Origin: Ascidiaceihabitans sp.
Lineage (GTDB): Bacteria > Pseudomonadota > Alphaproteobacteria > Rhodobacterales > Rhodobacteraceae
Direction of reading: 5' to 3'
Assembly (NCBI GenBank): GCA_029251465.1
Contig: JAQXDI010000055.1
Span: forward strand, 1 to 64,000
Length of the DNA stretch: 64,000 nucleotides
Shown: one piece after another, positions 1-64,000 of the stretch
How the letters are laid out: each line of letters starts with the position of its first letter
Numbering within the stretch: the first letter of the stretch is position 1
Notes under the pieces: model-generated
What the model saw: the letters and a program-made list of their open reading frames with translations, nothing else
Databases searched by the model: none
What the model was told of the DNA's origin: nothing
Position numbers and translations under genes: made by a program

Positions 1-230
1 CAATAAGCAAAGTTCAGGATAGACGAAAGACACTGGAGCCTTCTTCTACGGGTGCTGGTTTTCTGCTCACTGTAGGACGCTAGGAACGCTTTGGCATGGC
101 TTCTGGTGTACTGATCTACAGGTAAATCACCAGCTACCTCTATGAGTCGCCTTACAGACTGCTCTGAGGGCTTTGGATTGATCTCTTTTAGGCCCAGAAA
201 CTCACCGAAAACTTCGCTTAAAACGACCAT
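1..230 (-). CDS. Tyrosine recombinase/phage integrase, N-terminal part (runs off the left edge)
   Basis: An open frame starts at an ATG at 230 and stays open for 76 codons to the window edge. AAGGGG lies about 9 nt upstream of the ATG. Residues 21-76 look like the SAM-like core-binding domain of site-specific integrases: a helix ending YTRSHAKAFLASY, then TSTRRRRLQCLSSILNFAY, close to the usual 'RRLSALRSFFNFA' pattern. The catalytic domain with the R-H-R-Y residues would lie outside the window, so activity cannot be judged. It starts about 42 nt downstream of the 3' end of a tRNA-Leu gene in the same direction, which is the classic arrangement for an element integrated into a tRNA 3' end. The integrase assignment from the N-terminal domain alone is likely but not certain. 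Confidence 0.72.
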   Translation of the reverse strand, partial: MVVLSEVFGEFLGLKEINPKPSEQSVRRLIEVAGDLPVDQYTRSHAKAFLASYSEQKTSTRRRRLQCLSSILNFAY

Positions 231-271
231 TTTCTAACCCCTTGATTCGTTTGCTTAATCAAGAAGAAGTA

Positions 272-358
272 TGGTGCGGGCGGTGGGACTCGAACCCACA
301 CGGGCACAAGGCCCAACAGATTTTAAGTCTGGTATGTCTACCATTCCATCACGCCCGC
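272..358 (-). tRNA. tRNA-Leu (anticodon UAA)
   Basis: The minus strand folds as a type II tRNA. The 7-bp acceptor stem is GCGGGCG (352-358) with CGCCCGC (276-282), followed by discriminator A and an encoded CCA at 272-274. The anticodon stem-loop AGA-CTTAAAA-TCT spans 318-330 with anticodon TAA at 323-325. The T arm contains GGTTCGAGTCCC. The variable arm is long, as expected for leucine. It decodes UUA and UUG. Its 3' end faces the integrase gene, so it may serve as the attachment site of the element to the left. Confidence 0.96.
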
Positions 359-390
359 ACGGGGCCTTAGCCACGTGTCTAGGCAAACTG

Positions 391-413
391 CTGGGCACCC
401 TCAAGAGGGTTCG
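391..413 (-). terminator. Weak hairpin between the TPR gene and tRNA-Leu
   Basis: Just after the TPR gene stop the minus strand carries ACCCTCTTGAGGGT, a short GC-rich inverted repeat. There is no clear T run. It may be a weak terminator or a processing site ahead of the tRNA. Confidence 0.25.
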
Positions 414-980
414 TTAGATATCTTCGCCCTTTGGACCCAAAGGCGCGTCTTTTGCGACCAATGCGCGCTCTGACAGCCACGGGTTGTTTTCCAATGCTTC
501 AAGCATTTGCACCCGGGCAGCAGCCAGTTTGCCTAACTGCATCAAGGTTAACGCACGTCCGGACTGCGCCGCCACATGATTGGGCAACAGCACCAAAGCG
601 GCGTCAAGATCGACCAATGCCCCCTCGTAATTACCCTGCAAATACTGGATGTAGGCCCGTTGGTTGAACCCTTCAGCGTAGGTCGGGCAATATTCAGCCA
701 ACTTATCGAAGTCTTTGAAAGCGCCGGCAAAATCATAGCTGTTGCGGCGTTGCATCCCGCGGTCCAGCACCTCTTGGGCTTGATCATTCGGGGCGCGCAG
801 CCACACTTCCCACATTTTTCCGGACACATCGCGGCCAACGCCTTCGTTTTTGGCGTCACGGGCAGCGGTGATCAAACTATCCAGTTCCGCGGAATGATCC
901 GCAGGTTCAGGGCAAATGTTCGTGGTGCTTTGGGCCATCGCAGGCCCCGCCACTAAAGAAAGGGCAAATAAAATACGCAT
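414..980 (-). CDS. Secreted tetratricopeptide-repeat protein
   Basis: This 188-residue protein begins with a short signal peptide (MRILFALSLVAGPAMA, cut likely before Q17). Residues 75-165 form about three TPR units, seen in SYDFAGAFKDFDKLAEYCP, GNYEGALVDLDAALVLLPN and GKLAAARVQMLEALENNP, with the usual Ala/Gly/Pro spacing. No catalytic domain is present. Proteins of this size and build are common in Rhodobacterales and act as periplasmic protein-interaction scaffolds. The partner here is unknown. It is transcribed towards tRNA-Leu and has no obvious operon partner; the neighbouring putR gene ends 32 nt upstream on the same strand. Confidence 0.8.
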   Translation of the reverse strand: MRILFALSLVAGPAMAQSTTNICPEPADHSAELDSLITAARDAKNEGVGRDVSGKMWEVWLRAPNDQAQEVLDRGMQRRNSYDFAGAFKDFDKLAEYCPTYAEGFNQRAYIQYLQGNYEGALVDLDAALVLLPNHVAAQSGRALTLMQLGKLAAARVQMLEALENNPWLSERALVAKDAPLGPKGEDI

Positions 981-1011
981 GAGACGAAAGTTGGCCCGAT
1001 CCGGCCCTAGG

Positions 1012-1488
1012 TCAAGAAGATTCAGCCAAAACGGTCTCTTTCACCGCTTCCATCGCGACATAGGTCGAGGTCGAGGCAACATGCGGAAGTGTTGAAATCG
1101 TCTCTCCGAGGAAGGCACGATAGCGGGCCATGTCCCGTGTGCGCACCTTTAACAAGTAGTCAAAACTGCTTGCAATCATATGGGCTTGCTCGATTTCCGA
1201 CACCTTGGCCACGGCGATGTTGAACGCGCGCAACGCCGCCTCTCGGGTGTCGTTCAATTTGACTTCGACGAATGCCACGTGATCCAGCCCCAACCGGATC
1301 GGATCCAGCATTGCGCGGTACCCTAAAATCACGCCTGAACTTTCCAAACGTCGCAACCGCGCTTGGGTCGGGGATTTGGACAGGCCGATGCGCCCCGCCA
1401 GATCCGTCACGCTGATCCGCCCATCCTCTGCCAAAACCTCTAGAATCGCTGCGTCAAAACGATCCAAACCAGATTGTTCAAAAATCAT
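1012..1488 (-). CDS. putR: PutR, Lrp/AsnC-family activator of proline catabolism
   Basis: A 158-residue Lrp/AsnC regulator. Residues 8-60 form the N-terminal helix-turn-helix (LDRFDAAILEVLAEDGRI, then TDLAGRIGLSKSPTQARLRRLE) and residues 70-150 form the RAM/AsnC ligand-binding domain. It is divergent from putA with only about 100 bp between the starts. In Rhodobacter and Agrobacterium an Lrp-type PutR in this position activates putA in response to proline, and this PutA lacks its own DNA-binding domain. The name rests on that context as well as on the family. The ribosome binding site is weak. Confidence 0.88.
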   Translation of the reverse strand: MIFEQSGLDRFDAAILEVLAEDGRISVTDLAGRIGLSKSPTQARLRRLESSGVILGYRAMLDPIRLGLDHVAFVEVKLNDTREAALRAFNIAVAKVSEIEQAHMIASSFDYLLKVRTRDMARYRAFLGETISTLPHVASTSTYVAMEAVKETVLAESS

Positions 1489-1559
1489 GTTATTTGCTAC
1501 CTTTATAACTTTTTAACCTACATTTTAGCCAAAAATTAGCGAAACGTCCTGATCTATTA

Positions 1560-1571
1560 CCAGTATACTGG
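1560..1571. promoter_or_regulatory. Perfect 12-bp palindrome in the putR-putA intergenic region
   Basis: CCAGTATACTGG is fully self-complementary and ends 21 nt before the putA start. Its centre TATACT would also fit a -10 hexamer. The AT-rich stretch 1489-1550 before it would be the Lrp-type binding region. It may be the putA promoter core or a PutR half-site. Confidence 0.4.
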
Positions 1572-1592
1572 AACAAACGCAAAGGTATGATC

Positions 1593-4500
1593 ATGACCCA
1601 ATTCGCTTCAAACGCTTTCCTCGACGCAATCGACGCTGATACCTACGCGGATCACGCGCCCATCATCGCCAAGCTTGTGGCCCAGGCTGATTTGTCCGCA
1701 GATGACCGCGCCCAAATCAGCAAGGCCGCGGCTGAGTTGGTCCACAACATTCGCACCTCGGCCGCACCTGGCCTGATGGAAGTGTTCCTTGCCGAATATG
1801 GCCTGTCCACCGACGAAGGCGTCGCGCTGATGTGTCTGGCCGAGGCGTTGCTGCGCGTACCCGATGCAGACACCATCGACGCGCTGATCGAAGACAAGAT
1901 CGCACCCTCTGATTGGGGCAAGCACTTGGGCAAATCCGCGTCCTCTTTGGTGAATGCCTCGACCTGGGCGTTGATGTTGACGGGCCGCGTGCTGGACGAC
2001 GACGCCCCCGGCCCTGCCCGTCACTTACACGGTGCGCTAAAACGTGTGGGCGAGCCCGTCATTCGCACAGCCGTCAGTCGCGCCATGAAAGAAATGGGCC
2101 GCCAGTTCGTGCTGGGCGAAGACATCAACGGTGCCATGAAACGCGCCGCCGGAATGGAGGCCAAAGGCTTCACCTATTCCTACGACATGCTGGGCGAGGC
2201 CGCGCGCACAGAACGCGACGCAAAGCGCTACCACCTCAGCTATTCGCGCGCGATTTCTGCCATCGCCACAGCCTGCCATTCTGATGAAGTCCGCGAAAAT
2301 CCGGGCATTTCAGTCAAACTATCCGCCCTCTACCCCCGCTACGAATTGGCCAAACGCGACGACGTCATTCGCAACCTGACGCCGCGCCTGCGCTCGCTTG
2401 CGTTGCTCGCAAAATCCGCAGGTATGGGTCTGAATGTTGACGCCGAAGAGGCGAACCGCCTCGCCCTGTCGCTGGACGTGATCAACGAAGTCTTGTCGGA
2501 ACCCGCGCTGGCCGGTTGGGACGGTTTTGGTGTGGTCGTGCAGGCCTATGGCCCGCGCGCAGGCACCGTCATCGACACGCTGTACGCTATGGCCAAAACC
2601 CACGACCGCAAAATCATGGTGCGGCTTGTCAAAGGTGCCTACTGGGACACTGAAATCAAGCTGGCACAAACCCTTGGCATGGACGAATTTCCGGTCTTTA
2701 CCCAAAAAGCGCAGACCGATGTCAGCTATATTTCCAACGCTCGTAAACTGCTTGGCATGACTGACCGGATTTATCCGCAATTCGCCACACACAACGCCCA
2801 CACGGTTGCTGCGATCCTGCACATGGCCGATGATCAGCCCTACGAATTCCAGCGCTTGCACGGCATGGGCGAGGCGTTGCACGTGATGGTCATGACGGCC
2901 AACACAACCCGCTGCCGCATCTATGCGCCTGTCGGTGCGCACCGCGATTTGCTGGCCTATCTGGTGCGGCGTTTGTTGGAAAACGGCGCCAACTCTAGCT
3001 TTGTGCACCAAATCGTCGACGAAGACGTGGCCCCTGAAATTGTCGCCGCTGATCCATTCGAGATGTTGGCCAATCCTGCCCCACAGATTGCCAAGGGCAC
3101 CGATCTATATTTGCCCGAACGTCCAAATTCCAAGGGGTTCGACCTTGGACACACCCAGACATTAACCACAATTGACGCAGCCCGCGCGCCGTTCGCAACG
3201 CATCAATGGGTGGCGTCACCTTTGCTGGCCGTCGCGGCAAACCCGTCGCCAAAGACAACGCTGCGCAACCCTGCGGATCACAGCGACACGGTTGGCACGA
3301 TGCACAACGCGTCGATGGATGATGTCGCAAATGCGGTCAAAGCGGCCAAGCTTTGGGATGTTCCGCAATCAGATCGGGCGCGCATTCTGAACACGGCCGC
3401 GGATTTATACGAAGAAAACTATGGTGAACTCTTTGCCCTACTGACGCGTGAGGCCGGTAAAACCCTACTTGATTGCGTCGCAGAACTACGTGAAGCCGTT
3501 GATTTTATGCGCTACTATGCCGCTCAAGCGACAGATGACGCCGCTGCAGGCATCGCCTTGTGCATCTCGCCGTGGAACTTTCCGCTGGCAATCTATTCAG
3601 GTCAAATGGCCGCCGCTTTGGCGCAGGGCAACGCGGTCCTGTCCAAACCCGCAGAACAAACCCCCTTGATGGCATTCCGCGCGGTGCAATTGCTGCACGA
3701 GGCCGGAGTGCCGCGCGATGTGTTGCAATTGTTGCCCGGCGGCGGCGACGTCGGCGCGGCGTTGACCGCCCAAAGCGCGCTGAATATCGTGGCTTTTACC
3801 GGATCGACAGGCACCGCGTTGAAAATCCGCAGCGCGCTGGCAACACACGCGCCTGCAACGCCACTGATCGCAGAAACCGGCGGCCTGAACGCCATGATCG
3901 TCGACAGCACGGCCTTGCCCGAACAGGCCATCGCCGCAATCGTCGAGAGCGCGTTTCAATCCGCAGGTCAGCGGTGTTCTGCCTTGCGTTGCCTGTACGT
4001 CCAAGAGGACATCAAGGGTCATTTCATCGACATGCTCAAAGGCGCGATGGACGCATTGGACGTGGGCGCACCCTGGGATATCTCGACCGACGTTGGCCCC
4101 GTTATTGACGCAGCGGCCCATGCTAAAATCGCCGCTCACATCGACGCCAACCGTGCGCGTGTGCTGCACGAATTACCAAGCCCGAAAGACGGGACATTCA
4201 TCGCACCAACCCTGATTCACGTCGACGGGATTGCACAAATGAAGGAAGAAATCTTTGGCCCCGTCCTGCACATTGCGACCTTCAAAAGCGGTGAATTGGA
4301 TCAGGTAATCGATGACATCAACGCCACCGGCTACGGCCTGACCTTTGGGTTACACACCCGCATCGACGACCGCGTCCAGCATGTGTCTGACCGCATTGGC
4401 GCGGGCAACATTTACGTCAACCGAAACCAAATTGGCGCGATTGTCGGCAGTCAACCGTTTGGTGGGAATGGGCTATCTGGTACGGGACCAAAAGCAGGTG

Positions 4501-5006
4501 GGCCGTACTATTTACTGCGTTTCCGCGCCCCAACATCCGCAGGGGCGGCAGGAAAATGGGACGACGCGCAAAACGCGCTGCCAGATGCGGCGCATGAAGC
4601 CAAAACTCTGCACGAAATCTCGCTGCCTGGTCCGACGGGCGAATCCAACCGGCTAAGCACACATCAAAGCAATGCGATTTTGTGCATGGGTCCGGGCGCA
4701 GATGCAGCCGCGGCGCAGGCCAAAGCGGTCGAGGCCTTGGGCGGCCACGCGGTTCTTGCCAAAGGGCAGATTGCACCAACAGCGCTGGTCAACGCACCCG
4801 ATTTTGGCGGTGTGATCTGGTGGGGGGATGCGCAAACCGCGCAGGCTATTGATCAGGCTTTGGCCCAACGCAATGGCGCGATTGTACCCCTGCTCACGGG
4901 CCAACCGGATGCTGGTCATGCCCTGTCAGAGCGTCACATTTGCATCGACACAACGGCGTCGGGCGGGAACGCTGCATTGCTGGGAGAAGTGGGGCAATCA
5001 CAGTAA
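1593..5006 (+). CDS. putA: Bifunctional proline dehydrogenase / L-glutamate-gamma-semialdehyde dehydrogenase
   Basis: PutA oxidises proline to P5C with FAD at the membrane quinone pool, then P5C to glutamate with NAD. The start at 1593 (1137 residues) is preferred over the ATG at 1587 because AAAGG lies 7 nt upstream. There is no N-terminal ribbon-helix-helix domain, unlike E. coli PutA, so it should not repress itself. The proline dehydrogenase barrel covers about 130-490 (RLVKGAYWDTEIKLAQ, FATHNAHTV, CRIYAPVGAH). The aldehyde dehydrogenase domain covers about 525-1000 (ISPWNFPLAIY, FTGSTGTALKI, Glu761 in AETGG, catalytic Cys795 in SAGQRCSALR, EEIFGPVLHI, QPFGGNGLSGTGPKAGG). A short C-terminal extension of about 130 residues follows. 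It is probably activated by the divergent PutR. Confidence 0.97.
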   Translation: MTQFASNAFLDAIDADTYADHAPIIAKLVAQADLSADDRAQISKAAAELVHNIRTSAAPGLMEVFLAEYGLSTDEGVALMCLAEALLRVPDADTIDALIEDKIAPSDWGKHLGKSASSLVNASTWALMLTGRVLDDDAPGPARHLHGALKRVGEPVIRTAVSRAMKEMGRQFVLGEDINGAMKRAAGMEAKGFTYSYDMLGEAARTERDAKRYHLSYSRAISAIATACHSDEVRENPGISVKLSALYPRYELAKRDDVIRNLTPRLRSLALLAKSAGMGLNVDAEEANRLALSLDVINEVLSEPALAGWDGFGVVVQAYGPRAGTVIDTLYAMAKTHDRKIMVRLVKGAYWDTEIKLAQTLGMDEFPVFTQKAQTDVSYISNARKLLGMTDRIYPQFATHNAHTVAAILHMADDQPYEFQRLHGMGEALHVMVMTANTTRCRIYAPVGAHRDLLAYLVRRLLENGANSSFVHQIVDEDVAPEIVAADPFEMLANPAPQIAKGTDLYLPERPNSKGFDLGHTQTLTTIDAARAPFATHQWVASPLLAVAANPSPKTTLRNPADHSDTVGTMHNASMDDVANAVKAAKLWDVPQSDRARILNTAADLYEENYGELFALLTREAGKTLLDCVAELREAVDFMRYYAAQATDDAAAGIALCISPWNFPLAIYSGQMAAALAQGNAVLSKPAEQTPLMAFRAVQLLHEAGVPRDVLQLLPGGGDVGAALTAQSALNIVAFTGSTGTALKIRSALATHAPATPLIAETGGLNAMIVDSTALPEQAIAAIVESAFQSAGQRCSALRCLYVQEDIKGHFIDMLKGAMDALDVGAPWDISTDVGPVIDAAAHAKIAAHIDANRARVLHELPSPKDGTFIAPTLIHVDGIAQMKEEIFGPVLHIATFKSGELDQVIDDINATGYGLTFGLHTRIDDRVQHVSDRIGAGNIYVNRNQIGAIVGSQPFGGNGLSGTGPKAGGPYYLLRFRAPTSAGAAGKWDDAQNALPDAAHEAKTLHEISLPGPTGESNRLSTHQSNAILCMGPGADAAAAQAKAVEALGGHAVLAKGQIAPTALVNAPDFGGVIWWGDAQTAQAIDQALAQRNGAIVPLLTGQPDAGHALSERHICIDTTASGGNAALLGEVGQSQ

Positions 5007-5018
5007 CCCCCACTTGAC

Positions 5019-5051
5019 CATGCCCGCGCAAACAGACAGCGTAGGGGCATG
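5019..5051 (+). promoter_or_regulatory. Hairpin that could hide the start of the rhomboid gene
   Basis: CATGCCC (5019-5025) pairs with GGGCATG (5045-5051). The right arm contains the GGGG ribosome binding site and the ATG at 5049. If formed in mRNA, it would limit translation initiation. The 19-nt loop makes it only moderately stable. Confidence 0.3.
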
Positions 5052-5777
5052 TTACCAATTCGCGATCACAACCCGTCCGGACGCACGCCATACGTCACCT
5101 ATGCGCTTATAGCTGCGAACATTCTGGTCTTTCTGTCCTACGGGATGGCGGATGTTTCGACCGTGAATGCGGTCTATGTCGAATGGGGGATGATCCCTGC
5201 GCGCATCACTTTTGGCGAGGGGTATTACACCTTTTTCTCGTCGATGTTTTTGCACGGCGGCTGGATGCATCTGGCCGGTAACATTCTGTTTTTGTGGATA
5301 TTTGGCGACAACATCGAAGACGAGATGGGGCATATTCCATACCTTTTGTTTTACCTCGTGTCCGGTATCGCAGCCGGGCTGATACATTACGTATCTGCCA
5401 CCCAATCGGGCGTGCCGACCGTTGGTGCCTCTGGCGCTATTGCAGGCGTGATGGGAGGGTATTTGTTGCTCTATCCCAAGGCAAAGATCGATATTCTACT
5501 GATCCTGATCGTGTTTTTCCGCATCTTCCCGATCCCCGCGTGGATCATGCTGATGGTCTGGTTTGCCATGCAATTCTTTGGCGGTTTGGGCGCTGATCCG
5601 GAAACCGGCGGCGTCGCGTATTGGGCGCATGCCGGTGGGTTTGTCGCAGGGATTGCCTTGGCGGTACCTGTTTGGCTAAAGCGCGGTGGGACTCGGTTTT
5701 GGCGTGTTAACGATTACCATCCGCCCCACCCTGAGGCCAAATACGACCTCAGTCGCATCCCAAAGGTCACACGATGA
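5049..5777 (+). CDS. Rhomboid-family intramembrane serine protease
   Basis: A 242-residue polytopic membrane protein with about six transmembrane segments. It carries the rhomboid signature: HGGWMHLAGNILFLWIFG near residues 65-85, the catalytic Ser128 in GASGAIAG, and the catalytic His194 in WAHAGGFVAG. Rhomboids cleave transmembrane helices of substrate proteins inside the bilayer. The N-terminus (LPIRDHNPSGRTPYVTY) is the usual start of alphaproteobacterial members and supports the ATG at 5049. The 3' end overlaps the next gene by 4 nt, so the two are probably co-translated. The substrate is unknown. Confidence 0.93.
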   Translation: MLPIRDHNPSGRTPYVTYALIAANILVFLSYGMADVSTVNAVYVEWGMIPARITFGEGYYTFFSSMFLHGGWMHLAGNILFLWIFGDNIEDEMGHIPYLLFYLVSGIAAGLIHYVSATQSGVPTVGASGAIAGVMGGYLLLYPKAKIDILLILIVFFRIFPIPAWIMLMVWFAMQFFGGLGADPETGGVAYWAHAGGFVAGIALAVPVWLKRGGTRFWRVNDYHPPHPEAKYDLSRIPKVTR

Positions 5778-6136
5778 AAATCATAGCCACCTGCCACTGC
5801 GGCGCGGTAGAATTAACTGGCGACGCCCCCGCCGGATTTGACGACGCCGGGCGCTGCAATTGTTCATTTTGCAAGCGCCGTCAGGCAGCAAATATTGGCG
5901 TGACCTCTGCCACTTTGAAAGTGACCAAAGGGGCCGAACACCTGAGCCTGTACAGCTTTGTCACGCACACCGCTCAGCACTACTTTTGCAAAACCTGTGG
6001 CATCTACACGCATCATCAAACGCGATCTAACCCGTTGTTGTGTGGTGTAAATTTAGGGTGCATCAGCGGCGCACATCCGCCTGATTTCGAACCAATCCCG
6101 TGGCGCGACGGGATCAATCACCCGTCAGATCAATGA
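5774..6136 (+). CDS. GFA/CENP-V family zinc protein
   Basis: A 120-residue protein of the glutathione-dependent formaldehyde-activating (GFA) family. The zinc ligands are visible: CHCGAVE at 7-13, CNCSFCKR at about 28-35, and FCKTCGIYTHH at about 72-82. Family members bind two zinc ions; some act on S-hydroxymethyl-glutathione, but most have no proven substrate. The start codon overlaps the rhomboid stop (ATGA), so the two genes are coupled. No link between the two functions is evident. Confidence 0.88.
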   Translation: MKIIATCHCGAVELTGDAPAGFDDAGRCNCSFCKRRQAANIGVTSATLKVTKGAEHLSLYSFVTHTAQHYFCKTCGIYTHHQTRSNPLLCGVNLGCISGAHPPDFEPIPWRDGINHPSDQ

Positions 6137-6161
6137 TCTTGGCAACCTATCATTCACAATC

Positions 6162-6641
6162 GTGGGGCTCATCTTGACCGTTATCAAAGCCGGCACCGCC
6201 AAAATCAAAAATGGTGAAAGCCACCCGTTGCTAGGTGCCTATACTGCCGAGCTGATTAGCGACACCGGAAATCTAACCCAGTTTGGCGCGTTAATAGAAA
6301 CGCTTCCGAAAGGATCAAAGTCGTCGTTGTTACACTGGCATGCGAACGAGGACGAAATGATCTTGATGCTCAGCGGACAAGTCACCTTGCATCAGGGCGA
6401 CGAAAAATCCGAGTTAACACAAGGCGATGCAGCCTGTTTCAAAGCTGGCGATCCTGTAGGGCATTGTTTGGAAAACACGTCTGATCAGGACGCGTCGTAT
6501 TTGGTGATCGGCACCCGCACGTCCGAGGATACGGTCACCTACCCGGGCCGCAATCGCAAGTTACTGCGCAACAACGATCAGCGCGTCTGGACAGACGAGA
6601 ACGGCAATGCCGCATCCTCTGTCTATGACGACGAAATCTGA
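6162..6641 (+). CDS. Cupin-2 domain protein
   Basis: A small cupin of about 155-159 residues. Motif 1 is LHWHANEDEMILMLSGQVTLHQG with the metal-binding His-x-His and Glu, and motif 2 is FKAGDPVGHCLEN with the last His. The C-terminal tail (YPGRNRKLLRN) is typical of a subgroup found beside metabolic genes. It probably binds Fe, Mn or Ni, but the reaction is unknown. No in-frame ATG is available near the start: GTG at 6162 or TTG at 6174 must be used. The TTG has GGGG about 6 nt upstream and is equally plausible. Confidence 0.8.
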   Translation: MGLILTVIKAGTAKIKNGESHPLLGAYTAELISDTGNLTQFGALIETLPKGSKSSLLHWHANEDEMILMLSGQVTLHQGDEKSELTQGDAACFKAGDPVGHCLENTSDQDASYLVIGTRTSEDTVTYPGRNRKLLRNNDQRVWTDENGNAASSVYDDEI

Positions 6642-6660
6642 CGGTTTAAGCGGCGCAGGT

Positions 6661-7443
6661 CTAGCGCAGAATTTTTGCAAGCGGCGCGAATAGCGCCTCA
6701 TTGGCACACAGGACTTCGCCACCGTCCAGCAAATCACCACCTGCGGCAAGTGGTTCAACCAAAGCACCGGCTTCGCGCGCGATGATCACACCGGCCGCCA
6801 TATCCCATGATTTCAAGCGGCGTTCCCAGTAGCCATCGTACCGGCCTGCGGCAACGTAGGCCAAATCAAGTGACGCAGCACCCCAGCGACGGATACCCGC
6901 GCAAACAGGGGCCAGTTTCGCGATGTCGGTCAACGTCGCAGGCAAATCAGAACGGCCCGCAAACGGGATCCCTGTCGCAAAGATCGATTCAATCATTTTG
7001 TGACGACCTGATACGCGCATTCGTGTGTCGTTCATCCAAGAACCGGCACCTTTTTCGGCAAAGAACATCTCGTCCTTGGCCGCGTCAAACACAACGCCCG
7101 CCACAACCTGGCCTTTGTGTTCCAGCGCAATCGACACTGCCCAATGCGGCAGGCCGTGCAAAAAGTTGGTGGTGCCATCCAACGGGTCAACGATCCAGCG
7201 GCGGGTCGGGTCAGCGCCGTCTTCCTCGGGGCTTTCTTCGGCGCACCAGCCATAAGTCGTGCGCGCGCCCATCAATTCTTCTTTCAGGATTTTCTCAGCC
7301 GAGAGGTCCGCCTTGGACACAAAATCCCCTGCCCCTTTGGAAGACACCTGCAAATTCTCGACTTCGCGAAAGTCTTTGACCAAGGAACGGCCAGCTTTGC
7401 GGGCGGCTTTGATCATGATGTTAAGATTTGCGCTGCCGATCAT
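6661..7443 (-). CDS. suhB: Inositol monophosphatase family protein (SuhB-like)
   Basis: A 260-residue Mg-dependent phosphatase of the IMPase/FIG superfamily. The metal-binding motif WIVDPLDGTTNF lies near residues 83-94, the Glu pair in AEESPEEDG near 66-74, and the second Asp motif WDMAAG near 215-220. It hydrolyses inositol-1-phosphate or related sugar phosphates; SuhB also modulates rRNA transcription in E. coli. GGAG lies about 9 nt before the ATG at 7443. It converges with the cupin gene and is divergent from the oxidoreductase gene. The exact substrate is not determinable. Confidence 0.88.
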   Translation of the reverse strand: MIGSANLNIMIKAARKAGRSLVKDFREVENLQVSSKGAGDFVSKADLSAEKILKEELMGARTTYGWCAEESPEEDGADPTRRWIVDPLDGTTNFLHGLPHWAVSIALEHKGQVVAGVVFDAAKDEMFFAEKGAGSWMNDTRMRVSGRHKMIESIFATGIPFAGRSDLPATLTDIAKLAPVCAGIRRWGAASLDLAYVAAGRYDGYWERRLKSWDMAAGVIIAREAGALVEPLAAGGDLLDGGEVLCANEALFAPLAKILR

Positions 7444-7621
7444 GGCGTATTCTCCGAGTGTGGGTCAGATGCGCGCTATACGCCCCCTTGCCAGAATTGC
7501 CAAGGGGCTGGATGCAGGCAAAGACGTGGCGAATTGGCGCTTAAGGCAGGCTGTGACGGGGCGTTACAGCTTGTCACGCAAACCCGCAGGCTTCACGCTG
7601 CTCGCAAAGAGGGAGAACATC

Positions 7622-8659
7622 ATGACAGATCAAATGCAACACATCACACTTGCGGGCCGCCCAACGGGTGCACCCGGTCCTGAACATTTCAAACTGGAAA
7701 CCAAAGACGTGCCCACCCCGGGTGCCGGCGAAATTTTGGTGCGCGTGCACTACATGTCGCTGGATCCGTACATGCGCGGACGTATGGATGACGGCAAAAG
7801 CTATGCCGCCCCCGTCCCGATTGGCGGCACGATGGAGGGTGGTTCGGTTGGCGAAGTCATCGCTTCCAATTCCGATCATTTCAAAGCCGGCGATTTTGCC
7901 TTTGGTCCGTTTGGCTGGGCAACACACGCTGTTGCCGACGAAAAGATGTGCCGCAAAGTTGATCCGGCAAACGGCCCAATCACCGCGTCTTTGGGCGTTT
8001 TGGGCATGCCCGGTTTCACCGGCTGGTACGGCCTGATGGAATACGGCCGCCCAAAGGCTGGTGAAACACTGGTTGTGGCCGCTGCCACCGGCCCTGTCGG
8101 GTCCATGGTCGGTCAGGTCGCCAAATCACTGGGCCTGAAAACCGTTGGCATCGCAGGTGGCGCGGACAAGTGCAAAATGGCCGTTGAGGTGTTTGGCTTT
8201 GACGCCTGCATCGATCACCGCGCCTATGAGGATGCACGTTCTTTGCGCGCCGCACTCAAAGAGGCCTGCGGCGGTGGCATCGACATCTATTTCGAAAACG
8301 TCGGCGGCAAAGTTCTAGAAGCCGTGATGCCATTGATGAAGCCACACGGCCGCATCCCGATTTGCGGCATGATCAGCTGGTACAATGCTGGTGGCTTGGG
8401 CGCGGGTGCAGCGGCGCAAATGGCGGCCCCGCAAATCTGGCGCCCGATCTTGGTGAACTTTTTGTCGGTGAATGGCTTTATCATCTCGAACCATTGGGGT
8501 GATTTTCCAAAATTTCTTGCAGAAATCGGACCAAAAGTTTCTTCGGGCGACATCAAAGTGGTCGAAGATATTGCTCAAGGCCTCGAAAACGCACCATCCG
8601 CCTTTATGGGACTGCTAACCGGGAAAAATGTCGGCAAACAGATCGTCAAATTGATCTAA
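7622..8659 (+). CDS. NADP-dependent MDR-family oxidoreductase (prostaglandin/leukotriene-reductase like)
   Basis: A 345-residue zinc-free medium-chain dehydrogenase/reductase resembling CurA/YncB and leukotriene B4 12-hydroxydehydrogenase. The N-terminal GroES-like domain has [12 protein letters not shown]. The Rossmann domain has [18 protein letters not shown] (about 150-167) and [10 protein letters not shown]. Such enzymes reduce the double bond of alpha,beta-unsaturated ketones with NADPH. The start at 7622 is chosen because GGGAG lies about 8 nt upstream and the family N-terminus begins there; the open frame extends further upstream without homology. Confidence 0.9.
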
Positions 8660-8667
8660 TCGTTCTT

Positions 8668-8703
8668 TTCCAGCGCGCAGATGTGCTGTGCGCTGGAATT
8701 TCG
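8668..8703 (+). terminator. Rho-independent terminator after the MDR oxidoreductase
   Basis: TTCCAGCGC (8668-8676) pairs perfectly with GCGCTGGAA (8690-8698), followed by TTTCG. It separates the oxidoreductase gene from the cysteine synthase gene. Confidence 0.6.
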
Positions 8704-8750
8704 TTCCAATTTTGCCTAACTTGATCCCAAGCAACCAAAGGATCATCGAC

Positions 8751-9710
8751 ATGGCAAACATCGGACGCGGTAAAATTTACGGCAACATCACTGAAACTGT
8801 CGGTGACACACCACTCGTACGGTTGGACAAGCTGGCCAAAGCCCACGGTGTTGGCGCGAACTTGTTGGCCAAGATTGAATTCTTTAACCCCACATCCTCG
8901 GTCAAGGACCGCATCGGCGTCGCCATGGTCGAAGCCATGGAGGCGAACGGCACGATCACCCCCGGCAAGACGACGCTGATCGAGCCGACCTCAGGCAACA
9001 CCGGCATCGGGTTGGCGTTGGCGGCGGCGGCCAAAGGCTATCGACTGATCCTGACCATGCCCGAAAGCATGTCGGTCGAGCGCCGCAAAATGTTTGCAAT
9101 CCTCGGGGCAGAAATGGAGCTGACAGAGGCCGCCAAAGGCATGAAAGGCGCTATTGCCAAGGCCGAAGAACTGGCCGCCTCGATCGGCGGGGCCGTCATT
9201 CCGCAGCAGTTTGAAAATCCGGCCAATCCGGCGATCCACCGCAAAACCACAGGACCCGAAATCTGGAATGACACCGGCGGCAAGGTCGACGTGTTTGTCT
9301 CGGGCATCGGAACGGGTGGCACGATCACCGGCGCAGGTGGCTATTTGAAAGGACAAAACCCGGACATTCACATCGTGGCGGTTGAGCCTAGCGATTCCCC
9401 CGTTTTGTCGGGCGGCAATCCAGGACCCCACAAAATCCAAGGGATCGGTGCGGGTTTTGAGCCCGCAATTCTGGACACCGGCATCTACGATGAGGTGATC
9501 ACCGTCACCAACGACGACGCATTCGCAACCGCCCGCGAGGTTGCCCGGATTGAAGGCGTGCCAGTCGGCATTTCATCAGGTGCTGCATTGATCGCTGCCA
9601 TTCAGCTGGGTCAGCGCCCTGAAATGGCTGGAAAAAACATCGTTGTTATCCTTGCCAGTTTCGCTGAGCGGTATTTGTCCACGCCATTGTTTGATGGGCT
9701 TGGCGAATGA
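8751..9710 (+). CDS. cysK: Cysteine synthase (O-acetylserine sulfhydrylase)
   Basis: A 319-residue PLP enzyme that makes cysteine from O-acetylserine and sulfide. The PLP lysine is Lys52 in NPTSSVKDR. The substrate loop [12 protein letters not shown] lies near 78-89, the phosphate-binding glycine loop is [10 protein letters not shown], and the C-terminal [10 protein letters not shown] and SFAERYLST motifs are present. The start at 8751 has AAAGGATC upstream and matches the family N-terminus. It converges with metR, with only 8 nt between the stops. It supplies sulfur amino acid biosynthesis, as does the neighbouring metR-metF pair. Confidence 0.95.
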
Positions 9711-9718
9711 ATTTTCGC

Positions 9719-10624
9719 TTAAGCTTCCTGCAATTTGCGCGCTTCAATCCGCGCTAGTTTGATCAATTCCTGCATGTAGGGTTTGTCGCGCTCGTCGCTG
9801 CGAATCGCTGCATACAGGCGTTTTGTGATCCCGTCTTTGGTCAGCGGGCGCGTGATGTAATCGGACGAATATATGACCTCGCGCACGACCCAATCGGGCA
9901 ACACCGACACCCCACGATTTGACGCCACAAGCAACAGGATGACGGCCGTCAGTTCGGCCTGACGCACAACAGCTGGCTCGACTTTGGCAGGGATCAGAAG
10001 TTCGCTGAACACGTCCAGACGGGTGCGTTCAACCGGATAGGTGATCAGGGTTTCGCCGCGAAAGTCAGTCGCATCAATGTAGTCCTTTTTTGCCAGCGGA
10101 TGATCCTTGGATGCCACAAAAACCGGCGCGTAATCAAAGAGTTCGATGAATTCGATGCCGGCCAGCTCCTCTGGGTCAGAGGACACAACCAGATCGACAT
10201 CTTCCTTCATCAGCGCGGGCAGTGCATCAAATGCCAGACCGGGCCGAATATCGACATCAACGTCACCCCAGTTTTTGCGAAACCGCTCAAGCACTGGAAA
10301 CAACCATTCAAAACAAGCGTGACATTCAATCGCGATGTGCATCCGACCCGAGCTGCCGTCGCGCAGGCCGGTGAAATCGTTCAGCGTTGCCTCGATTTGC
10401 GGCAGAACCTGATTGGCCAGTCGGAGCAATCGCAAGCCAGCCGCCGACAATCGCAGTGGTTTTGAGCGGCGTACAAACAATTCGACCCCCGCCTGATCCT
10501 CCAGCCCCTTGACCTGATGGCTCAGCGCACTTTGCGTGATGTGCAACTGATCCGCTGCCTTGGCCAACCCACCTGCCTCGTGAATTGCCTTGATCGTGCG
10601 CAGGTGGCGAAATTCGATATGCAT
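9719..10624 (-). CDS. metR: MetR-type LysR-family regulator
   Basis: A 301-residue LysR regulator. The N-terminal winged HTH (MHIEFRHLRTIKAIHEAGG, then AADQLHITQSALSHQVKGLE) and the effector domain with IECHACFEWLFPVLERFR are characteristic of MetR, which senses homocysteine and activates met genes. The start at 10624 matches the family N-terminus; an upstream in-frame extension to 10708 would run through the promoter region. It is divergent from metF, the expected target, with 87 bp between the starts. Confidence 0.9.
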   Translation of the reverse strand: MHIEFRHLRTIKAIHEAGGLAKAADQLHITQSALSHQVKGLEDQAGVELFVRRSKPLRLSAAGLRLLRLANQVLPQIEATLNDFTGLRDGSSGRMHIAIECHACFEWLFPVLERFRKNWGDVDVDIRPGLAFDALPALMKEDVDLVVSSDPEELAGIEFIELFDYAPVFVASKDHPLAKKDYIDATDFRGETLITYPVERTRLDVFSELLIPAKVEPAVVRQAELTAVILLLVASNRGVSVLPDWVVREVIYSSDYITRPLTKDGITKRLYAAIRSDERDKPYMQELIKLARIEARKLQEA

Positions 10625-10651
10625 ACGGAGCTCATGTTTATGTTGAAAGTT

Positions 10652-10666
10652 ATGAATTTGTCTCAT
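10652..10666. promoter_or_regulatory. LysR-type box between metR and metF
   Basis: ATGA-N7-TCAT forms a dyad with the T-N11-A spacing expected of LysR-family sites. It lies 28 bp upstream of metR and 45 bp upstream of metF. A second partly similar TTGAAAG motif lies just before it. It is probably the MetR operator serving both genes. Confidence 0.45.
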
Positions 10667-10711
10667 GAACGTGTCTGTGTCACAAGAGGCTAAACCAAAA
10701 AGGATCAACCC

Positions 10712-11578
10712 ATGACAACGCCAGCTGTTTCATTCGAAGTGTTCCCGCCAAAATCTATCGACGCGTCTTTTCGACTTTGGGACACAGCGCAGGCATTGGC
10801 CCCTCTGGATCCACGGTTCTTTTCGGTGACCTATGGCGCCGGTGGGTCGGCCCAGGATTTGACGCATGATGCGGCGGAAACGTTGCGACGCACCTCTGGT
10901 TTAAAAGTTGCAGCGCATCTGACTTGCGTTGGAGCATCCAAGGCGCAGGTGATGAAAACGGCGGACCGGTTTGCAAAGGCTGGCATCACTGACATCGTTG
11001 CGCTGCGTGGCGATCCCGTCGACGGCACAACCACGTTCAGCGCCCACAAAGACGGGTTTCAAAACAGTTGCGAGCTGATCTCAGCCCTCGCAGCGCGCGG
11101 CAATTTCACGATCCGCGTCGGTGCCTACCCCGATGTTCACCCCGACGCCACCAGCACGCAGCAAAACGTTGATTGGCTCAAGGCAAAAATAGACGCCGGC
11201 GCAAGCGAAGCGTTAACGCAGTTCTTCTTTGAGGCTGAAACCTTTTTGCGCTTTCGCGATGCCTGCGCGGATGCCGGGATCACAGCGCCAATCACGCCGG
11301 GTATTTTGCCTGTCACCAACTGGAAAAGCGCGCGTGCGTTTTCTGCAAAATGTGGCGCTGTCATTCCTGATGAGGTTGTGCAGATGTTTGAAACGGCTCT
11401 GCGTGACAACCGCCAAGACCTGCTGGCAATCGCTCATTGCACCGAACTAAGTGACACGTTGGTCTGTGAAGGTGTTGAAAACTTGCATTTTTATACGCTG
11501 AACCGCCCCGACCTGACACGCGATGTGTGCCATGCACTGGGCGTGACCCAAACCGCCAGCATCCGCAACGTCGCGTAA
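10712..11578 (+). CDS. metF: Methylenetetrahydrofolate reductase
   Basis: A 288-residue FAD enzyme that reduces 5,10-methylene-THF to 5-methyl-THF for methionine synthesis. Conserved features are SFEVFPPKS at the start, FFSVTYGAGGS near 36-46, HLTCVGAS near 69-76, DIVALRGDP near 92-100, RVGAYPDVHP near 132-141 and the TQFFFEAETFLRF and PGILPV motifs. Length matches the bacterial family. AAAGGATC lies upstream of the ATG. It is divergent from metR, which probably controls it. Confidence 0.95.
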   Translation: MTTPAVSFEVFPPKSIDASFRLWDTAQALAPLDPRFFSVTYGAGGSAQDLTHDAAETLRRTSGLKVAAHLTCVGASKAQVMKTADRFAKAGITDIVALRGDPVDGTTTFSAHKDGFQNSCELISALAARGNFTIRVGAYPDVHPDATSTQQNVDWLKAKIDAGASEALTQFFFEAETFLRFRDACADAGITAPITPGILPVTNWKSARAFSAKCGAVIPDEVVQMFETALRDNRQDLLAIAHCTELSDTLVCEGVENLHFYTLNRPDLTRDVCHALGVTQTASIRNVA

Positions 11579-11598
11579 CCCTTGTCCTGATCCACGCA

Positions 11599-11618
11599 GC
11601 TATCTAGCCTTGGATAGC
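11599..11618 (+). terminator. Possible hairpin after metF
   Basis: GCTATC and GATAGC flank an 8-nt loop 20 nt after the metF stop. There is no T run. It may mark the end of the metF transcript or lie in the leader of the thioesterase gene. Confidence 0.25.
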
Positions 11619-11640
11619 AACCTGTTCACAAGGCTTTTTC

Positions 11641-12123
11641 ATGCCCAGATACGCCCAATCCGCTGACGACCTTTTATCCTCTGATGACGTTCTGTCGATG
11701 TCAGGTCTGGAATTCATGCAAGGCATTCGGGAGGGGTGCCATCCTGCCCCGCCAATCGGCGAAACGCTTGGGTATACTTTGCATGAAATTTCCGACGGGC
11801 GTGCAGTGTTTCGCGGCGCCCCTGAATTCAAAACCACCAACCCGATGGGCACTGTGCACGGCGGTTGGTACGGCACATTGTTGGACAGCGCGATGGCCTG
11901 CGCGGTCATGACCAAAGTGCCACGCGGTTCCGTCTACACGACCCTAGAATACAAGATTAACATCCTGCGTTCGATCCCGTTGGGTATGATGATTGACTGC
12001 ATCGGTGACGTGAACCATGCGGGGCGTTCGACCGGCGTGGCCACCGGTGAAATTCGTGGCGTAGATGATGGCAAGCTGTATGCCACCGGATCGACCACCT
12101 GCATTATCATGAAAATCCGCTAG
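11641..12123 (+). CDS. PaaI-family thioesterase (hotdog fold)
   Basis: A 160-residue hotdog-fold protein. The motif NPMGTVHGGWYGTLLDSAMACAV near residues 62-84 matches the conserved HGG helix of PaaI/YbgC-type acyl-CoA thioesterases, and TTLEYKINILRSIP is the usual central strand. It probably hydrolyses a phenylacetyl- or acyl-CoA thioester; the substrate is unknown. The stop overlaps the convergent DUF2235 gene by 4 nt. Confidence 0.85.
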   Translation: MPRYAQSADDLLSSDDVLSMSGLEFMQGIREGCHPAPPIGETLGYTLHEISDGRAVFRGAPEFKTTNPMGTVHGGWYGTLLDSAMACAVMTKVPRGSVYTTLEYKINILRSIPLGMMIDCIGDVNHAGRSTGVATGEIRGVDDGKLYATGSTTCIIMKIR

Positions 12124-13202
12124 CGTCGCAGTGCTTGGCGCATCCCCGGCCACGCCCAGGGTGTGCGATTGCCAAGTCCTTCACGCACAGACGGATGAAT
12201 GCGCTCTGACGGGTCCAGCCCGACTTTGCGCGCCTTTCGGGTGATAAACCATTTGCCGAATCCACGCCATGTCCCGCTTGCCGGTGCTTTGGAATCTTGC
12301 GGAAAACGATCTTTCCACGCGTCAGGCAGCGGCAATCCGCAGCCCTCGGCCTTTTCCAGCATCCAGACCAGCGGAATATTCGACAACGGACGCGCTTGCA
12401 TAAAGTCACCCAGATGCCCACCGACATCCCCGTGCGCGCCACGAAACCACATCTGTTCCAGCTTGCCCGGCCATTCAGGGTTGCTGTCCCACATCACTGG
12501 TGAGTAGGCGACGCGGGTCTCGTGACGGGCCAAAGCGTGAAAGCCGTGTTTGACGGATTTGCCAAGTTGATGGTCATGAAACGCGTGACGTGGCGCGCTG
12601 AACCGCCATAAAAACGGCGCGTTCAATCCGAGCGATTTCACCGTATCCCAAACGCCGATCATTTCGATTTCGACGCGGCGGTGACAGTGAATATCGGCGT
12701 AGCGTTGCGCTATTTCGCCGTCAGGGGCGCATTCATAATGGCGGTAAACGTCACGAATATTGCGTTCGGTCGCGTGACTGGCGCGCAGCAGCCCGACGCG
12801 ATCAATGATCCCCGCCAACGACCGCACAGCATAAGCCCCACGCGAATACCCCATCAGAAACACACGGTCCCCGGGGCGGTACCGCGAGGACAGATAGCCA
12901 TAAGCACGTCGGATTTGGCGGTTGATCCCGCGCCCCATCAACACGTCGCCGGCCTTGCGCCAATGCGACCACTGTAGGCCTGCCTCGTAATACACCGATA
13001 CATCACCGCCCATTTCGGACAGCAGCTTAAACGTCAGACCCGCATTGGTTTCACACCCCTGCGATAGCACCGACATTGTTCCGTCCAAAATGATCACGTG
13101 AATTGTCGGTCCGCGCGTCAGCGGCGCAACCTCAGGAACATCCCGCCCAAAGCGGTTCTGAAGCCATCCGGCAATCCGTTTATTCAGCTGCGATAGGGGC
13201 AT
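12120..13202 (-). CDS. DUF2235 alpha/beta-hydrolase family protein
   Basis: A 360-residue protein with the DUF2235 domain also seen in Tle1-type phospholipases. The nucleophile elbow is GYSRGAYAVRSLAG near residues 118-131, and the start of the domain is HVIILDGTMS near 34-43. VWDTVKSLG and FRGAHGDVGG carry the other conserved Asp and His positions. There is no signal peptide and no secretion-system gene nearby, so I do not call it an effector. Its start lies 23 nt inside the end of the upstream molybdenum hydroxylase gene, indicating co-translation. The substrate is unknown. Confidence 0.82.
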   Translation of the reverse strand: MPLSQLNKRIAGWLQNRFGRDVPEVAPLTRGPTIHVIILDGTMSVLSQGCETNAGLTFKLLSEMGGDVSVYYEAGLQWSHWRKAGDVLMGRGINRQIRRAYGYLSSRYRPGDRVFLMGYSRGAYAVRSLAGIIDRVGLLRASHATERNIRDVYRHYECAPDGEIAQRYADIHCHRRVEIEMIGVWDTVKSLGLNAPFLWRFSAPRHAFHDHQLGKSVKHGFHALARHETRVAYSPVMWDSNPEWPGKLEQMWFRGAHGDVGGHLGDFMQARPLSNIPLVWMLEKAEGCGLPLPDAWKDRFPQDSKAPASGTWRGFGKWFITRKARKVGLDPSERIHPSVREGLGNRTPWAWPGMRQALRR

Positions 13203-15477
13203 CCTTTAACATTTCCCATACTCTGTGCGGCGTGAATGGCATGTCCGCTTGGCGAACACCGCGATCCCATAGTGCATCTTGCACCGCATTTGCGACGGCT
13301 GCCAGTGCACCAACGGTGCCTGCCTCGCCACAGCCTTTCATCCCCATGATGTTGGCCGTTGACGGAACAGGTACCGAAGTAAAGTTAATATTGGGTACGT
13401 CGTCCGCCCGTGGCAAGGCGTAGTCCATGAACGATGCCGTGAGCAATTGGCCGTCTTCATCGTACACAACATGCTCTGTAATAGCTTGCCCGATGCCTTG
13501 AACCACGCCGCCATGCACTTGGCCCTCGGCCATTACAGGGCTGATAAGATTACCAAAATCGTCTACAACGATATACAGGTCAGTTGTGATCGTGCCTGTG
13601 TCCGGATCGACGACAACCTCTGTAACATGACAACCATTTGGAAAGCTGCGCGCAGGCAAAGTCGCGGTTTCTTGGTGAACTAATAAATCGTCACGCCCAG
13701 CTTGACGCGCCATTTCGGCGACTTCCAACATAGTTGGCGTCAGGTTTGACCCATCTGCGCGGAACCGCTCATCGTCAAAAGATATCTCTGCTGCAGGCAC
13801 GCCCATTTCATCGGAAAGGAAGGCGCTGAACACCTCGACCATCTTTGTCACGGTCGCAAGCGTGGCATTGTTTTGCGTGGTCACGGACCGCGACCCGCCG
13901 GTGCCGCCGCCTTTGGCGATCAAATCGCTGTCGCCTTGGATGACAAAAATTTTATCCGCCGGAATGCCCGTCTGATCGCTAAGGAACTTGGCGTACACCG
14001 TTTCATGCCCCTGCCCGTTCGACTGCGTGCCGACCAGAATGTGCACGGTCCCGTCCGCGTTAAAGACAACTTTTGCAGTCTCTGACGGGTCACCCAAGAT
14101 GCTTTCGATATAGTAGCACAAGCCTTGCCCGCGCAGCAGCCCCTTTGCCTCATCCGCGGCGCGGCGGGCTTCGAACCCGTCCGCATCAATGATTTCAGCA
14201 GCGCGGCCCAACAGCAAATCAAAGTCACCCACGTCATAGGTTTCGCCGGTCGCCGCCTTGTAGGGGAACTGCTCTGGCTTGATGAAATTCTTGCGGCGCA
14301 ATTCCCACGGATCAACGCCCAATTCACGCGCCGCACGATCCATCACGCGTTCCAGCACATAGATCGCCTCGGGACGCCCAGCGCCGCGATAGGCGTCAAC
14401 TTGGGTGGTGTTGGTGAAATAGCCATTCACATGCAGATACGTGGCCTGCACATCATAGACGCCCATCAAAACGCGACTGAACAGCAAGGTCTGGATAGGT
14501 TGTCCGAATTGGGAATTGTACGCACCCAGATTGCAATCCGTATGCACACGGTAGGCGGTGATTTTGTGGTTTTCGTCGAACGCCAACTCGGCCAAAGATG
14601 TCAGGTCACGGCCCGCATTGTCAGACAGCATCGCCTCGGTCCGCTCTGACATCCAACGCACGGGCCGGTCCAGTAGTTTCGCAGCCAAAGCAGCACAGAA
14701 CGGTTCCGGGTAGCCCATGGATTTCATGCCAAAGCCACCACCGGTATCGGGGTTGGTCACTTGCACATCTTCGGCCTCAAGACCAAAGGCCGCGATCATC
14801 TGATCCTTATGCGCCCAGACGCCTTGACCGTTGATGGCAACATGCAAACGACCTGCTTCCCAATAGGCGTAGGTGCCGCGTGGCTCCATCGAATTAACGA
14901 TAATGCGGTTGTCGCCAACATCCAGCGACACCACATGGGCTGCGGCCTCGAACGCGGCGTTGGTCGCGGCCTCATCGCCCATGCCCCAGTCAAATGCGAC
15001 ATTGTTCGGGGCCTCGGGATGGACGGTTTCGCCGCCCGCGATCATATCCATTTTGGCGGGCAATTCATCGTAGTCAAACTCGATCAGCTCGGCTGCATCA
15101 CGCGCTTGTGCCAGCGTGTCTGCAACCACAAATGCCAGCGGTTCACCCACAAAGCGCGCGCGATCTTTGGCCAAGATCGGACGGAAGGATGCCGCCCCCT
15201 TGGTCCCATCACGATTGTCCACAACAGTGGCGCGCATCGCGATGTTCATTCCGGCAGCTTCTAGATCATCCACGGTCAAAACCGCATGGACGCCATCCGC
15301 TTGCCGCGCGTCAGACACATCCAGTTCTGTAATGATGCCGTGCGCAACAGGCGAGCGGAAGACAAACCCGTGCAACGACGCCTGCGGCGCGATATCATCG
15401 ACATAGCGCCCTTCACCCGTCAAAAAGCGGACATCTTCGACCCGTTTCACCGACTGGCTTTTACCAAATTTATCCAT
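13180..15477 (-). CDS. Xanthine dehydrogenase-family molybdopterin-binding subunit (CoxL form II-like)
   Basis: A 765-residue molybdenum hydroxylase large subunit. The N-terminal ald/xan domain contains RFLTGEGRYVDDI and FVGEPLAFVVADT. The Mo-binding domains contain NPDTGGGFGMKS, the active-site loop AYRGAGR at 362-368, and GCGEAGTVGA near the C-terminus with the catalytic Glu. True aerobic CO dehydrogenase (form I) has AYRCSFR with a copper-binding Cys; here that Cys is Gly, so CO oxidation is unlikely. No FAD (CoxM) or 2Fe-2S (CoxS) subunit gene lies nearby, so partners must come from elsewhere or the subunit works alone. The DUF2235 gene overlaps its end. Confidence 0.88.
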   Translation of the reverse strand: MDKFGKSQSVKRVEDVRFLTGEGRYVDDIAPQASLHGFVFRSPVAHGIITELDVSDARQADGVHAVLTVDDLEAAGMNIAMRATVVDNRDGTKGAASFRPILAKDRARFVGEPLAFVVADTLAQARDAAELIEFDYDELPAKMDMIAGGETVHPEAPNNVAFDWGMGDEAATNAAFEAAAHVVSLDVGDNRIIVNSMEPRGTYAYWEAGRLHVAINGQGVWAHKDQMIAAFGLEAEDVQVTNPDTGGGFGMKSMGYPEPFCAALAAKLLDRPVRWMSERTEAMLSDNAGRDLTSLAELAFDENHKITAYRVHTDCNLGAYNSQFGQPIQTLLFSRVLMGVYDVQATYLHVNGYFTNTTQVDAYRGAGRPEAIYVLERVMDRAARELGVDPWELRRKNFIKPEQFPYKAATGETYDVGDFDLLLGRAAEIIDADGFEARRAADEAKGLLRGQGLCYYIESILGDPSETAKVVFNADGTVHILVGTQSNGQGHETVYAKFLSDQTGIPADKIFVIQGDSDLIAKGGGTGGSRSVTTQNNATLATVTKMVEVFSAFLSDEMGVPAAEISFDDERFRADGSNLTPTMLEVAEMARQAGRDDLLVHQETATLPARSFPNGCHVTEVVVDPDTGTITTDLYIVVDDFGNLISPVMAEGQVHGGVVQGIGQAITEHVVYDEDGQLLTASFMDYALPRADDVPNINFTSVPVPSTANIMGMKGCGEAGTVGALAAVANAVQDALWDRGVRQADMPFTPHRVWEMLKDAPIAAE

Positions 15478-15690
15478 GGAACGTGTCCTTTCTGACGGTC
15501 ATTGATTGATCAGGACACTAGCGGTCGAAACGGCCTTGTCCAGCGGGTTTGCGTCACAACACTGCGTCATGTCGGTGTTAGGACGCATAATGGCGGTTCG
15601 CGACAAAACAGCGGCGCACTTGACCAACTCTGCCGCGCAGATCAGGCTAGTCTGGTCGTACCAGACGTCATTTCAAAAGCAGGACAAGAC
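15478..15690. other. 213-bp divergent intergenic region
   Basis: This region separates the CoxL-like gene (minus) from the HD-domain gene (plus). An open frame runs through it in phase with the HD gene, but its translation looks like no known family. I see no strong inverted repeat. It should hold both promoters. Confidence 0.4.
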
Positions 15691-16299
15691 ATGATGGACC
15701 AAGTTGAATTCACCCAGATGAAGGACGGCACTAAGGAGGAATACGAATTCCTCACCCGCCACGAAGTCGCGTTCACCAAAGGCACGGCAGACCGATTGTT
15801 GTCAGCGCTCGTTGATCTGGACGAAGGGCTGTCTGGCTACAAAGTCACACGCCTTGGGCATTCCCTGCAATCCGCCACACGCACATGGCGTGATGGTGCG
15901 GATATTGACTGGGTTGTGTCCACTCTGCTGCATGACATTGGCGACATCTACGCCCCGTACAATCACGACGAATATGCGGCGACGATCTTGCGCCCGTTTG
16001 TGAGGGAGCAATGCAGCTGGTGTGTGCAAACCCACGGCGATTTCCAGATGATTTATTACGGTCATCACGTTGGCGGAAACGCGAACAAAAGGGATAAGTT
16101 TGCGGGCAACATCTATTTTGATGATTGTGCTCAATTTTGCAAACGTTGGGATCAAAGTAGTTTCGATCCTGACTACGACACGCTCCCGATCGAACATTTC
16201 GCGCCGATGGTTCACGAGGTGTTTGCACGCAATGCCTATGATCCCGATGTGATCCGCGCAGGTGTACGCGAGCCATTGGTTAGATCACCAAGATCATAG
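15691..16299 (+). CDS. HD-domain protein, possible PhnZ-like diiron oxygenase
   Basis: A 202-residue protein from the ATG at 15691, which has AGGA about 7 nt upstream. The metal ligands of the HD fold are visible: His57 in RLGHSLQSA, His81-Asp82 in LLHDIGD, further His residues in NHDEYAATIL, QTHGDFQ and YYGHHVGG, and an Asp in KRWDQ. The arrangement, with a late RWDQ-type Asp and the LGHSLQ helix, resembles the mixed-valent diiron HD oxygenases (PhnZ, inositol oxygenase) more than simple phosphohydrolases. No phosphonate gene is adjacent. The oxygenase reading is an inference; a phosphohydrolase cannot be excluded. Confidence 0.7.
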   Translation: MMDQVEFTQMKDGTKEEYEFLTRHEVAFTKGTADRLLSALVDLDEGLSGYKVTRLGHSLQSATRTWRDGADIDWVVSTLLHDIGDIYAPYNHDEYAATILRPFVREQCSWCVQTHGDFQMIYYGHHVGGNANKRDKFAGNIYFDDCAQFCKRWDQSSFDPDYDTLPIEHFAPMVHEVFARNAYDPDVIRAGVREPLVRSPRS

Positions 16300-16359
16300 C
16301 GAAAGTCGCCTGCGGCGGGCTTTGAGTACTTTTGATCAGAACAACGTAGGGCGCGGGTA

Positions 16360-16387
16360 AGGTGCGGGTGTCCCGCACCTCTTTTTC
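16360..16387 (+). terminator. Rho-independent terminator after the HD-domain gene
   Basis: AGGTGCGGG (16360-16368) and CCCGCACCT (16372-16380) form a perfect 9-bp stem with a 3-nt loop, followed by CTTTTTC. It ends the HD gene transcript and touches the end of the convergent gcdH. Confidence 0.8.
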
Positions 16388-17609
16388 AGTAGAATGCTTG
16401 GATGCCCGTCTGGGCGCGACCCAAGATCAGGGCGTGGACGTCATGCGTTCCTTCGTAGGTGTTGACCGTTTCCAAGTTCATCATATGACGCATTACCTGG
16501 AATTCACCACTGATACCGTTGCCGCCATGCATGTCCCGCGACATCCGCGCGATATCCAGCGCTTTGCCGCAGTTATTGCGTTTTACGATGCTGATCATCT
16601 CAGGTGCTGCATTGGCTGCATCCATTAAGCGGCCGACTTGCAATGCGCCTTGAAGGCCCAGTGCAATTTCGGTTTGCATGTCAGCCAATTTCTTTTGGAA
16701 CAGCTGTGTTCCCGCCAGCGGTTTGTTAAACTGTTTGCGATCCAGGCCGTACTGGCGCGCTGCATGCCAGCAGAATTCTGCGGCCCCCATAGCACCCCAT
16801 GCGATCCCGTAGCGCGCGCGGTTCAGGCACCCGAACGGACCTTTTAGACCTTGGACATTTGGCAACAACGCGTCTTCGCCGACCTCAACACCTTCCATCA
16901 CAATTTCGCCGGTGATGGAGGCGCGTAACGACAGCTTGTTGCCGATCTTGGGGGCGCTCAGGCCCTTCATGCCTTTTTCCAAAACAAAACCACGGATTTT
17001 GCCGCCGTGTTCTTCGGACTTCGCCCAGATCACGAATACATCTGCGATCGGCGCGTTGGAAATCCACATTTTTGAGCCGGAAATCACGTACCCGCCATCG
17101 ACCTTTTTGGCGACAGTTTTCATGCCCGCAGGGTCACTGCCCGCATCGGGTTCGGTCAAGCCAAAACAGCCAATGGATGTGCCTGCCGCCAACCCCGGCA
17201 AATACTTGCGACGTTGCGCCTCGGACCCATATGCGTAGATCGGGTACATCACCAAGGACGATTGCACCGACATCATCGACCGGTATCCGCTGTCGATCCG
17301 CTCGACTTCGCGCGCGACCAAACCGTAGCTGACGTAAGATCCACCAAGGCCGCCGTATTCTTCGGGTAGTGTGACACCCAACAGGCCCATTTCGCCCATT
17401 TCCGCAAAGATCGATGGGTCGGTTTCTTCTTCTGCAAACGCCTTGATCACACGAGGGGCCAATTTTTCAGCCGCATACGCCGCCGCCGAGGATTGGATCA
17501 TCCGTTCATCTTCGGACAATTGCCCGCTTAGGCGAAAGGGGTCGGACCATTCAAAGCTGCCCAAATCGGGTTGATCTTTGGCTTTAAGAACCGGAGCTTC
17601 TGCGTTCAT
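16386..17609 (-). CDS. gcdH: Glutaryl-CoA dehydrogenase
   Basis: A 407-residue acyl-CoA dehydrogenase. The glutaryl-CoA subgroup is recognised by [20 protein letters not shown] at the N-terminus, [31 protein letters not shown], and the C-terminal [20 protein letters not shown] with the catalytic Glu. It oxidises and decarboxylates glutaryl-CoA to crotonyl-CoA in lysine and tryptophan breakdown, using FAD and electron transfer flavoprotein. The start at 17609 has AAGGACG about 8 nt upstream. It is divergent from a LysR gene that is probably its regulator. Confidence 0.95.
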
Positions 17610-17712
17610 GATGTGCGTCCTTTTGCGAATCCAATATTTCAACAAACATTGCACAAATCATCCCGAACCTCTAACGCTGGTTTAGCCTGTAATGCATGAG
17701 GAAAACGCATCG

Positions 17713-18597
17713 ATGATCGCGCCGCGCCGTTTTCTGCCGTCGACGTCCGCCCTGATCGCGTTCGAAGCGGCCGCGCGTTTGGGCACGGCCACGGCTGCAG
17801 GGGCCGAATTGTCGCTGAGCCAAAGCGCCATCAGTCGCCAGATCAAAACCCTTGAAGAACAGTTGGACGTGCAGTTGATGCGCCGCGAGGGGCGTCTGCT
17901 GTATCTAACGCCCGTTGGCAAAGACTACGCCGACAAGGTCCGCACGATCCTGTCGCAACTGGCCTCGGCCTCTGTGCATGCCCGCGCCAACCCCGAAGGC
18001 GGCACGCTGAACCTCGCTATTCTGCCCGCTTTTGGCATGCATTGGCTGGCACCGCGCCTGTCCGATTTTGCGGCAACCCATCCCGAGATTACAGTGAACC
18101 TGTCGACCCGTCTGTCGCCTTTTGATTTCCGCACAACTCGGTTCGATGCGGCGATCCATTTTGGACGCACAGACTGGGTTGGGGCCTTTCACATGGCATT
18201 GATGTCAGAAACCGTTGTACCTGTGTGTGCCCCCGAAATGTTGCCGGAACCTGCACAGAACGCAAAAGACATTCTCGATCATCCGCTTTTGCATCTGGAC
18301 ACACGTCCGCGCGGTTGGGCGCGTTGGTTCAAGGACCACGGTGTGACACAAGACGTGCCTCCGGGGATGATTTTTGACCAGTTTTCGACCATGGCCCAAG
18401 CGGCGATGCACGGTCTGGGTGTCGCCTTGTTGCCGACATTTGTCGCAGAGCCTTATCTGAACAACCGCCAGCTTGCCCGTGCGGCACGCCACACCAACGA
18501 CAGCATCGGCACCTATTATCTGGTCTGGCCCCAAGATCGTACCGAAGGTGCCCCCCTCAAGGCATTTCGCAGCTGGCTTGGTACGCAAACCGGTTAA
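17713..18597 (+). CDS. GcvA-type LysR-family regulator, probable regulator of gcdH
   Basis: A 294-residue LysR regulator. The HTH covers about 6-64 (PSTSALIAFEAAARLG, AELSLSQSAISRQIKTLEEQL) and the effector domain follows. The effector domain has LSTRLSPFDFRTTRFDAAIHFG, a GcvA-subfamily pattern. The ATG at 17713 is preferred over 17692 because GAGGAAAA lies upstream of it. It is divergent from gcdH with about 100 bp between the starts, so it likely controls glutaryl-CoA degradation. Target and ligand are inferred from position only. Confidence 0.88.
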   Translation: MIAPRRFLPSTSALIAFEAAARLGTATAAGAELSLSQSAISRQIKTLEEQLDVQLMRREGRLLYLTPVGKDYADKVRTILSQLASASVHARANPEGGTLNLAILPAFGMHWLAPRLSDFAATHPEITVNLSTRLSPFDFRTTRFDAAIHFGRTDWVGAFHMALMSETVVPVCAPEMLPEPAQNAKDILDHPLLHLDTRPRGWARWFKDHGVTQDVPPGMIFDQFSTMAQAAMHGLGVALLPTFVAEPYLNNRQLARAARHTNDSIGTYYLVWPQDRTEGAPLKAFRSWLGTQTG

Positions 18598-18700
18598 TTG
18601 CCCAGCCTGCGTCGCAACACCGCCGCATTTGCGCCCAAATCCCAAAGTATCGCCAATCCAATGTTTAACGGGTGGGGCCGAGACACACAGGAGCAATGAA

Positions 18701-19048
18701 ATGCTGCGCAAGACTACACTTATGGCCGCTTTAGCGGTTTCTTTCCTTTCGACACCCGGCAATGCGGCGGAACACATTATTTTGATTTTGCCTGACGCAT
18801 ATTTTCCGGACACATCCTATGTGACCGCTGGCGATACTTTGCGGTTTGTAAATGAAACCGAAGGGTCGATCACTGTCATCTCCGAAGATGGCGGATGGAG
18901 CACGGGCAATCTGGCCGTCTTCGAAGAAGCCAGCGTCGGCGTGTCCCAAGACATGACCCGCTCCTTCTACCACGAAGGTGTCGTTGACGAAAATGGCGAT
19001 CCTGTGGTGACCGGTATTCTGAAGTTTGGATCCGCACCTTTGAAGTAA
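18701..19048 (+). CDS. Small exported protein of unknown function, cupredoxin-like in outline
   Basis: A 115-residue protein with a signal peptide (residues 1-23, cleaved near GNAA) and a strong AGGAG ribosome binding site. The mature part is beta-rich: EHIILILPDAYFP, then AGDTLRFVNETEGSITVISEDGGW. The phrase 'AGDTLRFVNE' recalls plastocyanin-like domains, but no Cys or Met copper ligand is present and only two His occur. It may therefore be a copper-free relative. It stands alone between gcvA-type lysR and the SRAP gene and ends at a clear terminator. Confidence 0.75.
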   Translation: MLRKTTLMAALAVSFLSTPGNAAEHIILILPDAYFPDTSYVTAGDTLRFVNETEGSITVISEDGGWSTGNLAVFEEASVGVSQDMTRSFYHEGVVDENGDPVVTGILKFGSAPLK

Positions 19049-19078
19049 GTGTTCGCGCGGCGCGTTCACGACAGATTT

Positions 19079-19110
19079 GCCACCCAGACTGTTTAGTTTG
19101 GGTGGCTTTT
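19079..19110 (+). terminator. Rho-independent terminator after the small exported protein gene
   Basis: GCCACCCA (19079-19086) pairs with TGGGTGGC (19099-19106), followed by TTTT. It separates the gene from the convergent SRAP gene. Confidence 0.8.
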
Positions 19111-19115
19111 CCGGT

Positions 19116-19790
19116 TCATTCGCGAGGCTCGATCATCGGCGTAATCAGTTCTGCGCCACTGGCCCGATTTGAATTCACCGCGCGGTCCACACGGTGCCAT
19201 TGCAGGGTGTTCTCAGAGGCGGCCCTCATCAAAGGTGCTGCGCCTTTGCCTTGTTCACCCAACCACAATCCGACCTGATCAGGTTCCAAAATCACCGGCA
19301 TCCGGTGGTGGATGGCTGACATGGCCGCATTGGCCCCCGTCGTCACACACGCGCAAGTGCGCAGTGCATCGTCGCCTGCATCCCAATCCTGCCAAATCGA
19401 CGCAAAAATCAACGGCGCACCGTCTTGACGCGTGATGTACCAAGGATAGCGCGTCCCTTCGCTGTCTTTTGTCCACTCGTAGAATCCGCTGGCGATCATC
19501 ACGCAACGGCGTTCACGACACGCATGGCGAAAGGCCGGTTTTTCGGCAATCGTTTCAGAACGCGCATTGATCAGCAGCGGCCCATCGTTCGGCTTTTTGT
19601 ACCAACTGGGGATAAACCCCCACCGCATCGCACCAAGACGACGCACACCGTCTTGCGAGGTCACAACATGCACTTGTGTCGTCGGGCAAACGTTATAATT
19701 CGGAATCTCCGGCAAATCATTGCCCGGTTGCGCGGCAAACAGTTGCGCCATTGCGTCGTTGGGCAAGGTGATGGCAAAACGTCCGCACAT
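19116..19790 (-). CDS. SOS response-associated peptidase (SRAP/HMCES/YedK family)
   Basis: A 224-residue SRAP protein. Cys2 in MCGRFA is the catalytic residue that forms a thiazolidine crosslink with abasic sites in single-stranded DNA after removal of the initiator Met. NARSETIAEKPAF, the catalytic Glu in ASGFYEWTK near residue 105, and His in HHRMPVIL are present. The family shields abasic sites during replication. It stands alone and converges with the exported protein gene. Confidence 0.93.
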   Translation of the reverse strand: MCGRFAITLPNDAMAQLFAAQPGNDLPEIPNYNVCPTTQVHVVTSQDGVRRLGAMRWGFIPSWYKKPNDGPLLINARSETIAEKPAFRHACRERRCVMIASGFYEWTKDSEGTRYPWYITRQDGAPLIFASIWQDWDAGDDALRTCACVTTGANAAMSAIHHRMPVILEPDQVGLWLGEQGKGAAPLMRAASENTLQWHRVDRAVNSNRASGAELITPMIEPRE

Positions 19791-19845
19791 GGGTCAATCA
19801 ATCCCTGATGCGCACGCAGCGCAAAGCCCGCAAATTGTGCAGAAT

Positions 19846-20370
19846 TTACGGGTCATTTGGTCGGGCATATTCAAACACGTGTTCTGTTCGACCAACGATT
19901 TCGACATCAGGACCCAATGTCGTAACAAATGGCCAGCCCAAACGTATCAAAAGCGCCTGCGCGCCGGTATTGCGTTCATCTGTAATCGCGATGATTTTGG
20001 CGGCGCGTGATTGGGCAAACACCCAATCCACAATCAGCCCAACCGCCTCAAAGCCTTGCGATTTACCCTGTGCGGCGCGCGCCATTGTGATGCCCAGCTC
20101 GGCTTCGCTTTGATCTTGGGCGATGTGCACCCCAACGTCGCCGATCAAATTGTCACTCACCGCATCTGCAATCCCGATTTGGCACCACCCGCCGATCTTG
20201 GGCAAATCTATTTGCTGCATTGCGGCCAGAAAATTGCACGCTTCAGCGTCATCCATAGGGGTCCACCCTTGATAGCGGGCGACGTCCGGATCAGCGCGAT
20301 ACGTTTGGAAAGGCACCAAATCAGCAGGGCGCAATCGTCGTAAGTTAACCTTTTCACCAAGTGCCAGCAT
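19846..20370 (-). CDS. GNAT-family N-acetyltransferase
   Basis: A 174-residue GNAT protein of the RimJ/RimL-like subgroup: LGEKVNLRRLRPADLVPFQTYRADPDVARYQGW at the N-terminus in two parts, then ELGITMARAAQGKSQGFEA with the acetyl-CoA loop, and TDERNTGAQALLIRLGW. The start at 20370 has AGGGGGG upstream; an in-frame upstream extension to 20439 runs through the terminator of the neighbouring gene and is rejected. The substrate is unknown. Confidence 0.85.
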   Translation of the reverse strand: MLALGEKVNLRRLRPADLVPFQTYRADPDVARYQGWTPMDDAEACNFLAAMQQIDLPKIGGWCQIGIADAVSDNLIGDVGVHIAQDQSEAELGITMARAAQGKSQGFEAVGLIVDWVFAQSRAAKIIAITDERNTGAQALLIRLGWPFVTTLGPDVEIVGRTEHVFEYARPNDP

Positions 20371-20396
20371 GATCAGCCCCCCTGCCCTCACATAAA

Positions 20397-20430
20397 CAAA
20401 AAACGCCCCGCCTGTCACCAAGCGGAGCGT
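20397..20430 (-). terminator. Rho-independent terminator after the 5'-nucleotidase gene
   Basis: On the minus strand ACGCTCCGC pairs with GCGGGGCGT (one mismatch pair) around a 10-nt loop, followed by TTTTTT. It ends the 5'-nucleotidase transcript and precedes the GNAT start. Confidence 0.8.
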
Positions 20431-20452
20431 CAATTTCACAATGCTTGTGGCG

Positions 20453-22004
20453 TTATTTCACTGTGATACGGCCATCCGTGAACGGACCTTTGGCGGCCAG
20501 AAATTCAGCCGTGACGTCAGCCAGATCTGGACCAAAGTCATAGGCGTTTGCAGCGCCTTTGAACATTTTGTAGCCGTCGCCGCCGTTGCGCACATAGTTG
20601 TTGGACACGACGCCGTAGACCTTGGCCATATCAATCGGGGCACCGCCCACCATGACATCGCTGATGCGCGCACCAGCTGCGGCCGCCGGGTCAATCGCGT
20701 AGGTCATGCCAGCAACTTGCGGGAAACGACCTGCGCCCTCTTCCAGTTGGCTCACGCCATTTTCCAATGCCGCCACCAGAGTTTTACCGTCAACTTGGAA
20801 CGTGCTGAGGGTATTCTGGAACGGTAGAACCGTCAGAACGTTGCCCGTGGTGATGGGTCCTGCATCAATCGACGCACGAATACCGCCACCGTTTTGGATC
20901 GCAATTTCAATACCTTGGTCCTTTACGCGGTCCAACATTGCATCCGCAATCAACGATCCCATGGAACATTCCATTGCGCGGCAAACAGAACGATCACCAC
21001 CAATTTCAGTGGCCGCCTCTGCGACAACTTTGTTGCGGATTTCATCCAGTGGTGCCGCTGCTTCGGCGATGCGCGCAACGGTGTCGGCATCTTCGGCAAC
21101 AGAGCCGTCGATCACGATTGGCTCGCCCGTGGCGGTGACAATTTCGCCCGCGTCATTAAACGTCACGTTCAATTCGCCAAGGAATTTGCCGTAAGCGTAG
21201 GCTTGCACAATTGCGGTGTCGCCAACCATTGTCGGGTATGCACCCACGGCGCGTTCGTTGGTGTTGCTGAGCAATGAGTTCGAGTGACCGCCAACGATCA
21301 CATCAATGCCCGACACGGCGGCTGCGACCCGTTGATCAACGCTGTAGCCAGAGTGGCTCAGCACGATGATCTTGTTCACGCCTGCCGCTTCTAGTTTGGC
21401 AACTTCAGCGGCAACCGCTTCTTCTGGTGCGCTGAATGTGATGTTGTCGCCCGGTGACGCCAATTCGTCAGTGTCTTGTGGTGTCAGACCGATCAAGCCG
21501 ATCTTTTCACCGCCGCGTTCAATAACCGCAGATTTCGCAAGCTTATCCGCCAAAAGCGGTTCGCCCGAACACATCCGCGTTCGACATCAGCACAGGGAAA
21601 TTCACGGCAGACATGAAACCGGCCAAAACCTCTGGGCCATCGTCAAATTCGTGGTTGCCCACGGTCATGCCGTCGTACCCCAGCTTGTTCATCATTTCGG
21701 CGGCCAGCGCGCCTTTGTAATAAGTGTAGAACAACGTGCCTTGGAATTGATCGCCACCATCCACAAGGATCGAATTGTTCGAACGTGCACGCGCATCGGC
21801 AATCGCCGTCACCAAACGGGCGGATCCGCCAAAACATTTACCCTCGGCGTTGTCTTCTGCGCCGCAACCGGAATCATATTTGCTGATCGGTTCGAACCGC
21901 GCATGGAAATCGTTGGTGTGCAAAATTGTCAGCGTATAATCCGCCATCGCTGTGCCAGCCGTCAAAGCCAGCGCCGCCACTGTGTGTGTCAAACGCATCA
22001 ACAT
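20453..22004 (-). pseudogene. Periplasmic 5'-nucleotidase/UshA-family protein, broken by a 1-nt frameshift
   Basis: The gene is read in two frames. The 5' part (22004-21543) encodes a signal peptide, then LTILHTNDFHARFEP, GGSARLVTAI, LVDGGDQFQGTLFY and TVGNHEFDDG, the metallophosphatase motifs. The 3' part (to 20453) continues with IVLSHSGYSVDQRVA, DVIVGGHSNSLL and the C-terminal 5'-nucleotidase domain (AIQNGGGIRASIDAG, YKMFKGA). The frames join if one of two A bases at 21568-21569 is removed, giving an uninterrupted run SNADV-SGEPLLADK. The rest shows no other damage. It is either a very recent pseudogene or a sequencing error. An intact product of about 516 residues would hydrolyse extracellular nucleotides for phosphate and nucleoside uptake. 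Confidence 0.85.
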
Positions 22005-22161
22005 CGTGCGTCCCCCTGTTTTGTGAAATTATGAAATCACTGTGGCTCCGCCCCTGTTCAGAGTCAAAGCCACTTTCACCCTTTCCACTACGGCCCTAAC
22101 ATGACGCAGCGGTAACAATGCGCATCTTGACCACGCATTAGGCAAAGGGCATCACCACCGT
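22005..22161. other. 157-bp divergent intergenic region
   Basis: This holds the promoter of the 5'-nucleotidase (minus) and of the DUF952-DUF1330-pyrD operon (plus). I looked for a PhoB-like direct repeat and saw none that I would defend. Confidence 0.3.
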
Positions 22162-22500
22162 ATGATGATATTCAAGATCTTTAGGGCCTCTGAATGGGCC
22201 GAGCTGCGTAAATCCGGTGAAACCGCTGGTGCGCCGATCGATGTGGCCGATGGCTATGTGCATTTTTCAACCGCGGAACAGGCTCAAGAAACCGCCGATA
22301 AACACTTTGCAGGTCAGGACGATTTGTTCTTGTTGGGCGTCGAAACCGATCCCTTGGGGAATGACATAAAATGGGAAGTCTCGCGCGGCGACGCCTTGTT
22401 TCCGCATCTTTACCGCCACCTGAAACTAAGCGACGTGGCTTGGGCACAACCCTTGCCACTGGTGAACGGCAAACACGAATTCCCCGCAGGCCTGTTATGA
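22162..22500 (+). CDS. DUF952 family protein
   Basis: A 112-residue protein of the DUF952 family: IFKIFRASEWAELRKSG at the N-terminus, DGYVHFSTAEQAQETA near 31-46, and WEVSRGDALFPHLYRHL near 71-87. The fold is ADP-ribosyltransferase-like, but no activity has been established. It overlaps the next gene by 4 nt (ATGA). The position before pyrD is conserved in several relatives to my recollection, but I see no functional link. Confidence 0.85.
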   Translation: MMIFKIFRASEWAELRKSGETAGAPIDVADGYVHFSTAEQAQETADKHFAGQDDLFLLGVETDPLGNDIKWEVSRGDALFPHLYRHLKLSDVAWAQPLPLVNGKHEFPAGLL

Positions 22501-22931
22501 ACGACACCTACAACGACCCGACCCGCGCCCAGTTTGACGCTTTCAAAGATTTGCCGCGTGATCAGCCGATCGAAATGCTGAACCTCGTGCAGTTTCGTGA
22601 TCTTGCTGAGTATCCCGACGATCATGTCCACGCAGGCAAGGGTTTGCCCGGGGCGCAGGCATATAAAAATTACGGCGCAGAGACGGGCCCTATCCTTGAA
22701 AAAGTTGGCGGTACGATCATTTGGCGCGGGTCCTTTGAAACCACGTTGATCGGCCCGGCGGACGAAAAATGGGATGCCTGTTTCATTGTGCGCTACCCGA
22801 ATTCCGGTGCATTTCTTGCGATGGTCACCGACCCTGAATATCAAAAAGCGGTTGTGCATCGCCAAGCCGCAGTTCTGACCTCGCGGCTGATCCGCCACGC
22901 CAGCACCACCGAAGGGGCGAAATTCGGATGA
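22497..22931 (+). CDS. DUF1330 family protein
   Basis: A 144-residue dimeric alpha/beta-barrel protein of the DUF1330 family. Conserved regions are [14 protein letters not shown] near 22-35 and [25 protein letters not shown] in two parts near 98-122, followed by [14 protein letters not shown]. The ATG overlaps the DUF952 stop, and its own stop overlaps the pyrD ATG. The function is unknown. Ferredoxin-like folds of this kind include small monooxygenases and stress-response proteins. Confidence 0.82.
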
Positions 22932-23971
22932 TGCGGACGCTCGAACAGCTTGGCCTCAAGGCGCTGCTAAAAATCGATCCCGAAGCGGCACATGGCCATG
23001 CTATTCGCGCCTTGAAAATGGGGTTCGGTTCAGCCCCCGGGCCAGTGACATCGACGCGTTTGCAGACCTCGATCGCCGGTCTTTCTCTGCCAAATCCGAT
23101 CGGCTTGGCCGCAGGTTTCGACAAGAACGCCGAAACGATTGCACCCCTGTCGCGCGCGGGTTTCGGGTTTATCGAAGTTGGGGCCGCAACACCTATCGCC
23201 CAGCCGGGTAACCCTAAACCGCGCCTGTTTCGATTGTCCGAAGATCGCGCCGCAATCAACCGCTTTGGCTTTAACAACCAAGGGGCGGACGCCATCGCGA
23301 AACGATTGCAGGCCCGACGCGCGGGCATTCCCGTTGGACTAAATCTGGGCGCAAACAAGACCAGTACAAACAAGGCGGACGATTTCGCCACCGTGATGAA
23401 GATTTGCGGCCCGCATGTGGATTTTGCGACAGTCAACGTGTCCTCCCCCAACACCGAAAAACTGCGCGATTTGCAGGGGCCAATGGCGCTCGCGGCGTTG
23501 CTGGACGGCGTCATGCAGGTCCGAGGTCAAACGCCGGTGTTTCTGAAAATCGCCCCTGATTTAACGGATCAAGACCTTGCCGACATCGCCAAAGTCGCCA
23601 ATGACGCACGCGTTTCTGCGATCATCACAACCAACACAACGCTTGACCGTGATGGCCTGCAAAGCACCCATAAAAACGAAGCTGGCGGGCTGTCCGGCCA
23701 ACCGCTGTTTGAAAAATCCACCCGCATTTTGGCGAAGATGAGCCAGCTGACCGACATCCCTCTGATCGGAGTCGGCGGCGTCAGTAACGCGGAACAGGCC
23801 TATGCAAAAATTCGCGCCGGCGCATCGGCGGTACAACTATACACCGCACTTGTTTACGGTGGCCTGTCGCTTGCCGCCCAGATAGCACGCGATCTTGATG
23901 CATTGCTCGAGAAAGACGGATTTGCGTCGGTAAAGGACGCTGTTGGAACTGACGTGCAACGCTGGCTTTAG
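22928..23971 (+). CDS. pyrD: Dihydroorotate dehydrogenase (quinone), class 2
   Basis: A 347-residue flavoprotein that oxidises dihydroorotate to orotate in pyrimidine synthesis, passing electrons to quinone at the inner membrane. The N-terminal membrane helix region ([25 protein letters not shown] in two parts) marks class 2. Further motifs are [58 protein letters not shown] with the catalytic Ser, and [22 protein letters not shown]. It is last in a coupled three-gene operon and converges with the MATE gene (4-nt overlap). Confidence 0.95.
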
Positions 23972-25293
23972 GCTTTGTCTGCGGCGGCTTCTAATGCCGG
24001 GTACCGCAGGCCTAAAGTGATGCCACGCGCGATGAACGAGATCAGTATTGCCATCCATAGTCCATGATTCCCAAACATTGGCAGCAAGGCCCAAACAGCG
24101 GCCCAATAGATCACAAAACTGACGATCATCATGTTGCGCATGTCGCGCCCTTGGGTTGCGCCGATGAAAATTCCATCAAGCATCCACGCGGCCCATCCGA
24201 CCAGTGGCGCGGCAACCATCCACGGCAAATACAGGCGCGCTTCGGCTTGTACCTCGGGTGATTTGGTCATCACGTCGATGATCCAAGGCCCAAAGATCGC
24301 AAAACCCAACGCCGTGGTGACGCAAATCACCAGCCCCCAGCCCGAGGTCAAAATCGCCGAGCGGCGCACCCGCGCGCGGTCGCTGCGCCCCATGGCCCGT
24401 GCGATCAGCGTCTCGGCCGAAAATGCAAAACCGTCCATCGCGTAGGCCGTGATGTACATGAATTGCACCAGCACTTCGTTCGCGGCCAAGGTCACATCGC
24501 CAAAGCCCGCGCCCAAGAACACAAACGACGAAAAGATCGTCATCAACAAGGCAGAGCGGATCAGAATATCCGTGTTCAACAACGCCATGCGGATCAGTTT
24601 GGCCCGATCAAAGACCCGCACCCAATTGCGCCACTCGGGATGTTTGAACGCATCCCGGCACAGGTACAGCGCGAGTGCTGCGCCCAAAAGCTCTGCGATC
24701 ACGGTGGCAATCGCGACACCCTCGACGCCCCAACCCAGGCCCAGAACAAACCACAGATCCAGCAAGATATTCGCGCCATTCATCACTAGTTGGACCCAAA
24801 AGACGCCTGTCGTGCGTTCCATCGCAACCAACCAGCCGGTCAGCGCATAGATCGCGATTGCAGCAGGCGCAGTCCAAATACGGATTGCCAGATAGGTGCG
24901 CGCGAGCGCCTCAACCTCGTCCGAGGCAGGCGACAAGGCAAATGCGGCCATAAAGATCAGCGGTTGCAATACGATCAGCGCGACACCTGCGACGCCGCCG
25001 ATGATCAAGGCGCGTGTGAGGATCGTCGACACTTCGGCGGTGTCGCCCGCCCCTGCCGCCTGCCCAACCAAACCGACGGTGCCCATGCGCAGAAAACCGA
25101 AAATCCAGTAGACTGTCGTCAGGATGATCGCGCCCATTGCCACAGCACCGATGGGCGCTGCCTCGCCCAATTGCCCAACAACGCCAACGTCGACCGCGCC
25201 CAAGATAGGCACGGTTGCATTGGACAAGACGATGGGCAGCGCGATTTTCAGCACGCGCCGGTGGGTCAAAGGTTGTGGGGTTTCACTGTTCAT
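23968..25293 (-). CDS. MATE-family efflux transporter (DinF-like)
   Basis: A 441-residue integral membrane protein with about 12 hydrophobic segments in two repeats. The N-terminus [31 protein letters not shown] is typical of MATE pumps, and GMTxxAAAQGxG-type loops appear as [11 protein letters not shown] and [16 protein letters not shown] proteins export cationic compounds using Na+ or H+ gradients; the DinF branch is common in alphaproteobacteria. Its start overlaps the upstream thioesterase gene, forming a three-gene operon. The substrate is unknown. Confidence 0.9.
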
Positions 25294-25792
25294 CAGGGCG
25301 ACGTTGCTGCGGCATCAGAAAGTGACCCGTGGCTTGCGCGAACAGTTTCGAGCGATTGTCCTGCCAGCCCTCGACGTGCACAGAGGCATAGCGGCGACCA
25401 GCGCGCGTGATCCGCGCCCGCGCATACGCATCGCGCGGTAGACCAGAGCGCAGGTAATCGACGGTAAAATCAATCGTCTTGGGCAACCGCATCTGGGGCG
25501 CATCGCCCTCTGGATCACCGGCCTCCAGCGCGTCCCACTGCGACGTCCAGCTGAGCGTGATGACCGACGTGATTTCTAGAAACGCCGCCGTTACACCGCC
25601 ATGGATCGCCGGCAACAGCGGATTGCCGATCAGCTTATCTTGGAACCCGAGAACGCCAGTCAGCTCATCGCCGCGTCGATCAAAGCTGACGCCTAGATAT
25701 TGAATGTAGGGCACGCGGGCGACCAAAGCGGCCAGCGCATCATCGCGGCGTTGCTTTACGATTTGAACGGGTTCGGGGCGCGAACGGCTCAT
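25283..25792 (-). CDS. PaaI-family thioesterase, second of a tandem pair
   Basis: A 169-residue hotdog-fold protein. The helix motif PLLPAIHGGVTAAFLEITSV near residues 58-77 carries the conserved HGG, with Glu as likely catalytic residue, and IDFTVDYLRSG is the central strand. It overlaps the upstream thioesterase by ATGA and the downstream MATE gene by 11 nt. Two adjacent thioesterases of the same family may form a heteromer or serve two acyl-CoA substrates. Confidence 0.83.
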   Translation of the reverse strand: MSRSRPEPVQIVKQRRDDALAALVARVPYIQYLGVSFDRRGDELTGVLGFQDKLIGNPLLPAIHGGVTAAFLEITSVITLSWTSQWDALEAGDPEGDAPQMRLPKTIDFTVDYLRSGLPRDAYARARITRAGRRYASVHVEGWQDNRSKLFAQATGHFLMPQQRRPDEQ

Positions 25793-26235
25793 CTTGTGCC
25801 CTCGACTGTGAATGTGCCGGTGGCCATCGCGACCGGGTTTCCTGTATCTTCGTCACAGGCCGTCGCCCGCACAAACGCCACCGACCGGGTGATGTGATAA
25901 CAGGTCGCGGTGGTGCTAAGCCCTTGGCCCGGCGTCGCCGCACGCATGTAGTCGATGCGCAAATCAATGGTCGCAGTGCCGCCGGGATTTGACGGATGAC
26001 ACATCACCGCAGCCCCGCAACAGCTGTCCATCAACGCAGATACAGCCCCCCCGTGCATCACGCCGGTATCAGGGTCACCGATCAGACGTTCATCGTAAGG
26101 CATTGTGATTGTTGCAACACCGGCGTCCAGTTCGGTCAGCACCATGCCTAAATCGCGCGCATGCGGGATGGCTTCCATGAATTGGCGCGCCATCTGCGCT
26201 TGTTTGGCGGCGCGCTTTGCGGTCTCGTCAGCCAT
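25789..26235 (-). CDS. PaaI-family thioesterase, first of a tandem pair
   Basis: A 148-residue hotdog-fold protein with DTGVMHGGAVSALMDSCCGAAV near residues 60-81 (HGG helix with a catalytic-type Asp) and IDLRIDYMRAATPG as the central strand. The two thioesterases share the fold and motif layout but are clearly diverged, so any duplication is old. It is the first gene of the thioesterase-thioesterase-MATE operon and is divergent from a MerR gene about 110 bp away. Confidence 0.85.
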   Translation of the reverse strand: MADETAKRAAKQAQMARQFMEAIPHARDLGMVLTELDAGVATITMPYDERLIGDPDTGVMHGGAVSALMDSCCGAAVMCHPSNPGGTATIDLRIDYMRAATPGQGLSTTATCYHITRSVAFVRATACDEDTGNPVAMATGTFTVEGTR

Positions 26236-26346
26236 GTCACCCTCTTTGCTACCTAACGTCTATTGAGCAGTAAGCCACGAAAAGGGCAAGAGCACTGGTT
26301 GCGCTTCGTTCATGTCGCGCATAACCTGCCGTTCAGGAGCCATGCC

Positions 26347-26721
26347 ATGACCGAAGATCGTCTGTCCTTTAAGGAAATGTGTGCCGCGTTTGAGGTCACC
26401 CCGAGGACCTTACGTTATTACGAGTATATCGAATTGTTGCAGCCCGACCGTGAAGGTCGATCCCGCTTTTACGGGGCGCGCGAACGTGCGCGGATGAAAC
26501 TGATTATGCGTGGGCGTCGGTTTGGCTTTCAGCTGGAAGATATTCGCCAATGGTTGCTGATCTATGAAAACGAAGGCACCGAGGCGCAAATGCAGACGTG
26601 GATCGGCATGGCGGACGGGCAGATCACAGAACTCGCTGAACAGCGCGTCCAGCTCGAAGAGGCCTACACAGAGTTGACTGATTTGCGCGCGAATGTCGCC
26701 AAAGAGCTTGGCCTGAAATAG
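26347..26721 (+). CDS. MerR-family regulator, first of two
   Basis: A 124-residue MerR protein from the ATG at 26347 (AGGAG about 8 nt upstream). The winged HTH is seen in MCAAFEVTPRTLRYYEYIELL, then RARMKLIMRGRRFGFQLEDI, followed by a dimerisation coiled coil (about 78-118). There is no Cys-rich metal-binding loop, so it is not a metal sensor. MerR regulators of this kind control acyl-CoA and branched-chain degradation genes in proteobacteria. It lies about 280 bp upstream of a paralogue and of the beta-oxidation genes, so a role in that regulation is inferred. Confidence 0.87.
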   Translation: MTEDRLSFKEMCAAFEVTPRTLRYYEYIELLQPDREGRSRFYGARERARMKLIMRGRRFGFQLEDIRQWLLIYENEGTEAQMQTWIGMADGQITELAEQRVQLEEAYTELTDLRANVAKELGLK

Positions 26722-26797
26722 CCTACCACTGGGCCGCGCCAGCCAGCACAAAGCCCTGCATCACACCATTCAACAGGTAAACGCCGGATTCGACGCA

Positions 26798-26821
26798 AAA
26801 TACGGTTTTTTCCCCGTATTT
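26798..26821. promoter_or_regulatory. Inverted repeat after the first merR gene
   Basis: AAATACGG and CCGTATTT form a perfect 8-bp inverted repeat around TTTTTTCC. It may be the terminator of the first merR gene, though the T run is in the loop, or an operator. It shares the TACG core with the next repeats. Confidence 0.4.
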
Positions 26822-26873
26822 GCAGGGCAAACGCTTTTTTCCCTACACTTTCAGAGCTTTACGCAGTCAAACC

Positions 26874-26915
26874 CTACGTCAACTTTGAAAGTGACGTAGC
26901 GTACGACTTACGTAA
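26874..26915. promoter_or_regulatory. Cluster of TACGT half-sites, candidate MerR operator
   Basis: CTACGTCA (26874-26881) and TGACGTAG (26892-26899) form a perfect inverted repeat with a 10-bp spacer. TTACGTAA at 26908-26915 adds another palindrome with the same TACGT core. TTACGT followed 18 bp later by TATCAT could be a promoter with the long spacer common at MerR-controlled genes. It is the best candidate operator for the two MerR proteins. Confidence 0.5.
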
Positions 26916-26950
26916 ACCTAGGACTGCATTGTATCATCTCTTTTGGCTCC

Positions 26951-26977
26951 CATGTTTCTTGGTATGCGAGAAACATG
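26951..26977. promoter_or_regulatory. 9-bp inverted repeat before the second merR gene
   Basis: CATGTTTCT and AGAAACATG form a perfect inverted repeat with a 9-nt spacer, ending 18 nt upstream of the second merR start. It can fold as an mRNA hairpin in the leader or act as an operator. Confidence 0.4.
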
Positions 26978-26995
26978 AAAGCCAAGATGTGAGTG

Positions 26996-27403
26996 ATGAA
27001 GATGACAGAGAAAACTTTAACAATCCGCGAAATGTGCGAGGCGTATGACGTCACGCCGCGCACTTTGCGTTTTTATGAAGCCAAAGAATTGCTGTTCCCG
27101 ATCCGCGAGGGTCAAAAGCGCCTGTTCACCAAAAGTGACCGTGGCCGACTAAAGCTGATCTTGCGCGGCAAGCGCTTTGGCTTTTCGCTCGAAGAAATTC
27201 GCCAGTTGCTGGACCTCTATAATCTTGGGGATCAACAGCAAACCCAATTCGCGCGCGCCTATGATGTGGCCCGCGACCGTTTGGCCGATATGCAAGGTCA
27301 GCGCGATGCGCTGGATGAGGCAATCGCCGATCTAAAAAACCAGATGAAGTGGGGCGAAAAAATGCTCGCTTCAATGAGTCAGCCAAAAAAAGCCGCCGAA
27401 TAG
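26996..27403 (+). CDS. MerR-family regulator, second of two, at the head of the beta-oxidation genes
   Basis: A 135-residue MerR protein related to the first one (TIREMCEAYDVTPRTLRFYEAKELL, then GRLKLILRGKRFGFSLEEIRQLL). A coiled coil covers about 75-125. The start is uncertain: GTG 26993, ATG 26996 or ATG 27002 are all in frame, and alignment to the paralogue (MTE...) favours 27002. It ends 41 nt before the acyl-CoA dehydrogenase gene, so it is probably co-transcribed with it and auto-regulated. An acyl-CoA ligand is likely from context. Confidence 0.88.
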   Translation: MKMTEKTLTIREMCEAYDVTPRTLRFYEAKELLFPIREGQKRLFTKSDRGRLKLILRGKRFGFSLEEIRQLLDLYNLGDQQQTQFARAYDVARDRLADMQGQRDALDEAIADLKNQMKWGEKMLASMSQPKKAAE

Positions 27404-27444
27404 ACGGCCCCTGAAACCGACACTACGAAACCGGAGATCGCATA

Positions 27445-29226
27445 ATGCCACGTTACACAGCCCCCACAAAAGACCTTCAATTTGTCCTGCACGACGTTTT
27501 GAAAATCACAGAAAGCACGATCCCCGGATATGACGAACTAGAGGCTGATTTCACGTCCGCCATTCTGGAAGAAGCAGGCAAACTGACCTCCGAAGTGTTG
27601 GCCCCGTTGAACGCAGTGGGCGACAAAGAGGGCTGTCGTTTAGAAAACGGCATTGTCTACACGCCGACCGGTTTCAAAGAAGCGTTTGAAAAGGTCAAAG
27701 AAGGCGGCTGGACCGGTCTGGACATGCCAGAGCAATACGGCGGGCAAAACATGCCGGCAGTTATCGGGTCTGCGGTAGGGGAATTGTTTTCATCGTCGAA
27801 CATGGCGTTCACGATGTATCAAGGCCTAACGCACGGCGCGGCCTCTGCCATTTTGGCGCACGGTACTGACGCCCAAAAAGACAAATGGTTGCCAAACATG
27901 GTATCCTGCGATTGGACCGGCACCATGAACCTGACCGAGCCACATTGCGGCACCGATCTGGGCCTGATGCGCACCAAGGCAGAACCCCAAGATGACGGAT
28001 CGTTCAAAATCACCGGGCAGAAGATCTTTATCTCGTCGGGCGAGCACGACATGGCCGACAACATCATCCACCTGTGTCTGGCAAAGATCACTGACGGGCC
28101 TGAAGGCATCAAAGGCGTGTCCCTGTTCATCGTGCCAAAGTTCATCGTGAATGACGATGGTTCACTTGGCGAACGCAACGGTGTGGCCGTGGGCAACATC
28201 GAAGAAAAGATGGGCATCCACGGCAACTCGACCTGCGTGATGAACTATGACGGCGCAACCGGATACCTGTTGGGCGACGAACATAAAGGCATGCGCGCCA
28301 TGTTCACAATGATGAACGAGGCCCGTTTGGGTGTCGGCATGCAAGGTTTGGCGCAAACCGAAGCCGCGTACCAAAACGCGCTGGATTATGCCAAAGACCG
28401 TCTGCAAGGCCGCGCCGTGACAGGTACCGAAAACCCGGACGGCCCGGCCGATCCGTTGATCGTGCACCCTGATATTCGCCGTTCGTTGATGGAACAAAAG
28501 TCATTCGCAGAAGGCGCGCGCGCGTTCATTCTGTGGGGGGCCACAATGATCGACGCCGCCCACCGTTCAGATGACAAAGATGCCGATGGTCTGGTGTCGT
28601 TGCTGACGCCCGTCATCAAAGGTTTCCTGACCGATGTGGGCTATGACATGACCGTCAAAGCGCAACAGGTCTACGGTGGCCACGGTTACATCGAAGAATG
28701 GGGCATGTCCCAATTCACCCGTGATGCGCGGATTGCGATGATCTACGAGGGCGCAAACGGCGTTCAGGCGCTTGATCTGGTTGGGCGCAAGCTGGCCCAA
28801 GACGGCGGCAAGCACGTGATGGCGTTCTTTGATTTGGTCAAAAACTTTATCAAGGACAACACGGGGCAAGACGAAGCGTTCGACAAAGACTTCCTTGATC
28901 CGCTCAAGGCTGCGTCCAAGGATTTACAAGCCGCCGGCATGTATTTCATGCAAAACGGCATGAGCAATCCAAACCACGCGCTGTCCGGGTCCAATGACTT
29001 TATGCACATGTTCGGGCACGTCTGCCTTGGCCTGATGTGGGCGCGTATGGGTAAAGTTGCATCTGAAACGCTGGCAGCAGGCACGTCGGACGCGACGTTC
29101 TACGAGACAAAATTGGCGACAGGTCGTTTCTATATGGCGCGTCAATTGCCATCGACAGCGCTGCACCTGACACGCATCCAATCTGGCGCAGATACGGTTA
29201 TGGCGCTGGATGCTGCCAACTTTTGA
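27445..29226 (+). CDS. Acyl-CoA dehydrogenase, long form (FadE/DmdC family)
   Basis: A 593-residue acyl-CoA dehydrogenase with an extra C-terminal domain. The dehydrogenase core includes [20 protein letters not shown] in two parts, [12 protein letters not shown] and [23 protein letters not shown] near residues 405-430. The C-terminal extension (about 470-593) and the N-terminus [18 protein letters not shown] mark the family that includes DmdC (3-methylmercaptopropionyl-CoA dehydrogenase) of DMSP-degrading roseobacters as well as general beta-oxidation enzymes. No dmdB or dmdD-like gene is adjacent, and the thiolase and FadB genes follow, so fatty acid oxidation is the more likely role. DMSP use is not excluded. 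Confidence 0.9.
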
Positions 29227-29235
29227 TCACGGTGT

Positions 29236-29254
29236 GGTGGGGGACACCCCCACC
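29236..29254 (+). terminator. GC-rich hairpin after the long acyl-CoA dehydrogenase gene
   Basis: GGTGGGGG and CCCCCACC form an 8-bp stem with a 3-nt loop, 10 nt after the stop. No T run follows, so it is more likely an mRNA processing or stabilising stem inside the operon than a full terminator. Confidence 0.4.
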
Positions 29255-29281
29255 TTACCCGCCCATTTTTGAGGTCCCAAG

Positions 29282-29494
29282 ATGCCAAAACGCTTTCGTT
29301 TGACCCGCCGTTTTCCTGTCGCAATGACAGAAGACGGCTATCGCAAGCTCAAGCGTTTTGCTGCTGATGCGGGGCTGGATGAAGGCGAAGCACTGTCGTT
29401 TTTATTCGAAAACTTTGACAGTGTTACGGATGAAGAAAACCTGACAACACGGCTACGACAATTCAATGCCGAACTTGATGACCGCAAGCGTTAA
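29282..29494 (+). CDS. Conserved small protein of unknown function
   Basis: A 70-residue basic protein. It reads as a short beta strand ([25 protein letters not shown] in two parts) followed by two helices ([13 protein letters not shown], and [18 protein letters not shown]). The layout resembles ribbon-helix-helix proteins, but the match is weak and I do not claim DNA binding. It sits between the two acyl-CoA dehydrogenase genes, with 20 nt to the next gene, and is probably part of the operon. GAGG precedes the ATG. Confidence 0.65.
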
Positions 29495-29514
29495 CGCCAC
29501 CTGAGGGAAACGAC

Positions 29515-30672
29515 ATGAAAGATATGGACGCTGCCCAAACGGGTTGGATGACCTACGAACACCAGATGATTGCCGACATGACAGCGCAATTCATCACCAA
29601 CGAGTGGGCCCCTAAATTCGCTGATTGGCGCAGGCAAGGTCAGATGGATCGCTCAACCTGGGCCGAGGCCGGTGATTTGGGTCTATTGTGCCCCTCAATC
29701 CCAGAGGAATTCGGCGGCGCAGGTGGTGATTTCGGGCACGAGGCCGCGATCCTGATCGAAGGCAGCCGCGCCAATCTGGCCAGCTGGGGGCACGGGATTC
29801 ATTCGGGCATCGTCGCGCATTACATCTTGAACTGTGGCACGGATGAGCAAAAAGCACGCTGGTTGCCGAAAATGGTATCGGGCGAATTGGTTGGCGCACT
29901 GGCGATGACGGAACCGTCTACCGGGTCGGACGTGCAGGCGATCAAAACCCGCGCGATCAAGGACGGCAATGCCTACCGCCTGTCCGGTCAAAAGACGTTT
30001 ATCACCAACGGTCAGCATGCGAATTTGATCATCGTGGCAGCCAAGACCGATCCGTCGCTGGGCTCCAAAGGCGTGTCGCTGGTTGTGTTGGAAACTGACG
30101 GAGCCAAAGGGTTCGCCCGCGGTCGCAACCTGGAAAAAATCGGGATGCACGCGGCAGACACATCCGAGTTGTTCTTTGACAACGTCGAGATTGCGCCAGA
30201 AAACATTCTGGGTGGCGTTGAGGGTCAGGGGTTTAACCAACTGATGAACCAGCTGCCTCAAGAACGCTTGATCATTGCCTGCTCTGCCATTGGCGCGATG
30301 GAGGGTGCTGTTGAACGTACGGTGGCGTACTGTCGTGAACGCGAAGCTTTTGGCGGACCAATCATGCAGTTCCAGAACACCCGTTTCAAACTGGCCGAAT
30401 GCAAAACCAAAACCATGGTCAGCCGCGCGTTTTTTGACGAGTGTATGGCTGAACATTTGCGCGGTGATCTGACGCCAGACAAAGCCGCGATGTGCAAATA
30501 CTGGACGACGGACACGCAGGCTTGGGTGCTGGATGAGTGCTTGCAACTGCACGGCGGATACGGGTTCATGCAGGAATATGCGATCGGTGAAATGTGGACG
30601 GATGCACGTGTGCAGCGCATCTACGGCGGCACCAATGAAATCATGAAAGAGCTGATCGCCCGCGCCTTATAA
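29515..30672 (+). CDS. Acyl-CoA dehydrogenase, standard length
   Basis: A 385-residue flavoenzyme with [20 protein letters not shown] in two parts, [21 protein letters not shown] in two parts, and the C-terminal [41 protein letters not shown] region. The Glu-Asn-Gly-type catalytic base position is occupied within [10 protein letters not shown]. It oxidises acyl-CoA to trans-2-enoyl-CoA and passes electrons to ETF. A ribosome binding site (GAGGGAAACGAC) precedes the ATG. Chain-length preference cannot be read from sequence. It complements the long acyl-CoA dehydrogenase two genes upstream. Confidence 0.92.
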
Positions 30673-30707
30673 TCACGACAAACAGAAGACTGCCTTGGGA
30701 GGCCACG

Positions 30708-31349
30708 ATGACATTACAATTGCAATGCTTTGGTGAAAGCGGAAATTCTTACAAAGCAGCCCTCGCGCTGGAATTGTCCGGGCTTGAATGGGAAGCCGTC
30801 TTTGTCGATTTCTTCAGCGGCGCGGCACGCACAGATGAATTCAAATCGCTCAACACGATGGCCGAAGCGCCGGTGCTGATCGACACCGATCACAACTATA
30901 CCGTCACCCAATCCGGCGCGATCCAGGATTACATCAGCCACCTAAGCGGCAAATTCGCCGGCAACACCCCCGAAGATCGCCGCGAAGTTTTGCGCTGGGT
31001 TTTGTGGGACAATCACAAGCTCAGCTCGATGGCCGGTGTCACCCGTTTCCTGATGAACTTTCTACCCGAAGACAAACGCCCACAAGAAGTTATCGCCTTT
31101 AATCAAGGGCGGTTGAAAGGGGCCTATGCGGTTTTGAACGCCCACCTTGAAGGGCGCGACTGGATCGTAGGCGACGGTATCACCAACGCTGATCTCAGCT
31201 GCTGTGGCTACCTGTATTACCCAGAGCCGTTTGGCTTTGATCGTGCCGCCTACCCGAACATCGACGCCTGGCTAACCCGCCTGTCTGAAACACCCGGTTG
31301 GAAAGCGCCCTACGATTTGATGCCCGGCAGCCCAGCGGATCGGGCGTAA
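30708..31349 (+). CDS. Glutathione S-transferase family protein
   Basis: A 213-residue GST. The N-terminal thioredoxin-like domain contains CFGESGNSYKAALALELSGLEWE in two parts with the catalytic-type Ser/Asn in GNSYK, and the cis-Pro loop APVLIDTDHNYTVTQSGAI near 48-66. The helical C-terminal domain has LEGRDWIVGDGITNADLSC. It lies inside the beta-oxidation cluster on the same strand, between the second acyl-CoA dehydrogenase and the YidD-like gene. It may remove reactive enals formed from lipids, but this is inference. Confidence 0.87.
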   Translation: MTLQLQCFGESGNSYKAALALELSGLEWEAVFVDFFSGAARTDEFKSLNTMAEAPVLIDTDHNYTVTQSGAIQDYISHLSGKFAGNTPEDRREVLRWVLWDNHKLSSMAGVTRFLMNFLPEDKRPQEVIAFNQGRLKGAYAVLNAHLEGRDWIVGDGITNADLSCCGYLYYPEPFGFDRAAYPNIDAWLTRLSETPGWKAPYDLMPGSPADRA

Positions 31350-31354
31350 CCCGG

Positions 31355-31735
31355 ATGCTCAACGCAGCCTCTCTTGTCCTTATTCGCGGGTATCAGACTT
31401 ATCTGTCCCCGCGCAAAGGCTATGGCTGCGCCTATCGTCTGGCCCATGGCGGCACCGGATGTTCCGGCTACGTCAAACACCGCATTGCTGAAACCGGTGT
31501 GATCCGCGCCATGCCCAGCATTTTCCAACGCTTTGACGCCTGCAAACGCGCCGCTTTGTCCCTGGAAATGACCGCCCAAGCGGACCAAAACCAACCCAAG
31601 AAACGTAAATCCCGTTGGTACAATTATTGCGACCCTTGCAGTGCCTGCGGCTATTGCGGTGCCTCTGGCCAGCAATCCAACGGATGCGATTTAACACCTG
31701 ACTGCGCCTGCGCTCCTGATTGCTGCAGCTTTTGA
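31355..31735 (+). CDS. yidD: YidD-like membrane protein insertion factor with a cysteine-rich tail
   Basis: A 126-residue protein from the ATG at 31355. Residues 5-70 match the YidD domain in outline: LVLIRGYQTYLSP at the start, then a Cys-containing segment (GYGCAYRLAHGGTGCSGYVK) and a final helix. Canonical YidD has FYPTCSEYA here, and this copy differs. The C-terminal 35 residues hold nine cysteines (92, 95, 98, 101, 111, 117, 119, 123, 124) in CxxCxxCxxC and CxC patterns, which suggests a metal or Fe-S site. Canonical yidD lies near rnpA-yidC, so this is a displaced or second copy. The ribosome binding site is weak. Confidence 0.75.
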   Translation: MLNAASLVLIRGYQTYLSPRKGYGCAYRLAHGGTGCSGYVKHRIAETGVIRAMPSIFQRFDACKRAALSLEMTAQADQNQPKKRKSRWYNYCDPCSACGYCGASGQQSNGCDLTPDCACAPDCCSF

Positions 31736-31762
31736 CCGAATTGAACGACAAAGGAAAAACTA

Positions 31763-32974
31763 ATGACCGAAGCCTATATCTACGACGCTCTGCGCACCCC
31801 GCGTGGCAAAGGCCGCAAGGATGGCGCGTTACACGAAGTGACAGCATTGCGCCTGTCCGCTGTGACAATGAACGCAATGAAGGAACGCAACAATCTGGAC
31901 GGTCACGCCGTTGAAGACGTGATTTGGGGCAACGTGACCCAAGTGATGGAACAGGGCGGCTGCCTTGCACGCTCGGCCGTGTTGGCATCCGATCTAGACG
32001 AATCCATCCCCGGTCTCGCGATCAACCGGTTTTGCGCGTCCGGCATGGAAGCCGTGAATTTGGCCGCCAACCAAGTCAAAGGCGGCGCTGGCATGGCGTA
32101 TATCGCTGGCGGCGTGGAAATGATGGGCCGCGTGCCTATGGGTTCTGACGGGGCGGCGATCGCGGCGGATCCGTCTGTGGCGCTCGACACGTATTTTGTC
32201 CCGCAAGGCATCAGCGCCGACATCATCGCAACGGAATACGGCTTTAGTCGTGATGACGCCGATCTGTTGGCGGTTGAATCCCAGCGCCGCGCGAAAATGG
32301 CATGGGACGAGAAACGTTTTGCCAACTCGGTGATCACCGTGCGTGACGTCAATGGCCTCTCTATTCTGGACCACGACGAATACATGCGCCCACAAACCGA
32401 CATGCAAAGCCTTGGTGGTTTGAACCCCGCGTTCCAAGCCATGGGCGAAGTCATGCCCGGCTTTGATAAAGTCGCGTTGATGAAATACCCGCACCTTGAG
32501 AAAATCAACCACATCCACCACGCGGGCAATTCGTCAGGTATCGTTGATGGCTCTGCTGCCGTGCTGATCGGCAACAAAGAGTTCGGCGAAAAATACGGGT
32601 TGAAACCACGTGCGCGCATTCGTGCGACGACCAAAATCGGCACCGATCCAACGATCATGTTGACGGGTCCCGTGCCTGCCACCAAGAAAATCCTCGCGGA
32701 TCACGGTATGACAATTTCCGACATTGATCTGTTCGAAGTCAACGAAGCCTTCGCGTCGGTCGTGTTGTTGTTCATGGATGCGTTTGGGGTTGATCACTCA
32801 AAGGTTAACGTGAACGGCGGCTCCATCGCGATGGGTCACCCGTTGGGGGCCACAGGCGCGATGATCATCGGCACGCTGCTGGACGAACTGGAACGCCAAG
32901 ACAAAGAAGTTGGCCTTGCCACGCTGTGTATTGCATCGGGAATGGGGGCTGCCACAATCATCGAGCGGGTGTAA
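31763..32974 (+). CDS. fadA: Acetyl-CoA C-acyltransferase (thiolase, FadA type)
   Basis: A 403-residue thiolase that cleaves 3-ketoacyl-CoA with CoA in the last step of beta-oxidation. The nucleophile is Cys91 in NRFCASGMEA. The other signatures are VNEAFASVVLLF near 327, NVNGGSIAMGHPLGATGA near 353-370 with the catalytic His, and CIASGMGAATIIERV at the C-terminus, where the second active-site Cys sits. It is upstream of the FadB-type gene, and the two products usually form a complex. Confidence 0.94.
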   Translation: MTEAYIYDALRTPRGKGRKDGALHEVTALRLSAVTMNAMKERNNLDGHAVEDVIWGNVTQVMEQGGCLARSAVLASDLDESIPGLAINRFCASGMEAVNLAANQVKGGAGMAYIAGGVEMMGRVPMGSDGAAIAADPSVALDTYFVPQGISADIIATEYGFSRDDADLLAVESQRRAKMAWDEKRFANSVITVRDVNGLSILDHDEYMRPQTDMQSLGGLNPAFQAMGEVMPGFDKVALMKYPHLEKINHIHHAGNSSGIVDGSAAVLIGNKEFGEKYGLKPRARIRATTKIGTDPTIMLTGPVPATKKILADHGMTISDIDLFEVNEAFASVVLLFMDAFGVDHSKVNVNGGSIAMGHPLGATGAMIIGTLLDELERQDKEVGLATLCIASGMGAATIIERV

Positions 32975-32982
32975 GCTCAGGC

Positions 32983-33456
32983 ATGGCTGATCAAAGCGAC
33001 GACGCAGCAAAACAAATTTGCGAAGGTCATCTGGACCTGACGGGCACCGCCCTGATGTCTGGTGACTTTGGCAGTTTTGCGAGCGCCTTCCATTTGCCAC
33101 AACATTTGGCGATGGACGGCAAGAAGGTTTTGATCAGCACGCGCAGTGAGTTGAAGAGTGTATTTGATAATATGCATGCACACTTCAAATCCATGGGCGT
33201 CACTGAATTACTGCGCTTCATCGAAGCGGCTTCTTTCACCTCGCCGACGCGCATCACGGCCACACACGTCATCCGCAACGGCCAACGCCTGGACGCTCCA
33301 GATCCAGTCTATTCCGTGATCGAAAAAATTGATGGCAACTGGCTGATTGTATCGGGTGACCATGCTCTTGATGAGAAAAGTGGACAAGGCCGCGCATTGA
33401 TGTCGGCCGGAAAATCAACGCTGTTGGACGATGGTTTGTCCGACACAGAAAATTAG
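32983..33456 (+). CDS. NTF2/SnoaL-like small protein
   Basis: A 157-residue alpha+beta protein whose layout (a helical start with HLDLTGTALMSGDFGSF, then strands ending in YSVIEKIDGNWLIVSGDHAL) matches the NTF2-like cone fold seen in SnoaL and polyketide cyclases. No catalytic residues can be assigned. The gene starts 9 nt after the thiolase stop and lies before the FadB-type gene, so it is part of the beta-oxidation operon. It may be a small accessory protein. Confidence 0.65.
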   Translation: MADQSDDAAKQICEGHLDLTGTALMSGDFGSFASAFHLPQHLAMDGKKVLISTRSELKSVFDNMHAHFKSMGVTELLRFIEAASFTSPTRITATHVIRNGQRLDAPDPVYSVIEKIDGNWLIVSGDHALDEKSGQGRALMSAGKSTLLDDGLSDTEN

Positions 33457-33458
33457 AT

Positions 33459-33480
33459 CAGAACCGCGGTTCTGGTTTTA
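33459..33480 (+). terminator. Palindromic hairpin between the NTF2-like gene and the FadB gene
   Basis: CAGAACCGCGGTTCTG is a perfect 16-bp palindrome and folds as a 6-bp stem, 4-nt loop hairpin followed by GTTTTA. It may partially terminate transcription or act as an operator upstream of fadB. Confidence 0.4.
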
Positions 33481-33506
33481 GACAACCTCTCCAAAGGAGA
33501 TAAGAT

Positions 33507-35708
33507 ATGACTGACTTTACAATGACCAAAGATGCCGATGGCGTCGCAGTAATCACGTGGGATGTGGCCGACAAGACCATGAACGTGATGTCCGTCGAGG
33601 GGCTGGAAACCCTTGATGCATTGGTGGATGACGCACTGGGTGACGAGGCCGTCAAAGGTATCGTGATCACGTCTGGCAAGGACACGTTTGCTGGCGGCAT
33701 GGACTTGAACCTGCTCGCCAAGATGAAAGCAGACGCAGGCGATGATCCTGCACGCGGCCTGTTCGAGGGCACAATGAAAATGCACCATTTGCTGCGCAAG
33801 ATCGAGCGCGCAAACATGGATGCAAAAACCAACCAAGGCGGCAAACCTATCGCTGCCGCCCTGCCCGGCACTGCCGCTGGCATTGGCCTGGAACTGCCAT
33901 TGGCGACGCACCGCATCTTTGCTGCCAACAACCCAAAGGCCAAAATCGGCCTGCCGGAAATTCTGGTTGGTATCTTTCCGGGCGCTGGCGGCACGACCCG
34001 TTTGGTCCGCAAACTTGGCCTGATGGGCGCGTCATCCTTGTTGCTTGAGGGCCGGATGAATTCGCCGGAAAAAGCCAAACAAGCAGGCGTCATCGACGAA
34101 ATCGCCGACGATCCGGTTGCCGCAGCCCGCGCTTGGGTGCTGAACGCATCCGACGCGGACCTCGTGAAACCGTGGGACGCCAAAGGTTACAAACTGCCCG
34201 GCGGCGCACCGTATCACCCAGCCGGTTTCATGAACTTTGTTGGTGCCAACGCGATGGTCAACGGCAAAACCAAAGGCGCGTTTCCTGCCGCCAAGGCGAT
34301 GCTGTCCGCCATCTACGAAGGCGCACTTGTGCCCTTTGACACCGCCCTAAAAATCGAAGCGCGCTGGTTTACTAATATCCTGATGAACCCGTCCTCTTCG
34401 GCCATGATCCGATCCTTGTTTCTGAACAAAGAAGCGCTTGAAAAAGGTGCTGTGCGTCCCAAAGACGTTCCTGATCAACGGGTTAAAAAGCTCGGCGTTC
34501 TGGGTGCAGGCATGATGGGCGCAGGCATCGCGCTGGTGTCAGCCCAAGCCGGCATCGAAGTTGTCCTGATCGACCGCGACCAAGAAGCGGCTGACAAAGG
34601 CAAAGCCTATTCAGCAACTTACATGGACAAAGGCATCGCCCGCAAAAAAGCGACCGAGGAAAAGAAGGCCGCATTGCTGTCGCTGATCACCGCAACCCCT
34701 GACGTTGAAAAACTGGCTGGTTGTGATCTGATCATCGAAGCCGTGTTTGAGGACCCGGCCGTGAAAGCAGAGATCACCAAGCGCGTCGAAGCTGTGATCC
34801 CTGCGGATTGCATCTTTGCCTCCAACACCTCGACCTTGCCAATTTCTGATCTCGCCAAGGCGTCCAGCCGTCCCGAGCAGTTCATCGGTATCCACTTCTT
34901 TTCACCCGTTGAGAAAATGTTGCTGGTCGAGATCATCAAAGGCGCTGAAACTGGCGACGTTGCTGTGGCAAAATCGCTCGATTACGTCCGTCAAATCCGC
35001 AAAACGCCAATTGTTGTGAACGACGCGCGCTTCTTCTACGCCAACCGTTGTATTATCCCTTACGGCAATGAAGCAACGCGCATGGTCACCGAAGGCGTCG
35101 CACCACAATTGATCGACAGCGCGGCACAGCAGCTCGGCTTCCCTGTGGGTCCAATCCAGTTGGGGGATGAGACGTCCATCGACCTAGGTGTGCGCATCAT
35201 GAAAGCCACCAAAGCCGCCATGGGCAACGCCTACCCCGCGTCCGAAGCCGACGATCTGATCGTCTGGATGGAAGACTTGGGCCGCTTGGGTCGCAAAGCC
35301 AACGCGGGCTACTTTGAGTACGACGAAAAGGGCAAACGCACTGGCTACTGGAAAGGCATCCACGACAAATATCCATTGGCCGAAGAGCAGCCAAAACTGC
35401 AAGACGTCCAAGATCGCTTGATGTTCGCGCAAGTGCTTGAGGCCGTCCGCGCGCTCGAAGAAGGCGTGCTTGAAGACATCCGCGAAGGCGACGTTGGCGC
35501 AATCCTTGGTTGGGGTTTTGCCCCGGCAACTGGTGGGCCGTTCAGCTATCTGGACATCCTTGGCACACCATACGCCGCCGAACGCTGTGACCAATTGCAA
35601 GCTGCCTACGGTGATCGTTTCGAATGCCCAGCACTGTTGCGTGAAATGGCCGCCAAGAACCAAACGTTCTACGGTCGTTTCGACAAATCTGACGCTGCAG
35701 CCGCGTAA
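33507..35708 (+). CDS. fadB: FadB/FadJ-type multifunctional enzyme (enoyl-CoA hydratase / 3-hydroxyacyl-CoA dehydrogenase)
   Basis: A 733-residue two-domain enzyme. The N-terminal crotonase domain (about 1-190) has GGMDLNLLAKM, KPIAAALPGTAAGIGLELPLATHRIFAA in parts, and GLPEILVGIFPGAGGTTRL with the catalytic Glu. The NAD-binding Rossmann motif is KLGVLGAGMMGAGIALVSAQAG near 330, and the C-terminal dehydrogenase domains include HFFSPVEKMLLVEIIKG and GFPVGPIQLGDETSIDLG. A strong GGAGA site precedes the ATG. It performs the hydration and oxidation steps between the acyl-CoA dehydrogenases and the thiolase. Confidence 0.95.
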   Translation: MTDFTMTKDADGVAVITWDVADKTMNVMSVEGLETLDALVDDALGDEAVKGIVITSGKDTFAGGMDLNLLAKMKADAGDDPARGLFEGTMKMHHLLRKIERANMDAKTNQGGKPIAAALPGTAAGIGLELPLATHRIFAANNPKAKIGLPEILVGIFPGAGGTTRLVRKLGLMGASSLLLEGRMNSPEKAKQAGVIDEIADDPVAAARAWVLNASDADLVKPWDAKGYKLPGGAPYHPAGFMNFVGANAMVNGKTKGAFPAAKAMLSAIYEGALVPFDTALKIEARWFTNILMNPSSSAMIRSLFLNKEALEKGAVRPKDVPDQRVKKLGVLGAGMMGAGIALVSAQAGIEVVLIDRDQEAADKGKAYSATYMDKGIARKKATEEKKAALLSLITATPDVEKLAGCDLIIEAVFEDPAVKAEITKRVEAVIPADCIFASNTSTLPISDLAKASSRPEQFIGIHFFSPVEKMLLVEIIKGAETGDVAVAKSLDYVRQIRKTPIVVNDARFFYANRCIIPYGNEATRMVTEGVAPQLIDSAAQQLGFPVGPIQLGDETSIDLGVRIMKATKAAMGNAYPASEADDLIVWMEDLGRLGRKANAGYFEYDEKGKRTGYWKGIHDKYPLAEEQPKLQDVQDRLMFAQVLEAVRALEEGVLEDIREGDVGAILGWGFAPATGGPFSYLDILGTPYAAERCDQLQAAYGDRFECPALLREMAAKNQTFYGRFDKSDAAAA

Positions 35709-35716
35709 AACCAATC

Positions 35717-35745
35717 GGATCGGGGCCCGCACGAGGCTCCGATCC
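35717..35745 (+). terminator. Hairpin after the FadB gene
   Basis: GGATCGGGGCC (35717-35727) and GGCTCCGATCC (35735-35745) pair with one mismatch. No T run follows. It may end the beta-oxidation operon with the help of Rho. Confidence 0.5.
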
Positions 35746-35786
35746 CCCTCTCGCCATTTCAAGTGCGAGCCGCTAAACACCCCCTC

Positions 35787-36407
35787 ATGTCACATATTGA
35801 ATCACTATTCGTCACCCGCCTGTACCGTGCGCAGCTGTCCGAACAGGGCAAAGCCGTCGACATGGGCGAAATCGAAGCCTCCTGCTGGTCCATCGCCGAA
35901 GATGACGATGCGGGCCAGGACTGGTGCGAGGAAAACGGTTATCCGGGCTACACCAGCTACGCGTCCCTCACCGACCTTGGCTGGCGGTTCCCGATCTTTA
36001 AGGACCTCGTCAAAGTGCTCGACAAACACGTCGCGGCCTTTGCAAAAGACCTCGCCTTTGATCTGGACGGCAAAAAGCTGAAACTGGATTCGCTGTGGGT
36101 CAACATCCTGCTCCAAGGCGGTGTGCACACATCGCACATTCATCCCCATTCGGTGATCAGCGGCACGACCTACGTGACCATGCCGGACGGGGCCAGCGCG
36201 ATCAAATTCGAAGATCCGCGATTGGCGATGATGATGGCAGCACCCGCGCGGATCAAAGATGCGCCAACGGGGCTAAAAACCTTTAGCTATGTCGCCCCGG
36301 ACGTCGGGGATGTGCTGTTGTGGGAAAGTTGGTTGCGCCATGAAGTGCCATTGAACATGGCCGATGATGAACGCATCTCCGTCAGCTTTAACTACGGCTG
36401 GGGCTAG
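35787..36407 (+). CDS. 2OG-Fe(II) oxygenase family protein
   Basis: A 206-residue double-stranded beta-helix protein of the putative 2OG-Fe(II) oxygenase family (the type matching TIGR02466). The Fe ligands lie in HTSHIHPHSVISGTTYV near residues 114-130, with the distal His in WLRHEVPLNMADDERISVS, where the Arg would bind 2-oxoglutarate. The protein starts at the ATG at 35787; a GTG at 35763 is also in frame but less likely. The substrate is unknown. It follows the beta-oxidation genes after a hairpin. Confidence 0.8.
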   Translation: MSHIESLFVTRLYRAQLSEQGKAVDMGEIEASCWSIAEDDDAGQDWCEENGYPGYTSYASLTDLGWRFPIFKDLVKVLDKHVAAFAKDLAFDLDGKKLKLDSLWVNILLQGGVHTSHIHPHSVISGTTYVTMPDGASAIKFEDPRLAMMMAAPARIKDAPTGLKTFSYVAPDVGDVLLWESWLRHEVPLNMADDERISVSFNYGWG

Positions 36408-36572
36408 TCAAAACTTAGTCCCTGCATCCAGCCGAAGCTCCGGTATTGGGGGCGGAGCCGCGGTGGTGATCCCGTGGCCAGATGCAGAGCAGGTGTGCGT
36501 GTCGTTGGGCCAGAACACTGGCTGTCAGCAACAGACCACGCGCGTTTCGAAAGAGGTGAAAAACGTATCGGC

Positions 36573-37205
36573 TTAGGCCGCGATGCCTTGTTTTTCGATA
36601 GCCATGCACTCTGCTAGAAATGCCGCGTCACTCATGCTTAGCACGTCGTATGCGCTGTGCGTTTGGTTCAACATGTCGTTCAACGTGACATGGCGGGCTG
36701 CAAAATGCGTCAGCAGAATGCCTTCTGCATAGATTACTTGATCGTTCGCGAAAAACAAGGTCACGACTTCGATAGATTTATGCGGTGGTTGACGGGTGAT
36801 GCCCAAAACACCGCTGAGCGATGCCGCAGGAACAACCGCGAACGGGTCGCCATATTGATCAACCGCCGCGTCGCTTTCAATCAACACACCTTGGTCAGGT
36901 AGCATTGTGAGCGGCTCGAAATTCCCCAAAGCGCCGGCAGGGATATGCACGTTCCACATGTGCTCTGGCACGTGCGTTGCATTCACCCACAGCGTGGTGC
37001 GCTGGATGTCTGTGACGCGCTGCGTGCCGTTGTCAAAGGTCAAAACCTCGTCGCCAATCGCGATTGCATTTATGGCCCGCCACCCCATCGCCGTGGCGAT
37101 GCGTGTTGTCGCCAAAAGCCCGTGTGAAACCGGCGCCGAACCGCCGTCATACGCGCCAGTTGTTTCCATCATGCGCATCGGACGTGTGCTTTTTTGGTGT
37201 TCCAT
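36573..37205 (-). CDS. Hint-domain (autoprocessing-type) protein
   Basis: A 210-residue protein from the ATG at 37205. The Hint fold is seen in HGLLATTRIATAMGWRAINAIAIGDEVLTFD in parts, near 31-60, and in EHMWNVHIPAGALGN followed by DQGVLIESDAAVDQYGDPFAVVPA. The usual Cys/Ser at the splice junction is not evident: the domain begins SHGLL, so Ser could serve. Hint proteins of this short type are numerous in Rhodobacterales, many associated with secreted or adhesin-like proteins. An open frame upstream to 37409 has no family match. Confidence 0.75.
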   Translation of the reverse strand: MEHQKSTRPMRMMETTGAYDGGSAPVSHGLLATTRIATAMGWRAINAIAIGDEVLTFDNGTQRVTDIQRTTLWVNATHVPEHMWNVHIPAGALGNFEPLTMLPDQGVLIESDAAVDQYGDPFAVVPAASLSGVLGITRQPPHKSIEVVTLFFANDQVIYAEGILLTHFAARHVTLNDMLNQTHSAYDVLSMSDAAFLAECMAIEKQGIAA

Positions 37206-37348
37206 CCAAACATATTTTCCATCCCCATGGTGTGTAGCGCCTAGTGTGCAGCAAGGACGCTGATGTGTGTTGTTGAAACCAGATGCTGCGATTCGCATGA
37301 CGCTGCTGGGCCAACAAATGGGCCGAAATGGAGCATTGTTTCCGTCTG

Positions 37349-37419
37349 CCAGAACAATCTGGGGGGTTCTGGGAAAATTAGCGACCAATTTGAAACAACT
37401 TTGAGACAAATTTGAGTTT
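37349..37419. repeat. Inverted repeat and three tandem 11-bp repeats upstream of the Hint gene
   Basis: CCAGAAC (37349-37355) and GTTCTGG (37366-37372) form a 7-bp inverted repeat. From 37387 to 37419 three 11-bp units follow in tandem: AATTTGAAACA, ACTTTGAGACA and AATTTGAGTTT. The third overlaps the sulfotransferase stop at 37418. Confidence 0.55.
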
Positions 37420-38065
37420 AATCGAAGGCGTAACCGAATCTCTCGATGTCTTCAGCGCAGGCCGCAGCCACGGCTTGGCGGGTCTTTGCGTCGTAATAGC
37501 TGTGATAGTCGGCCTGACGTTCGGACCGATTTGCATGCCCTAGGTTCAAATCAAAGCCGAGGTGGTCAACCAAGGGGGCCGCATCCTGCGCAAAATGCTC
37601 GATCCGGATGTAGGCATTGCAGTGCTCGGCCCCTTGGGCGTTTGTCATGTAGTGGCGCGCAGGGCTGGATTTCATGCTGGACGCAATCACGCCAGACTGC
37701 GCAAATTCGTGAAAGGTGACCTGTTTGGCCAGTGACACCGCAGGGTGATTGAACGTTTGCACCTGCAGCCAGTGATAATAGCTAACCATCCGGTCCCACG
37801 GATTGCGCACGAGCGTTAAGGCAAACAACCCCTCCAGATCTTGGGGCGTAATCAGCCCGTCAATATCCGCCAGTGTAGCGTGTTTCCAAAGCCGCCCGCG
37901 TGATTGCGTATCCTTTAGACGCCGTCGCCGTTTCACCGCCTTGGGGGTGTCACCCAGCATGATGTCGTCTTTCATTGCCCGCTCTTCCAGCGCCAATGCC
38001 ATCGAGGTCCCCGCAGTCTTGGGGGCATGCACAAAGATGTATTTCCGACCAAGGCTGATAATCAT
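37418..38065 (-). CDS. Sulfotransferase family protein
   Basis: A 215-residue sulfotransferase-like protein. The 5'-phosphosulfate loop is FVHAPKTAGTSMALALE near residues 11-27, and the 3'-phosphate motif is LVRNPWDRMVSYYHWL near 84-99. PAPS-dependent sulfotransferases of this size act on carbohydrates or lipids, often in surface polysaccharide synthesis. It lies upstream of the Hint gene on the same strand. The substrate is unknown. Confidence 0.87.
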   Translation of the reverse strand: MIISLGRKYIFVHAPKTAGTSMALALEERAMKDDIMLGDTPKAVKRRRRLKDTQSRGRLWKHATLADIDGLITPQDLEGLFALTLVRNPWDRMVSYYHWLQVQTFNHPAVSLAKQVTFHEFAQSGVIASSMKSSPARHYMTNAQGAEHCNAYIRIEHFAQDAAPLVDHLGFDLNLGHANRSERQADYHSYYDAKTRQAVAAACAEDIERFGYAFD

Positions 38066-38106
38066 GGCGACACTCTATCTGTGCGGGGGCGATTTAAAAG
38101 CGCCAC

Positions 38107-39012
38107 TTATTTTGATCGCACCGCGATGATCCCGCCTGCGACGCTGATCAAGGCAATTCCTGCGATCATCATTGGCGTGATGATTTGGCCCATCAACAAC
38201 CAGCCAAAGAAGGGGCCAAAAATCATGATGGAGTATTCAAGGACCGACACTTGGCTTGCGTCGCCCCATTGATAGGCGCGGATCAACAAGAACACGCCCA
38301 TGACCGACACAAACGCCTGAAGCGCGATGTAGGGAAAGATTGACGGGATCGGCCAGACCCAGCCGCGCAACAGGAAACCGGCGGCACCATCTGGAACTTC
38401 GGGTTGCCAGATCGCCAAGGTGATCAGGGCGATGACGCCAATGATTGCTTGCGAGATCATGATGCCTGCCAACATAGACAGTGTGCTTTCCTCGGCGCAC
38501 AACACCCGCGTGACCAGCGAGCCCATTGCGTAGAAAAACCCGCCAGCCAAAGGCATGACCATGATCCAGCCCGGCGCGCCGTCTTGAACGCCCAGCACCA
38601 GCAAGATGCCGGTAAATCCGATCGCCACCGCGATGATGCGCCATGGTCCGATCTTTTGTTTCAACACCAGCACCGTCATCAGCAGCACAAAGATCGGTGA
38701 GGTGAACAACCCCGCCAACGACTGCGCGATGGGCATAAACGCCAGTGATCCGAAATACAGCAACATGCCCACAGCCACCAACCCGCTGCGCAAGGCCACG
38801 GCCCACCAGCGTTGCGGTTTCATCGTGCCGAGGCCCGCCCACGACAACACCGCCACAAAGGCCACCGCCATCACCATACGCACGCTTAAAAACTGCCAGA
38901 CGCTGACTTCGGTGGCGATCGTGGCCACGTAGTTGTCGACAAACCCCAGCAAGGCCATAGCCCCCAGCATGCACATCGCAGCAGCCATCGGTCGGGTTTG
39001 GGGTAGGGTCAT
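38107..39012 (-). CDS. DMT-family (EamA) transporter
   Basis: A 301-residue integral membrane protein with about ten hydrophobic segments in two EamA repeats (AMCMLGAMALLGFVDNYVA first, SIFPYIALQAFVSVMGVFLLIRAYQWG second). The end ISVAGGIIAVRSK is typical. DMT transporters export or import metabolites such as amino acids or nucleosides; the substrate here is unknown. It lies 41 nt upstream of the sulfotransferase gene on the same strand and is divergent from the acyl-CoA synthetase. Confidence 0.9.
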   Translation of the reverse strand: MTLPQTRPMAAAMCMLGAMALLGFVDNYVATIATEVSVWQFLSVRMVMAVAFVAVLSWAGLGTMKPQRWWAVALRSGLVAVGMLLYFGSLAFMPIAQSLAGLFTSPIFVLLMTVLVLKQKIGPWRIIAVAIGFTGILLVLGVQDGAPGWIMVMPLAGGFFYAMGSLVTRVLCAEESTLSMLAGIMISQAIIGVIALITLAIWQPEVPDGAAGFLLRGWVWPIPSIFPYIALQAFVSVMGVFLLIRAYQWGDASQVSVLEYSIMIFGPFFGWLLMGQIITPMMIAGIALISVAGGIIAVRSK

Positions 39013-39121
39013 GTCGGGGGATTCTTTATAATTAGGGGCCGATTAGAAACCGTCCCTATTGCAATATCGGGTTTTCCGCGCAATTCAAGAACTCTAGGTT
39101 TTTGCAAATGGGAGTATGCAG

Positions 39122-40750
39122 ATGGGCTGGATGTCAGATGAAGCTGGTTTGGACAAATGTGACGCAAACTATGTGCCGCTGACGCCCCTTTCCCACTTGC
39201 GCCGCGCACGGGATGTTTTTGCCCAGCGCACTGCCGTGATCTACGGCGATCACCGCGTCAGCTACGGCGAATACTACGACCGCTGCACACAACTCGCCTC
39301 GGCCCTTGAACGCGCTGGCGTTAAATCTGGCGACGTTGTTGCCACACTGATCCCGAACCTGCCCGCCCAAGCCGAGGCGCATTTTGGCGTGCCTGCCTGC
39401 GGTGCCGTTTTGAACACGATTAACACGCGTTTGGACGTCGATACCGTCGCCTACATCTTTGATCATGGCGAAGCCAAAGTGATCCTTGCGGACACCCAAT
39501 TCGTTGCGCTTGCCGAAGCATCGGCCGCAAAGATGGACGGGCCCAAACCGTTGATCATCGAAGTTCCGGACGCAACGCATGGCTGGCCCGCCACTGGACG
39601 CCACACAACCTATGACGACTTTCTAGCCACAGGCGACGCCGGTTTCGAGTGGGTTATGCCGACAGACGAATGGGAAAGCCTCGCGCTGAATTACACGTCT
39701 GGCACCACCGGGCGCCCCAAAGGCGTCGTCTATCACCACCGCGGCGCGTACATGATGACGATGGGCACCGTGATCAGCTGGCGCATGGTTTTGCACCCCG
39801 TCTTCATGGCGATTGTGCCGCTGTTTCACTGCAATGGATGGAACCACACGTGGATGATGCCACTGGTCGGCGGCACGCTTGTTTGCTGCCGCGACATCAC
39901 CGCAGGCGCGATCTATGATGCGATTGCAGACGAAGGCGTCACGCATTTTGGCGGCGCGCCCATCGTGCTGAACATGATCGTGAACGCGCCTGACAGCGAA
40001 CGTCGCGATTTCACCCACCAAGTCGAAGTCTTTACCGCAGGCGCGCCCCCTGCCCCTGCAACTTTGGGCAAAATCGAAGCGCTGGGGTTCAACGTTACCC
40101 AAGTGTACGGGCTGACCGAAACCTACGGCCACGTGACCGAATGTATCTGGCGCGGCGACGACTGGGATGAACTGGATCAAGCAGAAAAGGCCGCAATCAA
40201 GGCCCGCCAAGGCGTCGCATTTCCGATGATGGAGCACATCACAGTCATGGACGATCACATGATTCAGGTCCCGATGGACAGCACCACCCAAGGCGAAATC
40301 GTCATGCGCGGCAACTCGGTGATGAAAGGCTATCTAAAAAATCCTGAGGCGACCGCCAAGGCATTTCAGGGCGGCTATTTCCATTCCGAAGACCTCGCGA
40401 TCCAGCACCCTGACGGCTACATCCAGATCGCGGACCGGGCCAAAGACATCATCATCTCAGGCGGTGAAAACATCAGTTCAGTCGAAGTCGAAGGCGTTTT
40501 GATGGGCCACCCTGACGTGTCACTGGCCGCAGTTGTTGCCAAGCCGGATGAAAAATGGGGCGAAGTGCCGTGCGCCTTTATCGAACTCAAAGACGGGTGC
40601 GTAGGGGACGAGGTCGCCATGATCGCCTTTGCCCGACAAACCATTGCTGGTTTCAAAGCGCCCAAGCGCGTGGTGTTCCAAGAGTTGCCAAAAACCTCGA
40701 CCGGCAAGATCCAGAAATTCGAACTGCGCAAACTGGCGGCAAGCATTTAA
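39122..40750 (+). CDS. Acyl-CoA synthetase (AMP-forming)
   Basis: A 542-residue adenylating enzyme. The P-loop motif is YTSGTTGRPKGVVYHH near 198-213, the A5 motif is YGLTETYGHVTE, the A8 hinge is IQIADRAKDIIISGGENISS, and the catalytic Lys is in PKTSTGKIQKFELR near the C-terminus. It activates a fatty or aromatic acid to its CoA thioester. The ATG at 39122 is preferred over 39116 because GGAG lies 7 nt upstream of it. The exact acyl substrate is not readable; it could feed the beta-oxidation genes upstream. Confidence 0.92.
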   Translation: MGWMSDEAGLDKCDANYVPLTPLSHLRRARDVFAQRTAVIYGDHRVSYGEYYDRCTQLASALERAGVKSGDVVATLIPNLPAQAEAHFGVPACGAVLNTINTRLDVDTVAYIFDHGEAKVILADTQFVALAEASAAKMDGPKPLIIEVPDATHGWPATGRHTTYDDFLATGDAGFEWVMPTDEWESLALNYTSGTTGRPKGVVYHHRGAYMMTMGTVISWRMVLHPVFMAIVPLFHCNGWNHTWMMPLVGGTLVCCRDITAGAIYDAIADEGVTHFGGAPIVLNMIVNAPDSERRDFTHQVEVFTAGAPPAPATLGKIEALGFNVTQVYGLTETYGHVTECIWRGDDWDELDQAEKAAIKARQGVAFPMMEHITVMDDHMIQVPMDSTTQGEIVMRGNSVMKGYLKNPEATAKAFQGGYFHSEDLAIQHPDGYIQIADRAKDIIISGGENISSVEVEGVLMGHPDVSLAAVVAKPDEKWGEVPCAFIELKDGCVGDEVAMIAFARQTIAGFKAPKRVVFQELPKTSTGKIQKFELRKLAASI

Positions 40751-40842
40751 AACTACGCTCCACGCCCCCTTTGACGTGTTGTTAACTCCTGTTACAGTTG
40801 TGCAAAACCAAGGCAGCACAAAAAGTCGGCACGCGCAGAAAA

Positions 40843-41856
40843 ATGACCGCCCTTACTAAATATGACCGGCTCGAAGCGACCGGTCTTTGGCGTCAAACCC
40901 CCAGTGACCAGCGCCGCGAGGTGGTTGTGTCCATCGGGGACGCCACGCTTGTGATCAGCGATATGAACGACCAAGCGATCACCCATTGGTCGCTTGCCGC
41001 AGTCGAGCGGCAAGGCAGTTCAAACCATCCCGCCGTGTTTAACCCTGACGGCGATCCGAGCGAGACACTCGAGCTGCTCGACGCTGAATCCGAAATGATC
41101 GACGCCATCGAGACGCTGCGCCGTGCAGTTCTGAAATCACGCCCGCGCCCCGGTCGATTGCGATCCTTGGGACTGGTTGTTTCGGTCGGCTCAGTGCTGG
41201 CCGCCTTGGTGTTTTGGCTGCCGGATGCCTTGCAAAACCACACGTTGGGTGTTGTTCCAGACGTCACCCGCACCAAAATCGGCGACAGCCTTCTAGCCCG
41301 CATTGAACGGGTCGCCGGCAAACCGTGCCGCAAGCCCAACGCCGCACCGGCCCTCAAAACGCTCGCACTGCGCACCAGCGCGCCGGACGTCGTGATCTTG
41401 CGCAGCGGTGTGCGCGACAGCCTGAGCTTGCCCGGCGGCACTGTCATTGTGAACAAGGCACTGGTCGAAGACTTTGAGGAACCTGATGTCGCAGCGGGTT
41501 ACATCCTTGCAGAAATGCAGCGCGCCGCAGACCGCGATCCGCTTGAGGCGCTGCTGGATCATGCCGGTCTGCGCGCCAGCTTTACCTTGCTGACGACCGG
41601 GAATTTACCCTCGACCGCTTTGGATGATTACGCAGAGGCCGTGTTGACGCAAGCCCGCCCTGCCGTGGCGGACGAAAGCCTGCTGACTGCATTCGAGGCC
41701 GCAAATATTCGTAGCACGCCCTATGCGCTTGCCGTTGATGTGACCGGTGAATTGACCGTTGGCCTGATTGAGGCCGACCCGATCAAGCCGGAAGACAGCC
41801 GCCCGCTGCTACGCGACGCTGACTGGCTGCGCCTGCAAGCCATCTGCGGCGGGTAA
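40843..41856 (+). CDS. Membrane protein with a degenerate M48-like domain
   Basis: A 337-residue protein with a soluble N-terminal part, one transmembrane helix near 108-130 (GLVVSVGSVLAALVFWLPDAL in two parts), and a C-terminal domain. Residues 196-228 read SLPGGTVIVNKALVEDF, then VAAGYILAEMQRA. This follows the M48 pattern (LPGG-x-IxV ... vlaHExxH), but the HExxH zinc site is replaced by LAEMQ. It is therefore probably an inactive M48 relative. This reading is mine and tentative; no function is known. The ribosome binding site is weak. Confidence 0.6.
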   Translation: MTALTKYDRLEATGLWRQTPSDQRREVVVSIGDATLVISDMNDQAITHWSLAAVERQGSSNHPAVFNPDGDPSETLELLDAESEMIDAIETLRRAVLKSRPRPGRLRSLGLVVSVGSVLAALVFWLPDALQNHTLGVVPDVTRTKIGDSLLARIERVAGKPCRKPNAAPALKTLALRTSAPDVVILRSGVRDSLSLPGGTVIVNKALVEDFEEPDVAAGYILAEMQRAADRDPLEALLDHAGLRASFTLLTTGNLPSTALDDYAEAVLTQARPAVADESLLTAFEAANIRSTPYALAVDVTGELTVGLIEADPIKPEDSRPLLRDADWLRLQAICGG

Positions 41857-41861
41857 CGCAA

Positions 41862-41893
41862 AACGGGCGCGCCACGACAGCACGCCCGTTCAG
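41862..41893. terminator. Bidirectional hairpin between convergent genes
   Basis: AACGGGCG (41862-41869) and CGCCCGTT (41883-41890) form a perfect 8-bp stem. It lies between the convergent ends of the M48-like and SPOR genes. T runs are short on either side. Confidence 0.5.
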
Positions 41894-41911
41894 AATTACG
41901 TCAGACCAAAC

Positions 41912-43285
41912 TTAGTTGCGCAGGAACGCGTCCGAATATCCGGCACGGCGTACAGCAGTCAATTGCTGGGCTGCGTCACGTCCAAACGGACCAACCAAGA
42001 CCATGCGGTAGGTTTGCGCACCGCGCGTGTATTTACCGATCCGCACTGGCAACCCCATGCGCTGCAACTTTTTGGCGACGGTTTGCGCGTTGGATTGTGA
42101 CCCGTAGGTACCAACCTGAATGACTTGCGCAGCTGTTGCTTTGGGCGTTGCGCGGACTGCCGATTTGGGTGCGGGTTTAGGCACCGAACGGCTGGACAAC
42201 GTAGGCTGGCGCACAGCGGTGTTGGTGCGTGCTGAATTACGCTGAATGCGTTTCAGAACTTGGCCGTCACGGCGCACAATCGACACAACCCCCAGATCGC
42301 GGGTTTGGGTCGCCACATCCAGATACGGATAAACCAACGGCACAGTCGCCGTCACATCGCGCCCGCTGGATTGATTTATCAAGCGACGTGGCACGGTGCT
42401 GGTCCAGATCAGTTTGGTGGCTGCCTGACCGGCCAGCGATTGCTCGGCCCGGTTCGGGTTCAAACGGTCATCGTCCCAAATTCTGCGGTAGTCTTTTGGC
42501 ACGGGCAGGTTTTGCGTTTTTTGGCGCTGTATCAAAACATGTTTTGGCACGACACGGGTTGCCCCGTTAATCTGGTTGCCTTGCGCTTTGCCGTTATAGG
42601 TCTGGGCCGATGCCACACGACGTGCGGTTTGCTGTGCCGGCACAGCGCGACGACCAGTTGAGATCGCTTGAGTCTGCGGACCGCAGCGCACATTCTTACC
42701 CGTCAAGTAAAGCTGGCTAACAGCAGACGCACCGGCGCAAGCAGTTTGGCGGCGCACAGTCGGGGTCGTTGTTTTGCGCACCACTGGTTTAGGCTGAACC
42801 ACTTGCGCGGCTGGCGCAATCTGGACAGGCTTTGCAACTGCAACCTTGGCGGGCGCTTTGCGCACGGGTGTGCGGCGAATGATTGGTTTGCGCACAACTG
42901 CTGGTTTGGCCGCCGCAACAGCAACTGGCTTGCGCACTTTTGGCTTGGCCGCAGCAGTTGCTTTGGGCGTCGGATCGATCGTGATTTGAACTGGCGCTTT
43001 GACCGCAGGCGGCGGTGCCACCGTGGCCCTACGTGTCGTCAAAGACGGCTGCTGGTTGCAAATCTGATTGCGAGACCGCGTGACACGCGGCACCCACGTG
43101 ATGTTGCCGCTGATTCCCGCGCGTACAAACACGCAGCCACGGCTATCGACATACTGCGTGCTTTTGTAGCTGGCAGGCGGAAATTCAGCCGGTTGGCTCG
43201 CGTTTCGCAGGCTTTGCGCAGGCAGTGCCGCAACAACCGTCGATGCGGCAATAACAGCCAAAGCGATAACTCTAGTAATTTTCAT
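41912..43285 (-). CDS. Exported SPOR-domain protein with a Pro/Lys/Ala-rich linker
   Basis: A 457-residue protein: a signal peptide (1-24), a small Cys-containing N-terminal region (residues 45-80), a long basic low-complexity linker rich in Pro, Ala, Lys and Arg (about 85-200), another Cys-containing segment and, at about 385-457, a SPOR domain (VIQVGTYGSQSNAQTVAKKLQ, then YRMVLVGPFG). SPOR domains bind denuded glycan strands of septal peptidoglycan, so a cell-division or envelope role is likely. The linker would span the periplasm. It is a monocistronic gene. Confidence 0.88.
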   Translation of the reverse strand: MKITRVIALAVIAASTVVAALPAQSLRNASQPAEFPPASYKSTQYVDSRGCVFVRAGISGNITWVPRVTRSRNQICNQQPSLTTRRATVAPPPAVKAPVQITIDPTPKATAAAKPKVRKPVAVAAAKPAVVRKPIIRRTPVRKAPAKVAVAKPVQIAPAAQVVQPKPVVRKTTTPTVRRQTACAGASAVSQLYLTGKNVRCGPQTQAISTGRRAVPAQQTARRVASAQTYNGKAQGNQINGATRVVPKHVLIQRQKTQNLPVPKDYRRIWDDDRLNPNRAEQSLAGQAATKLIWTSTVPRRLINQSSGRDVTATVPLVYPYLDVATQTRDLGVVSIVRRDGQVLKRIQRNSARTNTAVRQPTLSSRSVPKPAPKSAVRATPKATAAQVIQVGTYGSQSNAQTVAKKLQRMGLPVRIGKYTRGAQTYRMVLVGPFGRDAAQQLTAVRRAGYSDAFLRN

Positions 43286-43366
43286 CTACGCCCCCACAAG
43301 ATACAGGGGTGACAATGACGCAGGACGCCCGCGGAGTCTAGAACACAGACACAATTTTGCCTTATT

Positions 43367-43999
43367 TTACTTGGTCCCGAACATCCGGTCGCCCGCATCG
43401 CCCAAACCCGGTACGATGTAGCCGACTTCGTTCAGCTTTTCATCGACCGAAGCGGTCACGATCGGCACATCGGGATGCGCCTCTTTCATGCGCGCGATTC
43501 CCTCAGGGGCGGCAAGCAAGCACAAGAACCGGATGTTGGTGGCCCCCGCCTCTTTTAGACGGTCAATCGCGGCGACCGAACTGTTGCCTGTGGCCAGCAT
43601 CGGATCCACGGCAATGACCAGACGATCTTCGATGCTTTCCGGGACCTTAAAGTAGTATTCAACCGGTTTTAGCGTTTCTTCGTCACGGTACAGACCCACA
43701 AAACCAACCCGCGCAGACGGGATCAATTCAAGCACCCCGTCAAGCAGACCGTTGCCCGCGCGCAAAATCGAAATCAAAGCCAGCTTTTTGCCGTCTAACG
43801 TGGGTGCATCCATTTCCTGCATCGGCGTTTCGATACGTTTGGTGGTCATCGGCAATCCGCGCGTGACCTCATAGGCCAGCAGTTGCGAAATCTCACGCAA
43901 TAACTGGCGAAAGACCGCTGTTGGCGTGTCCTTGTCCCGCATGATGGTCAGTTTGTGTTGCACCAACGGGTGATCAACGACGTTCAAATGCTCGGACAT
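43367..43999 (-). CDS. upp: Uracil phosphoribosyltransferase
   Basis: A 210-residue salvage enzyme making UMP from uracil and PRPP. The PRPP-binding motif [18 protein letters not shown] lies near 126-143, with [11 protein letters not shown] near 78-88 and [17 protein letters not shown] at the C-terminus. The start at 43999 has AAGGAG upstream and matches the family N-terminus. It is the last gene of the nucleoside salvage operon and follows deoB after an intercistronic hairpin. Confidence 0.95.
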
Positions 44000-44015
44000 A
44001 GTGCGACTCCTTGTT

Positions 44016-44037
44016 TGCCCCTTTGTGCCAAGGGGCA
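44016..44037 (-). promoter_or_regulatory. Intercistronic hairpin between deoB and upp
   Basis: TGCCCCTT and AAGGGGCA form a perfect 8-bp stem with a 6-nt loop between the deoB stop and the upp start. No T run follows on the minus strand, so it is more likely an mRNA processing or stabilising element. Confidence 0.4.
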
Positions 44038-44065
44038 CGCGGACACACAACGACGAACTGCGCTT

Positions 44066-45256
44066 TTATGTGATTTGAGGTGTCACACCCAAATGCGTAG
44101 CGATCAATTTTGCCACATCGACAAATCCGATGTGACCCAAATTTTGCAGCGCGCGCCCCGCCACCAACACTGGCACCCGTTCGCGTGTGTGATCAGTGCC
44201 AGCCCACGTTGGATCGTTGCCGTGATCAGCGGTCAGAACCATGATGTCGCTTGGCCGCATTTGCGCGATGATTTTGCCGATTTCGGCATCGAACCATTCC
44301 AGATGGCGCGCATAACCCGACACATCGCGGCGATGGCCAAACAAGCTGTCGAATTCGACAAAATTTGCAAAGGTCAGGCTGCCGTCGGCGGCATCTGCGA
44401 CTAAATCCGACAGATGCCCTATCAGGGTCGCATCCGCACCTTTGCGCACCTCGTCAAAGCCTTGCATCGTGAAGATATCGCCAATCTTGCCAATGCCGTA
44501 GACGTGGTGGCCCGCGTTTTGCACCCAATTGCTCAGCACGGGTGCTGGCGGCATGATTGCATAGTCGCGGCGATTGCCGGTCCGTTCAAACGCGCCTTGC
44601 TTGCCAACAAACGGACGCGCGATGACGCGGCCCACTTTCATGTCGTGCAACACGGGCGCAACGGTGGCGCAAAGATCCAGCAACCGATCTAGACCAAACG
44701 CATCCTCATGCGCTGCGATCTGAAACACACTGTCCGCCGAGGTATAACAAATCGGAAATCCGGTTTCCAAATGCTCTGCTCCAAAGCGCACCAACATATC
44801 GGTGCCCGACCCGTGGCAGTTGCCCAAAATCCCGGCCACACCCGCCGCGTCAAAGACAGCCTGCGTCACTTGATCGGGAAATGCGGGGGTCGTTTCTGGA
44901 AAATAATGCCAATCCCAAGGCACCGGCAAACCGGCAAGTTCCCAGTGGCCGGACGGGGTATCTTTGCCTTTTGACACTTCGGTTGCAGCGCCCCAACTGC
45001 CCGCTAGATCTACCGCGCGATCATTGGCCAACGCCTCTGCGGCCAAAATTCCCAAGCGGGTCAGGTTCGGGATATTCAATGGCCCGCTGCGATCCTGTTC
45101 GGCGCGACCCGCAGCGCAAGCCTGCGCAATATGGCCCAACGTATTGGCCCCGACATCAGGCAAATCACCATTGAAATAGGCGTCTGCATCGGGCGCACCG
45201 CCGATCCCGACAGAATCCATAACCACCAGAAACGCGCGCGCTTTTGGGTCAGGCAT
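44066..45256 (-). CDS. deoB: Phosphopentomutase
   Basis: A 396-residue Mn-dependent mutase that converts (deoxy)ribose-1-phosphate to the 5-phosphate. The metal sites appear in VVMDSVGIGGAPDA at the start and MVLTADHGNDPTWAGTDHTRERVPVL in parts near 333-358. Ser/Thr at the phosphorylation site lies in GKDTPSGHWEL near 94-104. Its ATG shares a base with the deoA stop (TAATG), so the genes are translationally coupled. Confidence 0.95.
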   Translation of the reverse strand: MPDPKARAFLVVMDSVGIGGAPDADAYFNGDLPDVGANTLGHIAQACAAGRAEQDRSGPLNIPNLTRLGILAAEALANDRAVDLAGSWGAATEVSKGKDTPSGHWELAGLPVPWDWHYFPETTPAFPDQVTQAVFDAAGVAGILGNCHGSGTDMLVRFGAEHLETGFPICYTSADSVFQIAAHEDAFGLDRLLDLCATVAPVLHDMKVGRVIARPFVGKQGAFERTGNRRDYAIMPPAPVLSNWVQNAGHHVYGIGKIGDIFTMQGFDEVRKGADATLIGHLSDLVADAADGSLTFANFVEFDSLFGHRRDVSGYARHLEWFDAEIGKIIAQMRPSDIMVLTADHGNDPTWAGTDHTRERVPVLVAGRALQNLGHIGFVDVAKLIATHLGVTPQIT

Positions 45257-46569
45257 TACCCGATCCTTTCGACAATCAAATCCGGGACCGTCGGCACCGA
45301 GGGCCCGATTTTGATCGCGCGGCGCAAAGCGGCTTCGGCTTGATCTGCGCGATCGGGGCGCCCTGCGTGGACCACGCCCAAAGGTTGCCCTTTGGTGACT
45401 TTGGCCCCTAATCGCACCACATCCGAAAACCCGACCGCAGGATTGATCCGGTCCGTTTCGACACGACGCCCGCCGCCCATTGCCACAACCGCCAGCCCCA
45501 AGGCCTCGCCATCAATTGCTGTGACGTAGCCCGATTGGGTCGCCGTCACTTCACGAATGACGGTGGCCTCTGGCAAGAAACGCGACCAGTTTTCTGTGAA
45601 CTGCACAGGGCCGCCCATCGCCGCAATCATCTTACCAAACCGCTCAGCCGCGCGGCCATCGCGGATCGCGGCGACGATCGCATGTGCCCCCGCTTGCACG
45701 TCATCCGCCAAGCCGCCATTTGCCAGCAGAACACCGCCCAATGCCGCGCAAATGTCGACCAAGGGCCCTTTGGGCGACGAGGTCAGGACGCGCATGACTT
45801 CGGCCACTTCCAACGCATTGCCGAGCGATGGCGCCAAGGGTTGGTTCATGTCACTGATGATCGCCGTCGTGCGGCAACCCGCAGCATTTGCGGTTTTGGT
45901 CAGCGCCTCGGCCAGCGCCTGCGCGGCCTTGAGATCTTTCATAAACGCGCCGCTGCCGAATTTTACGTCCAGCACCAGACCATCAAGCCCGCCCGCCAAT
46001 TTCTTGGACAAGATCGAGGCAGTGATCAGATCCATGCTTTCCACTGTCGCGGTCACGTCGCGCACCGCGTAAAGGCGTTTGTCCGCAGGCGCGATGTCAC
46101 CCGTGGCCCCAACAATCGCGCAACCTGTCGTGCGCACAACATCAGCAAACCGGTCCGCGCTTAGGTGCGTCGACACGCCAGGGATCGCGTCGAGTTTATC
46201 AAGCGTTCCGCCCGTATGCCCCAATCCACGCCCCGAAATCATTGGCACAAACGCACCGCAGGCCGCCAACGCAGGTGCCAAAATCAAGCTGACGCAATCG
46301 CCCACACCGCCCGTTGAATGTTTGTCCAGAACCGGCCCCGCCAAGTCCCATTTTAACACTGTACCGCTGTCACGCATTGCCATGGTCAACGCCACACGGC
46401 CCACATCGCCCAGCCCGTTCAGGCAGACAGCCATGGCAAAGGCACCGGCTTGCGCATCGCTGACGGTTTGATCGGCCAGCCCTTGCGCAAACCATGCCAA
46501 TTCTTCGCGGCCCGGCGTTTGGCGCTGGCGCAGCTTTGCAATGATGGCTTGGGCGGTGATCTCACTCAT
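45256..46569 (-). CDS. deoA: Thymidine phosphorylase
   Basis: A 437-residue enzyme that splits thymidine and deoxyuridine to base and deoxyribose-1-phosphate. The phosphate-binding signature is LDKHSTGGVGDCVSL near residues 82-96, followed by MISGRGLGHTGGTLDKLDAIPG in parts. The start at 46569 overlaps the cdd stop (ATGA). An upstream in-frame extension to 46719 is a reading of the cdd gene in another frame and is rejected. It works with DeoB to feed deoxyribose into central metabolism. Confidence 0.95.
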   Translation of the reverse strand: MSEITAQAIIAKLRQRQTPGREELAWFAQGLADQTVSDAQAGAFAMAVCLNGLGDVGRVALTMAMRDSGTVLKWDLAGPVLDKHSTGGVGDCVSLILAPALAACGAFVPMISGRGLGHTGGTLDKLDAIPGVSTHLSADRFADVVRTTGCAIVGATGDIAPADKRLYAVRDVTATVESMDLITASILSKKLAGGLDGLVLDVKFGSGAFMKDLKAAQALAEALTKTANAAGCRTTAIISDMNQPLAPSLGNALEVAEVMRVLTSSPKGPLVDICAALGGVLLANGGLADDVQAGAHAIVAAIRDGRAAERFGKMIAAMGGPVQFTENWSRFLPEATVIREVTATQSGYVTAIDGEALGLAVVAMGGGRRVETDRINPAVGFSDVVRLGAKVTKGQPLGVVHAGRPDRADQAEAALRRAIKIGPSVPTVPDLIVERIG

Positions 46570-46964
46570 TCTGGGGTATCTTCCATATGTCCGGCACCAA
46601 AGGCCCCAGGCAGCAGGGCATCCATGCGCATCGTGCTTTCTAGCCCACTGGTCGTCGCCATGTGCACAAGCACGTCGCCGTCGGCAAATTCCGCAAGCTT
46701 TTGACGGCACCCGCCGCACGGCGTGATCAGTTTTGATCCACCAGCGGCCACGTAGGCTTCGCTCAGGCGGGTTTCACCTGCGGCAATCATTGCGGCAATA
46801 GCCCCCGCTTCGGCGCAGGTTCCCTCGGGGTAGGCTGCATTTTCGACATTGCACCCGACGTAGACAGCGCCTGATTCTGCGCGAATAGCGGCCCCGACGT
46901 GGAATTTCGAATAAGGCGCATAAGCGTTATCACGCACCGCAAACGCCGCTTTTTTTAATGACAT
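46566..46964 (-). CDS. cdd: Cytidine deaminase
   Basis: A 132-residue tetrameric-type cytidine deaminase. The zinc ligands are Cys and the catalytic Glu in NVENAAYPEGTCAEAGAI near 46-63, and the Cys pair in TPCGGCRQKLAEF near 85-97. It converts (deoxy)cytidine to (deoxy)uridine, the substrate of DeoA. GGGGG lies about 6 nt before the ATG at 46964. It is 26 nt downstream of the VOC-bicupin gene and overlaps deoA. Confidence 0.95.
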   Translation of the reverse strand: MSLKKAAFAVRDNAYAPYSKFHVGAAIRAESGAVYVGCNVENAAYPEGTCAEAGAIAAMIAAGETRLSEAYVAAGGSKLITPCGGCRQKLAEFADGDVLVHMATTSGLESTMRMDALLPGAFGAGHMEDTPE

Positions 46965-46990
46965 TTTCGCCCCCAAATACTGCGCAGGCG

Positions 46991-48079
46991 CTAGGCCCCG
47001 ATCACCGTTTTAAACGCTGCTGGCAGTGACACCTCGAGCAGTTCCAAATCTGGCGAAGGGTCAGCATAGCGCGTCTTCATGTCGGGTGGAATAACAAACG
47101 CGTCGCCGGGCTCAAGAGGATAAGGATCGCGCCCTTCCCCCTCTAGCGTCATGGTGCCGTCCATCACGAAAGTGAACAGAATGTCCGTGCTGTGTTTGGT
47201 CCAATCGGGAGCACCATCGCCTGCGCGGATCACATGCACGCCTGCCACGTCATCGGTGTGCGCGGCAATTGTTGTGTCGCGGCTTTGAAAGCCCGGCACC
47301 CGAAACGGGGCCCAGGTTGCCTGATCAGCCTTGTGGTGCACAAAGCGTTGCCCGCTAAAGTCGCGCGATGGGTTCGCCGGCCCGTTTGGCAGCTCCATGT
47401 CGTGATCAATCGTGGTGACGTGTTCCGCAGGCACGCCAATTTCGATGACCTCGATATTGTCAGAGGCAAACAGCACACGGTGGCGGATTTCGGGGGGTTG
47501 GATCACGCAATTGCCGGCGTGCAGACGGAACGGTTCGCCTTGGTCCTCGTAGACCAGATCGACCCAGCCCCGGTAGCAGAAAATCAGTTGAAACCCGACA
47601 GTGTGGTAATGCACCATGTCCGGCACCGGGCCGCCGTCAGGGATACGAATGTGGCTGGCGATGATCGTGCCGCCCAAACGATCAGGGATCAAATCGCGGT
47701 AATGCATGCCCGCGCGCCCAATGACCCAAGGGGCCTGATCCGCAAGGCGTCGCACGACAAACGAATGCGCTGTCTGCGGCATCACCAGCGGCGGATTCAA
47801 TTCGGTGACGCCGATTTGTGTGCCGCCGGGCGAAGTCAGATCACGTGCGCCATCAGCAAAAGTGTCAGGTGCTGCGCAGCGAATGTTGATCTGCCCCGGT
47901 TCGCCCTTTTGCTCGGCATCCAAACGCACGGCCAGACCATGGCCCGAAAACACCGCGACACAAGGGTCATCCGCAGGATAGATCATATCCATTCGCATCC
48001 CCAAAATCTTGGTGAAAAACCCGATGTCGCCGCGCAAATCCATGCTCGGAAAACACACTTCTGCGCGTATATCTGTCAT
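46991..48079 (-). CDS. VOC (glyoxalase-like) plus double-cupin fusion protein
   Basis: A 362-residue protein from the ATG at 48079. Residues 1-75 resemble half of a VOC domain (VCFPSMDLRGDIGFFTKILGM in two parts, then VAVFSGHGLAVRLD). The first cupin covers about 130-235 (MVHYHTVGFQLIFCYRGWVDLVYEDQG in two parts, PPEIRHRVL). The second covers about 265-355 (VIRAGDGAP, ILFTFVMDGTMTLEGEG, LEPGDAFVIPPDM). The first cupin retains His-x-His metal ligands; the second lacks the first His pair. Such a fusion is unfamiliar to me. It heads the cdd-deoA-deoB-upp operon and is divergent from maeB, and it may process a product of nucleoside breakdown. Confidence 0.75.
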   Translation of the reverse strand: MTDIRAEVCFPSMDLRGDIGFFTKILGMRMDMIYPADDPCVAVFSGHGLAVRLDAEQKGEPGQINIRCAAPDTFADGARDLTSPGGTQIGVTELNPPLVMPQTAHSFVVRRLADQAPWVIGRAGMHYRDLIPDRLGGTIIASHIRIPDGGPVPDMVHYHTVGFQLIFCYRGWVDLVYEDQGEPFRLHAGNCVIQPPEIRHRVLFASDNIEVIEIGVPAEHVTTIDHDMELPNGPANPSRDFSGQRFVHHKADQATWAPFRVPGFQSRDTTIAAHTDDVAGVHVIRAGDGAPDWTKHSTDILFTFVMDGTMTLEGEGRDPYPLEPGDAFVIPPDMKTRYADPSPDLELLEVSLPAAFKTVIGA

Positions 48080-48171
48080 AAACTTGAACCTGATAGGCTC
48101 GTGGGACAATAGCAACCCATCAAGGGGCATCTTTTGGGCAAAAACACCAACGCACGGCTAACCTTGTTACG

Positions 48172-48192
48172 TGGCATTTTACCTGGCATTTT
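48172..48192. repeat. Direct repeat TGGCATTTT upstream of maeB
   Basis: Two copies of TGGCATTTT start at 48172 and 48184, 12 bp apart, in the divergent region between the VOC-bicupin gene and maeB. They may be regulator half-sites on roughly one face of the helix. Confidence 0.35.
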
Positions 48193-48269
48193 TGTAGCTT
48201 GGTCACGGCGATGCAAAATTCCGTGAAACTAAGCCAGTAAAATAAAGGTTATTGGCCAAAATGAAAAAA

Positions 48270-48287
48270 TAGTTTAACGCTAAACTA
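48270..48287. promoter_or_regulatory. Inverted repeat upstream of maeB
   Basis: TAGTTTA and TAAACTA form a perfect 7-bp inverted repeat around ACGC, 25 nt before the maeB start. It is a candidate operator or start-proximal hairpin. Confidence 0.4.
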
Positions 48288-48312
48288 AATCTGAAATCAG
48301 CCGGAGTATACG

Positions 48313-50586
48313 ATGTCCGATACACCAAACCTGCGCCAAGCCGCGCTCGATTATCACGAATTTCCGCGCCCTGGTAAGCTGGAGATTCGCGCAACCAAGC
48401 CTCTGGCGAACGGACGTGATCTGGCGCGCGCTTATTCACCGGGTGTTGCAGAGGCTTGTCTCGAAATCCAAAAGGACCCGACGACGGCGGCACGTTACAC
48501 GTCACGCGCCAATCTGGTTGCGGTCGTGAGCAACGGCACGGCTGTTCTAGGGCTGGGAAACATCGGGGCGCTGGCGTCAAAGCCGGTGATGGAGGGCAAG
48601 GCCGTCCTGTTCAAGAAGTTCGCCTCGATCGATTGTTTTGACATCGAAGTCGATGAAACGGACCCGGAAAAACTGGCCGACATCGTCTGCGCGCTGGAAC
48701 CGTCCTTTGGCGCGATCAACCTTGAAGACATCAAAGCGCCCGACTGTTTCATCGTTGAAAAAATCTGCCGCGAGCGCATGGGCATTCCGGTGTTTCACGA
48801 TGACCAGCACGGCACAGCGATTGTTGTGGGCGCTGCGGCCACAAACGCCTTGCACGTTGCGGGTAAGAAATTCGAAGACATCAAGATCGTCTCCACCGGT
48901 GGCGGGGCTGCGGGTATTGCCTGCCTCAACATGCTACTTAAAATGGGTGTGAAACGCGAAAACATTTGGCTCTGCGACATTCACGGGCTGGTTTACGAGG
49001 GCCGCGAGGTCGACATGAACCCTGCCAAGTCTGCCTTTGCCCAAAGCTCGGACAAGCGCACGCTAAATGACGTGATCGACGGCGCTGACATGTTCCTTGG
49101 GCTGTCTGGTCCCGGTGTTCTGACCCAAGATCACGTCAAACGCATGACCAAACAACCCATCGTGTTTGCCCTTGCCAATCCGACGCCCGAAATCCTGCCT
49201 GACCTTGTGCGTGAGGTAGCCACCGATGCGATCATCGCCACAGGTCGCAGCGATTTCCCCAATCAAGTCAACAACGTACTGTGTTTTCCATTCATCTTTC
49301 GTGGGGCTTTGGATGTCGGCGCGACCACCATCAACGACGAAATGCAGCTGGCTTGTATCGACGGTATTGCAGCCCTTGCGCGCGCCACGACCTCGGCCGA
49401 AGCCGCCGCTGCGTATCAGGGTGAGCAGATGACATTCGGGGTCGATTATTTGATCCCCAAACCCTTTGATCCGCGTCTTGTTGGCATTGTCAGCTCTGCC
49501 GTCGCACGTGCGGCGATGGAAACCGGCGTTGCCACACGACCCATCGAAGACCTTGAGGCGTATAAAACCAAACTCGACGGGTCCGTTTTCAAATCAGCCT
49601 TGTTGATGCGCCCCGTTTTCGAGGCCGCCCGCACGACCCCGCGTCGCATCGTGTTTGCCGAGGGCGAAGACGAACGCGTCTTGCGCGCCGCCCAAGCCAT
49701 GATTGAGGAAACCGCCGAGCGCCCGATTTTGATAGGTCGCCCAGACGTCATTGAGCAGCGGATCGAGCGCGCAGGCCTGACGATCAAACTGGGCGAACAA
49801 GTCGATCTGGTGAACCCGCAAAACGATCCGCGCTACCGCGATTACTGGGAAACCTATCATTCGCTGATGGCTCGCCGCGGTGTTACCCCTGACCTGGCCC
49901 GCGCCATTATGCGCACCAATACGACTGCAATTGGCGCGGTGATGGTGCACCGAGACGAAGCCGACAGTCTGATCTGCGGCACCTTTGGTGAGTTCCGTTG
50001 GCACATGAATTATGCCGCACAAATCCTTGGGCGCGGTGATCTGCACCCTGTGGGCGCGCTGTCGATGATGATCCTAGAAGACGGCCCGCTGTTCATCGCC
50101 GACACGCATGTGCACACAGAGCCGACGCCGCAACAGCTTGCTGAAATCGTGATCGGGGCTGCCCGTCACGTTCGCCGCTTTGGTCTAGATCCGCAAATCG
50201 CCCTGTGTTCGCATTCGCAATTTGGCAACCAACCAACTGGCACCGGGGCGCAAGCGCGCGCAGCACTCAAAATCCTGGACGCAGGTGGCCACGATTTCAC
50301 GTATGATGGCGAGATGAACATCGACACCGCACTTGATCCGGAATTGCGCGCCCGCATCATGCCCGAAGGTCGCCTGAACGGGGCTGCAAATGTGCTGGTC
50401 TTTGCCCACGCAGATGCCGCATCAGGGGTGCGCAACATTCTGAAAATGAAGGGCGGCGGGCTAGAGGTTGGTCCGATTTTGATGGGCATGGGCAACAAAG
50501 TTCACATCGTATCGCCGTCAATTACTGCGCGCGGCCTGCTGAATATGGGGGCCGTCGCAGGCACGCCAGTCGCCCATTACGGTTAA
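48313..50586 (+). CDS. maeB: NADP-dependent malic enzyme with C-terminal phosphotransacetylase-like domain
   Basis: A 757-residue enzyme. The N-terminal malic domain ([42 protein letters not shown]) and NAD(P)-binding domain ([15 protein letters not shown]) cover about 1-410. A phosphotransacetylase-like domain covers about 430-757 ([36 protein letters not shown] in parts). The latter is regulatory (acetyl-CoA sensing) in MaeB enzymes and usually inactive. It converts malate to pyruvate and makes NADPH, which is important during growth on acetate or fatty acids. GGAG precedes the ATG. Confidence 0.95.
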
Positions 50587-50598
50587 CAGCTGTGCAAA

Positions 50599-50631
50599 GT
50601 TTTCAACGCGCAGTCAGGTCGCGTTGAAAAC
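50599..50631. promoter_or_regulatory. Perfect 12-bp inverted repeat between maeB and prpE
   Basis: GTTTTCAACGCG (50599-50610) and CGCGTTGAAAAC (50620-50631) are exact inverted complements with a 9-nt loop. It is 13 nt after the maeB stop and 96 nt before prpE. No T run follows, so it is a Rho-assisted terminator, mRNA stem or operator. Confidence 0.55.
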
Positions 50632-50726
50632 TCCTTCACTACAATGATCGCACTTTGGTCCTACACCCTTGCCCATAGGGTCCTGTCCTCTTAACAGTTT
50701 GAGCATAAGTGGAGGAGATTTGAACC

Positions 50727-52616
50727 ATGGGTTATCACGCAGAATACAAGGCGTCTTTGCAAGACCCCGAAGCCTATTGGCTCAATGCAGCGCAGGCAAT
50801 TGACTGGGACGTTGCCCCCAAACGCGCGCTCTATGATCTGGGGGATGACCTGTATGAATGGTTCGCCGAGGCCAAGGTAAACACCTGCTACAACGCGCTT
50901 GATCGACATGTGGCAGCAGGGCGCGGCGATCAGGTGGCCGTCATTCACGACAGTCCAATCACCAATTCGCAAACCAAAATCACCTACGCAGAAATGCAAG
51001 CGCGCGTTGCCGCCTTTGCCGGTGGGTTGGTTGCCAAAGGTGTGACCAAAGGCGACCGCGTCATCATCTACATGCCAATGGTGCCCGAAGCCCTCGAAGC
51101 CATGCTGGCCTGCGCGCGCATCGGTGCTGTGCACTCGGTCGTGTTTGGCGGTTTTGCGGCCAATGAACTGGCCTTGCGCATCGACGATTGCACCCCCAAA
51201 GCGATCATCGCGGCCTCGTGTGGGTTGGAACCGGGGCGTGTGGTTGAATACAAACCGCTGCTGGATGGTGCGATCGAACTGGCGACGCACAAGCCCGACT
51301 TCACTGTGATTTTACAGCGCGAACAACACACCTGCGACATGGGCGCAAACGACGTGGACTGGCATGGTTTCCAAAACGGAACTTCCCCCTCGGATTGCGT
51401 TTCGGTAGACGGCAACCACCCCGCCTACATCCTCTATACCTCTGGCACGACAGGCGCGCCAAAAGGCGTGGTTCGCCACACTGGCGGTCATTTGGTCGCG
51501 CTGAACTGGACAATGAAAAACATCTACAACGTCGATCCTGGCGATGTTTTTTGGGCGGCGTCCGATGTGGGCTGGGTCGTTGGCCACAGCTATATCTGCT
51601 ACGCGCCGCTGATCCACGGCAACACCACAATTGTGTTTGAGGGCAAACCCGTCGGCACGCCTGATCCCGGCACATTCTGGCGGGTGATTTCCGAACATAA
51701 CGTGCGCAGCTTTTTCACGGCCCCCACCGCCATTCGCGCCGTTAAGCGCGAAGATCCAAAGGGCGAATTCTGCGCCAAATACGACATCAGCTGCCTACGC
51801 GCGCTGTATCTTGCGGGCGAACGGGCCGACCCCGACACAATTGAGTGGGCGCAAAACATCCTGCAAAAGCCCGTCTATGACCACTGGTGGCAGACCGAAA
51901 CCGGCTACACCATCGCAGGCAATCCAGCAGGGCTAGAGGCACTACCCGTCAAAATCGGATCACCCACCGTGCCGATGCCCGGTTATGACGTGCAGATCTT
52001 GGGCGACGACGGACACCCATTGGAACCAAATACATTGGGCGCAATCGCGATCAAATTGCCCTTGCCACCGGGCACATTGCCGACCCTTTGGAATGCTGGC
52101 GACCGGTTCAAGAAAAGCTACCTGACCGCCTTTCCTGGCTACTACGAAACCGGCGATGCGGGCATGGTCGACGAAGACGGTTACTTGTACATCATGGCGC
52201 GCACGGATGACGTGATCAACGTCGCTGGCCACCGCCTGTCCACAGGTGCAATGGAAGAAGTTCTCGCCGCACATCCCGATGTCGCCGAATGTGCGGTCGT
52301 CGGCGTGACCGATCAGCTTAAGGGCCAATTGCCAGTCGGATTTGTCTGCCTGACCAACGGCGTGAACCGCCCGCATTCAGAGATCACCGCTGAATGTGTG
52401 AAACTGGTACGCGAGAAAATCGGGCCTGTTGCCGCGTTTAAACTGGCGCTGGTGGTCGATCGTTTGCCAAAGACGCGCTCAGGTAAAATCCTGCGTGGAA
52501 CCATGGTAAAAATTGCCGACAGCGAAACGTTCAAACTGCCTGCAACCATCGATGACCCAGCCATCCTGGACGAGATCAAAACAGCACTGCAAACCATTGG
52601 CTACGCAGCCGAATGA
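50727..52616 (+). CDS. prpE: Propionyl-CoA synthetase
   Basis: A 629-residue acetyl-CoA synthetase-like enzyme. Features are YHAEYKASLQDPEAYWLNAA at the start, YTSGTTGAPKGVVRHTGGH near 235-253, ASDVGWVVGHSYICYAPL, WWQTETGY near 388-395 and the acetylatable catalytic Lys in PKTRSGKILRGTM near 589. The PrpE subgroup is favoured by the YHAEY and WLNAA N-terminus over Acs. It activates propionate (or acetate) to the CoA ester. A GGAGGAG-like site (TGGAGGAGATT) precedes the start. Confidence 0.93.
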   Translation: MGYHAEYKASLQDPEAYWLNAAQAIDWDVAPKRALYDLGDDLYEWFAEAKVNTCYNALDRHVAAGRGDQVAVIHDSPITNSQTKITYAEMQARVAAFAGGLVAKGVTKGDRVIIYMPMVPEALEAMLACARIGAVHSVVFGGFAANELALRIDDCTPKAIIAASCGLEPGRVVEYKPLLDGAIELATHKPDFTVILQREQHTCDMGANDVDWHGFQNGTSPSDCVSVDGNHPAYILYTSGTTGAPKGVVRHTGGHLVALNWTMKNIYNVDPGDVFWAASDVGWVVGHSYICYAPLIHGNTTIVFEGKPVGTPDPGTFWRVISEHNVRSFFTAPTAIRAVKREDPKGEFCAKYDISCLRALYLAGERADPDTIEWAQNILQKPVYDHWWQTETGYTIAGNPAGLEALPVKIGSPTVPMPGYDVQILGDDGHPLEPNTLGAIAIKLPLPPGTLPTLWNAGDRFKKSYLTAFPGYYETGDAGMVDEDGYLYIMARTDDVINVAGHRLSTGAMEEVLAAHPDVAECAVVGVTDQLKGQLPVGFVCLTNGVNRPHSEITAECVKLVREKIGPVAAFKLALVVDRLPKTRSGKILRGTMVKIADSETFKLPATIDDPAILDEIKTALQTIGYAAE

Positions 52617-53894
52617 CTAAGGCGCGGTACCGTATTTCAGCGGTGCCGCACTTGCCAAAGCCAGCCCATCAATCACGGCCGCGAACGCGTCTGCATAGGC
52701 CAACTCCGCATTGACGCAAGCCGTTTGCATAGCACTTTGGATTGGGCGTAACAGGCTGGACCCACCGGCAAAAATGATCCGACTGATTTGCTCTGCTGTG
52801 CAGTCCGCTTGCTCAAACGTTGCTAGCGCTGCAGCAACGACATCTTGCACGTGTTCCGCCAAACTGACGGCCAACTGATCGCGACCAAGCGGCGCAAACA
52901 CGCCTTTTTCAAGGATGCTCAGGTCGATGCGCGCCTCTGCCCCGTCACCGCTATTCGCTTTGATTTTACCAGCCTCAACCGCAAAGGCCACATCATGGCC
53001 CAGCTCCATTTCTAGCAAATACGACAGACGTGCTAGGACCGGTGGATCGACAGCCAGGCGCTGCATACGCGCCACATCACGCTTAACGTCGTGCCCGTAC
53101 ATGAACGGAATTTGTTCCCACGTTGCCAGCTGCTGAAACATCGAATTGGGCAAGGTCATGGTGCCGCTGCCCATCTCTTTGCGGATCAATGCGCCGCGCC
53201 CTAACAAGGGCATTACGTGATCGACGCTAAGCCGTTTGTCAAAATCTGTACCGCCCACACGCACACCGTGGCTGGCAAGGACCTCGACCCCGTCAGTGCC
53301 GCTACGAAACACCGAAAAATCCGACGTCCCACCGCCAATATCGACGATCAGTGACAGCCCCTCGTCGCCGATAGATTGCGTGGCCAAGGCCGCGGCCTCT
53401 GGCTCAAACATAAACCGCACATCCTTGAAACCGGCGCGCAAATAACATTCGACCAAATCCGATTGCGCCTTGGCATTGCGATCTGCATCACGCGAATGAA
53501 ACCGCACCGGACGCCCTGACAACGCATAATCAAACGGCTGATGGCAGGCCGCCTCGGCACGGGTTTTTACCACCGACAAAAACTGACCGATGATGTCATA
53601 AAAATCCATCTTTTCGCCAAGGAACGTCCGCTTTTCACCCATCAAAGACGTACCAAGAACGCTTTTGAGCGCCCGCATGTACCGCCCTTCGTCACCGTTG
53701 ATCAGCGCGCGGTTGGCCATGTTGCCGATAGTCATTTCAGACCGCCCTACCCCAAAGAAAACCGATGTGGGCAAGGTGGTTTCCCCCGGCTCGGAGGGGA
53801 TCAAAAACGGCCTACCGCCCACACAAACCCCCGCCGCAGAGTTGGACGTGCCAAAGTCGATACCAAGGGTGTTTGCGTCCCATGTCGATGTCAT
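52617..53894 (-). CDS. Hsp70-family actin-like ATPase (YegD type)
   Basis: A 425-residue protein with the Hsp70 nucleotide-binding domain only. The phosphate-1 motif is LGIDFGTSNSAAGV near 11-24, the connect region is FMFEPEAAALATQSIG, the phosphate-2 motif is LIVDIGGGTSDFSVF near 188-202, and the adenosine motif is IIFAGGSSLLRPIQ near 377-390. The C-terminal substrate-binding domain of DnaK is missing, as in YegD, an orphan chaperone-like family. AGGAG precedes the ATG. It converges with prpE and is divergent from the secreted-protein operon. Confidence 0.9.
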   Translation of the reverse strand: MTSTWDANTLGIDFGTSNSAAGVCVGGRPFLIPSEPGETTLPTSVFFGVGRSEMTIGNMANRALINGDEGRYMRALKSVLGTSLMGEKRTFLGEKMDFYDIIGQFLSVVKTRAEAACHQPFDYALSGRPVRFHSRDADRNAKAQSDLVECYLRAGFKDVRFMFEPEAAALATQSIGDEGLSLIVDIGGGTSDFSVFRSGTDGVEVLASHGVRVGGTDFDKRLSVDHVMPLLGRGALIRKEMGSGTMTLPNSMFQQLATWEQIPFMYGHDVKRDVARMQRLAVDPPVLARLSYLLEMELGHDVAFAVEAGKIKANSGDGAEARIDLSILEKGVFAPLGRDQLAVSLAEHVQDVVAAALATFEQADCTAEQISRIIFAGGSSLLRPIQSAMQTACVNAELAYADAFAAVIDGLALASAAPLKYGTAP

Positions 53895-54045
53895 TTGTCG
53901 TCTCCTGAAGGCTGCCGAAAGCCCGCAGTATCCGAGCCGTCCACGCGGTTCAAGACGAAGATGTGATCGAAATTGAACTCATTCCATTTGCCACATCTAC
54001 GCCTCAAGGGTTAGGCTTGATCCAAGCAGAAACGATAGGACTGAA

Positions 54046-54495
54046 ATGAAACGATTTATTCTGGCTCTTGCCGCCTGTATGATGGCGACCCCGCTGTGGG
54101 CCGCCGAAGGCACGCGCATCCAAGTCAAAGGCGAAATTATCGACACGTGGTGCTATTATTCTGGCGTCATGGGCGGCCCTGATGCGGTTGTGGGCTCTGC
54201 CCATCACACCTGCGCATTGTGGTGCAGCGCGGGCGGTATTCCGGTCGGGTTGCTGGCCGAAGACGGCACCGTTTACATGGTTCTGAAAATCGAAGATGAC
54301 GCGCAATCCAACGGCGGGGCCACAGCCTTGCGGATGGCGGCCCACACGATCGAGGCCGACGGCATGCACTACGCACGCGACGGGCTGAATTATCTGGTCG
54401 TTTCGCAGGTTGTCTCCGATCTGGATATCCAGAACCTCAACCACGAGGACTACGGCAACGTCCCCCCCTTCTCGATCCCGGACCCAAACAAATGA
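54046..54495 (+). CDS. Secreted cysteine-motif protein, first gene of the SCO operon
   Basis: A 149-residue protein with a signal peptide (residues 1-19, cut before AEG). A lipobox-like LAAC at 8-11 lies too close to the N-terminus to be convincing. The mature part has VKGEIIDTWCYY (Cys36), then SAHHTCALWCSAGGIPVGLL (Cys56, Cys60, His53, His54), then DGTVYMVLKIED, in a beta-rich OB-fold-like outline. The Cys/His cluster could bind a metal or form a redox disulfide. The following gene encodes a protein with the same layout. The stop overlaps that gene's start (ATGA). I know no named family for it. Confidence 0.8.
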   Translation: MKRFILALAACMMATPLWAAEGTRIQVKGEIIDTWCYYSGVMGGPDAVVGSAHHTCALWCSAGGIPVGLLAEDGTVYMVLKIEDDAQSNGGATALRMAAHTIEADGMHYARDGLNYLVVSQVVSDLDIQNLNHEDYGNVPPFSIPDPNK

Positions 54496-55052
54496 AGCAT
54501 CTCATCGCACTTCTGGCGCTTGCCGCCAGCCCGCTTGCTGCCCAGGATTTTTCTGAAGGATCCGAAGCTAAATCATGGAACCTCTATGCCGAGGTTCCCG
54601 CCACTTTCGAAGCCGAAGTCGTTGATGTGTTGTGCAATTTGACAGGCAATTGCCCGGACAATTGCGGCGATGGCACCCGTCAACTGGGTTTGATCCGCAC
54701 CGCAGACAACGTCATGGTTTTGCCTTTGAAAAACAACCAGCCAGCGTTCACGGGTGCCGCCACAGACCTTGCGCCATACTGTGGCCAAACCGTGCAAGTC
54801 GACGGGTTGTTGATAGAAGACGAGGACCTGAATGCCTCGAATATCTATCTCGTACAGCGCATCAAAACCGCCGGTGGTGAGTGGAGCAAAGCCAGCCAAG
54901 CCACCAAAGTTTGGGCCAAGCAATTCCCCGAAGCCAAAGGCAAAGGCGCATGGTTTCGCCGCGATCCACGGATCAAGGAAATCATCGCCCGCGAAGGGTA
55001 TCTTGGGTTGGGCCTAGAGGCTGACGCAGTCTTTATCGAGGAAAACTTTTGA
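54492..55052 (+). CDS. Secreted cysteine-motif protein, second gene of the SCO operon
   Basis: A 186-residue protein with a signal peptide (1-17). The core is AEVVDVLCNLTGNCPDNCGDGTRQLGLI in parts (Cys48, Cys54, Cys58), then NVMVLPLK and LAPYCGQTVQVDGLLIED (Cys97). The order D-x-x-C ... C-x-x-x-C-x-x-G-x-x-x-x-GL repeats that of the protein before it, so the two are probably distant paralogues. The C-terminal part (about 120-186) adds WFRRDPRIKEIIAREGYLGLG. It overlaps genes on both sides by 4 nt. The function is unknown. Confidence 0.8.
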   Translation: MKHLIALLALAASPLAAQDFSEGSEAKSWNLYAEVPATFEAEVVDVLCNLTGNCPDNCGDGTRQLGLIRTADNVMVLPLKNNQPAFTGAATDLAPYCGQTVQVDGLLIEDEDLNASNIYLVQRIKTAGGEWSKASQATKVWAKQFPEAKGKGAWFRRDPRIKEIIAREGYLGLGLEADAVFIEENF

Positions 55053-55609
55053 TAAAATCACTTGCTGTATCGCTGACCCTTTGGGCTGGTGCTGCGACCG
55101 CACAAAGTGGCCTGCCCTTTGACTTGGGCGGTTCCTATGCGCTGATCAATCAATACGGTGAAACCCGCACCGAAATTGCACCGGACGGGCGCGCCCAGCT
55201 GGTGTTTTTCGGCTACGTAAATTGCCCCGACATTTGCACCGCTGCGTTTCCATTGATGGCGGACATTACCACCGCGCTCGAGGCCAAAGGGCACGACATT
55301 ACGCCCGTGATGATCACCATTGCACCGGACCAAGACACCGTCGACACGATGCAGGCTCCGCTGTCCAAATGGCACCCTGATTTCATAGGCTTAACCGGTG
55401 CACCTGCGGCACTGCACGAAGCATACGAAGCCTTTTCAGTAGACATTAAGCCCCTGTTCCAAGATCCAGAATACGGGTGGATTTACGCGCATGGATCGTT
55501 CATCCATCTGCTGGATGCCAACGGCAAAGTCATGACCCTGATTCCGCCCATCATCGGGGCCGAACAAGCCACTGATATCGCGTTAAAATACCTTGAACCG
55601 GCTAGCTGA
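55049..55609 (+). CDS. SCO1/SenC-family protein
   Basis: A 186-residue exported protein of the SCO family: signal peptide 1-18, then a thioredoxin-like fold with [16 protein letters not shown] (Cys59-x3-Cys63), [13 protein letters not shown], and His148 in [13 protein letters not shown]. The two Cys and the His form the copper site of SCO proteins, which deliver copper to the CuA centre of cytochrome oxidase or handle thiols. The start codon is TTG at 55049, overlapping the preceding stop, with GAGG 7 nt upstream. It converges with NAD kinase and overlaps its end by 8 nt. Confidence 0.9.
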
Positions 55610-56363
55610 ATTGCTCTGAAATCAGGCGTTCTTCTAACCCGTGACCCGGATCAAACAGGATACGGTGCACGACGCTGGGTTCGGACCGGATCACCACCGA
55701 TGTGACGTTCATGACGGACCGCGAATCCGCTTCGGCCATGACGGGGCGCTTTTCCGGTTCGAGCACATCAAATCGCACAGTCGCAGTCTTGGGCAACAGC
55801 GCACCACGCCAGCGACGTGGGCGGAATGCAGCGACGGCCGTCAATGCCAAAACGTCAGATCCTATCGGCAACACAGGACCGTGGGCTGAGTAATTGTAGG
55901 CGGTCGAGCCTGCGGGCGTTGCAACCAGCGCGCCGTCGCACACCAGTTCTTCCATCCGCAACCGACCATCGACAGTGATGCGCAATTTTGCCGCCTGAGC
56001 GGAGGCGCGCAGCAACGACACTTCGTTGATCGCAAGCGCGTCATGCGTCGTGCCATCCACACCTGTCGCGCGCATGGTCAGTGGGTTTACCTCTGCCTCT
56101 TCTGCTGCTTCCAAACGTTCGACCAGCGCGCTTTCGCTATACTCGTTCATCAAGAATCCGATCGTGCCACGGTTCATCCCGTACACAGGCGCCGACAATT
56201 CCCGAGTGTCATGCAAGGTCTGCAACATAAAACCATCACCGCCCAACGCGACGATAATATCAGCGCTTTCAAGCGGTGCATTCCCGTACCGCCCTACCAA
56301 AGCCGCCCGGGCGGTTTGGGCGACAGGCGCAAGGGATGCGGCAAAAGCAATTTTCAGGGGCAT
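55602..56363 (-). CDS. nadK: NAD kinase
   Basis: A 253-residue NAD kinase. The GGDG motif is in [16 protein letters not shown] near 35-50, the NE motif is in [11 protein letters not shown] near 122, and the glycine-rich SGSTAYN-like loop is [18 protein letters not shown] near 152-169. It makes NADP from NAD and ATP. The start at 56363 is chosen because the family begins PLKIAFAAS; the open frame upstream to 56561 has no match and covers the divergent promoter region. Confidence 0.93.
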
Positions 56364-56534
56364 GCTGATCTGTTTCCTATCGCGGCCATGTTGTATCCGA
56401 AACAAACATATTATTCCTCCCTTGCCCAGCATTGCCGCATATTCTTTGTCCTGCGTCGCTTTAGCCGCTTCCAGATTGGTAGGGTTTCCGATACGAAACC
56501 CCAAAATCCTGTCCCTCTCAGCGGAGCACGCGCC
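56364..56534. other. 171-bp divergent region between nadK and glyA
   Basis: It should hold both promoters. I looked for a riboswitch-like leader before glyA and found no conserved structure I could name. Confidence 0.3.
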
Positions 56535-57818
56535 ATGAGCAACAACGCCTTTTTCACCCAAGACCTCGCAACACGCGATCCTGAAATCTTTGGCTCGATC
56601 ACAGCCGAATTGGGCCGCCAGCGCGACGAGATCGAATTGATCGCCTCAGAAAACATCGTGTCTGCCGCAGTGATGCAGGCGCAAGGGTCTGTTATGACCA
56701 ACAAATACGCCGAAGGCTATCCGGGTCGTCGCTATTATGGTGGGTGCCAATATGTTGATGTGGCCGAGAACCTCGCCATTGATCGCGCCAAGCAGTTGTT
56801 TGATTGTGGCTTTGCCAACGTGCAGCCGAACTCGGGCTCACAAGCCAACCAAGGTCTGTTCCAAGCGTTGCTGAAACCGGGCGACACCATTCTTGGCATG
56901 TCGCTGGACGCCGGAGGTCACCTGACACACGGTGCGGCCCCGAACCAATCGGGCAAATGGTTTAACGCTGTGCAATATGGCGTGAAACGCGAGGACAATC
57001 TGCTTGATTACGACCAAGTCGAAGCGCTCGCAAAAGAGCACCAACCGAAAATGATCATCGCTGGTGGCTCTGCCATTCCGCGCCAGATTGATTTCAAACG
57101 TATGCGCGAAATTGCCGACATGGTTGGCGCATATCTGCACGTGGACATGGCGCATTTTGCCGGTCTGGTCGCAGCAGGCGAACACCCATCGCCGTTCCCG
57201 CATGCGCATGTTGCAACGACGACAACGCACAAAACCCTGCGCGGCCCACGGGGCGGCATGATCCTGACGAATGACGAGGCGCTGGCCAAAAAGTTCAACT
57301 CGGCAATCTTTCCGGGCATTCAAGGCGGCCCGCTGATGCACGTGATTGCAGCCAAGGCCGTGGCGTTTGGCGAAGCCTTGCAGCCAGAGTTCAAAACCTA
57401 CATCCAACAGGTCGTGAAAAACGCCCAAGCCCTGTCAGATCAGCTGATCAAAGGCGGTCTTGATACTGTCACACACGGCACTGACACCCATGTCGTGCTG
57501 GTCGATCTGCGCCCCAAAGGCGTGACAGGTAACATCGTGGACAAGGCCTTGGGCCGCGCCCACATCACATGCAACAAAAACGGCGTGCCGTTTGACCCAG
57601 AAAAACCAACCGTGACCTCCGGTATCCGTTTGGGGTCTCCAGCTGGAACCACACGCGGATTTGGCGAGACCGAGTTCCGCCAGATTGCCGATTGGATCAT
57701 CGAAGTTGTCGACGGCTTGGCCGCAAACCGCGAAGACGGCAACGGCGCGGTTGAAGACAAGGTAAAGGCAGAAGTTGCGCAACTGTGCGCGCGTTTCCCA
57801 ATGTACCAAAACCTGTAA
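56535..57818 (+). CDS. glyA: Serine hydroxymethyltransferase
   Basis: A 427-residue PLP enzyme that exchanges serine and glycine with the one-carbon unit on THF. Motifs are [19 protein letters not shown] in two parts, [15 protein letters not shown] near 57-71, and the PLP lysine in [14 protein letters not shown] near 228-241. The start at 56535 has GGAG upstream and matches the family N-terminus; a longer frame to 56043 runs into nadK. It feeds methylene-THF to MetF. Confidence 0.96.
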
Positions 57819-57826
57819 ACACTGAA

Positions 57827-57860
57827 AAGGCGGGCTATCACGGCCCGCCTTACGCTTGCT
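57827..57860. terminator. Rho-independent terminator after glyA
   Basis: AAGGCGGGC (57827-57835) and GCCCGCCTT (57843-57851) form a 9-bp stem with a 7-nt loop. It lies between convergent glyA and the YiaAB-like gene and can serve both directions. Confidence 0.7.
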
Positions 57861-57873
57861 TTTATGTCCGAAT

Positions 57874-58155
57874 TTACGCCTTCGGATCGCTCACGAAATC
57901 TTCCAGAATTTTTTCGTTCTTGGCGTCTTCGATCCGTTGGATCCGGTCCCCGCTCAGCTTCCAATCAAATCGGTACTTGACCACGTTGATCAGGCTGATC
58001 GTCAGCAAAACGATGCCCATGCCCCAATAGCCTTTGGTCGACAGCGGCACCTCCGTAGACAGCCATAGTGAGATCGCCAGCAAGACGTAGGCGATCAACA
58101 CCCCCGCCACGTTAATAAACAAAATCATACCGTTATCTGTATTTTCGTTGTTCAT
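57874..58155 (-). CDS. YiaAB-like two-helix membrane protein
   Basis: A 93-residue protein from the ATG at 58155 (an ATG at 58161 is too close to the GGAGA site). Two hydrophobic segments, FINVAGVLIAYVLLAISLWL and GYWGMGIVLLTISLINVV, flank LSTKGYW, the turn seen in YiaA/YiaB proteins. A charged C-terminal tail follows (KNEKILEDFVSDPKA). The function is unknown; it lies just downstream of the PspA-like gene on the same strand and is probably co-transcribed with it. Confidence 0.75.
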   Translation of the reverse strand: MNNENTDNGMILFINVAGVLIAYVLLAISLWLSTEVPLSTKGYWGMGIVLLTISLINVVKYRFDWKLSGDRIQRIEDAKNEKILEDFVSDPKA

Positions 58156-58198
58156 TTTCATTCTCCGTACTTTAAATTCATGCGCATACGCGGCGCGT

Positions 58199-58873
58199 TT
58201 ATTTGGTTTTCAAACGGCTCAAGACGTCGCTCGCGGTGGTTTTTGAGCTTGGACCGAAACCCGCAGCGGCCATGCGATCGCCTAGATTTTCATGGCTCAG
58301 GCCAGTGTCAATTTCAGCGAGAATTTCGCTTTGCTCCAGCGGGTCATCGCGCCCCATCACACCTTTGATCAGCGCGTCGGCTTCGTCCATTGCGTTGTCT
58401 TGGTGCAAGGTGCGCCCCAATCGTGATTGCATGTCTTGTTCGCGGCGCACGGCCTTAGCGGCAATCGCCCCCTGCTTGAGGTCAATGATGCGACGGTTCG
58501 CGGTCTCAACAGAGGCCCGAAGCCGCAAAATACGCGTCTCAAGACGGCTGGATGTCTCGCGGCGCAGCGCAATTTCGTTTTCCATATCTGCAATCGCTTG
58601 GGCTGCCTCTTGGGCCATGTCTTCGCGTCCGGCGTCCATGGCCTCGGTTGCGCGGGCCAACAAATCGGTCACGCGATTTTCCAACGCTGCAATCTGACGA
58701 TCTTCTGAACGGGCCCGCTGGATCAATCCCGCAAGCGTGTATTTCGCCGCACGCAGCCCTTCTTGGGCTTCGCGGATTTTCTGCTCGATCAACTCGATTG
58801 AATAGACGTCGCGCAGCTGTTCTGTCGCCCGTGCATTTGCACCTGTTACTAAAGTTTTAAGTGTTGAAAACAT
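58199..58873 (-). CDS. pspA: PspA/IM30-family protein
   Basis: A 224-residue mostly coiled-coil protein. The amphipathic N-terminus (MFSTLKTLVTGANARATEQL) and the long helices (LIEQKIREAQEGLRAAKYTLAGLI in parts, then AQAIADMENEIALRRETSSRL) match PspA/IM30/ESCRT-III proteins that bind and protect the inner membrane under stress. There is no pspBC or pspF nearby. GGAG precedes the ATG at 58873. The gene is downstream of a tetR gene with two copies of a palindrome in between, which suggests TetR control. Confidence 0.88.
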   Translation of the reverse strand: MFSTLKTLVTGANARATEQLRDVYSIELIEQKIREAQEGLRAAKYTLAGLIQRARSEDRQIAALENRVTDLLARATEAMDAGREDMAQEAAQAIADMENEIALRRETSSRLETRILRLRASVETANRRIIDLKQGAIAAKAVRREQDMQSRLGRTLHQDNAMDEADALIKGVMGRDDPLEQSEILAEIDTGLSHENLGDRMAAAGFGPSSKTTASDVLSRLKTK

Positions 58874-58888
58874 CTTACTCTCCATTTT

Positions 58889-58901
58889 TGAACATTGTTC
58901 A
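58889..58901. promoter_or_regulatory. TetR operator copy 1 (pspA proximal)
   Basis: TGAACATTGTTCA is a perfect palindrome about a central base, 16 nt upstream of the pspA-like start. The same sequence occurs at 58946 and, with one central change, at 59567. Confidence 0.75.
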
Positions 58902-58945
58902 TGAAGTGGATATAGAGACCCAGTTCGGCAATTCAAGAAGAAATT

Positions 58946-58958
58946 TGAACATTGTTCA
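58946..58958. promoter_or_regulatory. TetR operator copy 2
   Basis: A second identical TGAACATTGTTCA, flanked by T and A that extend the dyad to 15 bp. It is just after the tetR stop and 73 nt upstream of the pspA-like start. Confidence 0.75.
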
Positions 58959-58959
58959 A

Positions 58960-59550
58960 TTATTTTCCGATTTGAGAAAGAACCTGTGCAATCATATGTT
59001 CGATCTGCGGGCGTGGTACCCCCGAGATGCGCTTTTCAAGCCCCAGTAAAACAATGCCGTGCACCGACGAGAACAAGGCACGTACCATCAAATCCAGCTC
59101 GTCCCGTGGCAAATCAGGGAAAAGCCGCGCCAAAGGGTGGGCGATATGCGTGAACAGCTGGGCAAGCTCGGCCAGATACCACTCCGGCACTTTCGATTCC
59201 GACGACATTTCCAGATCAAACAATGCGCGCCACAAATCCGTATTCTCGGCTGCGAACCCCAAATACGCCTTGGACATCGCGATCAATTGGTCATTTGGCC
59301 CTTCGTCATGCGCGTCTTTTACAGCAGCACTGACCGCCTCGCCCAGCTTGTGAAACGTACGCGCGTTCACGGCCATCACCAGATCGTTAATGTCGTCAAA
59401 CACGTTGTAAATCGCACCCAGCGCACATTCAGCTTTGCGCGCCAGATCACGGGCTTTGACCGTGCTTAGGCCACCCTCGATGATCTGGGCCTCAGCCACA
59501 TCTATCAGGCGGTCGTGCAATTTAGCTTTGCGTTCTTGAACTTTGCCCAT
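58960..59550 (-). CDS. TetR-family regulator of the PspA/YiaAB genes
   Basis: A 196-residue TetR protein from the ATG at 59550. The HTH covers about 12-58 (RLIDVAEAQIIEGGLSTVKARDLARKAECALGAIYNVF in parts) and the C-terminal domain holds a WHG-like region (DQLIAMSKAYLGFAAENTDLWRALFDLE in parts), a TetR C-terminal type. The gene is flanked by three copies of one palindrome: one upstream of its start and two before pspA. That supports autorepression and repression of pspA. The ligand is unknown. Confidence 0.9.
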   Translation of the reverse strand: MGKVQERKAKLHDRLIDVAEAQIIEGGLSTVKARDLARKAECALGAIYNVFDDINDLVMAVNARTFHKLGEAVSAAVKDAHDEGPNDQLIAMSKAYLGFAAENTDLWRALFDLEMSSESKVPEWYLAELAQLFTHIAHPLARLFPDLPRDELDLMVRALFSSVHGIVLLGLEKRISGVPRPQIEHMIAQVLSQIGK

Positions 59551-59566
59551 GATTTGCCCCCACGTT

Positions 59567-59579
59567 TGAACACTGTTCA
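59567..59579. promoter_or_regulatory. TetR operator copy 3 (tetR promoter)
   Basis: TGAACACTGTTCA lies 16 nt upstream of the tetR start. It matches the other two copies except at the central base. Confidence 0.75.
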
Positions 59580-59611
59580 TTCATAGGCGCGCAGTACAGC
59601 ATTGCAAAGCG

Positions 59612-59986
59612 TCAAATAGTGCCAGACCACAACAACCAGATCACAAAACAGACCGCAACGATCAGCACGTTCAAGACGTTCAGACCTGTCCATTTCAACC
59701 ACCATGACCGTTTGCGCTCTGCGGGATCGATCCCAGCCAGATAGCCTTTGATGTCTTTGAACGCGGCATCGACGGCTTTTTGATCGACCATTCGCATGAG
59801 TTTCGGATGGCCGCCCAGTTCTTGTGCTTTGATAATGACGTCCGCCTGCCGCCTGATCCGCCCCGGCAAAAGACGACCCGCACGGCGCACCGCCCCGGCA
59901 AAGCTACGCCCCTTAATGCTCAGCTTGCTGTGCATCGCTTTGCGCAACGTTTCTGCCTTGGTGGCAATATCGGCCTCAATATCCAT
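59612..59986 (-). CDS. Small membrane-anchored protein of unknown function
   Basis: A 124-residue protein (133 if the ATG at 60013 is used). It has a basic helical N-terminal part (IATKAETLRKAMHSKL, then LLPGRIRRQADVIIKAQEL) and a C-terminal transmembrane helix (LNVLNVLIVAVCFVIWLLW). The N-out or N-in direction cannot be told, but the basic part is probably cytoplasmic. I do not recognise the family. It lies upstream of the tetR gene, with its stop 32 nt from the operator, so read-through is possible. Confidence 0.65.
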   Translation of the reverse strand: MDIEADIATKAETLRKAMHSKLSIKGRSFAGAVRRAGRLLPGRIRRQADVIIKAQELGGHPKLMRMVDQKAVDAAFKDIKGYLAGIDPAERKRSWWLKWTGLNVLNVLIVAVCFVIWLLWSGTI

Positions 59987-60061
59987 GAGGCTATCTACCC
60001 CCAAGTGCCGCATGCTTCAATACATCTGGCGACCCTGCGCGCATTGCGGTAATCACATCTT

Positions 60062-60829
60062 ATGCTGAATTACACTGACATCGGAACCGGCCCTGCCCTG
60101 CTGATCGCCCACGGGTTGTTCGGATCTGCACGCAATTGGGGTGTCATCGCCAAACGGTTGTCCGACACCCGCCGCGTTATCAGCGTTGATATGCGCAATC
60201 ACGGCGACAGTCCGCGATTTGACAGCAACGGCTATGTCGACATGGCCGGCGATCTGGCTGAAATCATCACCCATTTAGGTGCGCCTATGGACGTGCTTGG
60301 TCACTCGATGGGTGGAAAGACCGCGATGACACTGGCCGTGACCCAACCCGATCTGGTGCGCAGCCTGATTATCGGCGACATCGCGCCCGTCAACTATGCC
60401 CACACGCAAATGCACCTGGTTCAGGCGATGCAGGCGATTGATCTCGGCACTATCACCCGCCGCTCGGATGCTATTGCGCAGATGGATGTGCTAGGTGTCG
60501 ACCCTGCTGTGCAGCCGTTTCTGCTCCAATCACTGGATGTGAAAAACAATGGCTGGAAGCTAAACTTGGATGTCTTGGGTGCACAAATGCCCGCTATCAT
60601 CGGCTTTCCTGACCTGAATGGCACATACGGCGGCCCGACCCTGTTTTTGTCTGGCGCGCAGTCAGACTATGTCTTGCCCGAACACCGTGAACTGATCAAA
60701 CCGCTGTTCCCGCATGCACGCTTTGCCAAAATCCCGGGCGCAGGCCACTGGTTGCACGCCGACAAGCCACGCGAATTCGAAGCGTCAGCGCGCGTATTTC
60801 TGGATGCGGTTCAAGCCAAACTGGCATAA
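60062..60829 (+). CDS. Alpha/beta-fold hydrolase (YbfF-like)
   Basis: A 255-residue esterase-like protein. The oxyanion region is IAHGLFGSARNW near 15-26, the nucleophile is Ser82 in LGHSMGGKTAM, the acid is likely the Asp in SGAQSDYV, and the catalytic His is in GAGHWLHADKP near 230. It resembles E. coli YbfF, which acts on acyl esters and CoA esters. RVISVDMRNHGDSP supports the esterase subgroup. The substrate is unknown. It is monocistronic. Confidence 0.88.
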   Translation: MLNYTDIGTGPALLIAHGLFGSARNWGVIAKRLSDTRRVISVDMRNHGDSPRFDSNGYVDMAGDLAEIITHLGAPMDVLGHSMGGKTAMTLAVTQPDLVRSLIIGDIAPVNYAHTQMHLVQAMQAIDLGTITRRSDAIAQMDVLGVDPAVQPFLLQSLDVKNNGWKLNLDVLGAQMPAIIGFPDLNGTYGGPTLFLSGAQSDYVLPEHRELIKPLFPHARFAKIPGAGHWLHADKPREFEASARVFLDAVQAKLA

Positions 60830-60964
60830 TCAAAATGGCCGGTTGAAACGCAGAGCACCAACTTGGGGAAACCCCTTGCAACAGCCGCCCCCATGCCTAT
60901 AACCCACGATAATTTGTAGCGCGCCAATAACGCGACAATTTGCACATCATCGGGGGTTAAAACC

Positions 60965-63900
60965 ATGCCAAAGAGAACCGACATAAAGTCGATTATGATC
61001 ATTGGTGCGGGGCCTATTGTTATTGGCCAAGCCTGCGAATTTGACTACTCAGGCGCACAGGCCTGCAAGGCGCTGCGCGAAGAGGGTTACCGGATCATTC
61101 TGGTTAACTCGAACCCGGCGACAATCATGACCGATCCCGGCATGGCAGACGCCACCTACATCGAGCCGATCACCCCCGAAGTTGTTGCCAAAATCATCGA
61201 AAAAGAACGCCCCGATGCGCTGCTGCCAACGATGGGCGGGCAAACCGGTTTGAACACCTCGCTGGCTCTCGAAGAGATGGGTGTGCTGGAAAAATTCAAC
61301 GTTGAAATGATCGGCGCAAAACGCGAAGCCATTGAAATGGCAGAAGATCGCAAGCTGTTCCGCGAAGCGATGGACCGTCTGGGCATCGAAAACCCCAAGG
61401 CGACAATTGTCACAGCCCCCAAAGGCAGCGATGGCAAAAAAGACCTCGCAGCCGGCGTTGCGCTGGCTGTTGAAACGCTCGACTATGTCGGCCTGCCAGC
61501 GATCATTCGTCCCGCCTTTACGATGGGTGGAACTGGCGGCGGCATCGCCTACAACCGCGAAGATTACGAACACTTTTGCCGCACCGGAATGGACGCGTCT
61601 CCGGTCGGTCAAATCCTTGTGGACGAGAGCCTGCTGGGGTGGAAAGAATACGAAATGGAGGTGGTGCGCGACACTGCCGATAACGCCATTATCGTCTGCT
61701 CGATCGAAAACGTAGACCCGATGGGCGTGCACACCGGTGATTCCATCACCGTCGCCCCGGCGCTGACGTTGACCGACAAAGAATATCAAATCATGCGCAA
61801 CCACTCGATCGCGGTCTTGCGCGAAATCGGCGTGGAAACCGGCGGATCCAACGTGCAGTGGGCCGTTAACCCTGCTGATGGCCGCATGGTTGTGATCGAA
61901 ATGAACCCACGCGTGTCGCGTTCTTCGGCGCTGGCGTCCAAGGCCACTGGCTTTCCGATTGCCAAGATCGCCGCGAAACTGGCCGTTGGCTATACGCTGG
62001 ACGAGCTCGACAACGACATCACCGGCATCACGCCTGCGTCTTTTGAACCAACAATCGACTATGTCGTCACAAAAATCCCGAAATTCGCATTTGAAAAATT
62101 CCCCGGATCAGAACCCTATCTGACCACAGCGATGAAATCTGTGGGCGAGGCGATGGCCATTGGCCGCACGATCCACGAATCGCTGCAAAAGGCGCTGGCG
62201 TCGATGGAATCCGGCCTGACAGGCTTTGACGACATCGACATCCCCGGCGCACCTGACAAAGCGGCGGTGGTCAAGGCGATCAGCAAAACCACGCCCGACC
62301 GGATGCGCAGCATCGCCCAAGCTATGCGTCATGGGCTGACGGACGATGAAATTTTTGCCGTCACCTCGTTTGATCCTTGGTTCCTCGCCCGTATTCGCGA
62401 AATCATCGAGGCTGAGGCCGAAGTCATCGCAGACGGCCTGCCGATGAATGAGTCCGGCTTGCGCGCCCTCAAAATGCTGGGCTTTACCGATGCGCGCCTC
62501 GCCACTTTAGCGGAAATGTCTGAATCCGAGGTCCGCAAAGCACGCCAAGCCGTGAACGTTGTCGCCTCGTTCAAGCGGATCGACACCTGTGCTGCCGAAT
62601 TTGAAGCGCAAACGCCGTACATGTATTCCACATACGAAGCCCCGATGATGGGTGACGTTGAATGCGAAGCGCGGCCGTCTGATCGCAAAAAGGTCGTCAT
62701 TTTGGGCGGTGGTCCGAACCGGATCGGCCAAGGAATTGAATTCGATTACTGCTGCTGCCACGCCTGCTACGCGCTGACAGATGCTGGCTATGAAACGATC
62801 ATGGTCAACTGTAACCCAGAAACCGTTTCGACCGATTATGACACCTCGGACCGTTTGTATTTCGAACCGTTGACGTTCGAACACGTCATGGAAATTCTAC
62901 GAGTTGAGCTGGAAAACGGAACGCTGCACGGCGTCATCGTTCAGTTTGGCGGGCAAACACCGCTGAAAATTGCCCAAGCCCTGCAAGACGAAGGCATTCC
63001 GATCCTTGGCACGACCCCCGACGCCATTGATCTGGCAGAAGACCGTGAGCGTTTTCAAGAGCTTGTGCAAAATCTGGGCCTGAAGCAACCGCACAACGGA
63101 TTGGCCCATTCGGACGCGGAAGCGATGCAAATTGCGCAAGGGATCGGATTTCCTTTGGTCATTCGCCCCTCTTATGTTTTGGGCGGTCGCGCGATGGAAA
63201 TCGTGCGCGATCAGGCACAATTAGAGCGCTATATTTCCGAAGCTGTGGTGGTGTCCGGTGACAGCCCTGTGTTGCTCGACAGCTATCTATCCGGCGCGGT
63301 TGAATTGGATGTTGATGCGATCTGCGACGGCACAAACGTACACGTTGCCGGCATTATGCAGCACATCGAGGAAGCCGGAGTGCACTCCGGTGACAGCGCC
63401 TGTTCGCTGCCACCTTATTCGTTGTCCAAAGAAATCCTCGCGGAAATCGAAAAACAGACCCATGCACTGGCCCACGGGCTGAATGTTGTCGGCTTGATGA
63501 ACATTCAATTCGCAATCAAAGACAACGAGATTTACCTGATCGAGGTCAACCCACGCGCCTCACGCACTGTACCGTTCGTCGCCAAAGCAACCGACAGCGC
63601 CATTGCGTCAATCGCGGCGCGCGTCATGGCAGGTGAGCCACTGACCAACTTCCCGATGCGCGAACCATATGATGCTGACGCTGGGTATGACGACGTTTTG
63701 CCATTGGGTGATCCGATGACATTGGCGGATCCAAACATGCCGTGGTTTTCAGTGAAAGAAGCAGTACTTCCGTTCGCTCGTTTCCCTGGTGTCGACACAA
63801 TTCTCGGACCTGAAATGCGGTCAACCGGCGAAGTGATGGGCTGGGATCGCACGTTCCCGCGCGCATTCCTCAAGGCGCAAATGGGCGCAGGCAACCCATT

Positions 63901-64000
63901 GCCGCGGTCCGGTTGTGTCTTTATCTCGATCAAAGACGCTGACAAAACCGCGGACATGCTGGACGGCGCGCGCGTTCTTGTTTCGCTTGGCTTTACCTTT
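60965..64000 (+). CDS. carB: Carbamoyl-phosphate synthase large subunit (3' end outside the window)
   Basis: 1012 codons are visible without a stop, of about 1100 expected. It has two homologous ATP-grasp halves. The N-terminal half begins [26 protein letters not shown] and includes [17 protein letters not shown] and [20 protein letters not shown]. The second half starts near residue 577 with [22 protein letters not shown] and includes [14 protein letters not shown] and [17 protein letters not shown]. The C-terminal MGS-like allosteric domain has begun ([11 protein letters not shown]). It makes carbamoyl phosphate for pyrimidine and arginine synthesis with CarA, encoded elsewhere. Confidence 0.97.

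Follow-up and report, generated by a model that had tools for sequence, protein, structure and literature searches.

Cupin metalloenzymes with a His3-Gln site, among them KdgF, the BacB/AerE proteins and (R)-hydroxynitrile lyase (the (R)-mandelonitrile lyase type), carry out isomerisation or lyase chemistry. KdgF is a single small cupin that catalyses a ketonisation reaction; BacB and AerE, whose ligands are His-His-Gln-His, are bicupin isomerases with a biosynthetic context. A further bicupin, the quercetin 2,3-dioxygenase YxaG, has three histidines and a glutamate as fourth ligand.

The protein analysed here, VC (VOC-cupin-cupin), joins a VOC domain to two cupins and represents a conserved, unnamed protein family. 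In agreement with the initial annotation, which knew of no account of this fusion, literature searches covering titles and abstract openings (in part the best 10-12 of many records) returned no description of it. To our knowledge the kynABU set described for kynurenine breakdown does not include VC.

The VC gene and its locus

The window, the whole 64,000-nucleotide stretch of DNA that was analysed, carries VC on the minus strand at 46991..48079, stop codon included, as defined by the open reading frame, domain searches and predicted structure. Translation from the ATG at 48079 gives 362 amino acids, and from an ATG further upstream, at 48130, 379; most relatives align from the 48079 start. 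On the same strand follow cdd (cytidine deaminase, 46566..46964, with its ATG at 46964), deoA (thymidine phosphorylase, 45256..46569), deoB (phosphopentomutase, 44066..45256) and upp (uracil phosphoribosyltransferase, 43367..43999), each over the cut-off of at least one NCBIfam equivalog model. The gap between VC and cdd is 26 nt (46965-46990), and the open reading frame coordinates bear out the initial placement of VC directly ahead of cdd-deoA-deoB-upp. On the other side of VC a gene that by eye encodes a maeB-type malic enzyme runs divergently (48313..50586, plus strand). A scan of 46500-48500 for promoters and terminators gave nothing that exceeds the shuffled expectation.

Orthologues of VC share 78-84% identity within the genus and 59-80% in other genera of the window's family. 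Beyond upp, at 41912-43285, lies a gene whose position is kept in many relatives; its product is rich in alanine, proline and lysine and, judged by eye, may end in a SPOR domain.

A VOC domain joined to a bicupin

The AlphaFold model of full-length VC (pLDDT 96.7) comprises a VOC domain and a bicupin. The N-terminal VOC (glyoxalase-like) domain, residues 1-104 (47768..48079, minus strand), was assigned by profile and predicted structure. Pfam finds no match in this part of the window's protein; of 81 relatives, 16 match Glyoxalase PF00903 at E ≤ 0.01, and a profile of the N-terminal part finds glyoxalase I (E 0.0024). When residues 1-106 were modelled separately (pLDDT 94.5) and compared to the PDB with Foldseek, the top matches were members of the VOC superfamily (FosB, FosA, glyoxalase and bleomycin-binding proteins; E 3.9e-5 and weaker). 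The model has the paired beta-alpha-beta-beta-beta modules of that superfamily, the second in abbreviated form (DSSP). Candidate metal ligands of the domain vary among relatives (E7 is present in 68 of 81, H47 is replaced in many, and no strictly conserved ligand set was seen), so that it probably has a structural or ligand-binding role.

Cupin 1 (about residues 106-235; 47375..47764, minus strand), delimited from alignments and predicted structure, is the most conserved part of VC; cupin 2 (about residues 243-362; 46994..47353, minus strand) is marked by Pfam, alignments and predicted structure. Cupin_2 matches VC in two stretches (Pfam, E 6.5e-15), and model residues 102-362, two tandem cupin barrels, align to bicupins with Z 19-23.5. 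Together with the PF00903 matches of relatives and the AlphaFold and Foldseek results, these matches confirm the VOC-like N-terminus and two cupins first recognised from the sequence.

Family models say little more: Pfam reports generic cupins only, no NCBIfam model comes near its cut-off, and PHROGs gives no match. (R)-mandelonitrile lyase (NF049940; 18.6 bits against a cut-off of 140) and (S)-ureidoglycine aminohydrolase (TIGR03214; 11.8 bits against 200) were rejected as identities of VC. Among solved structures, cupin 1 is like 2o8q, a protein listed as hypothetical (sequence E 6.6e-18, profile E 6.2e-25), and the two have an HxH....Q....H pattern in common; 2o8q, however, is a single cupin that has neither the VOC domain nor the second cupin. 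KdgF (5fq0) gives a weak sequence match (E 0.0035) to cupin 2, that is, to the cupin that is without a metal site; its own His3-Gln site resembles that of cupin 1. AerE (5zbf), listed under a title that mentions an aromatic oxo acid as bound ligand, is a bicupin like VC (Z 19.1 over 203 residues), but at 210 residues and 11% identity it aligns to the bicupin part only.

The nearest solved fold to the VC bicupin is that of YxaG (1y3t, 2h0v; Z 23.5 over 243 residues), and salicylate 1,2-dioxygenase is also near (Z 20.4). These likenesses speak for a reading of VC as a non-heme tryptophan- or ring-cleaving dioxygenase that replaces tryptophan 2,3-dioxygenase (TDO) or 3-hydroxyanthranilate dioxygenase. 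YxaG, however, is 15% identical and aligns to the bicupin part only, and the oxygenase likeness is one of fold; VC has a glutamine where quercetinases have their fourth-ligand glutamate, and its second cupin has no complete site.

An invariant four-residue site in cupin 1

The metal-type site of cupin 1, located by alignment, consists of His157, His159, Gln164 and His200 (codons within 47480..47611, minus strand). All four residues are present in 81 of 81 aligned, diverse VC relatives, which thereby fit the HxH....Q plus distal His pattern of His3-Gln cupin metalloenzymes; we infer that the site binds a metal. Also invariant in the alignment are Arg122, Tyr127, Arg128, Asp129, Tyr177, Gln194, Glu213 and His220. 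Cupin 2, as read from the alignments, is without an equivalent complete site.

Proteins encoded beside nucleoside (deo) genes and those encoded beside kynurenine-type (kyn) genes differ at position 162, which is Gly in 21 of 23 deo-linked rows and Arg in 4 of 8 kyn-linked rows; most of 28 other compared positions are alike between them. The invariant site and the mostly alike positions suggest similar substrates in both groups.

Distribution of VC

Of 394 genomes sampled from the window's family, 146 have VC; this count was obtained from 160 matches by removing by hand 14 partial ones (E 1e-21 or weaker), and it includes three genomes with VC in pieces (G020, G033, G415). In G020 and G033 maeB is also broken, as is acs in G020, so that the apparent split of VC there is probably an assembly error. 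Near-full-length relatives are present in other alphaproteobacterial families as well, and the best 80 of 579 matches, many of them metagenome bins, include records titled Gamma- and Betaproteobacteria, Acidobacteria, Bacteroidota families, Marinimicrobia, Dehalococcoidia, Latescibacterota and Polyangia. Relatives at ≥80% coverage lie on four plasmids; these four annotated full-length records are named only 'cupin domain-containing protein'.

For the analysis of neighbourhoods 196 loci were collected, 195 of which have VC. The 189 VC proteins extracted include 184 distinct ones, since five genomes entered twice, from different sources (L035/L222, L038/L210, L139/L267, L142/L213 and L177/L266). 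One of the duplicated records, L210 (WNWL01000001.1; 71% GC), is titled Oceanobacillus sp. HTM 045 and has a VC identical to that of G015 C292 (L038), from the window's family; the record is probably misnamed or contaminated.

The nucleoside neighbourhood is probably an inherited position

The location of VC might mean that it is an enzyme of nucleoside catabolism, acting on deoxyribose or ribose phosphate, on its aldehyde breakdown product, or on a damaged base. The initial annotation had proposed just such a role, on a nucleoside-derived sugar or base, and had asked whether linkage to deoA-type genes extends to relatives. It does: in the window's family, 74 of 96 loci have cdd, deoA, deoB and upp beside VC, and in 71 of these a divergent maeB flanks VC at its other end. 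deoA itself is commoner in genomes with VC (143 of 146) than in those without (223 of 248).

The best independent support comes from locus L186 of G658, a divergent marine alphaproteobacterium (a relative of G658 in the same family matches MarineAlpha2_Bin1). Here a VC with 31% identity stands 8 nt after deoA, at the end of an operon that reads ABC permease, cdd, purine nucleoside phosphorylase, deoC, aldehyde dehydrogenase, deoA, VC (cdd and deoA named by tblastn, the others by eye). The host DNA (L186:3-8050) is of low GC, and the aldehyde dehydrogenase-like protein is unusually long (795 aa), looking by eye like two copies in one chain.

The phylogeny nonetheless tells against a nucleoside enzyme. 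A single supported (starred) group of 65 rows holds 51 of the 52 deo-linked rows (on a smaller tree, a group of 34 holds 22 of 23), which means that the linkage is essentially one inherited placement. The spacing of the genes tells a similar story: the gap between VC and cdd is ≤50 nt in 36 of 86 loci but >100 nt in 32, reaching 1017 nt, whereas that between cdd and deoA is ≤50 nt in 86 of 86 (never >100 nt) and that between deoA and deoB ≤50 nt in 85 of 85, all figures containing small constant offsets. Judged from gaps alone, VC does not keep the tight co-transcription geometry across relatives that is expected of an operon member.

VC and deo genes also occur apart. deoA is present in 366 of the 394 family genomes, 223 of which are without VC, and in 22 of the 96 family loci VC is kept without deo neighbours. 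A case in point is G097, where the deo operon is intact after VC left it (L190) and VC adjoins a kynureninase-like gene elsewhere (L128). Over all VC loci, 104 of 195 are without a deo gene within 8 kb, and in 23 of these kynurenine-type genes recur. A role on nucleoside-derived compounds is thus not supported, and we consider it unlikely. The link is real within the clade; because several relatives elsewhere adjoin genes of tryptophan breakdown, it is probably a long-kept address rather than a pathway.

Neighbourhoods outside the nucleoside operon

Within 8 kb of VC, 91 of the 195 loci have deo genes, 23 have kynurenine-type genes, 7 have maeB alone and 74 have none of these, so that 81 of the 104 non-deo loci have neither the deo nor the kynurenine set; the kynurenine-type labels rest on tblastn, with curated models run on some loci. 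Close partners, defined as genes on the same strand within about 110 bp of VC, were sought in 100 of the 104; the other four were left out because they have no clean full-length VC. The search yielded 62 partners in 58 loci. The largest cluster, comprising kynureninase, kynureninase-like and cyclase (formamidase-type) proteins, accounts for 13 of the 100 loci (87 have no such partner); next is an XRE-type regulator with five, of which the one member scanned, in L233, carries a cupin, and every other partner recurs at most twice.

Kynureninase, a neighbour of VC and not a homologue, is thus of the commonest enzyme type among these partners. Model TIGR01814 (cut-off 246.4 bits) is exceeded by genes that adjoin VC in L185, L221, L244 and L271 and by one about 1.1 kb away in L174; the genes in L233 and L265 score 221.0 and 211.2 bits. 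In L214 TDO lies 62 bp upstream of VC (385.3 bits against a cut-off of 390.7). Three further loci have, beside VC, a class-V PLP (kynureninase-like) domain fused to a cyclase-type domain in a protein of 663-680 aa (L143:4912-6921, L228:5898-7940, L235:5958-7949), as established with Pfam for L143 (PF04199, the cyclase-type domain); L228 and L235 also have an M20-type gene near VC (L235 scanned).

The kynurenine link arose repeatedly. On the smaller tree, where 8 rows carry the label, 8 changes are needed to explain it, and starred branches force at least 5 of them; on the expanded tree, with a label compiled by hand for 18 rows, it requires 14 changes, at least 7 of them forced. By our own estimate, chance would put a given single-copy gene in the adjacent position in about 1 genome in 2000. 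Many loci share lineages and so do not count as independent cases.

Two Paraburkholderia plasmids carry a further arrangement in which M20 peptidase, MFS, class-V PLP and VC genes stand beside a LysR regulator, with a porin gene in the same set (L325:5960-11059, L326:5905-13024); one of the two also has an SDR and a dienelactone hydrolase. The set looks catabolic, and we know of no name for it. Its class-V PLP enzyme shares 45% identity with the PLP enzyme adjacent to VC in L128. To kynureninase the PLP enzymes of the two plasmids bear only a distant likeness, with 57.6 and 63.7 bits against the TIGR01814 cut-off of 246.4.

Most non-deo loci have very diverse neighbours, many of them, as elsewhere outside the window, named by eye. 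By eye these include a PfkB sugar-kinase-like gene and TRAP genes; there are also acyl-CoA ligases, a Rieske oxygenase, a Lin0512-family gene and peptide ABC transporters, the last named by eye in some loci and annotated in others. Such diversity, the occurrence of both deo and kyn operons, and the variation at position 162 would fit a general clean-up or multi-substrate family, in which the chemistry of cupin 1 is fixed and the substrate is clade-specific (nucleoside-, kynurenine- or sugar-acid-derived); with a substrate that differs between clades, no single pathway would describe VC. Against this, the four-residue site does not vary, most of the other compared positions are alike and one theme leads among the close partners. 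We regard a multi-substrate family as doubtful, if a serious contender.

In SAR116 genomes the Lin0512-family gene stands directly before VC (L232:3124-3498, where the model is over its cut-off, and L259:7599-7979).

Co-occurrence with tryptophan-breakdown enzymes

Kynureninase is present in 138 of 146 family genomes with VC and in 185 of 248 without (these counts and those for deoA, over 394 genomes, were made by hand). deoA is enriched about as strongly, and the two therefore do not discriminate. A second comparison drew on 35 genomes with VC and 35 without, hand-picked from the 394 and all positive for kynureninase at E ≤ 1e-40; the former are the window's genome (91% complete) and 34 at ≥99%, the latter all ≥99% complete. 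With kinship ignored in all three tests, TDO is found in 29 of 35 genomes with VC against 10 of 35 without (Fisher p 9e-6), HAAO in 12 against 2 (p 0.006; G163, one of the 12, scores below the cut-off of the model) and hmgA, which served as control, in 28 against 21 (p 0.12). In the window's genome kynU, TDO and HAAO lie together on contig C37.

These data bear on VC as a replacement dioxygenase. TDO was not found in 8 of 25 searched genomes, mostly ones in which VC is linked to kynurenine-type genes (G658, G663, G439, G739, G790, G792, G793 and G796); in the last four, whose completeness was not reported, VC adjoins kynureninase, as expected if it stood in for TDO. Yet VC and TDO go together and adjoin in L214, and HAAO co-occurs with VC as well. 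An obligatory TDO substitute is accordingly rejected, and with the ligand difference noted above we hold a replacement dioxygenase of either kind to be very improbable.

We also rejected VC as the missing kynurenine formamidase. Canonical kynB (TIGR03035) is absent from genomes with and without VC alike (0 of 35 each; 3 of 80 overall). In L303 TDO has beside it an alpha/beta hydrolase (Abhydrolase_3 in Pfam), which we take to be AFMID-type. A similar hydrolase is present at E ≤ 1e-10 in all 37 genomes searched, of which 22 have VC; its weakest match is in the window's own genome (E 6.5e-17), and it adjoins TDO in six genomes that have VC (G016, G066, G073, G078, G108 and G145).

A tentative role for VC

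From the architecture, predicted fold, conserved site, distribution, gene neighbourhoods and co-occurrence with TDO we infer both a reaction type and a pathway. The reading we tentatively prefer, at a little less than an even chance, is that VC is a cupin-1 metalloenzyme of tryptophan/kynurenine-type amino-acid catabolism. It would be a soluble enzyme with its active site in cupin 1, the metal being held by His157, His159, His200 and Gln164, while the VOC domain and the metal-less cupin 2 would shape the pocket or the oligomer. Its substrate would be a compound made or used next to enzymes of the kynureninase superfamily. The likeliest chemistry, as in other His3-Gln cupins, would be a non-redox isomerisation, tautomerisation or hydrolysis; ring-cleaving oxygenation would come second. 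In the window's lineage VC may have settled between maeB and cdd and been inherited there, in which case the nucleoside operon is an address and probably not the pathway. Counting against the kynurenine reading are the L186 operon, in a genome (G658) where TDO was not found, the 8 of 25 searched genomes that showed no TDO, the 81 non-deo loci with neither gene set, the 87 of 100 that have no close kynurenine-type partner, the enrichment of deoA and the difference at position 162; in addition, the pathway has no visibly missing step.

A widespread family, whose four annotated full-length records bear only the name 'cupin domain-containing protein', thereby gains a testable pathway; should the kynurenine reading hold, a previously unrecognised step is added to tryptophan/kynurenine-type breakdown in marine bacteria. 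The case also illustrates that gene neighbours, however stably kept, can mislead as to the pathway, and that lineages in which the gene moved give a different answer.

A more specific, and quite unlikely, version is that VC defines an undescribed catabolic module of alphaproteobacterial chromosomes and betaproteobacterial plasmids. Besides VC, the module would comprise an importer, an M20 or DUF2817 amidase and a C-C hydrolase of the kynureninase family, in some cases joined in one protein with a hydrolase of the cyclase family. Its substrates would be tryptophan residues in modified form, such as tryptophan/formylkynurenine that is N-acylated, peptide-bound or photo-oxidised and comes from protein in seawater. 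VC would isomerise or hydrolyse the oxidised side chain to yield a substrate of kynureninase.

Further cupin genes

Three additional cupin genes came to light. In L173 a second copy of VC, truncated at its N-terminus to the cupins only (9683-10309), lies about 1.3 kb after the full-length gene. In a genome without VC, a small cupin gene (L300:6709-7158) stands directly downstream of TDO and beside an AMP-binding ligase. Finally, a single-cupin relative of cupin 1 is located between what appear by eye to be two propionyl-CoA carboxylase genes in three family genomes (L041, L042 and L043); in the window's genome it lies at G000 C30:31899-32201.
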